A stretch of 41,712 nt of DNA from a virus. Positions 1 to 41,712 of this stretch are shown one piece after another (position 1 is the stretch's first letter; the number at the start of each line of letters is the position of its first letter). Under the pieces are notes generated by a model. That model worked only from the letters and a program-made list of their open reading frames with translations, did not search any database and had not been told where the DNA came from. Both the position numbers and the translations under genes were made by a program. Location of the stretch: positions 1-41,712 of IMG/VR virus record IMGVR_UViG_3300025137_005892. The stretch is one strand, 5' to 3'.

Positions 1-282
1 ATGGTTGTATGTTGTTTTGTTCATTGTTTTTATTCCGTCATGCAGATGTTTAAACAATTCAGGCAGTATTTCTTCGTTACACTCTTTTTGTAGATGAAAT
101 TTCCAACCAGTTCTACCTGTCAAATCTCGTAGATTATCGTGTTGTGTTATAACCTGTGTGTTACCAATAGCTATCTCAAGAATACGTTTTCTCATCCAAT
201 CTGGTAGTGCCATTTTACATAGATCTATATCTAGGGGTATTGTGATAATAGATTTTGTTCCTAGTTTATTTGTTAATGACAT
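1..282 (-). CDS. Hypothetical protein, truncated by window edge
   Basis: An open frame begins with ATG at 282 and runs off the left edge without a stop, giving 94 codons (starts MSLTNKLGTK). Its start overlaps the stop of the upstream 65-aa gene in a TAATG arrangement, typical of translational coupling in this operon. The visible part is charged, has no signal peptide or membrane segment, and contains a TGRTGWKFHLQ stretch. I do not recognise the family. It is the last visible gene of the helicase transcription unit. Confidence 0.6.
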   Translation of the reverse strand, partial: MSLTNKLGTKSIITIPLDIDLCKMALPDWMRKRILEIAIGNTQVITQHDNLRDLTGRTGWKFHLQKECNEEILPELFKHLHDGIKTMNKTTYNH

Positions 283-479
283 TATGTCCACCTTTTATTA
301 TTGAGTAGCAATCGTTTAGCTTTATTCATTGCCATCTGCTGACTAGCATCAAATAAGCTTGTATATCTAAGCATTAATAAGTAAGAATCCCACACTTTCT
401 GTTTTTTATCTTTATCAATATGTTCATTTGCTGAAAGTGACTCTATTAATTGTTTTAATCTAATATCTAATTGTGTCAT
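282..479 (-). CDS. Small hypothetical protein (65 aa)
   Basis: A 65-residue, lysine-rich, apparently all-helical soluble protein with no recognisable domain. Its ATG overlaps the helicase stop by 4 nt (ATGA) and its TAA overlaps the next start by 1 nt, so it is almost certainly translated from the helicase mRNA. Its position directly after a gp41-type helicase hints at a replication accessory role, but nothing in the sequence shows this. Confidence 0.6.
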   Translation of the reverse strand: MTQLDIRLKQLIESLSANEHIDKDKKQKVWDSYLLMLRYTSLFDASQQMAMNKAKRLLLNNKRWT

Positions 480-1864
480 ACGTCTTTGGCTCCTTCACTC
501 TTATCTGTTCCAAATTTTGCAGCTGCATGAGGTTTTTCATTTATGACATTTGACTGTGCAGGATCAATTTTTACACACGGCCAGTTCATAAACACGTCAA
601 AACTCATATGCTTTCCATTTCTAATTTTTGTTGTGTGTATTGTAATCTTATTATTTAATTGCCTATCTTCCTCTTCAGGGGGAGGAAAAAAGTTAAAACT
701 TCTATCTGCTGAATCCAAAATACCTTTAGCGAATCTAGCTTCACCTGTTGCATCTATCTGATAAGGTGATATCATAGTTAGATCATATTTTCTTGCTAAA
801 GATTTTAGATTTTCTGCAATTATGATCTGAGTTTGCCAATTTTTTTGATCATCGTGCTTTACGATATTTACATAATCAACAACTGCTAAATTATAATTAG
901 GATACTTTGAACTAAACATATTGCAATAATGATCTATACGATTAAGAGTTAGAGACTCGTCATCAATCATAAATAATCTATGCTCTGTCATCTTTGGCTT
1001 TTCAACTTTTAGCTTATGCTCAAAAGCTTTAAAGTCTTTTGTTCGTTCTAACTCTTTCATTAGAGCGTCTACTTTACTAGAAGGTTTATAGAAATGTTTA
1101 AATTTAGCTTTCGCCATTTGTATCTTTTGTGCTACTGTAGTTTGGTTTCTAAATATATCTAAAAAAGGAACTTCACTAATAATTGAAAGTACTCTATCAT
1201 ACACTTCTTTATATCTCATCTCTATCGTAAAGAAAGCAACAGTATTACCCTCTAAAAATCTATTCAATGCCATGTTTAAAGATATTATTGACTTACCTGA
1301 ACCTCTTCTACCACCTAACAAAACAAGCTCTTGAGTAGCAAAACCACCATTTACAGCATCAAATTCAGCACTGAGACCAGAAGGAAATATTTTAAAGTCA
1401 TCTTCTGCAGGAAAAAAATCTAGTTCTGCAATATCGTATAACTCATCGTTGTAAGGTATTGCTTGATTCAAGTGTAATAGATGATTCTGAAACTGATCAA
1501 CTATTTCTACTTTTTCTAAGTCATCAAGTCTGTCTACAAATTTATCCATGAAGTGTATAGTTTCGTCACGAATATAATAATCTTGTAATTGTGATACTAG
1601 AAACTCGTTTTGTATCTGTTCACATACATTTTCTTCATTCACTATTTGATTTTCTATGTATTCCTGTAACCCTACATCTTTTCTTAAACTTAAGATTTCG
1701 TCTGTACTAGGTAATCGCATATTGGCTTTGTAAAAGGATTTAACCTTTTCAAACAAAGTAAGGTTAATACCAGTGAAATACTGGTTTAATAACCTAGAAT
1801 ATAAGTCGTTACTTTGCGAATCTAATAATCTTCGCAAAGTTAATTTTTGTAAATCAATTGCCAT
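476..1864 (-). CDS. Replicative DNA helicase, T4 gp41 / DnaB-like
   Basis: A 462-aa protein, close to the 475 aa of T4 gp41. The N-terminal 150 residues are helical (the primase-interaction half in this family). A RecA-like ATPase follows: Walker A GGRRGSGKS at residues 184-192, then AFFTIEM as in DnaB motif 1a, a Walker B-like AVVDYVNIV and a late MISPYQ strand. In T4-like phages this hexameric 5'-3' helicase unwinds the fork and works with a primase and a loader. The ATG overlaps the upstream gene by 11 nt. The low-complexity C-terminus (about the last 25 residues) could be a protein-interaction tail. Confidence 0.9.
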   Translation of the reverse strand: MAIDLQKLTLRRLLDSQSNDLYSRLLNQYFTGINLTLFEKVKSFYKANMRLPSTDEILSLRKDVGLQEYIENQIVNEENVCEQIQNEFLVSQLQDYYIRDETIHFMDKFVDRLDDLEKVEIVDQFQNHLLHLNQAIPYNDELYDIAELDFFPAEDDFKIFPSGLSAEFDAVNGGFATQELVLLGGRRGSGKSIISLNMALNRFLEGNTVAFFTIEMRYKEVYDRVLSIISEVPFLDIFRNQTTVAQKIQMAKAKFKHFYKPSSKVDALMKELERTKDFKAFEHKLKVEKPKMTEHRLFMIDDESLTLNRIDHYCNMFSSKYPNYNLAVVDYVNIVKHDDQKNWQTQIIIAENLKSLARKYDLTMISPYQIDATGEARFAKGILDSADRSFNFFPPPEEEDRQLNNKITIHTTKIRNGKHMSFDVFMNWPCVKIDPAQSNVINEKPHAAAKFGTDKSEGAKDV

Positions 1865-2627
1865 TCATTACTCTAACTGGAAAAAGTTGATCTCTATTAA
1901 CTACAGAGTAACCTCCATAGTCTCCTATTCTATATATTAAATAACTTTCTCTACCTGTTTCTTCTATTGTTGTAGTAACTTTGTTACGATGACTTATAAA
2001 AGAATTTAGTTTAAGAGTAGGAAAGGTATCTGAGCTTCTCATCCAATACAGTTCATAGTGTACTCCCTGTCTCGGCTCTTCATCCTCATACTTTGGTTTA
2101 AAAGGCAATATTTCAATATATTTTTGATAACCATCTTCATACTCCTCAAGATAGTTTTCATCATACACCTCTCTAACAGTGGCAAAACAATTCTCTTTTG
2201 CAAGGAACACTTTTTCTCCTTTTGCAAATCTAAGTTCTAGATCTTGCACTACATGCTCAACATTAGCTGCTTTATTCTTACCTTTAGCTCGTAAAGGCAC
2301 ATTCATTTCTATTAATATCTTTTTGATTCTTGCAGCACTTATAAAAAATTGTTCAGCAAGTTTAGACTGTGGTTCTCCGTTAAGGTATCCTTGTGCGATA
2401 GTTTTTTTATCGTCTAACGTAAATACTTTTTTTCGTGCTTGAGCCTTAAGCTGGGCTATTCTTGTATTTCTATCGTGAAAGTCTTGAATAAGTGTATCAA
2501 GTCTTTTTGTGTTATAAGCTATTCCTACATGCTCGCATACCTGCTTTTTAGTCTTATTGACTTTCAGCATCCAAATAGCTTGTCTGATTTTTGATTCTTG
2601 AATTTCTGTTTTATTTATTCTAGCCAT
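1854..2627 (-). CDS. Hypothetical protein with HTH-like N-terminal half
   Basis: A 257-aa protein. Residues about 10-60 and 70-120 each look like a helix-turn-helix unit (IRQAIWMLKVNKTKKQVCEH and IAQGYLNGEPQSKLAEQFFI, the latter followed by SAARIKKIL), which suggests DNA binding. The C-terminal half is acidic, beta-rich and unfamiliar. It has its own promoter and an AAAGGAG ribosome site, and is the first gene of the short unit leading into the helicase. A helicase loader (gp59 role) or transcription regulator are both possible from position alone; neither is shown by sequence. Confidence 0.75.
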   Translation of the reverse strand: MARINKTEIQESKIRQAIWMLKVNKTKKQVCEHVGIAYNTKRLDTLIQDFHDRNTRIAQLKAQARKKVFTLDDKKTIAQGYLNGEPQSKLAEQFFISAARIKKILIEMNVPLRAKGKNKAANVEHVVQDLELRFAKGEKVFLAKENCFATVREVYDENYLEEYEDGYQKYIEILPFKPKYEDEEPRQGVHYELYWMRSSDTFPTLKLNSFISHRNKVTTTIEETGRESYLIYRIGDYGGYSVVNRDQLFPVRVMNGN

Positions 2628-2648
2628 ACATACTCCTTTAGTATTTAC

Positions 2649-2677
2649 ATTATACTAAAAAGTCAACAATTGAGCAA
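2649..2677 (-). promoter_or_regulatory. Sigma70-like promoter for the helicase unit
   Basis: Reading the minus strand, TTGCTC (2672-2677), a 17-nt spacer and a perfect TATAAT (2649-2654) lie just upstream of the 257-aa gene. A short leader follows with AAAGGAG before the ATG at 2627. The -35 abuts the stop codon of the preceding gene. Spacing and the -10 box are convincing; activity is inferred. Confidence 0.65.
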
Positions 2678-2679
2678 GA

Positions 2680-2988
2680 TTAATGTGTTATGAGATCGTC
2701 ATCGGTGAAGTATAATTCATTAATTACATTTCGAACCAAACCTGTGTGGGTATATGTAACTAAGAACTTTTCGTGGAAAAATCTATTACTTCTATATAGT
2801 TTCTCAACATAAAAGCTGGATAGATAATTTTCTAATAATTGATTATACCTTTTATCTTCTTGAGGTATAGCAGGGTAGTGTTTTTTTATTAATGCGTTGA
2901 AATAAGTATTTTTTTGTTGGAAAGGTAAACCTAGCACCCAATCGAGATCTTCATCAGTAATGTCGGATAAAATTAAGTCACTAGCCAT
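2680..2988 (-). CDS. Hypothetical protein (102 aa)
   Basis: A 102-aa soluble protein rich in aromatic residues (FFHEKFLVTYTH), with no membrane segment or known motif. It sits between a strong hairpin terminator (3000-3031) and the promoter of the helicase unit, so it may be expressed by read-through or from a promoter I cannot see. No function can be assigned. Confidence 0.6.
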   Translation of the reverse strand: MASDLILSDITDEDLDWVLGLPFQQKNTYFNALIKKHYPAIPQEDKRYNQLLENYLSSFYVEKLYRSNRFFHEKFLVTYTHTGLVRNVINELYFTDDDLITH

Positions 2989-2999
2989 ATTTTAGGATA

Positions 3000-3031
3000 A
3001 AAAAGAGAGAGGTTTTATACTCTCTCTTTTT
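3000..3031 (-). terminator. Hairpin terminator after the HTH-array gene
   Basis: A perfect 12-bp inverted repeat, AAAAAGAGAGAG (3000-3011) with CTCTCTCTTTTT (3020-3031), encloses an 8-nt loop. It lies 5 nt past the stop of the gene at 3037-3720. On the minus strand the right arm ends in a run of T, as in a Rho-independent terminator; the matching A-run means it could work in either direction. Confidence 0.75.
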
Positions 3032-3036
3032 ATAGA

Positions 3037-3720
3037 TTAGCCTTGAACTGCTTTTGGAGTATAGTCTGCACATGCAAGACCACGTCTTGTAAGAACTGTT
3101 TTAACACCTCTTACAGTTTTATCGAAATGTGAAGCAATATCTTCTACACTTTGATCAAGCATATCTTCAATGCCCTCATAAGGATCACTCTTAGAAGTCT
3201 TTTTATCTCTTTGTGGAGCTTTAAGACCCATTGAAAGTAACTTACCTCTGATAGAGTTTGGTGTTCTTCCAACTTTGTCAGCGATTTCTTCTAAGAATGC
3301 ACCGTTATCAACCATGTCTGTAATGATAGCTTCATCATCTTCAGAGTATGTTCTAGGTGTTACTTTTTTCTCAGCTGGCTTCACGTGTGAAGTCATTTCT
3401 AATGATAATGCTTTACCATTGATTTGTCTTGCAGTAAATTTACCGTCTGCAAATTGCTGAGATATTTCTTCAGCAGTAAGATTACCTGAGTTTTCTTGTA
3501 AAAAACCAGATAATTCATCAGTTTCGTCTGCTGAAAATACAGGAGCAGCTCCTGGCTTCTTAGGTACATCGTAACCTAATTTTCTTAATTTTGCTGTTAC
3601 TGATCTCCTTGGGAAATCAAATTCAGCCATTAAAGACTCGATAATGTCTTCAGTAACGCCGTCTGCAGCTGCTGTGTGCATTGCATCGACCATATCTTCC
3701 GTGTATTCAAATTTTGACAT
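3037..3720 (-). CDS. Putative DNA-binding protein with about four HTH/SANT-like repeats
   Basis: A 227-aa protein built from four helical units, at about residues 1-55, 60-115, 120-168 and 172-220. Several share an 'acidic start, EEI/EDI, then R-x-V/I-x-x-K-L/V-x-x-x-G' pattern: PRRSVTAKLRKLGYDVP, GRTPNSIRGKLLSMGLKAP and KTVRGVKTVLTRRGLA. This resembles Myb/SANT or sigma-region-4-like HTH folds, so binding of DNA at several sites is likely. It is a single gene with its own promoter, a GGAGGA ribosome site and a strong terminator, consistent with high expression of a regulator or genome-organising protein. The 102-aa protein at 7004-7312 starts with a related unit. Confidence 0.7.
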   Translation of the reverse strand: MSKFEYTEDMVDAMHTAAADGVTEDIIESLMAEFDFPRRSVTAKLRKLGYDVPKKPGAAPVFSADETDELSGFLQENSGNLTAEEISQQFADGKFTARQINGKALSLEMTSHVKPAEKKVTPRTYSEDDEAIITDMVDNGAFLEEIADKVGRTPNSIRGKLLSMGLKAPQRDKKTSKSDPYEGIEDMLDQSVEDIASHFDKTVRGVKTVLTRRGLACADYTPKAVQG

Positions 3721-3795
3721 ATTGTGTGTTCCTCCGAACTTCTGTTAATGTTGCATTTCAAGAAGTGATTGTTTGCTTCTTGACTTTATATAATG

Positions 3796-3824
3796 AGTAT
3801 AACTAAGAAATATATTACAAGCAA
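3796..3824 (-). promoter_or_regulatory. Sigma70-like promoter for the HTH-array gene
   Basis: On the minus strand TTGCTT (3819-3824), a 17-nt spacer and TATACT (3796-3801) precede the gene starting at 3720, leaving a leader of roughly 65-70 nt. The -35 TTGCTT resembles the TTGCTC of the helicase-unit promoter. Confidence 0.6.
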
Positions 3825-3868
3825 CCATAATTTGACTTATACTGGTCAGATGGTCATGATTAATTCTA

Positions 3869-5599
3869 TTAAAAATTACCACTTAACACATCTTTTTTGC
3901 TTGACCAATAATCTATGACGGTCACACCTAGCTTTGCTGCACGAGTATGCTTTGAACTACCCGAATCACCTGCTATAAGAGCATAACAATCTTTTGTTAC
4001 TGTGCTTGTACTTTTAAATCCTAGAGGCTCTAGAATACTCACAAGTTGATTGCGAGTCATATCTAACTTACCTGTGATGCAAACTTTTTTTATGTTTTGA
4101 GATACATCTTCTACTGTTATTTCTTGTTCAAGTTGTAACGGTAATGTATGTACCCATTCTTCGTTTTCATCTAACCAAGCGAGTATAGATTCTTTTGTGC
4201 GAGGACCAACTCCTTTGATCTCCGCGTATTCAATATCTCTTAGATTACGAAAGGTAGGGATATGTGGAACAATTAATTTTGCGCCTCCATTACCAACTCC
4301 TTCTATTCCAAGAGCAGCTAAAACTGTTTGATACGGTTTTGTTTTTGTTCTTTCTATTTCTTCTTGTACTTTTACCCCATTAGCTCCTAATACACTCCAA
4401 TTAGGGTTTTGATATAAATCTACAGGGTGAGTAAAACCCATCTTAGCTATAGAGGCAGGTCCAAGACCTTTTATCTGCATAGTTCTAATAAAATATTCTA
4501 AAAATTTTACTGAGTCACCTTGCCCACTCTTAGTCATGATCCTCGGACCGTCTCTAACAACTTCTTGTCCGATAGCTAATTCTGCATGTTTTTGATTGAC
4601 TTTCATATTATGTTTTGAGTGCTCAATTACGTTTATAAACTTTGGGATTACACCGCCAGCTCTCTCAATAGTAATAATATCTCCAAGTCCTAGATTATGT
4701 TCTTCTATAAAATCCATGTTATGTAATGTTACTCTTGATATTGTAGCATCGTCTAAAACAATAGGTTCTACAATACCTGTAGGATTAACTGCCCCAGTCC
4801 TGCCAATAGTCCAGACAACGTCTTGTAAAGTTGTTGTAGCTGTTAGCGTTCCTGCTGTTTTTAAAGCTACTGCAAATTTTGGGTACTTAGAGGTATATCC
4901 TAGTTTTTGTGATTTTTTGTACTCATTACACCTATATACGATTCCATCAGTAGGGTAGTTTTTAGCTCTACTATCTAATGCTGTAAAGAAACCCATGTTT
5001 TCTAAAATAGACATACGAGGAATATAATCCATCTCTAAGCCTAACCAATCATGAGCAATAAAGTTAATATTTCTTTTTTCAAACTCAAGTGGATCTTTTA
5101 ATCCTAGAGCGCCGCTTACATAGTTTCTAAAGTTTTCTACATCATTATCAGTAACACACTCCCCATTGACTACAACTTCTTCAATGCTAGTGCGTATTCT
5201 ATTAGGAGCATTTTTTAAGAAGAGTACTAAGTGTGTTACATCTTCTCCATGCTCACCATTACCTCGTGTCAGGGCAGTCGTCAACTTACCGTTTTTATAT
5301 ATTAAGGATAAGTTAGTACCATCTATTTTAGGTGTTTCAATATTCATCCAGCTATCAACTTCGCTTGGATTATAAACTTTGTTTAATGAATATAGTTTGT
5401 AAGGATGTGCTACTTTACCTGCTACTCCTCCAACAACATTTGTCGGAGAATCGTGATCTCTCCAACCCTGTGCTTTTTCTATTGCTCCTAATTTGTCATA
5501 TAGTTGATCCCACTCGGAATCACTAATCTCTGGAGCAGATGAGTCATAGTAAAGTTTGTTATGTTTTAAAATAATATTTTTAAGTTGTTTGTAATTCAT
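3869..5599 (-). CDS. ligA: NAD+-dependent DNA ligase without zinc finger
   Basis: A 576-aa protein, against about 670 for bacterial LigA. Domain Ia (YYDSSAPEISDSEWDQLYDKL) binds NMN. The adenylation motif is KIDG with catalytic Lys91, followed by TRGNGEHGEDVT. An OB fold (GLGDIITIERAGGVIPK), an HhH region (GIEGVGNGGA and EIKGVGPRTK) and a C-terminal BRCT domain (KVCITGKLDMTRNQLVSIL, then AGDSGSSKHTRAAKLGV) follow. The four-cysteine zinc finger expected between OB fold and HhH is missing: the stretch DGPRIMTKSGQGDSVKF has no cysteine. It seals nicks in replicating phage DNA. T4 itself uses an ATP ligase, so this is a replacement by an NAD+ enzyme. Confidence 0.93.
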   Translation of the reverse strand: MNYKQLKNIILKHNKLYYDSSAPEISDSEWDQLYDKLGAIEKAQGWRDHDSPTNVVGGVAGKVAHPYKLYSLNKVYNPSEVDSWMNIETPKIDGTNLSLIYKNGKLTTALTRGNGEHGEDVTHLVLFLKNAPNRIRTSIEEVVVNGECVTDNDVENFRNYVSGALGLKDPLEFEKRNINFIAHDWLGLEMDYIPRMSILENMGFFTALDSRAKNYPTDGIVYRCNEYKKSQKLGYTSKYPKFAVALKTAGTLTATTTLQDVVWTIGRTGAVNPTGIVEPIVLDDATISRVTLHNMDFIEEHNLGLGDIITIERAGGVIPKFINVIEHSKHNMKVNQKHAELAIGQEVVRDGPRIMTKSGQGDSVKFLEYFIRTMQIKGLGPASIAKMGFTHPVDLYQNPNWSVLGANGVKVQEEIERTKTKPYQTVLAALGIEGVGNGGAKLIVPHIPTFRNLRDIEYAEIKGVGPRTKESILAWLDENEEWVHTLPLQLEQEITVEDVSQNIKKVCITGKLDMTRNQLVSILEPLGFKSTSTVTKDCYALIAGDSGSSKHTRAAKLGVTVIDYWSSKKDVLSGNF

Positions 5600-5637
5600 A
5601 ATTAGATAATATAAGAAATTTAAGCATTTAGAAAGTT

Positions 5638-5829
5638 TTAATTGAAATCTGTAACTATGTGTTCATCTAAATATTTATGATATTTATGTAGGTCATCATC
5701 AAAATAGGTTGTTAGTATTTCAGATTCTATTTGTGTGCAAGTAAACGCCTCAGAAGGCGTTATTAAATCGTTATTTATTAGTTTTAAACATAAGCTAATC
5801 AAGAAAGCAAAGGATTCTAAATTACTCAT
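5638..5829 (-). CDS. Small hypothetical protein (63 aa)
   Basis: A 63-residue, mostly helical, acidic protein. Its ATG overlaps the end of the DUF3310 gene by 8 nt, which supports real coupling. No domain recognised. Confidence 0.55.
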   Translation of the reverse strand: MSNLESFAFLISLCLKLINNDLITPSEAFTCTQIESEILTTYFDDDLHKYHKYLDEHIVTDFN

Positions 5830-6331
5830 TACTATCTATTTTTTTCTCTAATTGAATAATAAGATCATTTAGATACCACTTTGCCTTAGCTAGGTCTTCT
5901 CGTTGTTTTCTTAAATCTGTGCTTTTTAAGTTGTATCTTGTAACATACTTAATTATGTTACCTTGAGCATAGCCCATCTCGTATGAATTAATATATTCAG
6001 CAGTTTCAATGCCTTTATTGTAGTGTGGTGGATGATTTACCATATCTGCAACAAGATGTTGCTTATCTAAGTCTTCCAAAACACCTTCAGCTAAAAATAC
6101 TTCGTGTTCGTCTTTACCATACTGTATAAAAGGTGCTTTATCTTTTCTTACCATCCCAAACTCTCTCCTGTAAACGGTTTTACCCTTATCGGGTGATTCA
6201 TAAATATACTTTTTTTTCATTTCGGATTCTCTCCAAATTGTGCTATACCCATCAGGGTATTCGTTTTTTTGTTGTGCTTTCCACAACATCCAGTCATAGT
6301 ATCTTTCAGGTTCATTTTCCGACATTAACAA
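5822..6331 (-). CDS. DUF3310 (SaV-like) phage protein
   Basis: A 169-aa protein whose C-terminal half matches the phage DUF3310 family: NHPPHYNKGIETAEYI, then GNIIKYVTRYNLK and REDLAKAKWYLNDLI. The family is common in phages next to nucleotide-metabolism genes and has been suggested to be nucleotide-kinase related, without proof. The N-terminal 90 residues are unfamiliar. ATG codons at 6331 and 6325 are both possible; both overlap the end of thyX. Its place directly after ThyX fits a role in nucleotide supply or its control. Confidence 0.8.
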   Translation of the reverse strand: MLMSENEPERYYDWMLWKAQQKNEYPDGYSTIWRESEMKKKYIYESPDKGKTVYRREFGMVRKDKAPFIQYGKDEHEVFLAEGVLEDLDKQHLVADMVNHPPHYNKGIETAEYINSYEMGYAQGNIIKYVTRYNLKSTDLRKQREDLAKAKWYLNDLIIQLEKKIDSNE

Positions 6332-6983
6332 ACTCTTTTATCATTGGAAATATAGGTTCTATAATTTTAGCACACTCTCTAGCCACTATCATGTGTTCTT
6401 TTTGTGTACCATGACCACTACGTAATTCAATATAGTGAACCCAAGATCTTAAAGAACCTTGCATGTATAATCTAGTTTTAGTATTACCTTCTGCTAATAC
6501 AGCTCGTGCTTGCTCTTTAGCTATTCCATTCTTAATTGCCCATTTATAAACATCATGAGACCTTTTAGCAACCTCTTTTTGAAAATGTAACCACATCTGA
6601 TTAAGCTCGCTATTTTCATCTAACTCTACACTATTCTGTCTATTTTTAACATCTTGGAGTCTAGCCTCTCTAGGTACATACATATCGCCCATCTCATTTG
6701 GGTCTGCATATCGTTGACTAAACTCTTGAAAAGCAAAACTCCTGTGTCTTACTATTTGATGTGCTATATCTCTAGTAGTAGTTATTTCTAAACATACAGA
6801 AGCCATTTCAAGGGGAGACCAGTGACCGTGTTTTATTAAGTATCTAATTAGTTTCTCATTAGTTTCTTTATTATTTTGATTTGATGGATTACTAACTCTA
6901 GCGCAATATGCCACTAAATCTTGAGTATTGTCTACTCCAATAATATCTGCTGGTTGAGAGTAGCTAATTAATCTTACGCTCAT
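6312..6983 (-). CDS. thyX: Flavin-dependent thymidylate synthase ThyX
   Basis: A 223-aa protein. The ThyX signature RHRSFAFQEFSQRY (residues 79-92) is present, and HGHWSPLEMASV and the C-terminal QARAVLAEGNTKTRLYMQGSLRSW region agree with the family. The enzyme makes dTMP from dUMP using FAD, NADPH and methylene-tetrahydrofolate. A phage SHMT at 18330-19469 could supply the folate one-carbon unit. A clear AGGAG ribosome site precedes the ATG. Confidence 0.95.
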   Translation of the reverse strand: MSVRLISYSQPADIIGVDNTQDLVAYCARVSNPSNQNNKETNEKLIRYLIKHGHWSPLEMASVCLEITTTRDIAHQIVRHRSFAFQEFSQRYADPNEMGDMYVPREARLQDVKNRQNSVELDENSELNQMWLHFQKEVAKRSHDVYKWAIKNGIAKEQARAVLAEGNTKTRLYMQGSLRSWVHYIELRSGHGTQKEHMIVARECAKIIEPIFPMIKEFVNVGK

Positions 6984-7003
6984 TATATCTCCTAAAATTT
7001 ATA

Positions 7004-7312
7004 TTATCTTATTTTACTTTTTATAGCATCTAATAGAGAAGAAAGATTTTCCTTTTTGTTGAGGTTAGTACCTTCTATTTGTATGTCTAACATTTCTTCG
7101 ATCTGTCTCAACATCACTTTAACTGTTTGACCTTTTTCAGTCTCATCAATTTGTGGTTTTTCGTAAATCTTAAGCTGAACTAACTTACTTATAACAGAAC
7201 GATAACCTTTGGTAAAGTTATCAGCTAGCACATACACATCTTTTACGTCGTCTTCTATGTACATTTTAATCAGTTGGGCTTCTTCTTCGTCGTTCCAAGC
7301 TTTCACGCTCAT
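7004..7312 (-). CDS. Hypothetical protein with SANT/HTH-like N-terminus
   Basis: A 102-aa protein. Residues 1-52 (AWNDEEEAQLIKMYIEDD, then GYRSVISKLVQLKIYEKP) look like a single Myb/SANT-type three-helix unit resembling those in the 227-aa protein at 3037-3720. The C-terminal half is an acidic or lysine-rich helical segment that could dimerise. DNA binding is inferred. It begins 1 nt after the stop of the PC4-like gene. Confidence 0.65.
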   Translation of the reverse strand: MSVKAWNDEEEAQLIKMYIEDDVKDVYVLADNFTKGYRSVISKLVQLKIYEKPQIDETEKGQTVKVMLRQIEEMLDIQIEGTNLNKKENLSSLLDAIKSKIR

Positions 7313-7313
7313 T

Positions 7314-7580
7314 TTAGTCTCCTAACTGTAGTTCTAATTGAGAGGTATTTTTATATCTTTTAGCTACAATCTCGCTTGCTTCTTCTAATAAAGGTATTAA
7401 AGAAGATACCTCATCTGCAGCCATTGCATATCCACTTTTAGTAGGGAACCATTGTCCAGTGTCACCGTCCATTGAGTACTCTCTTATGTGGAGATACAGA
7501 TTATCTCTAAATTCGTTTATAGTTACTTTTACAGCATTACCATTATTTTTATGAAACGCTGTTCCAAAATCAATATTCAA
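7314..7580 (-). CDS. PC4-like ssDNA-binding transcription coactivator
   Basis: An 88-aa protein with the PC4/p15 pattern: VTINEFRDNLYLHIREYSMD, then GQWFPTKSGYAMAADEVSSLIPLL. In this family a beta sheet and helix dimerise and bind single-stranded DNA, acting in transcription and replication; phage versions are known. It overlaps the upstream oxygenase gene by 11 nt. A role in handling ssDNA at replication or transcription bubbles is inferred from the family. Confidence is moderate because the protein is short. Confidence 0.7.
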   Translation of the reverse strand: MNIDFGTAFHKNNGNAVKVTINEFRDNLYLHIREYSMDGDTGQWFPTKSGYAMAADEVSSLIPLLEEASEIVAKRYKNTSQLELQLGD

Positions 7581-8124
7581 TACATTGCTCTTTCAACCAT
7601 TTATTTGGTTTAATTATCATATTTAAAGAAAATCTTGTCTCTGTTTTACTTGAGTTTTCTGCGCCATGCGGAGAGTCTGGATCAAATATGATGCCCTCTC
7701 CTTGTTTTAGCATAAGCGTATCGTCTCCTAAAAATATTTTAAAATCTGAACTAGCATTAATAGCTATCCAAACCCTTAAATGTTTTTCAGGTGGATCATA
7801 ATAATTTTCTTCATCAATATGTTTCTTAGTGGTTTTGCCAGGTTCTTGTCTAAAAACCCTAGCTCTGCCTACATCACAATTAAATGATGTAATATAACTC
7901 GTAATTGTAGGTACTTGTGCAGCTACAGAAGTTAATCTATAATCACTACATAAATCTGGTACCTTTTTAAAAAGATTACTCGGACTTCCGTCTATACTTT
8001 TAATGGCACAACCATGAACAGAGTCTTTTAAATCTCTATCTTCATATTCATAGTAAAGCAATCTGTCACACTCTTTTAACGAGGCCTCTCCAAGTTTAAA
8101 TTTTAACTTTTTATAAGGTTTCAT
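7570..8124 (-). CDS. Fe(II)/2-oxoglutarate oxygenase, Asp/Asn hydroxylase-like
   Basis: A 184-aa protein with a cupin-type iron site: H102-x-D104 (KKHIDEEN), H153 (SPHGAENSS) and R164 (TRFSLNMII), the R binding 2-oxoglutarate. HLRVWIAIN is the usual beta strand after HxD. The pattern resembles aspartyl/asparaginyl beta-hydroxylase-like proteins. The substrate is unknown. It is embedded between small unknown genes and the PC4-like protein, overlapping both neighbours. Confidence 0.75.
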   Translation of the reverse strand: MKPYKKLKFKLGEASLKECDRLLYYEYEDRDLKDSVHGCAIKSIDGSPSNLFKKVPDLCSDYRLTSVAAQVPTITSYITSFNCDVGRARVFRQEPGKTTKKHIDEENYYDPPEKHLRVWIAINASSDFKIFLGDDTLMLKQGEGIIFDPDSPHGAENSSKTETRFSLNMIIKPNKWLKEQCIEY

Positions 8125-8315
8125 TTCTTTTCTACGAGTGAATCCTCTTCTGGTGCCAGCATAGAAACTTTTTTAGTAATTGTTTTCTTTGGTTGTCCTA
8201 GTGCTTTCCAGTCGGCTATTAATTTATTAGCGTCTTCCGGATCATATCCGTTGACTCTTGCAAAGTGTGCAACTTCTTCTTCGGATTTAAATAATTTTAG
8301 TTTGTCTGTATTCAT
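8121..8315 (-). CDS. Small hypothetical protein (64 aa)
   Basis: A 64-aa charged protein with no recognised domain. It overlaps the upstream gene by 29 nt and the downstream one by 4 nt (ATGA), so it is part of the coupled operon. Confidence 0.55.
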   Translation of the reverse strand: MNTDKLKLFKSEEEVAHFARVNGYDPEDANKLIADWKALGQPKKTITKKVSMLAPEEDSLVEKK

Positions 8316-9675
8316 TGATATACTCCTTTATTGTACCACCCTCTACAGGCCTATCTAAATAGTCTTTTCCGAGTATGTACAAATTTTCATTTTGTTGTTC
8401 TAGTAAAGTCAACCACTTATTATAACAGTTTGTAACGCCTTGTAAACCTCTAACGTAATGGGCATTAACTGTGTGAAATGCATTACTCCACCATATTATT
8501 GAATTTTCTTCGTTTGTTACGTTCTGTGTAATTTTATTTGGATCATCACAAACATCGACGTGTATAAATTTGTGTTTTAATTTTTTGTATTTAAGCCAAT
8601 TAGCTTTGATATTATCTGCTCCACCCCACCACTTAATCTCTCTTTCCCAAAGTTGATTGTTTGTAAGACCTTGTGTTTCGTTTCCTCCAGTAACATTCAT
8701 TTGATATTTTGCTATAGCATACTGTAAAAAAGCAGGATAATCTTCTCCATCCCATTGAGAGATTAATAGTTTTTTAAATGCTAAAGACTGCTTGCTATAA
8801 TCAAAAAATACTATCTCTGTCTCTTCATCAAAACCAAATGTTTCTAAAATCATATTTGGTTTAAATGCGGCAGCAACACTATACAGTTTTTTTACAGGTT
8901 TTGCTTTATTAAACTTTACATATTTTAAATCTAAATATGTTTCTGTATTCCAGGTAAATACACAATCTTTTGCATATGTAACTATATTATTTATCCAAGC
9001 TAATTGATTTTGCAATTCTGCAGCTCCTTTACTAGGATAAAGGTATTGTTTAGATGCTCTGATCTTAGGGTGAAAGTTGTATACTGATAAACCGTTTTCT
9101 AAACTTTTATTAATAAAGTTCCAACCATCTACTAATGGAGTACATACGCAGGTATCTTCTGTAGGCATTAGGGATAAAGGAGTATAATCATCATGTATGT
9201 CTTTAGAGTGTCTTTTCGCCTTAGCTAATACTTGTTCTTTAGTTGTGTTTTTATTTCCGTATACAGGCTTATCGAATTTCTTATAGTAGTTAAGATTTAC
9301 TAGTAAACACTGTTTATGTAACCCATAATACTGATTGCCTGTAGCATTGTGAGAATTAGGAGTATGGTTATCCATAATATGCCCTGTTACGAAAAACTTC
9401 TGAGATTCTATCCACTTTTCTATGAATAAAAAGAATTGATGTGTTTTTATTAAATGACCTACACATTGTACTACGCAGTATTCCGCATCTGTTTCACAAG
9501 CTTTATCTAATACCTCATTTACAGATAGCCCTTTTATTATGGGTCCGAAATATTTAAATCTTGAAAAGAACTCCGTTAGTTCTTGTGATTTTTGTTTAAG
9601 TGATAAGTTTTGTATTGTATGAGAGTCATCATAAATACCTAACACATACTTTTTATTTAGACCCATTTTTCTCAT
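8287..9675 (-). CDS. Large hypothetical phage protein, two-domain appearance
   Basis: A 462-aa protein. The N-terminal 220 residues contain AEYCVVQCVGHLI and FFVTGHIMDNH; the C-terminal half contains EIVFFDYSKQSLAFKKLL and NSIIWWSNAFHTVNAHYV. The second part is faintly reminiscent of a Rossmann methyltransferase-type motif order, and the first of glycosyltransferase-like folds. I cannot place it in a named family. It is flanked on both sides by 2OG oxygenases, so a role in making or modifying a glycan or small molecule is possible. ATG codons at 9675 and 9666 are both plausible. Confidence 0.75.
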   Translation of the reverse strand: MRKMGLNKKYVLGIYDDSHTIQNLSLKQKSQELTEFFSRFKYFGPIIKGLSVNEVLDKACETDAEYCVVQCVGHLIKTHQFFLFIEKWIESQKFFVTGHIMDNHTPNSHNATGNQYYGLHKQCLLVNLNYYKKFDKPVYGNKNTTKEQVLAKAKRHSKDIHDDYTPLSLMPTEDTCVCTPLVDGWNFINKSLENGLSVYNFHPKIRASKQYLYPSKGAAELQNQLAWINNIVTYAKDCVFTWNTETYLDLKYVKFNKAKPVKKLYSVAAAFKPNMILETFGFDEETEIVFFDYSKQSLAFKKLLISQWDGEDYPAFLQYAIAKYQMNVTGGNETQGLTNNQLWEREIKWWGGADNIKANWLKYKKLKHKFIHVDVCDDPNKITQNVTNEENSIIWWSNAFHTVNAHYVRGLQGVTNCYNKWLTLLEQQNENLYILGKDYLDRPVEGGTIKEYINEYRQTKII

Positions 9676-10291
9676 AACTTTGAATAACCAATTCTTTGTA
9701 TTTCATTGAAGGTACTCCGTGCACAATTATATGGTACCTATCTTCCGTGCTTTTGTTAATGTAAGCATGCTCGTTGCCTACATCTAGCAGCATAGCGTCA
9801 CCAGGTGCAAAAGGTACATATCCTTTATGACCTTTCATTTTCATTTTACAACCTTCAGGGTGGCTGAGGGCTATATTGATTGGTGAAAGTCTATTTATAT
9901 CCATATCTTTATGAGGGGTGATGTATCCATCGGGGTCGAGTAACATAAATCTTAATCTATGGTATCTAGAATAAGGAAATTTGTTTTTAAAAAAATCTGT
10001 AGTTACTGGGCATAGTTCTGATATTTCTGTCCATTTATAGGGAGCTTCGTCATTACTTTTAAAACCATAATTAACAAAATGATTAGTTTTAGTTGCTGAG
10101 AGACCATGTATACATAAACTTCTCCAACCTTTATGCGAGTAGCCTCCCCCGCCGTCAGCAGTTCTATGACCTACAAACATATCTTTTAGTTTACTTGCCT
10201 CTGCTAACATTTCTTGATGAGGTATATCTATATCAAGTTTCAACCATGGTAGCTTGCTTTTATGTATTACCCAATCGTATGTTGTTTTCAC
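9653..10291 (-). CDS. Aspartyl/asparaginyl beta-hydroxylase-like oxygenase
   Basis: A 212-aa protein. The double-stranded beta-helix motifs are clear: H127-x-D129 (ITPHKDMD), H175 (VGNEHAYINKS) and R185 (DRYHIIVHG), with SPINIALSHPEGCKMK between. This matches the Asp/Asn beta-hydroxylase group of Fe(II)/2OG oxygenases; its target is unknown. It overlaps the A-type Fe-S carrier gene by 4 nt (ATGA). Confidence 0.8.
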   Translation of the reverse strand: MKTTYDWVIHKSKLPWLKLDIDIPHQEMLAEASKLKDMFVGHRTADGGGGYSHKGWRSLCIHGLSATKTNHFVNYGFKSNDEAPYKWTEISELCPVTTDFFKNKFPYSRYHRLRFMLLDPDGYITPHKDMDINRLSPINIALSHPEGCKMKMKGHKGYVPFAPGDAMLLDVGNEHAYINKSTEDRYHIIVHGVPSMKYKELVIQSYEKNGSK

Positions 10292-10707
10292 TTATAATCC
10301 ATGTACATTTCTAATAAATCAGGGTCAAAATTAAAACTAGTCCCACAACCGCAACTCATTCTAGCTCCTGGGTTTACTACTTTTAATAGTCTATTCATAC
10401 CTGCGTCTTCTAGATCAATCTCTGCACCATACAAAAACATGATACTTTCTTTATCTGTAAGTGCGCGAGGATTTTCGCTAAAAATAATATCTGAGTCCTC
10501 CGCAGTATCTGCAATATCAAAAGAATACTGGAAACCCCCACAACCTCCGCCATCGACAGCAAATTTAAAGTATTGCCCTTGTTTTAAGTTCTCACTTATA
10601 TACACTGCAGCTTTATTTGTGATTGTAGGTAGTTTTCCATGTAAATTTTTATCTATCGTTGGCGCATTACCATGGAAATCGCGTAATACTTTTTCCTGAA
10701 GATCCAC
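10288..10707 (-). CDS. A-type iron-sulfur cluster carrier (IscA/ErpA/HesB family)
   Basis: A 139-aa protein. Residues about 28-135 carry the A-type carrier fold, with the three conserved cysteines C56 (GGGCGGFQY), C119 and C121 (SCGCGTSF). Family members bind [2Fe-2S] or [4Fe-4S] clusters and deliver them to apo-enzymes. An N-terminal extension of about 25 residues is unusual. HesB/IscA-like genes are known from marine myophages. Likely clients in this window are the three radical-SAM enzymes. Confidence 0.9.
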   Translation of the reverse strand: MDLQEKVLRDFHGNAPTIDKNLHGKLPTITNKAAVYISENLKQGQYFKFAVDGGGCGGFQYSFDIADTAEDSDIIFSENPRALTDKESIMFLYGAEIDLEDAGMNRLLKVVNPGARMSCGCGTSFNFDPDLLEMYMDYK

Positions 10708-11007
10708 TTATGATCTCCAATCTTTTTCTTCTATGTCACTTCTTCGGCATAGTGTAACGTTAAATGAATCCATAAGAGGTATAGCATTAGCAATAAAATC
10801 ATCTTTAGCTAAATCTTTATGAAGTTTATTACTTGATACTTTTGAATCATCATCAGTTGCCGTAATATAGTATCTTGCTTGAGCATTTCCTGTTGGGGTC
10901 ATGTATACTATGTAATGATAGTAAGTTCCTGAATCACTAGTTTGTGTTTCTACAAATACGTTGTCTACCGTGTATCCAGGGGCAACAGTGTGGTTATATA
11001 CAGTCAT
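10708..11007 (-). CDS. Hypothetical protein (99 aa)
   Basis: A protein starting MTVYNHTVAPGY, rich in Tyr/Thr and predicted beta (YYHYIVYMTPTG, ARYYITATDDD). I prefer the ATG at 11007 because GAAGGAA lies at proper distance and it falls 1-2 nt from the upstream stop; an in-frame ATG at 11040 would overlap the glycosyltransferase. No family recognised. Confidence 0.55.
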   Translation of the reverse strand: MTVYNHTVAPGYTVDNVFVETQTSDSGTYYHYIVYMTPTGNAQARYYITATDDDSKVSSNKLHKDLAKDDFIANAIPLMDSFNVTLCRRSDIEEKDWRS

Positions 11008-11008
11008 A

Positions 11009-12163
11009 TTAATTTTTCCTTCGTACATCAGAATTTGCACTTATTTTTTCAAGTGCTGATTGATATTTCAATATAACATTTTCCCAAGTGTTTTCCAGTT
11101 TAAAATTTCTAGCTTTCTGTAAAATGTCATCCTTACTATGGTTGTAATAGAAGTCAGCCATAGTCTTAGAAACAGATTCTGGACTAGGCTCTAAAACTGT
11201 CCCATGAGTGCTCATCATTGTTGTAGCGTCTCCAGGTTTCATAGCAAATACTTCTTGATTAGTTATATCTATTGTTCGTTGTAGCATATCAAATTTTATA
11301 GCAACATCTCCTACAAATTCATCAGTTGGTCCTCCTGCTGAAACCATCGGTACGCATCCACACGCTAAAGCTTCTTGCACAGGCATACCAAAGCCTTCTG
11401 CTCTGTACGGATGAATTAGGATTGTTGAGTTTTTGTAAAGTTTAGCCATCTCAACGTCACTAAGATTGTCATCTATATATAATATCGGAGCTGTTTTTCT
11501 TTTATACTGTAACTTTATTATTTCATTAAGTACATTATTCTGCCCATAAACTTGTGGAGTGTCTTTAATAATTAATTTTACTTTATCTGCTAAATGAAAG
11601 GTGTCTGCCCAAGCATTTAATAATAGATCTAAGCCTTTGCGCCACTGAGGACATCCTACAAAAATAAAATTTATTGCTTCTTTGTCTATGTTATCTACAG
11701 CTTCTACAGGTTCTAAATTAAATATCGAAGAATCAAAACCGTTTGGCACAACATGTATTCTATCAGGATTTAATCCTGAATTAATTACGTTTGTAGCTTC
11801 CCAGTTACTTGGTACGATAAGAGCATCTGCAAAATTTTCCCATCGATATTGCCATTCAAAAGGTATTTTCATCCATTCCCAAGGTTGAATAAATACAACT
11901 TTTGTTTTAGGATTAACAGGCCACCTCCACACAGGAGGATAACTATGCCTTAGTTGTACATCTGGGTAACCTTCTCCTAAAGATTTATTTTGTAATTCTT
12001 TAAGCTTGCTGAGTTCTTCTTTTCTGATTTGCGCATCGTTAGAAAACTTATCGAGAGGAGTTATGTACACATCAAAAATACTACTTAACCCGACTGCTAT
12101 TTTTCTGTTGATTATAGTTAATGAGTGGTTGTCGTAAAATTTACCTATAATTTCTAATTTCAT
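11009..12163 (-). CDS. Glycosyltransferase, GT4-type (GT-B fold)
   Basis: A 384-aa protein. HVVPNGFDSSIFN and FIFVGCPQWRKGLDLLL mark the nucleotide-sugar half, and HPYRAEGFGMPVQEALACG is the E-x7-E motif of retaining GT4 enzymes. It probably transfers a sugar from a nucleotide donor onto a growing glycan. It is the promoter-distal glycosyltransferase of the carbohydrate operon and is followed immediately by a small gene. Confidence 0.88.
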   Translation of the reverse strand: MKLEIIGKFYDNHSLTIINRKIAVGLSSIFDVYITPLDKFSNDAQIRKEELSKLKELQNKSLGEGYPDVQLRHSYPPVWRWPVNPKTKVVFIQPWEWMKIPFEWQYRWENFADALIVPSNWEATNVINSGLNPDRIHVVPNGFDSSIFNLEPVEAVDNIDKEAINFIFVGCPQWRKGLDLLLNAWADTFHLADKVKLIIKDTPQVYGQNNVLNEIIKLQYKRKTAPILYIDDNLSDVEMAKLYKNSTILIHPYRAEGFGMPVQEALACGCVPMVSAGGPTDEFVGDVAIKFDMLQRTIDITNQEVFAMKPGDATTMMSTHGTVLEPSPESVSKTMADFYYNHSKDDILQKARNFKLENTWENVILKYQSALEKISANSDVRRKN

Positions 12164-12164
12164 A

Positions 12165-12992
12165 TTAATATACCTTGCTTGAAAAACTTAAATAGAAATT
12201 TTTTATTTCACTTGAGTCTATGGCTCTAAGACGCGGCCACTGAGGACCCATTCCTGATGTTTTAAAATTTCTGTATGATTCGTAATTATCTAAAGTACAA
12301 TCTGACCATATGCCATAAAATGGATCTTTTTCTGCTATATCACTATGACCTATGTTATGAATTTTTTTATATAAATCCTCTTGTTTTCTACACAAACTCC
12401 AGTGTAACGCAATTAAAGGACTCATTATTCTTCTGTGAGGGTCTTGAGAAGCATTAGTCCATCTAGCCCATGTAAATGTATTGTCTTTATGTGTAATAAC
12501 CCCTTGTGTTTCTATTAAAAAAGCTGTACCATCATCGTTACAGATAGTTAATATTTTATCATCAATCTGTTTAAAAGGGGTTGCCCAAGTCATTAGTATA
12601 TCTGCTGACTTATAATAAGGCGCTGTCAGGGGTAAAAAGTCAATAAAAAACTCCCTTGCATTAAGCAATTCTTCATCAGCATCAAAAGAAAATATCCAGT
12701 CATGCGAGCATTGACTCTTTAAGAAGTTTCTTTCATAATTATCGTTTTCTATTGCTACATCTGATTTTGCAAAATCTTCTTCAATTATCGTAATTTTTCC
12801 TTCTGTATCTATAGCTTCTAACTCTTTCCAAAGTTTTTGTTCATCAAAAGAGAAGGTATTTTTACTCCAAGAAACTCTATTTTTATCTAGTCCTAGTACT
12901 ATCTCGTCAACGTACTCATAATAACTTTTTATACTATTAGGTAGATAATCAGCATCGTAACTAATAAGACTTATTACACTTTTTTTAATCAC
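12165..12992 (-). CDS. Glycosyltransferase, GT2-like
   Basis: A 275-aa protein. The N-terminus SVISLISYDADYLPNSI and YVDEIVLGLD look like the first strands of a GT-A fold, and FSFDADEELL supplies the DxD metal/nucleotide-sugar site. The C-terminal half contains HWSLCRKQEDL, a plausible acceptor region. It overlaps the methyltransferase gene by 4 nt. Donor and acceptor are unknown. Confidence 0.72.
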   Translation of the reverse strand: MIKKSVISLISYDADYLPNSIKSYYEYVDEIVLGLDKNRVSWSKNTFSFDEQKLWKELEAIDTEGKITIIEEDFAKSDVAIENDNYERNFLKSQCSHDWIFSFDADEELLNAREFFIDFLPLTAPYYKSADILMTWATPFKQIDDKILTICNDDGTAFLIETQGVITHKDNTFTWARWTNASQDPHRRIMSPLIALHWSLCRKQEDLYKKIHNIGHSDIAEKDPFYGIWSDCTLDNYESYRNFKTSGMGPQWPRLRAIDSSEIKNFYLSFSSKVY

Positions 12993-13711
12993 TTCTTTTC
13001 CTCTTTTTTAATTTTTGAAATACCAAATACACCTACACCACTAAAGTAGTTAAAACTATCAGCAGTGCTAGCTGATACTTTTTGATACTTAAAATCTACG
13101 GTAAAGCTGTCTTTATATCTATGTAGTACATTGTCTACGAATTTTGCTACTTGCTCATTGGAATACTGGTTTACAAGTAAGACAAATTGCGGAGGTGTAG
13201 CTTTAGGTAATACTTTTTCAAATAAAGCATCTAAAGCATCAAAGGTCATAGGCAATACATCAAAGTTTATTACATCAAATTTAGGTAATGGAACGTAGTT
13301 AACTTCAGTAAAATCTTTCTCAATAATCTTAATATTGTTTTTATCGATTACTGCAGGGTTTTCAATACGACTATATTTGTTTACCACATCTTCAAAACCA
13401 CTCTTTACATTATCCCATATGTAACCTTTTGGCGGAATCTTATTTATCTCTTTTCTATCGAACATCCAGTTGTCTATTCCTATAGCTTTTGTCTTAGTAT
13501 TACCAAAAAGTGCTGGTACAAAGGATGATCCTCTATACAATCCTATTTCAAGGTAGTTTGTATTATCTTTTGAGCAAAGATTATTTAGCAAACATCTTAG
13601 TTTTGCAGAACAATCTCCCATCATTTCTCTCTCTAATTCTGTTAGTTTAGACTTTTCATTATCCGCTAACTCTAAACAAGCTTTAACGAATTCTTCTGTT
13701 ATTTTAGACAT
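12989..13711 (-). CDS. Class I SAM-dependent methyltransferase-like protein
   Basis: A 240-aa protein. NYLEIGLYRGSSFVPAL (about residues 52-68) is a motif I glycine loop, AIGIDNW the motif II acidic strand, and FDVINFDVLPMTFDAL a motif IV-like strand, as in the Methyltransf_24 type found in sugar clusters. The substrate is probably a sugar or glycan intermediate, by context only. ATGA-type overlaps join it to both neighbours. Confidence 0.7.
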   Translation of the reverse strand: MSKITEEFVKACLELADNEKSKLTELEREMMGDCSAKLRCLLNNLCSKDNTNYLEIGLYRGSSFVPALFGNTKTKAIGIDNWMFDRKEINKIPPKGYIWDNVKSGFEDVVNKYSRIENPAVIDKNNIKIIEKDFTEVNYVPLPKFDVINFDVLPMTFDALDALFEKVLPKATPPQFVLLVNQYSNEQVAKFVDNVLHRYKDSFTVDFKYQKVSASTADSFNYFSGVGVFGISKIKKEEKK

Positions 13712-13928
13712 TATCTTCTCCTTTTAATTTATTTTCCAGAAACCAAAACGGAAAAAATAAAAATAACGTAAGTAGAGTAAAGACTACTAAGGGTATAATT
13801 AACACAAATGCACCAAGTGCCCATAATATAACACCTAGGGTAGCAGACAATGAGGTTGGTTTCTTGTTTACTACTTTTGTTAATTCTTCTCTTGTTATAA
13901 AGTTTTGTACCACTCTGTGTCTTTCCAT
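13704..13928 (-). CDS. Small membrane protein
   Basis: A 74-aa protein. Residues about 25-66 are almost wholly hydrophobic (LGVILWALGAFVLIIPLVVF then TLLTLFLFFPFWFLE), giving two closely spaced or one long membrane segment with a basic N-terminus. It may anchor glycan enzymes at the membrane, but this is only suggested by position. The ATG overlaps the GT2 gene by 34 nt. Confidence 0.6.
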   Translation of the reverse strand: MERHRVVQNFITREELTKVVNKKPTSLSATLGVILWALGAFVLIIPLVVFTLLTLFLFFPFWFLENKLKGEDNV

Positions 13929-14608
13929 TTATTTTTTAATGTTTCTAGATTTCGCATTTCCATTGCGGCTTTTTGTTTGTTTTTAATTCTTTTATTATCT
14001 TTTGACTCATGATGAAATAGTCTTACAGGAACATTATAAATATCATAACCTAATTTTCTAACTTGTAAACAATAATCTACATCTCTGTTATAAGTCCATT
14101 CATACTCAGCAGAAAAATCTCCAACAGCTTGTAATACCTCTCTTCTAATATATAAACCACCAAAAGTTGTCCACGCAACCTTTCTAACAGTATTATATTG
14201 TTCTACGTCTGCTTCAGGTTGTTTAAACATTTGACCTGATTCAATATGTACACCACTACCAAAATGGTCTGGATTACCGTGTTCATCAAATTTACCACCA
14301 GCATGCTGAACAAAGCGTGTTCCGTCTTTATTTTTTATCGGGTATATAAGTAAACAACCTATCATTCCTGCATTAGGATATGATTTAGTATACTCTTCTA
14401 ACTTTTCGTACCAATCATCTTGATATATAGTCATGTCTGCGTGTAATATAAAAATATCATCTTCTGGAAACTTATTCCACATTTTTTGGTACATTAAATC
14501 GGAACCTATGCCTGTGACATCTTTTTCGTAGTATACATCATGTTCCCAAAACATTTCTTTATGTACTGCAATTTCCTTCTCGTATATATATGGACATATT
14601 ATTTTCAT
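13895..14608 (-). CDS. Glycosyltransferase family 2
   Basis: About 237 aa from the ATG at 14608, which overlaps the upstream stop as ATGA; an ATG at 14626 is also in frame. IFILHADMTIYQDDWYEKL contains the DxD-like site, and GGLYIRREVLQAVGDF, WTYNRDVDYCLQVRKLGY and PVRLFHHES are the typical C-terminal elements of inverting GT2 enzymes of the rhamnosyl/galactofuranosyl type. It likely works with the RmlB-like dehydratase product. Confidence 0.85.
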   Translation of the reverse strand: MKIICPYIYEKEIAVHKEMFWEHDVYYEKDVTGIGSDLMYQKMWNKFPEDDIFILHADMTIYQDDWYEKLEEYTKSYPNAGMIGCLLIYPIKNKDGTRFVQHAGGKFDEHGNPDHFGSGVHIESGQMFKQPEADVEQYNTVRKVAWTTFGGLYIRREVLQAVGDFSAEYEWTYNRDVDYCLQVRKLGYDIYNVPVRLFHHESKDNKRIKNKQKAAMEMRNLETLKNKWKDTEWYKTL

Positions 14609-15612
14609 ATAATTTGTTCTTTCCAAGTTCTCGGAGTGCTGTCATTAATGATTTCTAGAGGAAGATGGTAGTCAAAAGGAACTAATATAGGTTCTATCCA
14701 CTCAATCATATTTTTTAATGTAGTATCTAACGTAACACTTGCATTATAGTTAAAATCTTTTTTTATTTTATAACTAGAACAAAAAGCATTTTTTACCTCA
14801 GTTGGTCTATCAGGAAAGTGGTCTATTTTTAAATCTTTATTAGCTTTATTAGCTATTTTATTAGCAAGTTGTTTAATACTTATCTCATTATCGTCTGGGC
14901 CAATATTATATACTTGTCCACATAAATCACGATCACTAGTCATAATTTTATATACAGCATCTATACAGTCAGAAACATCACTAAAAGAACGTTTTTGTTC
15001 TCCATCTCCATATACAATAATGCTTTTATCAGATAAAATTCTATTTATCATTATTCCTACAACGTTTCTGTAAGGATCATTAAATCTCTGACCTACTCCA
15101 ATAACGTTATGCGGAACTACTGTTGTATAGTTTAACCCATGAATCTCACTTAAAAGTTCTAGTTGTTGTTCAGCTTGAACTTTAGCTAATCCATAAGGAT
15201 CGACAGGATTTGTTTTGTGTGTTTCCATAAAAGGAGGAACTCCTCTGCCGTATCTTGCCATAGATGAGAAGTTTATAAATCTCTTAACATTATTAGATAT
15301 AGCAGCCGAAGCTACTGATACTGTACCTGATACAATACTTTCTACAGTTATTTTTGGTGAAAAAACGCTTAACCCTTCGTAAGGTAGAGCAGCACAGTGT
15401 ACAACAACATCACAACCCCACATAAATTCTTTTAATATATCTGTACTTAATATGTCAACTGAATGATAATGTATATCAGAAGGTATGTTACTTTTTATTC
15501 CACCTATTAAGTTGTCTACACCTACTACTTCAATATTCTTTTTTCGTAAATGCTTTGCCAAATTACTACCTAATAACCCTGCAACACCAGTTATAAATAC
15601 TTTCATTACCAT
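14605..15612 (-). CDS. NAD-dependent epimerase/dehydratase (SDR)
   Basis: About 333-335 aa. The N-terminal VFITGVAGLLGSNLA carries the GxxGxxG Rossmann loop, and the active-site pair is YGLAK after an INFSSMARYG strand. NDPYRNVVGIMINRIL and VYGDGEQKRSFSDVSDCI match extended SDRs that act on nucleotide sugars. ATG codons at 15612 and 15606 are possible; 15606 forms a TAATG overlap with the upstream gene. It may epimerise, dehydrate or reduce the product of the adjacent RmlB-like enzyme. Confidence 0.87.
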   Translation of the reverse strand: MVMKVFITGVAGLLGSNLAKHLRKKNIEVVGVDNLIGGIKSNIPSDIHYHSVDILSTDILKEFMWGCDVVVHCAALPYEGLSVFSPKITVESIVSGTVSVASAAISNNVKRFINFSSMARYGRGVPPFMETHKTNPVDPYGLAKVQAEQQLELLSEIHGLNYTTVVPHNVIGVGQRFNDPYRNVVGIMINRILSDKSIIVYGDGEQKRSFSDVSDCIDAVYKIMTSDRDLCGQVYNIGPDDNEISIKQLANKIANKANKDLKIDHFPDRPTEVKNAFCSSYKIKKDFNYNASVTLDTTLKNMIEWIEPILVPFDYHLPLEIINDSTPRTWKEQII

Positions 15613-16571
15613 ACAAACCTATTTCTATAATGATCTACTAAATTAATAATTTCTTTGTCAAAAATCCTTTGCGGATTCCAACCATACTGTTTTAGATAAT
15701 CACATCTTAACGCATATCGCACATCTTGTCCAGGTCTTTTGTAACTCCTGTCAATGTGCATATCAAAATCTGGAATTGGTCTATTTGGTCTACCCAAGTA
15801 AAAGGTACTAACTATTTTTTTGGCTGTATCAATATTAGCTTGTTCAAATTCTGAAGAAATATTATATATTCTATTCCTGTCAGCTTTCTCAAAAAGTATT
15901 AAAACAGCACTAATCGTATCCATAACATGAGTCCAGGTTCTTACTGGTGTGCCGCCATCGTGAAGTTTAATTTTTCTACCTCTTTGTAATCTTTTAACGG
16001 CTAAAGGTAAGAATTTTTCAGGATACTGGTGTTCTCCATAATTATTAGAGGGTCTTACTATTATATACTCAAGTCCGTGTGTTCTTGCCCATGATTGGAT
16101 TAGCATATCTGCAGCTGCTTTTGTAGCAGAATACGGGTTACTAGGTAGAAGAGGAGACTCTTCTGTTACTTGACCAGTTAGTTGATCTCCATACACTTCA
16201 TCAGTAGAAAAATGAAAGAAAAGAGGTTTATCTGTACTTCTAGTAATATTTGTACCTATTATTTCTAGTAAGTTTCGCACCCCGTGTATATTAGAATCTA
16301 CAAAAGAACTACAAGACTCTATAGAATTATCAACATGGCTTTCAGCTGCAAGATTAAATAGTACATCACACTCTGGTATCCATGTTAGTTTTTGTATCTC
16401 TTCTTCAACATATGTAAAATTATTGTTTTTAGACAAGATATTAATAATTGCTTTATTACTTACATAATTAGCTTTATCTATACCATAAACTTTCCAACCT
16501 TTATCTAGTAGTTGAATACATAAATTTGTACCTATAAAGCCGCCAGCACCTGTTACAACTGCTATTTTCAA
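15606..16571 (-). CDS. dTDP-glucose 4,6-dehydratase-like SDR (RmlB type)
   Basis: A 321-aa protein. VVTGAGGFIGTNLCIQLL is the NAD loop, FHFSTDEVYGDQ the catalytic Thr-Asp-Glu motif, YSATKAAADML the YxxxK pair, NNYGEHQYPEKFLP the RmlB-type substrate loop and RPGQDVRYALRC the C-terminal RPGHDxRYA-like motif. Together these point to 4,6-dehydration of an NDP-hexose, the entry to deoxy- and amino-sugars. The neighbouring DegT aminotransferase would act on the 4-keto product. Confidence 0.85.
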   Translation of the reverse strand: MKIAVVTGAGGFIGTNLCIQLLDKGWKVYGIDKANYVSNKAIINILSKNNNFTYVEEEIQKLTWIPECDVLFNLAAESHVDNSIESCSSFVDSNIHGVRNLLEIIGTNITRSTDKPLFFHFSTDEVYGDQLTGQVTEESPLLPSNPYSATKAAADMLIQSWARTHGLEYIIVRPSNNYGEHQYPEKFLPLAVKRLQRGRKIKLHDGGTPVRTWTHVMDTISAVLILFEKADRNRIYNISSEFEQANIDTAKKIVSTFYLGRPNRPIPDFDMHIDRSYKRPGQDVRYALRCDYLKQYGWNPQRIFDKEIINLVDHYRNRFVW

Positions 16572-17572
16572 TTTATTGTGTACTCCAGATGACAGGGAAA
16601 GTTTACTGTTCTTTCAAACAATTCAGAACTTACAGGTAATGCTGTAAGAGGTTTATAGTATTTTTTTGCGTCTACAGTTTGTTTAAAATTTGTTTCACTG
16701 GTAGAAGTAGGAAAAACAAAAGGAAGGTTAGCTGGAAAAAATCCTTCTTCATCGCTAAAGTTGGGCATCGCTTGACCATTATACTGTGTAGCTAATTGAT
16801 AAGCTAATTTAAAATAATTATCTCTATATTCTGCTGATAACTCCTCTATATCAAAAGAATCCCAGTATTGTAATATTGCGGCTGCTGATATATCAGACAT
16901 CTTGTAGTTTCCGCCTCTTTCATTAAAATGACCGTCAACTTTACCAAAATTAATTACTTCTCTTGCTTCGTCTTCTAGTTCTTTTTTAATTATTATTAAT
17001 CCGCCTTCTCCAAAACCTATAGGCTTAGTATGATGTAGTGATATAGCAGATCCTTCACATAAGCAACAACTATTAACCCCGTCTACAAAAGAATAAGGAG
17101 TAGCTGCATTATCGAATAATATTATTTTAGAATCAAAATTATAAAAATTGTCTTTTATTTCTTTAAAATTCTGCACATGACCAAAAATATTAGTTATAAT
17201 AACTACCTCTGAATACTCATTCATTAAGTGATTTCTTGAATCAAAATTTAAATTCTCATTTAGATCTACTTTGTGAGCGCCTGTTAATGGTCCTTGCGCA
17301 GTAGAGTCAAATGTAAAGTCTTGAACAGCTTTGTTCATGACATTTTTCTTTTTTCTTTCATGAGCAAGAAACAATGTATGTAACGCAGTAGTACCGCTAG
17401 ATGTTGCAATAACTGCAAAGTTATCACTAATTTTTAACATCTTGTGAGCTACTTGTTCTAATTTTTGAACTATAGGTCCGTTATTTGTAAATTGATTTAG
17501 CTTTACGCTTTCTTGTAAATAACTCTCAAAAATTTGTACATTAAAAGGTTTTTTTGGTATAAAAGGTATCAT
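16568..17572 (-). CDS. DegT/DnrJ/EryC1/StrS-type PLP sugar aminotransferase
   Basis: About 334 aa from the ATG at 17572. That start has GGAG 6 nt upstream and an ATGA overlap, so I prefer it to the ATG at 17605. SSGTTALHTLFLAH binds the PLP phosphate, ILFDNAATPY holds the pyridine-binding Asp, and HHTKPIGFGEGG contains the Schiff-base lysine (about residue 183). It likely aminates a keto-sugar made by the downstream dehydratase. Confidence 0.83.
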   Translation of the reverse strand: MIPFIPKKPFNVQIFESYLQESVKLNQFTNNGPIVQKLEQVAHKMLKISDNFAVIATSSGTTALHTLFLAHERKKKNVMNKAVQDFTFDSTAQGPLTGAHKVDLNENLNFDSRNHLMNEYSEVVIITNIFGHVQNFKEIKDNFYNFDSKIILFDNAATPYSFVDGVNSCCLCEGSAISLHHTKPIGFGEGGLIIIKKELEDEAREVINFGKVDGHFNERGGNYKMSDISAAAILQYWDSFDIEELSAEYRDNYFKLAYQLATQYNGQAMPNFSDEEGFFPANLPFVFPTSTSETNFKQTVDAKKYYKPLTALPVSSELFERTVNFPCHLEYTIN

Positions 17573-18333
17573 ATAATGCTCCAATCTCTGAATCGTGAAA
17601 GCCAAGGGTTAATACAGTGCGTGGCTAAGCCTGGTAGAGGAGATACTATACCACGATTTTTCTCTCCTAGTTTTATAAACTTATTATGATCGCCTAAATT
17701 ATTTTGATGAATCTCTTTGTCTTCAAAAAAAGCTTTAACTGTGCCTCCATAAGTTCCGCAAGAACTAGGGACAAATCTCCAATGACAGTAATTACTCATA
17801 ATAATAGGAGATACTGATCCCACATATCGTTGAGTATATTTATCGGGGTGGTCGTAGAGAGTAGCATAACTTAGCGTATCGTATACAGAAAATATATCTT
17901 CAAGAGCCTTAGTCCATCCATTAATATGTAAGTAGTCATCTTCAATCATGTATATTAAATCATTATCTTTTTGTACAACATTTTGAAACATAATTTCATA
18001 CATTAAGTAACCTGCTGCTTTTTCTCTATCAGGTTTTTCTACACGTTTTTCGTATTCTTTACCAGTCTCATCTCTATCGGTGTATGTTTCACCTTTGACT
18101 TCCCACTCTTTACATAGTTCTATATGTTTTGTTTCAGAGTCTATTTCAATAATCTCTACTCCTTCGTAGATTTTATAAAACCAAGGATCATAGACAGGAC
18201 CATCATGAATTACTGTGATGGGGTTATCATTTCGTGTTGCAAGAAGATTGTTCCAACACTTTTCATAGGAAAACCAAGGAGGTCTAGGTGTTTGTTTTCT
18301 GTTAGATGTTGTTCTGTAAAATATATTTATCAT
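17569..18333 (-). CDS. Putative glycosyltransferase (GT-A like)
   Basis: A 254-aa protein. PITVIHDGP and DLIYMIEDDYLHINGWTKAL give a GT-A-like pattern with an acidic EDDY metal site, and the C-terminal ATHCINPWLSRFRDW looks like an acceptor/product loop. The overall fit to a named family is weak; context within the operon supports glycosyl transfer. It overlaps glyA by 4 nt. Confidence 0.62.
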   Translation of the reverse strand: MINIFYRTTSNRKQTPRPPWFSYEKCWNNLLATRNDNPITVIHDGPVYDPWFYKIYEGVEIIEIDSETKHIELCKEWEVKGETYTDRDETGKEYEKRVEKPDREKAAGYLMYEIMFQNVVQKDNDLIYMIEDDYLHINGWTKALEDIFSVYDTLSYATLYDHPDKYTQRYVGSVSPIIMSNYCHWRFVPSSCGTYGGTVKAFFEDKEIHQNNLGDHNKFIKLGEKNRGIVSPLPGLATHCINPWLSRFRDWSII

Positions 18334-19469
18334 TTTATTAAATACGAGATCTTACCTGCTAATTCCATAAAGTCTTCTTCTTCTAGACCTCTTGTTGTCT
18401 CAGCTGCTGTGCCTATTCTTATACCTGATGTTTCTACAAAATTACGTGGATCATTTGGTATGCCATTCTTATTTACTGTTATCTTATATTCTTCTAATCT
18501 ATCAGCAGCTTCTCTACCACTATATCTACTATTAACTAAGCTTACTAGTACTATGTGAGAATCAGTGCCTCCAGTCAAAATTGATATACCATTTTTTTCT
18601 AGTATTCTGCACATTGCTTTTGCATTATTTACTACTTGCACAGCATACTTTTTAAAACTAGGCTCTAAAGCTTCTATATAGCATTGTGCTTTGGCAGCTA
18701 TTATATTCATTAAAGGTCCACCTTGAGTGCCTGGAAAGATTGCACTATTTATTTTTTTAGTATAATCAGGGTTGTTCCATAAAATCATACCACCTCTTGG
18801 GCCTCGTAATGTTTTATGAGTTGTACTTGTTACAGCATCAGCATAAGGAATGGGTGATTCATACGCACCCCCTGCTACTAGACCACTGTAATGCGCCATA
18901 TCTACTACTAGTTTTGCACCTACTTTGTCAGCTATTTCTCTAAATATTCTCCAATGTATCTGTCTTGGATAAGCACTAGCACCTGCTACAATTACTTTTG
19001 GTTTTTCTTTTTCAGCTTTTGCAATAATATCTTCATAATCTAACCAACCGTTTTTGTCTACACCGTAGGTTATTGCTTTATATACTTTACCACTAAGTGT
19101 TGGCGGTGCTCCGTGCGATAGATGTCCCCCGCTAGCAAGATCCATTCCCATAAGAGTGTCACCAGGCTTCATAAATGCTTGATATACAGCAGTATTCGCA
19201 TTTACACCTGAGTGTGGTTGTACATTTGCAAAGTCACATTCATATAGTTCACATACTTTATCGATTGCTAATTGTTCAATTGAATCCATATTTTTACAAC
19301 CATTATAGTAACGTTTACCGGGATAACCTTCTGCGTATTTGTTAGTAAATACACTACCACAAAGTTCCATGACCGCTTCACTGGCAAAGTTCTCACTTGC
19401 TATTAATTCTGCTGTATCTAGTTGTCTACCAAATTCTTTGGTAAGAAGATATCTAATTTGAGGATCCAT
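18330..19469 (-). CDS. glyA: Serine hydroxymethyltransferase
   Basis: A 379-aa protein, short against about 417 for bacterial GlyA, with trimming at both ends. ELIASENFAS, YAEGYPGKRYYNGC, ANVQPHSGVNAN, VVDMAHYSGLVAGG (D190) and STTHKTLRGPRGG (Schiff-base Lys219) are all intact, so catalysis should be preserved. The enzyme converts serine and tetrahydrofolate to glycine and methylene-THF, the cofactor of ThyX. Its position inside a glycan operon is odd and leaves open a role on a modified amino-sugar or aldehyde substrate. Confidence 0.95.
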   Translation of the reverse strand: MDPQIRYLLTKEFGRQLDTAELIASENFASEAVMELCGSVFTNKYAEGYPGKRYYNGCKNMDSIEQLAIDKVCELYECDFANVQPHSGVNANTAVYQAFMKPGDTLMGMDLASGGHLSHGAPPTLSGKVYKAITYGVDKNGWLDYEDIIAKAEKEKPKVIVAGASAYPRQIHWRIFREIADKVGAKLVVDMAHYSGLVAGGAYESPIPYADAVTSTTHKTLRGPRGGMILWNNPDYTKKINSAIFPGTQGGPLMNIIAAKAQCYIEALEPSFKKYAVQVVNNAKAMCRILEKNGISILTGGTDSHIVLVSLVNSRYSGREAADRLEEYKITVNKNGIPNDPRNFVETSGIRIGTAAETTRGLEEEDFMELAGKISYLIK

Positions 19470-20188
19470 TATACAGGTACATTTCTATATTCGTAAGGGT
19501 GTGGGTATTTGTTATCTATAAATTTCTCATTATTCATATTGTTATATCTGAAATGACAAGACCACCTAGTAACTTTATCGTCTTTTAATTTTCCGCTTCT
19601 ATGGATTAGTTTGGATTTAAACACTAATCCCGATCCTTTAGGTACTACGATAGGCTCAAACTCATATAAACTCTCATCTACAGTTCCAAAACCATCTTCA
19701 AGTTTAGAAACTTCAGGATTCATTTTGTGGCTCCCAGGAACTACTTCTAAATAACCATGATCTTCTGTCATATCTGTAAGAGGTACCCAAAGCACTACAG
19801 AATCAGAAGATCCTTGCATAGAAGCACTGTCTACATGTGCAGGCATTGTATGGTTTATTTTTTGTTTTGCTGTTTTAAGGTTATTGAAATATATTACAGG
19901 CCTAGTACAGATATAAACTAAAGGAGCAGCATCCATATAATTAGTTACTCTAAAGCCTAACTGAGAACCTAAAAGATGTAGTTGAATATTCCACTGAGCG
20001 TGCTTTGCGCAATTCATAAATACATCCTTATGTTTTTTAAATAACTCTTCCATGCTTTTACATTTAAGATTATACATTTGGTTTTCAAAAGGTATTTTTG
20101 TGGTTTGTACAATATCATTAAGAAATTCTTCTTGTACTAATGTATCTATTATTTCATATCCTTTTTGGTGAAATTGATGTCCTAACAT
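19469..20188 (-). CDS. Phytanoyl-CoA dioxygenase (PhyH)-like 2OG oxygenase
   Basis: A 239-aa protein. H118-x-D120 (PAHVDSAS), VVLWVPLTDMTEDHGYLEVV and PGSHKM are hallmark PhyH strands; H196 (LIHRSGK) and R208 complete the iron and 2-oxoglutarate sites. It is probably a hydroxylase acting on a sugar or lipid carrier intermediate of the operon. Overlaps on both sides indicate co-expression with SHMT and the beta-propeller protein. Confidence 0.83.
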   Translation of the reverse strand: MLGHQFHQKGYEIIDTLVQEEFLNDIVQTTKIPFENQMYNLKCKSMEELFKKHKDVFMNCAKHAQWNIQLHLLGSQLGFRVTNYMDAAPLVYICTRPVIYFNNLKTAKQKINHTMPAHVDSASMQGSSDSVVLWVPLTDMTEDHGYLEVVPGSHKMNPEVSKLEDGFGTVDESLYEFEPIVVPKGSGLVFKSKLIHRSGKLKDDKVTRWSCHFRYNNMNNEKFIDNKYPHPYEYRNVPV

Positions 20189-21066
20189 AAATTTTCTAAC
20201 TCCATTGTTGCGTATGCTATACCTGCTTTTCCAAAACCATCTCCATTATAAAACATATGAATTTTATTATCAAAGATAGTAGCATTAGGATAAGCACACA
20301 TAATTTGTTCAAATTCTAATTCTGGTAGAATACTATAGTTTTCGTCTCTTGTCCAGTTATATCCGTCATTAGATGTAGCATGCTTAATTTTATACGCCTT
20401 TGTAGCATCGCTTCTAAAATTTTTAGCGTGTCTCACGCTAAACCACATATGAAACACTCCATTATGTTTAATTATAGTTGCAGATGTAGCGCCTGCTTCT
20501 TTTCCTTCTAATTTGATAGCGGTTTTACCTAGCTTGCTCCATGTGATACCATCAATTGAAGTTGCTATTTTAATATCATAACTTGGTTGTAATTTATTAT
20601 TTTCGTCTGGAACCCATTTTTGACAAGATAAGTAATAGCCTAATAAAAGGTGATCTTTTTTTATAATCCCTAGTGTTCCACAGTATCCAGGATCTTTTAT
20701 GCAAGGGCTTAGCACTGGACCTAATTTAACATACGCTTCACTTACTTTTTGTGCTACACACGTATAATTGAAATAAGGAACATCTTTTCTCAGTGTCCAA
20801 CCTATGTAATACAAGTAGTTTCCATGAAAAGCAGTCGGCATTACTCCATCTGCGTCTAGTGATCCTGGTTTACCTGGACTAATTAGGTATTCTTTTTTAT
20901 ATAAGTGTTTTTTTGGATTGCCTTTTTCAACATCCAAAAAGTTAGCAATATTCTGATTATAGTTATTTCTATCAGTAAAATAAATTCTCCAATAATCATT
21001 GTTGTCTGATACTATAGGACACTGTGCTTTTGATTCAGTAAATATTAATCCGTGTTTATCCCACAT
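20182..21066 (-). CDS. Five-bladed beta-propeller, GH43/GH32-like
   Basis: A 294-aa protein built of repeated blades: WRIYFTDRNNYNQNIANF, SIDGITWSK, FHMWFSVRHA and SNDGYNWTRDE. The 'S-x-D-G-x-x-W' pattern and F-H-M-W-F strands are typical of glycoside-hydrolase 43/32-type propellers found in glycan clusters. Catalytic acids cannot be assigned with confidence. There is no signal peptide, so it acts in the cytoplasm or is virion-linked. Confidence 0.7.
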   Translation of the reverse strand: MWDKHGLIFTESKAQCPIVSDNNDYWRIYFTDRNNYNQNIANFLDVEKGNPKKHLYKKEYLISPGKPGSLDADGVMPTAFHGNYLYYIGWTLRKDVPYFNYTCVAQKVSEAYVKLGPVLSPCIKDPGYCGTLGIIKKDHLLLGYYLSCQKWVPDENNKLQPSYDIKIATSIDGITWSKLGKTAIKLEGKEAGATSATIIKHNGVFHMWFSVRHAKNFRSDATKAYKIKHATSNDGYNWTRDENYSILPELEFEQIMCAYPNATIFDNKIHMFYNGDGFGKAGIAYATMELENLC

Positions 21067-21710
21067 TATATATGATCACGACTATCGCCCTTTTCCTTAG
21101 CAGGGCTTCCTACCCAGCATTTATACTTAGTTTCAATACTCTTGTTTACATAAGAATGTGCGCCTATTAAACTTCCCTCTGCTATTTCTATCCCATTCAT
21201 AGTGGTTGAGTTAACCCCTAACCAACTAAAAGATTTTACGTGACAGTGTCCTGATAATGTAACATGAGATGTAAAATGAGTGTTATCTTCAATAATAGAA
21301 TGGTGACCTATGTGATTACCTGCCCACATTACTACGTTTGAGCCAATATAAGTTCCATATTGAATATTATTAAACTCTTGGATAAAGTTATTAGTGCCTT
21401 TTATAGCACTAGGGTGCCAAATGTGTGCAGAATCATGAATAAAATTAACACACTTATAACCAAGTTCTGTTACTTGTTTAACTATCCTAGCTCTAACTGT
21501 GGGTTTATATATAGGTATAAACACATCATACTCTTCTGGAGGGGTTTTAATGTGCAAACGGTTAAAAAGTCGTATAGGAAGTCCTTTAAAAGTTGCCTCT
21601 TCTACAGAGTCTTTTACAAAACCAGCGACTTTTCTGCCTGATTGTGTAAAGTAAAAATGAGCCATCTCAGCTAAGTCTTTATCTCCCCAAATAATTATTG
21701 GTTTTTTCAT
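21066..21710 (-). CDS. NeuD-like sugar O-acyltransferase (left-handed beta helix)
   Basis: A 214-aa protein. An N-terminal Rossmann-like part (PIIIWGDKDLAEMAHFYF) is followed by hexapeptide repeats (VMWAGNHIGHHSIIEDNTHF, HVTLSGHCHV, AEGSLIGAHSYVN) that form a left-handed beta helix. This architecture is typical of acetyl/formyl-transferases acting on sugars in O-antigen and sialic-acid-type pathways. It probably acylates the amino-sugar made upstream in the pathway. Confidence 0.82.
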   Translation of the reverse strand: MKKPIIIWGDKDLAEMAHFYFTQSGRKVAGFVKDSVEEATFKGLPIRLFNRLHIKTPPEEYDVFIPIYKPTVRARIVKQVTELGYKCVNFIHDSAHIWHPSAIKGTNNFIQEFNNIQYGTYIGSNVVMWAGNHIGHHSIIEDNTHFTSHVTLSGHCHVKSFSWLGVNSTTMNGIEIAEGSLIGAHSYVNKSIETKYKCWVGSPAKEKGDSRDHI

Positions 21711-21718
21711 GTTGTTAT

Positions 21719-22405
21719 CTACCTTATTAATTTATATTTTTCTAAAATCTTTTTTGTTTCTTTCCTACCTTTTACAAGTAGATAGTGAATAATTGAAAGA
21801 TTACCCCAATCATCTTCTCTCTGTATAAATCTTAAATTAATTGGGTTAAAATCTTCTTGTTTATATAAACCAATCTCTTTACCACCAATAGGATTAACAT
21901 ATGTAGTAGTTTTTAAACATCTACATATCTCTATTATTCTATCGTGTCTTGTCTTATTTCCTACAAAGAAATCTGTTGAGTGTCTGAACTCACAACTAAT
22001 ATTTAACACTTCTGAAATTATACGGATTATTTTTTCGGCAGCTAGAGACAGATTATTTCCTTCACAATCATATAATAAATCAGATATAAGATCAAAATTT
22101 TCATCAAAATACTGAGATTTTTTATAACTCAATATGATTGTTTTCTGAAGTTCTTCTGCCCAACCAGTCTTGATGAAGTGTTCATTTATATTACGATTTT
22201 GTGAGGCTTTGTGCAAGGGTATTGTGAAAATAAATGGCTGCTGATTAACCAATAGTTGATTTCTGTTTATCCATGTTTTTTTAGCATATGCTACGTCTTT
22301 TAAAAATACAAAAGTATCAACTGAATTAACGAGTTGAAAATAACCTAAATAAGGAAATAGGTAAGGTTGCATGATTGCAACATTATGGTAGCTTGTCTTC
22401 TCCAT
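21719..22405 (-). CDS. WbqC-like family protein
   Basis: A 228-aa protein starting with the WbqC signature AIMQPYLFPYLGYFQLVNSV, followed by TFVFLKDVAYAKKTWINRNQ and FIFTIPLHKAS. WbqC proteins occur in O-antigen and polysaccharide clusters and in phage glycan cassettes and are thought to act in acyl/amino-sugar modification; the reaction is not settled. It overlaps the next NeuD-like gene by 23 nt. Confidence 0.88.
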   Translation of the reverse strand: MEKTSYHNVAIMQPYLFPYLGYFQLVNSVDTFVFLKDVAYAKKTWINRNQLLVNQQPFIFTIPLHKASQNRNINEHFIKTGWAEELQKTIILSYKKSQYFDENFDLISDLLYDCEGNNLSLAAEKIIRIISEVLNISCEFRHSTDFFVGNKTRHDRIIEICRCLKTTTYVNPIGGKEIGLYKQEDFNPINLRFIQREDDWGNLSIIHYLLVKGRKETKKILEKYKLIR

Positions 22406-22958
22406 GTACTAACCCCATCGATAAAAGTTCATTGTCTTGCATATCCTCGAATAGTACCTCACCTGGGTCTAGGATATTATTATCGCCTATAGTTGTGTTT
22501 GATTTAGAACTCGCATATTGATGTAGAAAGTTATTATCGCCAAGTTTACAATCGTGATATACAGAGGCATAACAATTAAAAGTATTAAAATTACCTATCT
22601 CCGCATTTGCATTTAATAAAGAAAAGGATAGGAACACGTTTCCTATACCCATAATTCCTGTTTCAGAAACATGTGCGTTGTGTGCGATAATGTTAGGAAA
22701 GTGAGTAATATTTAGAGGGTAGTAAGATGTAAAATAAGATATGAAGTTATTTCTCCAATCTTTATTCGATGTGCCTATGATAAATGAACTTTTTTCATCA
22801 TGATTAAATAAACTAGCACCGTCTTCTGATATGCAATATGCTTTATCGTTTTTTAAGATAATAAACCCACCAAACGACTTTGCTTCTTCTTTGAGTATGA
22901 TTTGTTCAAACACTTCTTGAGCGAACCCACCGTTCCCTAAAATATATTTTTTATACAT
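22383..22958 (-). CDS. Second NeuD-like acyltransferase
   Basis: A 191-aa protein. YILGNGGFAQEVFEQII is the NeuD-type N-terminal nucleotide-binding element, and ISETG-like hexapeptide turns (VSETGIMGIGNVFLS, ANAEIGNFNTFNC, KLGDNNFLHQYAS, TTIGDNNILDPG) form a beta helix. Divergent from the 214-aa paralogue at 21066. It probably transfers an acyl group from CoA to a sugar. Confidence 0.78.
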   Translation of the reverse strand: MYKKYILGNGGFAQEVFEQIILKEEAKSFGGFIILKNDKAYCISEDGASLFNHDEKSSFIIGTSNKDWRNNFISYFTSYYPLNITHFPNIIAHNAHVSETGIMGIGNVFLSFSLLNANAEIGNFNTFNCYASVYHDCKLGDNNFLHQYASSKSNTTIGDNNILDPGEVLFEDMQDNELLSMGLVHGEDKLP

Positions 22959-22966
22959 TTAAATCT

Positions 22967-23260
22967 CTAGTAATAAGGGTTGTTAAAATTAGGGTCATCC
23001 ATGCCATCAACTGCTGTTACTTCTGGGATATAATGTTTAAGCATTTGCTCTATACCCATTTTTAAAGTAGCAGAGGACATTTGGCAACCACTACAACTGC
23101 CTTGCAATAACACAAGCACACGGCCTGACTCCATATCAAAATCCTGTAGTTGTATGAACCCACCATGACCTGCTACTGCAGGTTGCACGTAATCGGTAAT
23201 TATGTGATCTATTTGCTTCATAATTTCTTCTTTTTGTCTTGGCATAGTTTTTGAACACAC
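22967..23260 (-). CDS. Nfu-type Fe-S cluster scaffold domain protein
   Basis: A 97-aa protein that is almost a bare NifU C-terminal domain: VQPAVAGHGGFIQLQDF, then LLQGSCSGCQMSSATLKMGI with the cluster-binding C56-x-x-C59, and a C-terminal EVTAVDGMDDP. Nfu domains bind and transfer [4Fe-4S] clusters. The ATG at 23260 and one at 23221 are both possible. It lies between the sugar operon and the tmRNA, and is the second Fe-S delivery factor in this window. Confidence 0.9.
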   Translation of the reverse strand: MCSKTMPRQKEEIMKQIDHIITDYVQPAVAGHGGFIQLQDFDMESGRVLVLLQGSCSGCQMSSATLKMGIEQMLKHYIPEVTAVDGMDDPNFNNPYY

Positions 23261-23536
23261 ATTTCTCCGAAAAGTTTAGGGGGTGACAAATCCCCTGATT
23301 TGATGTCAAGACAGAACTATTTTAGTTCCCTCGTGCTTCCAGCCCGTTCTGTCGTGTAGGTAATTTTACGCTCTTATACCGAGTCTACCTTAACTTCATG
23401 GTAGCCCACCTACGTCGCCACACCCCGTAGAGTGTACACGCGAATCCTGGTTTTTTGTAAGCAATGTTGCAACATATACTTACCTCAGGAAATCAGTGAG
23501 GGATTCTGTTTCCACGCTCCCTCGGGCGCATAAGAA

Positions 23537-23581
23537 TTAAGCGGCTAGCGCTAACTCTTGAGGTGCAAAATTATCGTTTGC
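23537..23581 (-). other. tmRNA proteolysis-tag reading frame
   Basis: GCA at 23581-23579 opens a frame reading A-N-D-N-F-A-P-Q-E-L-A-L-A-A and ending in TAA at 23539-23537. The AND start and LALAA end are the hallmarks of ssrA tags recognised by ClpXP-type proteases. The tag is longer than the E. coli ANDENYALAA and carries a PQE insert. Confidence 0.9.
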
Positions 23582-23666
23582 ATTTATTAATATCTTGCGA
23601 TTAAGGTCGCTTGCGCACCTGCTTCTCGAATCAGTTTTATTCATCTGTCGATCCTATTTCAGCCCC

Positions 23667-23716
23667 ATGAGAAACACTCGCAAGCAGTGATTCAATATCT
23701 CATCTACGAGTGTTTA
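23667..23716 (-). other. Internal transcribed spacer of the permuted tmRNA
   Basis: The 50 nt between the encoded CCA (23717) and the GGGG start of the coding piece (23666). Its ends form a 9-bp helix, AAACACTCG with CGAGTGTTT, which would bring the two mature ends together and is expected to be excised when the tmRNA is processed into two pieces. Confidence 0.8.
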
Positions 23717-23782
23717 TGGTGGAGCTGATGGGTACTGCCCCCATGTCCAGTCTGCTTTATTATCTTCATCTCAATCAAAGCA

Positions 23783-24247
23783 CTAATTTATATGTAGTTG
23801 TATTGAATATCTGTTTATATTACTATCATTTTGAGTTCTATGCAAGATATTTGTTGTAATATATGTAGGTCCTTCATACTTAAAAGAAAAATTTTCATAA
23901 ATAATAGTTCCTTTATTGTTTCCAATAGGTATGAGTAATGCTTTTTTTCTTTTATAGTCTTTATGCCAAGGCAACCCACCTTGAGGTATTGTTTTTGTGA
24001 TATGTGATTTTTTTGGATCAAATTTTATATCTTTTAGTTGAGGTATAGCTTTTAATATAGTGTCTTGATGCTTACTAAATCGTAAACTAAATACTCCTAT
24101 AGGAGAAGACTTACCCCAATCTATTGATGTTATTGTTTTGTCTTTTGCGTAGTTTTTAAAATTCCAACCAAACCATTTAAGGTTTAAGTCAGTTATTTCA
24201 TTTAATATTGTTTCGTGGTCTACTTCTAAATTAATTTTTTGTAGCAT
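23783..24247 (-). CDS. Small 2OG-Fe(II) oxygenase-like protein
   Basis: About 154 aa from the ATG at 24247; an ATG at 24283 is in frame but overlaps the upstream gene by over 50 nt. LPWHKDYKRKKALLIPIG gives H-x-D, GPTYITTNILHRTQND the distal His and NRYSIQLHI the 2OG-binding Arg. It is a minimal version of the fold with an unknown substrate. It ends immediately before the tmRNA acceptor piece, so the two may share a transcript. Confidence 0.62.
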   Translation of the reverse strand: MLQKINLEVDHETILNEITDLNLKWFGWNFKNYAKDKTITSIDWGKSSPIGVFSLRFSKHQDTILKAIPQLKDIKFDPKKSHITKTIPQGGLPWHKDYKRKKALLIPIGNNKGTIIYENFSFKYEGPTYITTNILHRTQNDSNINRYSIQLHIN

Positions 24248-24464
24248 TATAAAACTTATGTAGTGCGTAAAACCAAAAACCATTTATAATTGGTTCTACA
24301 AGGGCATCAATTGCTGCTAACTCTAGGTTTGCGCCTGTAATTATGTAATTACAAGTCATGGCTATAACAATATGACCTACTGTGTATATGACTGCTAGTG
24401 CTGCACTAGAATGTCCTACTATACCTTTTAACGCGTTATATGCGCCTGAAGTAAATTCTGTCAT
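24231..24464 (-). CDS. DUF2061-like small membrane protein
   Basis: A 77-aa protein with two hydrophobic segments (SSAALAVIYTVGHIVIAMTC and an amphipathic NGFWFYALHKFYN). The pattern of two membrane spans with an intervening ELAAIDALVEPI helix and an aromatic C-terminus fits DUF2061 proteins seen in marine phages. Function unknown. ATGA overlap with the upstream 81-aa gene. Confidence 0.65.
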   Translation of the reverse strand: MTEFTSGAYNALKGIVGHSSAALAVIYTVGHIVIAMTCNYIITGANLELAAIDALVEPIINGFWFYALHKFYNATKN

Positions 24465-24706
24465 GTAAATAATCCTTCGTCTATATCTAGTTCGTTAACT
24501 TCTTCTTTAGTGTTATGATTAAAAACTCTAAAACTATCAGCTTCTAAATCCCACACTAACTCCATGCCGTTTGGGTATTTTTGTTCTTTACCCGCTCCCA
24601 GTATTTTTGTAGCTACAAACTTTTGTGGTAAATCATCGATCCTAGCAAAAACCATATGTCTTGTAGAACCATCTTTTTTCTTAAATACACCTTTGTATGC
24701 TTTCAT
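24461..24706 (-). CDS. Small phage protein, possibly SH3-like
   Basis: An 81-aa beta-rich protein: MKAYKGVFKKKDGSTRHMVF, then ELVWDLEADSFRVFNHNT. It resembles small phage proteins annotated as WYL_2/DUF2693 with an SH3-like barrel; I am not certain. A clear AGGAG ribosome site precedes the ATG. Confidence 0.6.
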   Translation of the reverse strand: MKAYKGVFKKKDGSTRHMVFARIDDLPQKFVATKILGAGKEQKYPNGMELVWDLEADSFRVFNHNTKEEVNELDIDEGLFT

Positions 24707-24741
24707 TGTTTCTCCTATATTTTCTATAGAATAACAAACTA

Positions 24742-25017
24742 TTAACGTTTCTGCAAACGTGAAGTGGATTTACCTCGTCTCTTGTTCTTATTGTTTCGTA
24801 TCTGATTGCGTTCTTCTCTTACAAACTGTTTTTCAAGTTTTTCTCGTTTTTTCTTCCAACGCATAGCTCCTGCTTTAGCATCTTTTCTAGATGCTTCACC
24901 TTTTGATACAAATGCTCGTCTATCTCGGACTTCTTTTAGAACTCCTTCATCGTGTAGTTTCCTATTAAGCAGTTTATATGCTTTTGAAACATCGTTATTT
25001 TTTACTATAATTTTCAT
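24742..25017 (-). CDS. rpsU: Ribosomal protein bS21 homologue
   Basis: A 91-aa, very basic protein. MKIIVKNNDVSKAYKLLNRK and GVLKEVRDRRAFVSKGEASR match bS21 over the first 45-60 residues; the rest is a lysine/arginine-rich tail longer than in most bacterial bS21 (about 60-70 aa). bS21 sits at the mRNA exit of the 30S subunit and affects initiation. Phage bS21 proteins have been described, including in SAR11 phages; exchange onto host ribosomes is a proposed role. The gene lies close to the phage tmRNA. Confidence 0.85.
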   Translation of the reverse strand: MKIIVKNNDVSKAYKLLNRKLHDEGVLKEVRDRRAFVSKGEASRKDAKAGAMRWKKKREKLEKQFVREERNQIRNNKNKRRGKSTSRLQKR

Positions 25018-25032
25018 ATTTTAAGTGTACTC

Positions 25033-25908
25033 TCAATGTTCATATTTTACAAATATTTCTTTATCTTCAACTCTTTTTGGATTTGCTGGACACATATTAC
25101 ATATAAATTCTTCCTCCTGACTCAAGAAGTTAGATAAGTCATCATCTGAGCATGTATGTTTAAGAGGTTGATATGTTGAATAAGGTTTCCAAGCAGTATC
25201 TGATGATAGTGCGTACTTACCTAAAAAGTCATTTAAATACGCTATTGGTCCGCATTTATAAAGATTGCCGTAATAAAGTTGTATACTTTCTTTTGATACA
25301 CACTCTTCCCAACTCTTCTTAGGATTGTTGTCTGCATATGGTTTAGCGTTAAAACCATTACCTGTATAAGTCTTGTACCAGTGAGATTTCATATCTCTTA
25401 CTTCTACTTCTACACCATTTACGTCATAAAGTTTTCTAAACCAAGTCTCTTTTTTGAGGACAAAATCTCCCCAATCAGTTAGACAACGGAGATTCTTTTT
25501 AAATAGTTTTAAGTATCGTTTATCCCTAGAATGAAGCGTAATAACTAAGCTAGCATCATTATCTTTTAGTGCTTTATATAACCAACTCACATGATTTTTT
25601 AACAGTAAAGCATTAGTATAAAATTTGTGTTTTGCAGACGGGAAACTGTCTTTACACAAATAAATAATTCTTTCTGCGTCTTTATTTAAAAGAGGTTCTC
25701 CCCCCAGAATATTAAATCTTTCTGGTAGTAATTTCTGTTTCCAAGGTGTTATCCAACTTTTTATAGTGTCATAAGAAAACTTTTCTTTAAAGCCATAATT
25801 TGACCAATGATTACACCCATCACAAGAAAGATTACAAGCATTTGCTATATGCAAATCTACCATATATACATTATACTCTGATGATAAGATTTTTTTACTC
25901 TTAGCCAA
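25033..25908 (-). CDS. Radical SAM protein, small paralogue A
   Basis: A 291-aa protein. ANACNLSCDGCNHW holds C25, C29 and C32 for the [4Fe-4S] cluster, and FNILGGEPLL is the GGE SAM-binding motif. The C-terminus carries further cysteines (NLYKCGPIAYL and FICNMCPA) that could hold an auxiliary cluster. It is paralogous to the plus-strand gene at 40319-41155. It overlaps the DegT aminotransferase gene by 8 nt, suggesting a two-enzyme module. Substrate unknown. Confidence 0.87.
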   Translation of the reverse strand: MAKSKKILSSEYNVYMVDLHIANACNLSCDGCNHWSNYGFKEKFSYDTIKSWITPWKQKLLPERFNILGGEPLLNKDAERIIYLCKDSFPSAKHKFYTNALLLKNHVSWLYKALKDNDASLVITLHSRDKRYLKLFKKNLRCLTDWGDFVLKKETWFRKLYDVNGVEVEVRDMKSHWYKTYTGNGFNAKPYADNNPKKSWEECVSKESIQLYYGNLYKCGPIAYLNDFLGKYALSSDTAWKPYSTYQPLKHTCSDDDLSNFLSQEEEFICNMCPANPKRVEDKEIFVKYEH

Positions 25909-26992
25909 GTGCGTTCCTGATTCTATATAGTTCTTCTTGTTCTAAATATTGATGACAAGGCAAGTGAACCAAGTTTGCAGTAAATTTAGTTACACCAGGT
26001 AATGTTTGTGAGTTGTTAAAAAACTTGTAGGTATTTAGAGGTTGTTTAAACATTGTTCGTGCTAAGCATTTAACTGAATACAAACTATTTAAAACGCCAG
26101 GTACTTCTCTATTAGGAACAAACATTGAATACCTTTCCCAAATATAATTTTCTCCAGGTATAGATTTATAGGGAAGATTTTCATTATACCAAGTAGCAAT
26201 CTCTCTTCGACGCTCTCGATACTTATTTTGTTGAAAAAGATTTATTTCCGTTAAAAGAATAGCACATGAAGTATTATCTAAAAAACTCTTAGTGCCAACA
26301 CGTACTACATTTTTCTTCTTATTAATTCCATGTGCTTGAATTTCATATATTGTAGAATGAATAGAGGAGAAACGAGTTGCAAGTCCACCACCCGATCCTA
26401 ACACTCCAGGACTTTTAGTAAAATCAAAACTATAACACACTATATCACTAGAACTGCCTGGCATATATGAATATGGTTCATCTATAACGAAAGAGGGAGC
26501 TGCGTCTTCAATAGTTTTAATACCGAGTTCTCTACATAAATTGCATAGACTTTTTACGTCTGTTATGCACCCAAAGTTGTGTACCATGAGAACTGCGTTT
26601 ACTTTTGGTTCACTAATAACTCGATGTTTAGCTAAACCCACATCTATATTTCCTGTATAATCTGTATCTAAAAATTCTATTTTTCTTCCCATAAACTCTA
26701 CAGCGTTAGCAAAACCTCTCCAACCGTACGCAGGGACTAAGATTAAATCGCCTGGATTAGTGAGCGCTTCTACAGCAATTTGTAGAGAGTCTGTGCAGCA
26801 GTTAGTAAAAGTCCAGTGGGGTATACCAGACAACTCAACACATTTTTTATTTAGTTTTTCTTGGATAGGAGCAAGGTCTCTGCCGTCCTCAGCTTGCCAG
26901 GGATTATCCATAACTTCCGCGATGGCTCTTAGATAATCAACTTTGTGTTCAGCTACTCTTTGTTTGTGTGGGATAAATGCAATAGGTTTCAT
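25901..26992 (-). CDS. DegT/DnrJ/EryC1-type PLP aminotransferase
   Basis: A 363-aa protein. WTFTNCCTDSLQIAVEAL forms the phosphate-binding turn, TIEDAAPSF has the pyridine-binding Asp, and FDFTKSPGVLGSGGG the Schiff-base Lys193. This is a second, divergent copy relative to 16568-17572. Coupling to a radical-SAM gene downstream (8-nt overlap) and a small gene upstream (ATGA) suggests a pathway other than the main sugar operon. Confidence 0.87.
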   Translation of the reverse strand: MKPIAFIPHKQRVAEHKVDYLRAIAEVMDNPWQAEDGRDLAPIQEKLNKKCVELSGIPHWTFTNCCTDSLQIAVEALTNPGDLILVPAYGWRGFANAVEFMGRKIEFLDTDYTGNIDVGLAKHRVISEPKVNAVLMVHNFGCITDVKSLCNLCRELGIKTIEDAAPSFVIDEPYSYMPGSSSDIVCYSFDFTKSPGVLGSGGGLATRFSSIHSTIYEIQAHGINKKKNVVRVGTKSFLDNTSCAILLTEINLFQQNKYRERRREIATWYNENLPYKSIPGENYIWERYSMFVPNREVPGVLNSLYSVKCLARTMFKQPLNTYKFFNNSQTLPGVTKFTANLVHLPCHQYLEQEELYRIRNALG

Positions 26993-27174
26993 TTGTTAGC
27001 AGTCTCCAAAATTTGTTTTCTTCCTTCAACTCCAATTTGTGCGTCCATCATTGTCTTTACATGTTGCAACATAGCACATGCTAGCATTAGAATATCTTCA
27101 CTGCTATCACACATCAGTATCTGTTGTTCTACTGGCTTGCATAGTTCTTTCATACGTGTTTGAATTTCTGTCAT
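26989..27174 (-). CDS. Small hypothetical protein (61 aa)
   Basis: A 61-aa helical protein with four cysteines or methionine-rich helices (ILMLACAMLQHVKTMMDAQI). ATGA overlaps connect it to both neighbours. No family recognised. Confidence 0.55.
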   Translation of the reverse strand: MTEIQTRMKELCKPVEQQILMCDSSEDILMLACAMLQHVKTMMDAQIGVEGRKQILETANK

Positions 27175-27344
27175 TTTTCTCTATCCTTTATTTCTGTTAT
27201 ACGAATATTCATCCATTTCATTACTGTTTCTTTTTCCTGCTCTTCTAGCTTCCATCTTTCTTCAAACCCTGCTATATGATAATTTTGAAGTTCATATACT
27301 AAAGAGTGCATTAAACACAACTCAACACTATTGGCTTTTTCCAT
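27171..27344 (-). CDS. Small hypothetical protein (57 aa)
   Basis: A 57-aa helical, charged protein (MEKANSVELCLMHSLVYEL at the N-terminus). AAGGAAAAG provides a ribosome site; the start overlaps the upstream stop (TAATG) and the stop overlaps the next start (ATGA). These couplings make it a likely real gene. Confidence 0.6.
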   Translation of the reverse strand: MEKANSVELCLMHSLVYELQNYHIAGFEERWKLEEQEKETVMKWMNIRITEIKDREK

Positions 27345-27466
27345 TAGTCTTTTCCTTTTGGTAAAATACGAAATACCCCAGGTCTACCACTGGGTCTTGA
27401 GCGTATAAAGTCATAATCAGTAATTAAAAAAGATGTTATCAGTAATGTACACATCACGACGCGCAT
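27344..27466 (-). CDS. Micro-protein with N-terminal membrane/signal segment (40 aa)
   Basis: A 40-aa frame starting MRVVMCTLLITSFLITDYDF, i.e. a basic residue and then a hydrophobic run like a signal or membrane anchor, followed by a basic, Gly/Pro-rich tail. The start overlaps the upstream stop as TGATG and the stop overlaps the next gene as TAATG. Coding status rests on this tight overlap chain. Confidence 0.45.
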   Translation of the reverse strand: MRVVMCTLLITSFLITDYDFIRSRPSGRPGVFRILPKGKD

Positions 27467-27552
27467 CAGCCGTTCTCCATCATAATACCCACTGATGCGT
27501 AAATAATTGACACACAAACTATGTATAGCAAAACATAATCACTCGACTTCAT
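27466..27552 (-). CDS. Micro-protein, single membrane span (28 aa)
   Basis: A 28-aa frame with a central hydrophobic helix (YVLLYIVCVSIIYASVGIMM) and a strong AAAGGAG ribosome site. It overlaps the 52-aa gene upstream by 14 nt and the 40-aa frame downstream by 1 nt. Confidence 0.5.
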   Translation of the reverse strand: MKSSDYVLLYIVCVSIIYASVGIMMENG

Positions 27553-27697
27553 TTAGCTCTCCTTTGGTATTGTGTTTCCAACTGCCGTCTCGATTAAAAT
27601 AAAGTGCGTTAAATCTTGCATAGCCAAAGCTCCAGAACCACCCGTACTTTGGACCAAAGTCTTTATAGTAATATAAAAATTCTTTTATATAAGGCAC
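27539..27697 (-). CDS. Small aromatic-rich protein with GTG start (52 aa)
   Basis: A 52-aa frame reading VPYIKEFLYYYKDFGPKYG and then WFWSFGYARFNALYF. It begins with GTG overlapping the radical-SAM stop codon (TAGTG), with GGAG at good distance inside that gene. The unusual richness in Tyr/Phe/Trp across the whole frame argues that it is real. No family known to me. Confidence 0.55.
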   Translation of the reverse strand: MPYIKEFLYYYKDFGPKYGWFWSFGYARFNALYFNRDGSWKHNTKGELNEVE

Positions 27698-29364
27698 TAT
27701 CTTACTCCATTTACTGTTAAAAACTTATCATAGTAGTTAGCTACATGTTTTCTACTAAGGTCAGTTACATAGTTTTTAAACTTTCTTTTTTTACGTGGGT
27801 CTATGTTTATAATCTTTTTACCTGATAAAAACTTGGTTTTCATAAAAAATGCAGCCTGACTGTGGTTTAATCCTAAATCTCTAATTCTAGGATACTCTCC
27901 ATGAGCAGAGCCTCCAAAACGTGTAAACTTATGCTCATGAAATCTTTCTCTCCATTGTTCATTTATGTTTTTTGCTTGATCTAAATTCATCGATTCATGT
28001 TCCCAATAAAATTTAGGAGCATACTCTAGCTTAGTAAATCCGTATTTCTCTGGTTGTTTAGAATGATCAGCAAAATCTATAACACTACTTAACTCTTCTA
28101 CAAAAGGTGCCACATCTAAAACAGAGGTCTGTACCTCATCAACTATATTTTGTGTCAGTAACCAGTTAAGTGTTTCATTTAAGCTTTGCTCTGTTTCTTT
28201 AGGTAATCCGATAATAAAATAAGCAGTGATCCATAAGTTACTACCTCCCTTTGCTCGAAGTAAACTTAATAGCTCTTTAACTCTTTCAGGAGCTAATCCC
28301 TTACCTGCAGCTTTTCCAGCAGCGTGACATAAGGTTTCGATACCAAAGTAACCTGCTCTAAAACCAGACGAGATCATCTCATCCATCATATCAGTAAACT
28401 TATGAAAAGGGTCTATCCTGACATAACTTGCCCACTCTATTTTAAAAGGTAAAGTAGCCACCATATTTGACCAATCACTTACAAATTTTCTATTATCATT
28501 AAAACAATCACTTGTAATATTATATCCTGTAGTGCCAAAAGTTTCATAATTTCTAATTAACTCATCTTTTAAACTTTGTATATCTCTCTTAGAGCTATGC
28601 TTTTTATCATAGTAACAAAACTTACAGTTAAATGCACAACCACGACTTACTTCTAGAGGTAACCAATGAGATTTTTCAATACAATCGTGTTTTGTATATA
28701 TTGTCTTAGGCACAAATCGTTTACTGTCGGGCCATCCTGTGCCATTACAGATTAAAAACTTTATTTCATTTTTTACAAGAGAGGGCATAACTGACTTACC
28801 TTCTTTATGTTTACTTAATAGTTTAACAATACTTTCATCTGCATTTCCAATTATTACATAGTCAACAAATTGTTTGATAGCATAGTCTTCTGAGGCGAAA
28901 TGACACATCTGAAGAATCCTAGATGCTCTTGCGCCTCCTAAAATTATTAGTGCTTTTGGGTTATACTTATTCAATATATTTCTTAGTCTACTAAACCAGT
29001 CGTATAGCTTATCATTGTTTTGTTCCCATAAAAAAAGCGAGTGTGCTGTAGCACTATCAATATCTAACTTTGTAACTTCATTACTATTTAGTCCTGAACT
29101 GTTCCCTTCTTTAGAATTGTGATCTTCGGGGTATAAAAAAGTTGTTGAAATGCCGACACAAGAAGTATTTTCGTCTATTAACTGCTCAAAATAATCAAAA
29201 AACTTATCATTATCTTTTATATATCTAAACCAATCTAGTACAATTGTTTTAAATCCTGCACTAATTAGATTACTTTTTATTACGTAAGGTCCTGCATATC
29301 TAGCCGCAAAAGTTTCTTTATTTTGATTAGGGATATCACTTAACAGTATTACATGATTACTCAT
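27697..29364 (-). CDS. Large radical SAM enzyme (MiaB/B12-type architecture)
   Basis: A 555-aa protein. The N-terminal 200 residues resemble the Rossmann-like domain of B12-dependent radical-SAM proteins (CVGISTTFLYPE, ALIILGGARAS, VDYVIIGNADESIVKLL), but no DxHxxG cobalamin motif is seen. The radical-SAM core has C243, C247 and C250 (SRGCAFNCKFCYYDK), a GYFGIETL strand and a ITAYFIIGLPKETEQSL turn typical of this class. Substrate unknown. It overlaps the cupin gene by 8 nt. Confidence 0.85.
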   Translation of the reverse strand: MSNHVILLSDIPNQNKETFAARYAGPYVIKSNLISAGFKTIVLDWFRYIKDNDKFFDYFEQLIDENTSCVGISTTFLYPEDHNSKEGNSSGLNSNEVTKLDIDSATAHSLFLWEQNNDKLYDWFSRLRNILNKYNPKALIILGGARASRILQMCHFASEDYAIKQFVDYVIIGNADESIVKLLSKHKEGKSVMPSLVKNEIKFLICNGTGWPDSKRFVPKTIYTKHDCIEKSHWLPLEVSRGCAFNCKFCYYDKKHSSKRDIQSLKDELIRNYETFGTTGYNITSDCFNDNRKFVSDWSNMVATLPFKIEWASYVRIDPFHKFTDMMDEMISSGFRAGYFGIETLCHAAGKAAGKGLAPERVKELLSLLRAKGGSNLWITAYFIIGLPKETEQSLNETLNWLLTQNIVDEVQTSVLDVAPFVEELSSVIDFADHSKQPEKYGFTKLEYAPKFYWEHESMNLDQAKNINEQWRERFHEHKFTRFGGSAHGEYPRIRDLGLNHSQAAFFMKTKFLSGKKIINIDPRKKRKFKNYVTDLSRKHVANYYDKFLTVNGVR

Positions 29365-29728
29365 AACTGTCTTCTATCTTTCTTTCTATATCGTCTTCGA
29401 TACATTCAGATCCTCGTTGAATTTCTAATACATAAGCTGGGTCTGGACCTGGGTTTGATGCTTTGTGCCAGACTTCTTTTTCTACTTCATAAGGATTACT
29501 ACGAGGATGTAAGTGTGTAACATCATCAAGATTGTTCCAGCGTGTTTCTAGTTTGACTACTCCTTCTAAAATTATCCATGTCTCCGAGCGTTTAAAATGT
29601 CGTTGATTACTTAAACTTTTACCTGGATCAATAATTAGTTGTTTAATTTTAAATTGTTTCTCAGGTTGGTGATCTAATACTTTCCAGCCTCCCCAATCAC
29701 GTTGTGTTATCTTTTGTTTATCTACCAT
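29357..29728 (-). CDS. Mannose-6-phosphate isomerase type II-like cupin
   Basis: A 123-aa protein. RDWGGWKVLDHQPEKQFKIK, DPGKSLSNQRHFKRSETWII and LEIQRGSECIEDDIER match the C-terminal cupin of bifunctional mannose-1-P guanylyltransferase/mannose-6-P isomerase. Here it stands alone, so it may isomerise a sugar phosphate or be a non-catalytic sugar-binding cupin. It overlaps the oxygenase gene by 11 nt. Confidence 0.82.
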   Translation of the reverse strand: MVDKQKITQRDWGGWKVLDHQPEKQFKIKQLIIDPGKSLSNQRHFKRSETWIILEGVVKLETRWNNLDDVTHLHPRSNPYEVEKEVWHKASNPGPDPAYVLEIQRGSECIEDDIERKIEDSYE

Positions 29729-30578
29729 GTTTTTCCTTTATTGCTTGCTTTGTTTTATCAAATAAAGTAAGAAACTGTTTTACAGACATTGGATAATCTT
29801 CTTGTTGAGCATGTGGACCAATTTGATGTAGTTTATAATCTCTAGGAGGATACATAAAATATGCAGTAGTAAATGAGTCTGCATCGCTTTCTAACACTCG
29901 ATGTACTGCACTTTTCAGATAATTGTTTGTCCACTTTTGTATAACATTACCCATATTTACTACTACGCTGTTAGGCATATAGCGTATATCATGCCAGTTA
30001 CCTTGAAGATCTTTTATTTGTAGTCGTTTATGCGCATCAGGAGAGAATAGTAGAGTAACAGAGTTATAATCTTTATGTTCTCCGCAAGGAAGTTGATTGT
30101 CTCTGGAAGGCGTTGCTGGATAATAAGCAATTCTGAGATGATGCTGATTCAGTGGTTTGTGTAGCTCTGCTAGTTGATTGTTTCCCAGCAGTGTTTCAAA
30201 CCGTTTAATAATGTCTTGACCTGTTGCAGAGATGATTGGGAGTGCATGAGTTAATGGGTGAAATAAAGCATGAGGAAGGTGAGTAATATTTACTAAGTCA
30301 TCAATCTCAAAAGTTTCTTTATAATCGTTGCGTCTGAATGGAGATAGATAAATTTTTTCTTTATTAACCCAGCCTTCCATAAAATCACCAACAGCTTCAT
30401 ATGAGTGTTTGTTGTTTGCAGTTTTAAACCAAGCTTGAACAGCACTAAACCAGTTGCTCATTGTTACTTGTTCTTGCTCTGTCCAAATGTTATATAGTCT
30501 AGCAAAACCAACTTCTGTATAAGCACGTTCAAATTGTGCTTCATCAAAGTTTTGCCAATCAATTAAAGGAACATGCAT
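29718..30578 (-). CDS. Isopenicillin N synthase-like Fe(II) oxygenase
   Basis: A 286-aa protein. The IPNS/plant-dioxygenase core is clear: PCGEHKDYNSVTLLFSPD with H168-x-D170, NSVVVNMGNVIQKWTNNYL and KSAVHRVLES with H226. The usual R-x-S motif about 10-12 residues later appears as S-F-T (DSFTTAYFMYPP), so 2-oxoglutarate binding may differ. It is first in the three-gene cassette with the cupin and the radical-SAM enzyme. Confidence 0.85.
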   Translation of the reverse strand: MHVPLIDWQNFDEAQFERAYTEVGFARLYNIWTEQEQVTMSNWFSAVQAWFKTANNKHSYEAVGDFMEGWVNKEKIYLSPFRRNDYKETFEIDDLVNITHLPHALFHPLTHALPIISATGQDIIKRFETLLGNNQLAELHKPLNQHHLRIAYYPATPSRDNQLPCGEHKDYNSVTLLFSPDAHKRLQIKDLQGNWHDIRYMPNSVVVNMGNVIQKWTNNYLKSAVHRVLESDADSFTTAYFMYPPRDYKLHQIGPHAQQEDYPMSVKQFLTLFDKTKQAIKEKHGR

Positions 30579-30580
30579 TG

Positions 30581-30856
30581 TTAAATTCCGAGAGAGTTTA
30601 TCCAGGCACTTATACGTGCGTCATCATGCTTTCCATAAAGAGTAGTCACATATACGTCATGTTTTGTGTATATATAGAGTGGAAACCTATTCTGTTTAAA
30701 AGGATCTGTGTGGGCTATTAGTGTTTCATTAGCTTGATTTGCTGTTTCAAAGGTGATACTTCTATGAGAAACAGCAAGTCGAGTAGTCTGCAGTTGTATA
30801 AATTTGGTTACATCTCCATTTGAACTGTGGCTAATTCCTATAATTTTATGACTCAT
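30581..30856 (-). CDS. Hypothetical protein (91 aa)
   Basis: A 91-aa protein with mixed beta/alpha pattern and no recognised motif. The 108-nt stretch upstream (30857-30964) holds no gene; it contains an ATATAAAGTCA element (30893-30903, minus strand) also found upstream of the HTH-array gene. Confidence 0.55.
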   Translation of the reverse strand: MSHKIIGISHSSNGDVTKFIQLQTTRLAVSHRSITFETANQANETLIAHTDPFKQNRFPLYIYTKHDVYVTTLYGKHDDARISAWINSLGI

Positions 30857-30964
30857 TTACATTCCTTGAAAGTTAATTATCTATCACACACATGACTTTA
30901 TATTTTCATTCTGCACTTGCATGATAAATGTTTTTTATCTATAATAATTAAATAAGCAAGTTTC

Positions 30965-31147
30965 TCAACTATCTATATTTTGTCTCACGCTTTCGAGTTG
31001 AGTTTCAAGCCTAGATAGTCGTTCTGACAAGTTTATAATTTCTTGATTGAGGTATCGGATGTCACCACCTAAGTCGTTTGCCATGTCTTTTATCATGGAG
31101 TGTAACTCTCTTACCTCATGTCTTATATAAGTTTCTGTTGCATACAT
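30965..31147 (-). CDS. Small coiled-coil protein (60 aa)
   Basis: A 60-aa protein with heptad-like spacing (IRYLNQEIINLSERLSRLET, QLESVRQNI), probably a dimeric coiled coil. The consensus -10 box ends only 6 nt from the ATG at 31147, implying a leaderless mRNA; otherwise translation starts at the internal ATG at 31096. It is the first gene of the leftward arm. Confidence 0.55.
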   Translation of the reverse strand: MYATETYIRHEVRELHSMIKDMANDLGGDIRYLNQEIINLSERLSRLETQLESVRQNIDS

Positions 31148-31153
31148 AGACTT

Positions 31154-31182
31154 ATAATACTAATTTTTTTACAAGGTGTCAA
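31154..31182 (-). promoter_or_regulatory. Leftward sigma70 promoter at the divergence point
   Basis: Minus strand: perfect TTGACA (31177-31182), 17-nt spacer, TATTAT (31154-31159). It faces the whole leftward gene block. Confidence 0.75.
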
Positions 31183-31195
31183 TACATTTTACACT
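31168..31195 (+). promoter_or_regulatory. Possible rightward promoter at the divergence point
   Basis: Plus strand: TTTACA (31168-31173), 16-nt spacer, TACACT (31190-31195), about 25 nt before the first rightward gene, which has an AAGGA ribosome site. Weaker match than the leftward promoter with which it overlaps. Confidence 0.4.
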
Positions 31196-31219
31196 GCATA
31201 CACAAAACAAGGATCTAAA

Positions 31220-31423
31220 ATGAGCAGACCTAAATTACCAGAAGCAATTAACAGAATTAACCTATACAGAAGTCAAGGATTTAAAGAAGCAGATGAAGCT
31301 ATGAAAGAGTATCAAACTATGTTGGACACTTCAGGCGAATTTGTAGCTGGAAGATTTATTATTGAGTTGTGTATAGAAATAGAACGAGTACTACTAAAGG
31401 AGAAGATGAATGCCAAGAGTTAA
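31220..31423 (+). CDS. Hypothetical protein (67 aa)
   Basis: Starts MSRPKLPEAINRINLYRSQG with AAGGA upstream; longer in-frame starts to 31118 would run through the promoter region and overlap the leftward gene. All-helical and charged. Overlaps the next gene by 14 nt. No family recognised. Confidence 0.6.
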   Translation: MSRPKLPEAINRINLYRSQGFKEADEAMKEYQTMLDTSGEFVAGRFIIELCIEIERVLLKEKMNAKS

Positions 31424-31721
31424 AAAACGTGATGCTAACACTATCCGACTAGTAAGTAATTTTACTAATTGGACCATAAGAAGAACTGTAGATGAAGCAG
31501 CAAATATTGCACGCTGGAATCCTCCCATTGCTCTCGAGTGGTTTGAAGAAGCAGCTTCCCTACTGGACATAAGTATGCCAGAATATATGGATTATTACGA
31601 TAAACACGCAAAGCGAACTAACAAGATGTGGAGTAACTTAGAAAGTTATCGTTGGTATGATAAAAAAAATTATTGGGGAGACATGGCTATTCGTAGAGTA
31701 CCCCTTGTAGGAGAATATTAA
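31410..31721 (+). CDS. Hypothetical protein (103 aa)
   Basis: A basic, Trp-rich helical protein (IRLVSNFTNWTIRRTVDEAA, ALEWFEEAASLL). It shares an I-x-L-V-S-N...W...AL-x-WF pattern with the 127-aa protein at 31820, so the two may be distant duplicates. Function unknown. Confidence 0.6.
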   Translation: MPRVKKRDANTIRLVSNFTNWTIRRTVDEAANIARWNPPIALEWFEEAASLLDISMPEYMDYYDKHAKRTNKMWSNLESYRWYDKKNYWGDMAIRRVPLVGEY

Positions 31722-31786
31722 TGAGTAAGACACTCGTAGAAATCTTCTCAAGTTTGTCTATCAATTTACAATTTGCCGTTTGGTGA
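31721..31786 (+). CDS. Possible 21-aa amphipathic micro-protein
   Basis: A 21-codon frame beginning MSKTLVEIFSSLSINLQF. Its ATG overlaps the previous stop (TAATG) and a GTAGGAG ribosome site lies at good distance. The peptide is amphipathic. Too short to be sure. Confidence 0.35.
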   Translation: MSKTLVEIFSSLSINLQFAVW

Positions 31787-31819
31787 AAAATATGCTAAAA
31801 ATAATATATGAGGTTTTTA

Positions 31820-32200
31820 ATGAAATTTAAATATGTATCACGAAATCCGTTTAGAGATTTTGCAAGAAACTTAAGAAGAATTGCAACTTCAACAGAAAAT
31901 GTTGAGGAGAAGTGTAATTTATACCGTACTTTGTACGTAGAGCTAAAAAGTAAACTCCGTGCTAGTTCTAGCTTGTTGAATAACCAAAGTGCATTTTCTT
32001 ATAGATGCAGACACTGGAACGAGCGTGAGTCAAATAAAATTCAGCTTGTTTCCAACCTGCACAACCCTTGGTTAAGGCTCAAACGCGAGTTTGAACAAGC
32101 TGTGGCAGTCTCAGATAATAATCTAGTGGCCACCCGTGTGTCTACTGCTTTGGCATGGTTTTATGCTAATCCTCACAGAGATTGGTGGATTACGAAGTAA
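31820..32200 (+). CDS. Hypothetical protein (126 aa)
   Basis: Starts MKFKYVSRNPFRDFARNLRR; GAGG lies 6-7 nt before this ATG, so I prefer it over the in-frame ATG at 31808. Basic and helical; the IQLVSNLHNPW and ALAWFYANP segments resemble the 103-aa protein upstream. Function unknown. Confidence 0.6.
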   Translation: MKFKYVSRNPFRDFARNLRRIATSTENVEEKCNLYRTLYVELKSKLRASSSLLNNQSAFSYRCRHWNERESNKIQLVSNLHNPWLRLKREFEQAVAVSDNNLVATRVSTALAWFYANPHRDWWITK

Positions 32201-32559
32201 TGAAGCTTAGTACTGCTATTCATTTAGTCCAACGAGTAATCACTGGACTACCTGTAGAAGTGTATGATGATGAGACAGAAGAAATAATGAGTGTTCCAGA
32301 CTATGAGTTATGCACCCCTCGACCATCGGGAGACTGCGCAGGCAGCCGTGAGATTGGTAGTGCTAATATGATTCTAGCCTATAATTTATTATATCAAAAA
32401 GTTATTGCAACTCGATGGAAAGATAATAGGAGTCGAGGTGATAATAGAACCCTAACTCAAAAGTTATTTCATGAAGCTGTAGCAGATCTTCAAACTAATA
32501 AAATTATACGAAAAAAACCCGAATTAGTACGAACAACCTTTAAAATAGTGGAGAGCTAA
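32200..32559 (+). CDS. Hypothetical protein (119 aa)
   Basis: Starts MKLSTAIHLVQRVITG in a TAATG overlap with the previous gene; an alternative start lies at 32182. Middle segment CTPRPSGDCAGSREIGSANM has two cysteines; the C-terminal half is helical. Function unknown. Confidence 0.6.
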   Translation: MKLSTAIHLVQRVITGLPVEVYDDETEEIMSVPDYELCTPRPSGDCAGSREIGSANMILAYNLLYQKVIATRWKDNRSRGDNRTLTQKLFHEAVADLQTNKIIRKKPELVRTTFKIVES

Positions 32560-32799
32560 ATGCCCGAAGAGAAGAAAGAGTTACAAAAAAAGATCAATAA
32601 AATTGTTGATCTAATGATACAAGACGAAGCAATCAGAGAACACATCAGCGAGATTCTTAAAGAAATAAAAACAGAATATGAAATTCCTATGCCTACTGCT
32701 AGGAAGATTGCCGTTACTGTTAGAAAACAAAACCTAAGCGAAGTCCAAGAAGATTTTGATTCTTTTATAGAGCTTGTAGAAATGTGTTATGACAAATAA
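32560..32799 (+). CDS. DsbA-like dsDNA-binding protein (T4 type), tentative
   Basis: A 79-aa helical protein. The order EILKEIKTEYEIPMPTARKI, VRKQNLSEVQEDFDSFIELV parallels T4 DsbA (helix, 'acidic ELGV' turn, helix, E-rich helix ending V-E-L-Y-D), a small dsDNA-binding protein acting at late promoters. Similarity is in pattern more than identity. It overlaps the next gene by 11 nt. Confidence 0.5.
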   Translation: MPEEKKELQKKINKIVDLMIQDEAIREHISEILKEIKTEYEIPMPTARKIAVTVRKQNLSEVQEDFDSFIELVEMCYDK

Positions 32800-33388
32800 C
32801 ATTAGAGTTATTGGAACCAGTTGGATTGAACCAACTCTTGACGTAAGATACCCATGGCCTCACCTACTAGGATTAACTAGGATGTGGGGACACTCGGGAA
32901 TTACTATTGACGCTCAGTGTGAGCATATTTTAGATACTTATCAGCCTGGAGAGTTAATAATTTGGAATCTCACTCATTGGAATCAAAGTGATCCAAAGGG
33001 AAATGGTACTTATTTACTACCTTATGATTGGGGACCTCAGGACTCTTGGGGAGAACTTACCCGAACCTTATGGTTTAAAAAACTTACTACTAGCACTTGG
33101 TTAAAGAAAACTTCAGCTATGTGGGTATTAAGTGTTATTGAGAAAATTGGTAATGAGAACTTGATAATTTACCCAATATATAGACCATCGTTGTATGACC
33201 ACGTATGGTTAAATAATTATTCTTGTATGAGAGATTATCATATAGGAGATGAAAGAAAAGCACATGGAGACGGTAGAGGACATTGTAACCAGCACGGACA
33301 TTCTAGAATAGCACTTAGAACTGCAGCAGATGTTCAAAAAACGTGGGGTATACACCTAGATCTAGCAAATGTACAGAGAGATTCGTGA
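32789..33388 (+). CDS. SGNH/GDSL-like hydrolase, tentative
   Basis: A 199-aa protein. RVIGTSWIEPTLDVRYPWP at the N-terminus could be block I (GxSx), and HGDGRGHCNQHGHSRIA at the C-terminus looks like the D-x-x-H block V of SGNH esterases. LIIWNLTHWNQ may be the Asn block. It heads a trio with a 2OG oxygenase and a carbamoyltransferase. Esterase or acyl-transfer activity on a sugar is inferred only. Confidence 0.5.
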   Translation: MTNNIRVIGTSWIEPTLDVRYPWPHLLGLTRMWGHSGITIDAQCEHILDTYQPGELIIWNLTHWNQSDPKGNGTYLLPYDWGPQDSWGELTRTLWFKKLTTSTWLKKTSAMWVLSVIEKIGNENLIIYPIYRPSLYDHVWLNNYSCMRDYHIGDERKAHGDGRGHCNQHGHSRIALRTAADVQKTWGIHLDLANVQRDS

Positions 33389-33972
33389 ATCAATTTATAG
33401 ATAACAAGTATAAATTTTGCATTGATGTTGATTATTTAGATTCTGTTAGCAAAAAAGCTTCTAAGATGGAAGCTATGTTTAACAGGCATGCTACTGAAAA
33501 AAATAATCAAATTACAGCAGGCATACAAGGCACTGATTTTCATGCTATTAAGTTAACACCCGAAAAGACATATGACTGGCATTTTGATAGTTGTAACTGG
33601 TATCATAAAGAACAAAAAGTTGTGTTCGCTGATTCTCATGGTAGGTATTGGACTCATATTATTTATATTACAGAAGGTGCACCTCTAGAACTAGCTGAGT
33701 TTGATCTTGATTCTGCACCTGTAGTTAATACTATGTGGTCAGCTCCTCACCCTAAAAAAATTATAGCAAGAATATACCCTAAACCTGGATTGAGTATTGT
33801 TTTTCCTGGATTTATTGCACATAGAGTGCATCCTGATATAACACATGATAGATGGTGTATGGTTAAATTTATAACAGATGCTAACTACAAAAGTTTAACA
33901 AGCACTATCTACAACAAAGCTAAGAAAGTTTATTTCGATGAGTATACTAGGCGTTTCGGCGTTTCACCATGA
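33385..33972 (+). CDS. 2OG-Fe(II) oxygenase-like protein
   Basis: About 195 aa from a GTG at 33385 that overlaps the previous stop as GTGA, with AGAGAGA upstream; a GTG at 33343 is less likely. YDWHFDSCNW (H66-x-D68), FPGFIAHRVHP (H146) and HDRWCMVKF (R156) form the iron/2OG site. It overlaps the carbamoyltransferase by 35 nt. Likely hydroxylates the same substrate class that is carbamoylated. Confidence 0.75.
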   Translation: MNQFIDNKYKFCIDVDYLDSVSKKASKMEAMFNRHATEKNNQITAGIQGTDFHAIKLTPEKTYDWHFDSCNWYHKEQKVVFADSHGRYWTHIIYITEGAPLELAEFDLDSAPVVNTMWSAPHPKKIIARIYPKPGLSIVFPGFIAHRVHPDITHDRWCMVKFITDANYKSLTSTIYNKAKKVYFDEYTRRFGVSP

Positions 33973-35329
33973 TAGTGCTGCCGCAATAATAAAAAAAGGC
34001 AAAATTATAGGAGCTTGTCAAGAAGAACGATTTACTAGAATCAAATATGACAAGAGCTGGCCTAAAAATTCTATAGATTATTTACAAAGTATTACAAACG
34101 AAATAAAAACCGTTGCATACTATGATGATAGAAAAAAACGTAAAACAAGATCAATAATTAAATCACAATTCCCTAAAGCAGAAATTATATACTTTGACCA
34201 TCACGAGTGTCATGCTATGAGTTCTATACTAATGACACCCTGGAAGCAGTGTGCTGTTATGGTTGTAGATACTATTGGTGGTAGTTATTCTACTAGTTTA
34301 GGTGTCTACGATAAAGGCAAGTTTACTTGGTTGAAAAGGATTCCTTATCCTAACAGCCTTGGTTTGTTTTACTCTACTGCTACCAGGCTTTTAGGGTTAA
34401 CACCCTTACAAGATGAGTCTCAAGTTATGGCTGCTGCTAGTTTTGGTAAACCAAAATGGTCAAATTATATAGAAGATAATTTTCTTAACATTGCTGACAA
34501 TAGTTATCAACTTAAAGTAGATTTACGTAGAGGAGTAGGTTATGGTACTTTAGATTGGGATATAGCTGCTAGTGTACAAAAGGTGCTTGAAAAAGCACTA
34601 CTAACAATGGCAGTATGGCTACAAAAAGAAACAGGAATGACTAATTTAGCATATTCTGGAGGTGTAGCCCTTAATTGTGTTGCTAACACAGTCTTAGCTA
34701 AGCACAGTAACTTCACGGAGATAGCAATTCAACCTGCGTCTGGTGATGCGGGATGCGCTCTTGGCGCTGCTGCATTAATAACGCGACCTACTTGGACAGG
34801 ACCTTTTATAGGTTATGATTGTAAAACAAATATAGACGTTGAAGATATAGCTGATAGAGTGCTAAAAGGTGCCATAGTTCCTTTATTACATGGTAAAGCT
34901 GAATTCGGTCCTAGAGCATTAGGCAATAGGTCTTTTATAGCTCTGCCTACTGATGAGAACTCAAAAAAACTACATATTTTAAAAGGTAGACATACAGATT
35001 ATTGGAGACCTTGGGCACCTATATGTTTAGAAGAAGTTGCTAAATCGTATTTTTTTGTCTATAATAATAACTATAATTTTGATATGTTATTTGTTTCTGA
35101 TAATCTTACGGAAAAATGGTTTAGTAGCGGTTTGAATAATGCTAGGTTACAGGTAGTAACGGATAAAACTAATAGTAAACTAGCAGAGATCTTAAAAATA
35201 ACAACAAAAGCAGGTTATCCTATTCTAATTAATACAAGTTTAAATGCTAGAGGAAAACCAATAGTTAACACAGTGGAGGATTTTAATAATGAAGTGGCTA
35301 ATAATGGCCGTCATATATATGACACCTAA
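33938..35329 (+). CDS. Carbamoyltransferase, NodU/CmcH/TobZ family
   Basis: A 463-aa protein, shorter than the usual 560-600. GVSAFHHDSAAAIIKKGKI, HHECHAMSS, YSGGVALNCVAN and GKAEFGPRALGNRS are the Kae1-like and YrdC-like signatures; NTSLNARGKPIVNTVEDF is the conserved C-terminal block. It transfers carbamoyl from carbamoyl-phosphate via carbamoyl-adenylate to a hydroxyl. The C-terminal tail beyond PIVNTVEDF is truncated and overlaps the next gene, whose GGAGG ribosome site lies in this coding sequence. Target could be a sugar, tRNA-like or nucleotide substrate. Confidence 0.9.
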   Translation: MSILGVSAFHHDSAAAIIKKGKIIGACQEERFTRIKYDKSWPKNSIDYLQSITNEIKTVAYYDDRKKRKTRSIIKSQFPKAEIIYFDHHECHAMSSILMTPWKQCAVMVVDTIGGSYSTSLGVYDKGKFTWLKRIPYPNSLGLFYSTATRLLGLTPLQDESQVMAAASFGKPKWSNYIEDNFLNIADNSYQLKVDLRRGVGYGTLDWDIAASVQKVLEKALLTMAVWLQKETGMTNLAYSGGVALNCVANTVLAKHSNFTEIAIQPASGDAGCALGAAALITRPTWTGPFIGYDCKTNIDVEDIADRVLKGAIVPLLHGKAEFGPRALGNRSFIALPTDENSKKLHILKGRHTDYWRPWAPICLEEVAKSYFFVYNNNYNFDMLFVSDNLTEKWFSSGLNNARLQVVTDKTNSKLAEILKITTKAGYPILINTSLNARGKPIVNTVEDFNNEVANNGRHIYDT

Positions 35330-35537
35330 TACAACCATTGACCCTGTAATTAAGATTAATGCTGAGTGGAAATTTGCTAATAAACCAGCATGTCTTTCAC
35401 ATCTTTATAAATCAAGCGAACACTTTAAAAAAGAAATTTTAGAAATGTTTCCCAAAACACAGACTTTTCATTTAGCTTGTGTTCACCAAGAAACCGTTGA
35501 AAAATTACACAAAAAGTATAAAAAAAATGAAATTTAA
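35289..35537 (+). CDS. Small exported protein with two cysteines (82 aa)
   Basis: An 82-aa protein. The N-terminus MKWLIMAVIYMTP is a short hydrophobic anchor; two cysteines (PACLSHL and FHLACVHQ) about 26 residues apart could form a disulfide. The same layout recurs in the 67-aa protein at 40116. A GGAGG ribosome site lies within the carbamoyltransferase gene. Confidence 0.6.
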   Translation: MKWLIMAVIYMTPNTTIDPVIKINAEWKFANKPACLSHLYKSSEHFKKEILEMFPKTQTFHLACVHQETVEKLHKKYKKNEI

Positions 35538-36180
35538 TTACCTAACAGAAGTAGAAACTGATACTCTACCTACTGGAAGAACGTATCATACGCCTGACGG
35601 ATCTTTTCCGTCTATTACTACTATACTTGGGAAGACTGCTAACAATGTTTGGTTACAGAAATGGAAAGAAAAAGTTGGAGAAGAAGAGGCTGCCCGAGTC
35701 TCTAAAGAAGCAACTGACCGTGGAACAGCAGTTCATGAATTTGCTGAACAACACTTCAATGGAGAAGATATATATTCAAAACTTTCACAAGAAAAAAGTG
35801 ACGTCATACAAATGAGTAAAGACTTGATTCGAATTGCCGAGTCAGGAGTAGAAGATGTGTGGGGTCAAGAACAAGTTTTGTGGAGTAGAAAACTCAGATA
35901 TGCAGGCAGAACTGATATGGTAGGTATCTGGAAAGGTAAACCTACTATTATTGATTTTAAAACCTCAAAGAAGAAAAAATATGAATCACAAATTAAAGAT
36001 TATTTTATTCAGTGTTGTGCTTATGCTGTTGCCCATAATGAATTGTACGGTACAGGTATACGAAACATTGCAGTGCTCGTTACCGTCGCTGATGGAGAGC
36101 CACAAATATTCGAGAAAGACGCCGTGCCTTATCTTCCATTTTTAAAAAACAGGAGAATAGAGTTTGATAGACTGGGTTAA
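35527..36180 (+). CDS. PD-(D/E)XK exonuclease
   Basis: About 217 aa from MKFNYLTEVE; the longer frame from 35479 overlaps the previous gene too far. SITTILGKT, GTAVHEFAEQHF, GQEQVLWSRKLRYAGRTDMV and TIIDFKTSKKK (catalytic D and K) plus QIKDYFIQCCAYA form the RecB/Cas4-like nuclease core found in T4-like marine phages. Likely acts in recombination or host DNA breakdown. Confidence 0.87.
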   Translation: MKFNYLTEVETDTLPTGRTYHTPDGSFPSITTILGKTANNVWLQKWKEKVGEEEAARVSKEATDRGTAVHEFAEQHFNGEDIYSKLSQEKSDVIQMSKDLIRIAESGVEDVWGQEQVLWSRKLRYAGRTDMVGIWKGKPTIIDFKTSKKKKYESQIKDYFIQCCAYAVAHNELYGTGIRNIAVLVTVADGEPQIFEKDAVPYLPFLKNRRIEFDRLG

Positions 36181-36418
36181 TGATTTAATTTTTTGGTATA
36201 AACTCCGACAACTAAGGCATGAAGACCCGTTTATATATGAAATAAAAGAAGAAAGTAGAGAGTATAAAATGACAAGTTGTCAAAATTGTGGACACGAATC
36301 ACATTGTGGAACCCCTTTGTGGAAAGAGTATCGAAGAGCTTATGATCACGGCCCTGAAGGACAATACGAGGCATGTAAAGCGTGCAGGTGTGAAAGGTGT
36401 AGTAATGACCAAAACTAG
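36164..36418 (+). CDS. Small zinc-ribbon-like protein
   Basis: C-terminal part SCQNCGHESHCG and ACKACRCERC give seven or more cysteines and histidines spaced for zinc binding. A TTG start at 36164 has AGGAG 8 nt upstream; an ATG at 36269 is an alternative that would remove a helical N-terminus. Function unknown. Confidence 0.6.
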   Translation: MIDWVNDLIFWYKLRQLRHEDPFIYEIKEESREYKMTSCQNCGHESHCGTPLWKEYRRAYDHGPEGQYEACKACRCERCSNDQN

Positions 36419-36599
36419 AAGGCTTAGAAGCAATCTAATTAAGTTTTTTGAAACTAAACCTTTGACTGAAAAAGAAAAATCGTTTATAATGAGCGCATTA
36501 AGAAATCAAGAAAAATATCCACAATTACACCCTAATATATGGAAAGTAGTCTGTGAAATAGAAAAGAGATATAAAAAATGTCTAAGTACCCAGGAGTAG
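36405..36599 (+). CDS. Small basic protein (64 aa)
   Basis: Starts MTKTRRLRSNLIKFF with AAGGTG upstream; the rest is helical and charged. Overlaps the zinc-ribbon gene by 14 nt and the next gene by 22 nt. A longer frame from 36288 would be mostly inside the previous gene and is not preferred. Confidence 0.55.
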   Translation: MTKTRRLRSNLIKFFETKPLTEKEKSFIMSALRNQEKYPQLHPNIWKVVCEIEKRYKKCLSTQE

Positions 36600-36922
36600 A
36601 AAGATTACCTTCAGGTAAAATTAAATATAGAGGAACTACATTTGATGGATTCAACAAACCAAGAAGATCAAGCAGAAGCGAGAAAAAAGGCATGGTACTC
36701 GCCAAAGCTGGCGAGAAAATTAAACTTATACACTTTGGAGACAGTTCGATGGGTCATAACTACTCTCCAGAAGCACGAAAAAGTTTTAAAGCAAGACACG
36801 GCAGAAACATCGCAAAGGGACCCATGTCAGCAGCTTACTGGGCTAATAAAGAATATTGGTCAGGACCTAGCGGCTCTAAAAAGTCACCTCCAAAAAGTCA
36901 AAAACACGTAAAAGGTAGATAA
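36578..36922 (+). CDS. Phage protein of DUF6321-like type
   Basis: A 114-aa, very basic protein. KLIHFGDSSMGHNYSPEARK and FKARHGRNIAKGPMSAAYW with NKEYW match a phage family with a conserved F-G-D and R-H pattern (DUF6321 as I recall it). Function unknown; nucleic-acid binding is plausible from charge. Its stop overlaps the next ATG by 1 nt. Confidence 0.65.
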   Translation: MSKYPGVERLPSGKIKYRGTTFDGFNKPRRSSRSEKKGMVLAKAGEKIKLIHFGDSSMGHNYSPEARKSFKARHGRNIAKGPMSAAYWANKEYWSGPSGSKKSPPKSQKHVKGR

Positions 36923-37647
36923 TGAAACAGATAATTTCTTTTGAACTAGCACAACAATATCCTAACCATATTATAGTACCACCAGTACCCTCAAGGAAAT
37001 TAATACCACCTTGGTTTAAAAAGATGAAACCAATGTCGGTTACTAAAAATGACCAAAACGAATCTTTAGAAACAGTAAAAAAATGTGTTCCGTTTATAGA
37101 TGCCATGAGTGCAGGTTACACTTTTGTAACACACGTTGATTTACAACTAACAGTTGAAAAAGGTAAAGTAAGAACAATATTTTTAGACGAGAGACATAGG
37201 AAAGAGATGGAAACATTTAAACCTATCGAAACTCACTCTAAACCTCAAATTGAAGGATCTCCTTTTGAAGACTTTTTAATTTTAAAGTTTATATCTCCTT
37301 GGAGAATAAAAGTTCCTAAAGGTTACTCTTGTTTATTTTTACCCCCAATGAATCAGTTTGAATTACCTTATATCCCTTTATGTGGGATTGTAGATTCAGA
37401 TAGTTATGAAGGAATAGTAAATTTTCCTTTTATTGTTCCTTCACTGCAAGAAGGTGTACAAGTAAATATACCTGCTGGAAGCCCTTTTATACAGATAATA
37501 CCTTATAAGAGAGAAGAGTGGAGCGAACATATTGATAATCTATCAGGAACAAGTGCAGATGCTTACAATAATATGAGGTCAGAAATACGCGAAGATAGAA
37601 AAGATTATTATAGAAGAAAAAACTATCATAAGAAAAAATTTAATTAA
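36922..37647 (+). CDS. DUF6065-like protein
   Basis: A 241-aa protein. SRKLIPPWFKKM, TVKKCVPFIDAMSAGYTF, ISPWRIKVPKGYSCLFLPP, CGIVDSDSYEGIVNFPF and IPAGSPFIQIIPYKREEW form a long, well conserved pattern I associate with DUF6065, found in phages and bacteria. It seems cupin-like. Function unknown. Confidence 0.7.
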   Translation: MKQIISFELAQQYPNHIIVPPVPSRKLIPPWFKKMKPMSVTKNDQNESLETVKKCVPFIDAMSAGYTFVTHVDLQLTVEKGKVRTIFLDERHRKEMETFKPIETHSKPQIEGSPFEDFLILKFISPWRIKVPKGYSCLFLPPMNQFELPYIPLCGIVDSDSYEGIVNFPFIVPSLQEGVQVNIPAGSPFIQIIPYKREEWSEHIDNLSGTSADAYNNMRSEIREDRKDYYRRKNYHKKKFN

Positions 37648-37661
37648 GATTGGAAAAATAA

Positions 37662-38114
37662 ATGAACATAGATAAATTAAGAAAAGAGATTGCATATGAC
37701 GAAGGCTCAGTTAATAAGATATACCTTGACCATCTCAGCTTGCCTACTTTTGGTATCGGTCATTTGGTCCTGGATAGTGATCCAGAATATGGACAAGAAG
37801 TTGGAACACCTGTCTCAGAAGATAGATGCAATTCAGCCTTTGACAACGACGTCAAAACTGTCCTCGCCGACTGCGAGCGACTATATTCTGACTTTGATGA
37901 CCTCCCAGAAGAAGTCCAACTGATTATTGCAAACATGATGTTTAACATGGGTCGTCCAAGACTAAGTAAGTTCAAAGGTATGAAACGTGGAGTAGATGCG
38001 CGTGATTGGAACGCTGCTGCAGATGAAATGGTTGATTCAAACTGGTATAAGCAGGTAACAAAACGTGCAGACAGATTGGTTGCTCGCATGCGAGCAGTAC
38101 AGATCGATGATTAA
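37662..38114 (+). CDS. T4-type lysozyme (GH24 endolysin)
   Basis: A 150-aa protein. E14 (DEGS), D23 (YLDHL) and T29 (PTFGIGH) have exactly the spacing of the T4 lysozyme triad (11-20-26), and FDNDVKTVLADCERLY, NMMFNMGRPRLSKF follow. It cleaves peptidoglycan in the periplasm at lysis. No signal peptide, so a holin or other export route is needed. Confidence 0.92.
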   Translation: MNIDKLRKEIAYDEGSVNKIYLDHLSLPTFGIGHLVLDSDPEYGQEVGTPVSEDRCNSAFDNDVKTVLADCERLYSDFDDLPEEVQLIIANMMFNMGRPRLSKFKGMKRGVDARDWNAAADEMVDSNWYKQVTKRADRLVARMRAVQIDD

Positions 38115-38610
38115 AGTTTATGCACTAATATTTGTAATTGGAGTTGTTGGAGTTATAGGTTATGGTGCTAAATATTATTACGATACCACTCAAAATAGAA
38201 TAGCAGTTTTAACTAAAAATAATACTAAACTAAAAGTAGCGTTTGAGACATCTGAAAAAAGCATTAATCAACTGAAAACTAATATAGCTAAAATGGCTAA
38301 TTTAAACAAAAAACTACAAGTTGATCTACAAAAAGCAGAAGCCTATAGAGACGAATTAAGATCTAAATTAAATAAATTAAATTTAGTAGTTGAAGCTTTA
38401 AAAGATTCAAAAGTTTTGGAAGGAAAAATGAATGGCGCAAGTTATAAATTGTGGCAAGGTATCATGGAAGAAACTGGTAATACTAACAAGTCTGATAAGC
38501 CTAGCTGGCTGCAGCAGTCTGAGGATGGAACCGGAAATAAAAACGGTAACGAAAATAGAACAGATACAGATACCAGCAGTAGCAAGGCCAAAACCGTTAA
38601 GCCTAAGTGA
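38107..38610 (+). CDS. Probable inner-membrane spanin (Rz-like)
   Basis: About 167 aa from the ATG at 38107. One N-terminal membrane span (YALIFVIGVVGVIGYGAKY), a long coiled coil (about residues 25-110) and a flexible Ser/Thr/Lys tail fit an i-spanin. It overlaps the lysozyme end by 8 nt and contains the start of the o-spanin in another frame. Confidence 0.78.
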   Translation: MIKVYALIFVIGVVGVIGYGAKYYYDTTQNRIAVLTKNNTKLKVAFETSEKSINQLKTNIAKMANLNKKLQVDLQKAEAYRDELRSKLNKLNLVVEALKDSKVLEGKMNGASYKLWQGIMEETGNTNKSDKPSWLQQSEDGTGNKNGNENRTDTDTSSSKAKTVKPK

Positions 38611-38833
38611 TACTAGAGTATTTGTAGTAACTAAAGATAATTATGAAGACTTTGTAAAAGAATTTACAGAAATTTATGGCGAGTTAGCTTACGTAGCTTT
38701 AAGCATGAAAGACTACGAAAATTTAGCTATAAACATTGCTGATATGCGCAGGTACCTAAACCAGCAACAGCAAATTATCGTTTACTACGAAAAAGCAGTA
38801 AACACGCCTAGTCAAAAAAATGACAGAAAATAG
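38432..38833 (+). CDS. Probable outer-membrane spanin lipoprotein (Rz1-like)
   Basis: A 133-aa protein. KKLVILTSLISLAGCSS has a type II signal with lipobox LAGC (lipidated C27). It starts inside the i-spanin frame with AAGGA upstream, overlapping it by 179 nt. A proline-containing linker (VARPKPL) and a helical periplasmic part follow, as in o-spanins that fuse inner and outer membranes. It is longer than lambda Rz1. Confidence 0.8.
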   Translation: MAQVINCGKVSWKKLVILTSLISLAGCSSLRMEPEIKTVTKIEQIQIPAVARPKPLSLSDTRVFVVTKDNYEDFVKEFTEIYGELAYVALSMKDYENLAINIADMRRYLNQQQQIIVYYEKAVNTPSQKNDRK

Positions 38834-38834
38834 T

Positions 38835-38892
38835 GTCAAAATATTGACTATTGCCAAATTATTGACGCGGACATAAGTGTCAATAATTTGAC
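38835..38892 (+). promoter_or_regulatory. Cluster of GTCAA-N4-TTGAC palindromic sites
   Basis: Three 14-bp sites: GTCAAAATATTGAC (38835-38848), GCCAAATTATTGAC (38853-38866, one mismatch in the left half) and GTCAATAATTTGAC (38879-38892). The last two also make a perfect 12-bp inverted repeat (38855-38866 with 38879-38890). Dyad symmetry and repetition next to a promoter suggest operators for a dimeric regulator. Confidence 0.6.
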
Positions 38893-38915
38893 AAATAGTA
38901 ACGATGATCTATAAT
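38888..38915 (+). promoter_or_regulatory. Consensus sigma70 promoter with built-in operator
   Basis: TTGACA (38888-38893), a 16-nt spacer and TATAAT (38910-38915): both hexamers are perfect. The -35 forms the right half of the third palindrome. An AGGAG ribosome site at 38924-38928 follows. Confidence 0.75.
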
Positions 38916-38935
38916 TTATTTATAGGAGCTTCGTC

Positions 38936-39004
38936 ATGTTTATTTATATTTTTTACTTTCTACTGTTTTTTATACTATATGTGTCATCAAATCATGCTTA
39001 TTAA
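38936..39004 (+). CDS. Hydrophobic 22-aa micro-protein
   Basis: The frame reads MFIYIFYFLLFFILYVSS and ends NHAY. It is one membrane span with nothing else, directly behind a consensus promoter and an AGGAG site with 7-nt spacing. Such a short, strongly expressed membrane peptide next to the spanins could act in lysis timing or membrane leakage; this is inferred. Confidence 0.5.
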   Translation: MFIYIFYFLLFFILYVSSNHAY

Positions 39005-39005
39005 A

Positions 39006-39042
39006 GTCAAAAATTTGACATATCTAGAGAATAAGTTATACT
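39006..39042 (+). promoter_or_regulatory. Second promoter with the same palindrome
   Basis: GTCAAAAATTTGAC (39006-39019) is a fourth copy of the palindrome. Its right half is the -35 TTGACA (39015-39020), followed by 16 nt and TATACT (39037-39042). It precedes the 164-aa gene at 39074 and repeats the architecture of the promoter at 38888-38915. Confidence 0.7.
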
Positions 39043-39073
39043 TTAGATATACCCTCTGAAAGTGAGAAAACGA

Positions 39074-39568
39074 ATGATAGACCCCATATCAGCCGTTGCC
39101 GCAGCTACTGCTGCGTTTAATGTAATAAAAAAAGGTTTTGAAGTAGGCAGAGATATTGAAGCAATGTACGGTGACATGGGTCGCTGGATGGGTGCAGTTT
39201 CTGATATTGATCAAGCCGACAAAATGAATAAGAAGCCACCACTGTTTAAAAAGATATTTGCTGGATCAAGTATCGAACAGGATGCTATGAATATATTTGC
39301 TGCTAAAAAGAAAGCAGAAGCAATGGAACTAGAATTACGACAATATGTTAATATGGTTCATGGTCCTAATAGTTGGAATGAGATTGTCGCACTTCAGGCT
39401 CAAATAAGAAAAGATAGACAAAAACAAATATATGCCCAACAAGAGCGTCAAAGAGAAATATTTAATGCAATAGGATTAATTATAGGTATCGCAGCATTCG
39501 CTGGATTGTGCTATTTCTTTGGAAGTATTGCGATTGGCATGTTTGGACACCCTAGATCATGGTTTTAA
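39074..39568 (+). CDS. Phage protein with C-terminal membrane span
   Basis: About 164 aa from MIDPISAVAAATAAF; a GTG at 39062 adds four residues. Residues 1-120 are helical with an alanine-rich start (NVIKKGFEVGRDIEAMYGDM), and IGLIIGIAAFAGLCYFFGSI is a membrane helix. I have the impression that this family is widespread in T4-like marine phages, but its function is unknown. It is driven by the palindrome-linked promoter. Confidence 0.7.
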   Translation: MIDPISAVAAATAAFNVIKKGFEVGRDIEAMYGDMGRWMGAVSDIDQADKMNKKPPLFKKIFAGSSIEQDAMNIFAAKKKAEAMELELRQYVNMVHGPNSWNEIVALQAQIRKDRQKQIYAQQERQREIFNAIGLIIGIAAFAGLCYFFGSIAIGMFGHPRSWF

Positions 39569-39897
39569 AGATAATAATAGCTTTAGCACTTTTTCTTATA
39601 CCCTCACCACCTACATCAGGTGCTAAAACTATTGGTGCTAAAAAAGATTATACAAAGCAACAAAAGATACATAGAGGCGAGGTAAAACAAAAAAAATATA
39701 CTACTTGCAGGTTAGCAAAAAGAATTAGGTCTAAGACAACTGGGCAACAAGCTTGTATTTATAGAGGCGGTAACCGAACATTTGAATTAATGTATGAAAA
39801 GGACTGCCCTAAACAATATAAATGTATATATAATCCAGGACAGCCTGAACCAAATATTGATAGCGTTATTGATAGTCTAAACCAAATTAAAAAGTAG
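39559..39897 (+). CDS. Exported cysteine-rich small protein (112 aa)
   Basis: A 112-aa protein. MVLKIIIALALFLIPSPPTS is a signal peptide; the mature part has four cysteines (YTTCRLA, QACIYRGG, KDCPKQYKC) likely to form disulfides in the periplasm. Its ATG overlaps the previous gene by 10 nt. Function unknown. Confidence 0.65.
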   Translation: MVLKIIIALALFLIPSPPTSGAKTIGAKKDYTKQQKIHRGEVKQKKYTTCRLAKRIRSKTTGQQACIYRGGNRTFELMYEKDCPKQYKCIYNPGQPEPNIDSVIDSLNQIKK

Positions 39898-39903
39898 AGA
39901 GCG

Positions 39904-40119
39904 ATGATTTTTATTCACGAAGACTTTGTACTAGATTTAAATAACCCTAACAAAGGTAGGTTATATAAAAATAACCATTTAGTGTTTATAGGTGATGGCT
40001 ATAGAGCAATAACAATGCTTTTACGTAATGTTAAGAATCCTGAACCTGTGCGAAAGCACTTTAGTGCCCAACTAAATACTAGACAAAAATCTAAATTCTC
40101 TAAAGTAGATAATAAATGA
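39904..40119 (+). CDS. Hypothetical protein (71 aa)
   Basis: A 71-aa soluble basic protein with a predicted N-terminal beta hairpin (FIHEDFVLDL, KNNHLVFIGDG). ATGA overlap with the next gene. No family recognised. Confidence 0.55.
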   Translation: MIFIHEDFVLDLNNPNKGRLYKNNHLVFIGDGYRAITMLLRNVKNPEPVRKHFSAQLNTRQKSKFSKVDNK

Positions 40120-40319
40120 CATTAGTATTTGCCCTTGTAACCTATCTAGGAATACAAATAAAAGATGAGAGTTATTTTAGAAGCATAGATGATTGTTTTT
40201 ATTTTGCTAATAGAATAAATAAAAACCCTGCTAAACCTCTTCCAGAAAATAAAAGTGTTAAGTATACTGCTATTTGTGTACCGACAAAAGTAAACAAAGA
40301 TAGAGAGGATATTTTTTAA
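40116..40319 (+). CDS. Small exported protein with two cysteines (67 aa)
   Basis: A 67-aa protein. An N-terminal hydrophobic stretch (LVFALVTYLGIQI) then cysteines in DDCFYFANRI and YTAICVP. The layout 'anchor, C..F/L, ...Y/F-x-A-C-V' matches the 82-aa protein at 35289. Its TAA overlaps the radical-SAM ATG (TAATG). Confidence 0.6.
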   Translation: MTLVFALVTYLGIQIKDESYFRSIDDCFYFANRINKNPAKPLPENKSVKYTAICVPTKVNKDREDIF

Positions 40320-41155
40320 TGTTGGAAAGATTAAGAAATGTCGATATTGTAAATGTTCATATCCATCACCGCTGTAACTTGGCTTGTGAGGGGTGTAACC
40401 ATTTTAGTGATTTGACTGACAAAAACACCCCCGATGTTGATGGAGATCAATTTCTGAAAGATATTGAAAGCATAGCAAAAAATCTAAATGTACAAGACCA
40501 TTTATCTATTTTAGGTGGAGAACCTTTACTAAGAAGAGATTTTGAATCTTTGTTTAGAAAAGCCTTATTAATACTTAGAAAACACAATTTTGATACAAGA
40601 AAAGTTCGTTTTCATACAAATGGTCTACTCTTACATAAACATTTGTACCTTAAAGATTTGATGGAAGAGTATGGTTTTAGTTTAAAAATTACTTTTCATC
40701 CTAATCAACATTCAAAAACTAAAGATGTTTTAGTTAAAAACTTAAAAAAAGCATCTGAAGTAATTATAAAAAGAAACAAATTCAATGATAGGGTTGGAAT
40801 GTGGAGACCATATGTATGGAGGAAGCACTATGCTGAGAAAGATAATAAAATTTACCCATTTTTCAGTAAAGATATAGAAGCTAGTTATAGCAACTGTACT
40901 TGTCCCCACTCACAAGTCATGGATGGTAAAATATATAAGTGCGCACCGATTGCTTATTTACGTTTCGCTTTAGAAAAAACAGGTCAGCTTAAAGACAAGT
41001 TTTGGCAACCATACTTAAACTATAAACCTACTGATGTTACAAGTAAACATGACTTGGTTAATTTTTTTAAAACTTATAAACGGGCTGAAAAAATATGCTC
41101 AATGTGTCCCGCAGAGGCACACTGGATTCAAAAAAGAGATAGGAAAGAAACATGA
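40319..41155 (+). CDS. Radical SAM protein, small paralogue B
   Basis: A 278-aa protein. HHRCNLACEGCNHF holds C19, C23 and C26; LSILGGEPLL binds SAM; C-terminal IYKCAPIAYL, FWQPYLNYKP and KICSMCPAEA match the corresponding blocks of the minus-strand paralogue at 25033-25908. Extra cysteines (SNCTCPHSQ) may hold a second cluster. It is translationally coupled to the small exported protein upstream and to the nuclease downstream. Confidence 0.87.
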   Translation: MLERLRNVDIVNVHIHHRCNLACEGCNHFSDLTDKNTPDVDGDQFLKDIESIAKNLNVQDHLSILGGEPLLRRDFESLFRKALLILRKHNFDTRKVRFHTNGLLLHKHLYLKDLMEEYGFSLKITFHPNQHSKTKDVLVKNLKKASEVIIKRNKFNDRVGMWRPYVWRKHYAEKDNKIYPFFSKDIEASYSNCTCPHSQVMDGKIYKCAPIAYLRFALEKTGQLKDKFWQPYLNYKPTDVTSKHDLVNFFKTYKRAEKICSMCPAEAHWIQKRDRKET

Positions 41156-41580
41156 AATCAGTTATACTTACATTTTTATTAATATTATTTACCTCAGCAG
41201 CTCTTTCTGCTCCCACAACAATACAACTAAGAAAATATAAAGATAGAGTTTGTTATGATGGAGATACTTGTTATATTAGTATATCATCATTACCAAAATC
41301 ATTACATAAAATGTCTATCAGAGTATTAGGTATAGATACTCCTGAAATAAGAGGCAAGTGCGAAAAAGAAAAAGAACTTGCTCTAAAAGCCAGAGTATTT
41401 GCAAACGAAACATTCCGGGCTGCTAGAGTTATTAAATTTTTAGACTTGAAATGGGATAAATATGGTGGTAGAATATTATCAAATGTTTATTTAGATGGGC
41501 ATCTATATGCTGATATGATTATAAATGAAGGCTTAGCTAGACCTTACGACGGTGGTAAAAAGGATGGATGGTGTGATTGA
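41152..41580 (+). CDS. Secreted thermonuclease (SNase family)
   Basis: A 142-aa protein. A signal peptide (ILTFLLILFTSAALSA, cut near residue 20) precedes the SNase fold: CYDGDTCYI, IRVLGIDTPE (R57, D62, E65) and KYGGRILS (R107) are the calcium and catalytic positions. Cysteines C34, C40, C70 and C141 may form disulfides. It probably degrades nucleic acid in the periplasm or after lysis. Confidence 0.88.
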   Translation: MKSVILTFLLILFTSAALSAPTTIQLRKYKDRVCYDGDTCYISISSLPKSLHKMSIRVLGIDTPEIRGKCEKEKELALKARVFANETFRAARVIKFLDLKWDKYGGRILSNVYLDGHLYADMIINEGLARPYDGGKKDGWCD

Positions 41581-41712
41581 CGAAAAAAAGAACGGAATTG
41601 TTACAAAAGAAGACCATAACGAATTTGAACTTGCAATGAGATTTCTAGGTAACGAAATTATTGCAATCAAACTGGCTGCGACTAACTTCTCTGGTAAACT
41701 TATCGTATACAG
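41564..41712 (+). CDS. Hypothetical protein, truncated by window edge
   Basis: An open frame from the ATG at 41564 (or a GTG at 41573) to the window end, about 49 codons, with GIVTKEDHNEFELAMRFLG and IAIKLAATNFSGKLIVY. Overlaps the nuclease stop. No family recognised. Confidence 0.55.
   Translation, partial: MDGVIDEKKNGIVTKEDHNEFELAMRFLGNEIIAIKLAATNFSGKLIVY

Follow-up and report, generated by a model that had tools for sequence, protein, structure and literature searches.

A two-piece tmRNA gene in a T5-like phage, a conserved pseudoknotted RNA behind it, and small protein genes in the spacers of its relatives

The stretch of DNA analysed here (hereafter, the window) comprises the 41,712 nucleotides of the IMG/VR virus record IMGVR_UViG_3300025137_005892, and on its minus strand, from 23782 to about 23495, it carries an intact circularly permuted, i.e. 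two-piece, tmRNA gene of the alphaproteobacterial type. In cmscan searches, the gene matches the full Rfam model RF01849 (alpha_tmRNA) at 125.5 bits (E 5.3e-34, 23838-23495) and the full model RF04321 (tmRNA_permuted) at 115.7 bits (23782-23537), the gathering cut-offs being 50 and 47 bits, respectively, and the models, as used, being without pairs for the pseudoknots of the coding piece. Scores of this size exclude a chance match. An earlier note, made from the letters of the sequence, had placed a phage-encoded tmRNA here and had named RF01849 and ARAGORN as the programs and models with which to check it. The covariance check passes, given the strength of the RF01849 match, while the ARAGORN check fails: the program made no call for the window tmRNA in its default mode or in most of the other modes tried. 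In the order of the minus strand, the features of the locus are as follows:

24742-25017, minus strand: phage ribosomal protein bS21, 91 aa (PF01165, E 1.7e-9, above cut-off)
24461-24706, minus strand: WYL_2-like small protein, assigned from a weak PF10902 match below cut-off and from synteny
23783-24283, minus strand: gene of 166 aa without a family assignment, located just before the tmRNA; its stop directly adjoins the acceptor piece
23717-23782, minus strand: acceptor piece, with the 5' part of the tRNA-like domain, T arm, acceptor 3' strand and CCA (RF04321 match from 23782; RF01849)
23744-23728, minus strand: T arm
23727-23717, minus strand: acceptor 3' strand with encoded CCA, CAGCTCCACCA
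23667-23716, minus strand: spacer, predicted to be excised, 50 nt, hairpin AAACACTCG/CGAGTGTTT
23495-23666, minus strand: coding piece, beginning with GGGGCTGA at 23666; the RF01849 match stops at 23495
23666-23660, minus strand: acceptor 5' strand GGGGCUG, the first 7 nt of the coding piece
23581-23537, minus strand: tag frame GCA AAC GAT to GCT TAA, encoding ANDNFAPQELALAA and a stop, with LALAA at its end
23523-23497, minus strand: hairpin GAGGGA/UCCCUC near the end of the coding piece
23445-23492, minus strand: 5' hairpin P0 of an unnamed RNA element, UCCUG/CAGGA enclosing GUAAG/CUUAC
23308-23445, minus strand: core of this element, 138 nt, with P1, P2 (GUAGGU/ACCUAC), P3 (CUACC/GGUAG), P5 (GACAGAAC/GUUCUGUC) and a pseudoknot CGUGU/GCACG
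23278-23296, minus strand: small hairpin between element and nfu, AGGGG-loop-CCCCT (L074, L098 and L100 have comparable hairpins whose stems differ in sequence)
22967-23260, minus strand: NifU C-terminal (Nfu-type) protein, 97 aa, the gene behind the element (PF01106, E 2.5e-23)

The acceptor piece (23782-23717), the spacer (23716-23667) and the coding piece (from 23666) follow one another in the permuted order. All seven pairs of the acceptor stem can form, GGGGCUG with CAGCUCC, after which come A and CCA, and both G3-U70 and A73 are present, these features in front of CCA being the alanine identity set known for tmRNA. The T stem has five of five pairs and encloses the loop GGCAGTA. The earlier note had described an acceptor end, a hairpin spacer of 50 nt, a coding piece whose start pairs with the acceptor end, and a tag frame running from GCA-AAC-GAT to LALAA and a stop. 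All of these were found, the spacer being exactly 50 nt long and folding as a hairpin, and the first seven nucleotides of the coding piece pairing in full. The spacer hairpin is kept in relatives, in one of which (L010) a compensating change has turned it into ATACACTCG/CGAGTGTAT, and the tag ANDNFAPQELALAA is identical in L101 and L169. What has to be redrawn is the extent of the gene. Namely, of the interval 23281-23782, which had been given to the tmRNA as a whole, the part from 23782 to about 23495 is indeed tmRNA, but 23281-23494 holds another structured RNA and a small hairpin.

As for the phage itself, a marine one, the nearest counterparts of three of its proteins (replication helicase, NAD-dependent ligase and D5-like regulator) belong to T5-like phages, at about 30% identity, and an assignment to the T4-like phages was dropped because these three proteins point to the T5-like ones. 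Together with the RF01849 and RF04321 matches, such genes back the claim that the tmRNA is phage-encoded, permuted, in two pieces and of alphaproteobacterial affinity. Since the stop at 23783 abuts the acceptor piece, the 166-aa gene and the tmRNA are probably co-transcribed; on the other side, the NifU-domain gene begins about 230 nt after the tmRNA. The bS21 gene lies about 1 kb upstream of the tmRNA, and the order bS21, WYL_2-like protein, tmRNA, often followed by a hexapeptide transferase, recurs in seven contigs (L013, L032, L049, L063, L084, L085 and L101), with a distance between bS21 and tmRNA of 0.6 to 2 kb in the four of them that were measured. No SmpB was found in the window or in 15 related records, mostly fragments, in a search that was positive for 10 of 14 control genomes, and the phage tmRNA therefore probably works with the SmpB of the host. 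Two side observations may be added here. Among 16 tmRNA- or element-bearing phage records searched, bS21 was found in eight, and it is kept near the tmRNA in the T5-like lineage. The window also encodes two iron-sulphur cluster assembly proteins, one of the Fe-S_biosyn/IscA type (10288-10707) and the Nfu-type one at 22967-23260.

A pattern scan of IMG/VR for the permuted arrangement with a short spacer gave 94 contig stretches and two further scans for long spacers gave 30, and the number of distinct phage two-piece tmRNAs found is 97, mostly from IMG/VR contigs. The acceptor stem has seven of seven pairs in all 97, pairs 1-4 being uninformative because the search pattern requires them, and the T stem has five of five in 96; several pair types occur at positions 1-3 of the T stem and at acceptor position 5. 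The T loop GGCAGTA is common to the window and 43 of the 97, and in 44 of the 53 distinct short spacers the fold is better than that of the shuffled copies by over one standard deviation. The tags differ in mid-sequence, while the start ANDNF is mostly kept and the end AA nearly always. With RF01849, intact phage copies score about 71-142 bits, as against mostly 195-312 bits for cellular alphaproteobacterial tmRNAs; in other words, the phage tmRNAs have diverged.

Some individual copies deserve separate mention. Many phages have tags with AQAA or RLAA at the end in place of ALAA (L006, L021, L038, L046, L020, L013 and others), which might alter their recognition by host proteases. In L100, the tmRNA (coding piece at 1628, minus strand) is degenerate, scoring 46.8 bits, below the RF01849 cut-off; its resume codon GCA has apparently become GTA (VNDNVSPKDIALVA) and its start is altered (GGGGCTGAAACAGAATCGAC), and it still has an open reading frame in its spacer and the 3' element. 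Finally, scaffold38 of Labrenzia sp. OB1 carries (L113, 2820-3155) a second, diverged permuted tmRNA of 129 bits with the apparent tag ANTKAVVADNDNDWVAAKAVA; the other tmRNA of this assembly scores 302 bits, and the diverged copy is perhaps on a mobile element.

Behind the window tmRNA, the region 23494-23308 folds better than its shuffles (z -2.6), and the element within it has no match in Rfam even at E 10, apart from chance-level matches to other families. The element occurs in 16 phage contigs as eight distinct core types, six of the contigs beyond the window having been found by exact patterns and nine more by a relaxed pattern. In the alignment, 10 of 27 pairs are changed on both sides and 95.8% of the cells pair, these counts being lowered, not raised, by the fact that alignment A4 misplaces one helix each of L137 and L102 by about one base. 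The observed values for paired cells, double changes and covariation score are each out of reach of all 500 shuffles, and the pairing falls to 33-42% when the partner is shifted by 1-3 columns. The pseudoknot is paired in 100% of cases, as CGUGU/GCACG in five types and as CAGGC/GCCUG in three, and the P0 stem is kept with changed sequence in L099, L101 and L102. A BLAST search of the element against phage and plasmid records gave no match, the pattern GTAGACTCGNTATAAGANCG gave none in 84,980 species genomes, and the model R2 reached at best 22.7 bits (E 0.002 per genome), about chance level, in 289 alphaproteobacterial genomes; there is no convincing copy of the element in the cellular genomes searched. 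The ten loci L103-L112, which came from the patterns AGACTCGNTATAAGARCG and GACGTAGGTGGGCTA, are unrelated. Two of the contigs show further folding around the element. In L101, an apparently folded stretch lies on the minus strand near 4930-4800, between tmRNA end and element, with no Rfam match at gathering score, and in L102 the region behind the element (200-480) is a cluster of small RNAs, in which a long hairpin and tRNA-Trp are accompanied by another stretch that appears to be folded and has a T run at its end.

A permuted tmRNA lies directly 5' of the element in 14 of the 15 contigs that have upstream DNA (the exception is L102; in L138 the record starts with the element itself), while the downstream genes vary: nfu, gp33-like, GMP-reductase-like and others, the names except nfu being assigned by eye. 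Such a constant neighbour in front and such changing ones behind would suit an enlarged tmRNA coding piece, with 23494-23308 as its extra helices and pseudoknot, and so would the comparison of the window with L074, which are near-identical from the tag to the end of the element and differ in the tRNA-like part, meaning that this block has moved together. We consider an enlarged coding piece unlikely, however, since in 34 related loci the tmRNA end is separated by 6-34 nt from the next open reading frame, a protein gene, which leaves no room for it, and since other phages have known RNAs in the same slot, namely the glutamine riboswitch (RF01739) in the phage Melnitz (L003) and the manA RNA (RF01745) in L016 and L047. 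Moreover, about 130 nt separate tmRNA and element in L101, and in L102 the element is preceded by some 35 nt without a tmRNA end and followed by tRNA-Trp. Taken together, the adjacency to the tmRNA, the differing genes behind, the 34 loci without room and the slot-mates indicate that the element forms an RNA domain of its own, placed in a slot downstream of the tmRNA. Like it, the glutamine riboswitch and the manA RNA are structured RNAs in the slot behind phage two-piece tmRNAs, but the element of the window gives no match to either and is set apart by a conserved sequence and a pseudoknot of its own; a relationship to either was rejected, as no covariance match was obtained, while the same type of search finds both in L003 and L016. 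Most likely, this separate domain serves the tmRNA transcript in cis, as a control element or at its 3' end. The chance that it is a 3'-end or stability domain of that transcript (e.g. a terminator or a fold that resists nucleases), as opposed to a switch for the downstream gene, is, in our estimate, appreciable although somewhat under one half. The element tracks the upstream tmRNA and not any one downstream gene, the L137 and L141 types have a T run after their final stem, and in L102 the element adjoins a tRNA gene; against this, the last stem is followed by no T run in the window, L074, L099 and L101, and both slot-mates are thought to be cis-regulatory (PMC9004378, PMC2864571), for which reason we lean slightly towards a switch for the gene behind.

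It is our belief, with a probability of roughly 0.85, that the window carries a functional phage ssrA in the permuted two-piece form and, behind it, a separate conserved pseudoknotted RNA of an undescribed family. The order of the pieces, the stems and the tag are directly visible in the DNA and are conserved across phages; from them we infer transcription, cleavage, charging, tagging and, with the SmpB of the host, ribosome rescue. A single transcript would run from the acceptor piece through the hairpin spacer into the coding piece and, as the 3' element is on the same strand, would probably include the latter as well. The tRNA-processing enzymes of the host would excise the spacer, with RNase P acting at G1 of GGGG and 3' processing at the encoded CCA, and leave two RNAs joined by the acceptor stem. 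The host AlaRS could then charge the molecule via G3-U70 and A73, and host SmpB would deliver it to ribosomes that have stalled on a broken mRNA. There, the unfinished chain would be extended by A-ANDNFAPQELALAA, a tag of the ClpXP type with LAA at its end. Could the phage tmRNA instead be a decoy, blocking host trans-translation by binding SmpB? This has been reported for the tag-less tmRNA of mycobacteriophage DS6A, which carries little beyond a tRNA-like domain, a kind of molecule that inhibits tmRNA (PMC4131195, PMC11915505). The window tmRNA, in contrast, keeps its resume codon, an open tag frame and the LAA end, and the tags of its relatives, varying in the middle and mostly or nearly always conserved at start and end, respectively, look as expected for working tags, so that a decoy seems very unlikely to us. 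Even less credible, to the point of being barely worth entertaining, is a captured host gene decaying without function. Phages can acquire host ssrA sequence (PMC9004378), and the degenerate copy in L100, at 46.8 bits and below the cut-off, is what such decay could look like, but all stems of the window tmRNA are intact, there are 97 distinct phage copies with compensatory changes, and the neighbourhood is conserved in related phages. As to its role, the earlier note had proposed rescue on degraded host mRNA, replacement of the host tmRNA or a changed fate of the tagged proteins, any of which may apply as far as the sequence goes.

Relatives of this ssrA with long spacers differ from it in what they carry between acceptor and coding piece. 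While the window spacer contains no open reading frame, 20 of the 22 distinct spacers of at least 60 nt carry a small protein frame (loci L003, L098, L100, L101, L146-L151 and L154-L173, with L152 and L153 excluded). These frames start with ATG 4-21 nt after CCA, are 39-76 codons long and end no more than 15 nt upstream or 45 nt downstream of the point where the coding piece begins, and for 18 of the 20 such a frame occurs in fewer than 5% of shuffled spacers. They are flanked by intact acceptor and T stems. They belong to 13 unrelated families, one of which is Pfam DUF6356 (E 5e-12); one is also found by itself in a dozen or more other contigs, and other families have relatives outside spacers in L069, L021, L044 and L150. 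In six related pairs, the changes are concentrated at third codon positions, with dN/dS of about 0.02 to 0.21, i.e. the spacer frames are under purifying selection where pairs exist. In Melnitz, the frame (L003, 8054-8215; MFKWLSKTRLVV..., 54 codons, with GGAG in front) underlies the annotated SsrA feature, and MZ577097 lists no CDS there. The idea that cellular long spacers contain genes too was dropped, as L174 and L175 are without an ATG-started frame across the spacer. In about five of the 13 families, the frame crosses the expected RNase P site, and maturation of the tmRNA would therefore remove its stop codon. According to PMC10107115, the arfA mRNA lacks a stop and is repressed by trans-translation. 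By analogy, the message of a spacer frame might itself become a substrate of the tmRNA in an arfA-like feedback, which is a guess, albeit a testable one. A limited literature search, with one wording, on the intervening segment of permuted tmRNAs gave no paper, and we came across no report of protein genes in a tmRNA precursor.

Phage two-piece tmRNAs as such are already known; what is new is the RNA family behind the tmRNA and the genes nested in the spacers of relatives. One may go further and suggest, at what we would call even odds, that the ssrA loci of marine phages are RNA genes of composite build, with two slots whose contents can be exchanged. Behind the coding piece, there would be a slot for cis-acting RNAs, including the new pseudoknotted family; in many relatives, the spacer would hold a complete small protein gene, and where its frame runs past the RNase P site, as in about five of the 13 families, the stop would be cut off and the message turned into a tmRNA substrate, closing a possible arfA-like loop of self-control. 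Phage two-piece tmRNAs are known yet unexplained, and this locus offers three handles on them: the conserved pairing of tmRNA with bS21, which points to translation being taken over; a structured RNA of a new kind with a fixed place after the tmRNA; and genes nested in the tmRNA precursor, that of the cultured phage Melnitz included, which make the control of a message by tmRNA processing directly testable.

The tmRNAs of the mycobacteriophage Bxz1 group and of Bacillus phage G, which are phage-borne ssrA like that of the window, are probably one-piece and of another lineage. They have been listed as phage-borne ssrA before (PMC4131195), and a tmRNA database of 2025 contains 79 phage sequences, all forms together (PMC11915505). 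With respect to the two-piece form, the statement of the earlier note that no well-studied phage-borne example was known is outdated, since a two-piece ssrA followed by a glutamine riboswitch was published in 2022 for Melnitz (EXVC044M; MZ577097), and the same paper counted 53 two-piece structures across phage genomes, of which marine or aquatic phages account for 50 (PMC9004378). The observation made in that note is thus confirmed and its main interpretation holds, its reading being supported in part, and the kind of gene is one already known. Melnitz resembles the window in having a phage-encoded, permuted tmRNA of the alphaproteobacterial type; the acceptor regions share 92% identity over 48 nt, and Melnitz, too, encodes bS21 and has a structured RNA in its 3' slot. 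In contrast, it is T4-like whereas the window phage is T5-like, its 3' slot holds the glutamine riboswitch in place of the unnamed RNA, and its spacer contains a small frame in place of a 50-nt hairpin. With the alphaproteobacterial two-piece tmRNAs described by RF01849 and RF04321, the window shares the gene order, the acceptor stem, the T loop GGCRGTA, the motif GGGG(N)TGAAATAGGATCGAC, the start of the tag and the 3' hairpin with AACAGAA. It differs from their cellular members in its lower score, and its tag ANDNFAPQELALAA is longer than, e.g., the ANDNEMALAA of two small AT-rich alphaproteobacterial genomes (L117, L118).
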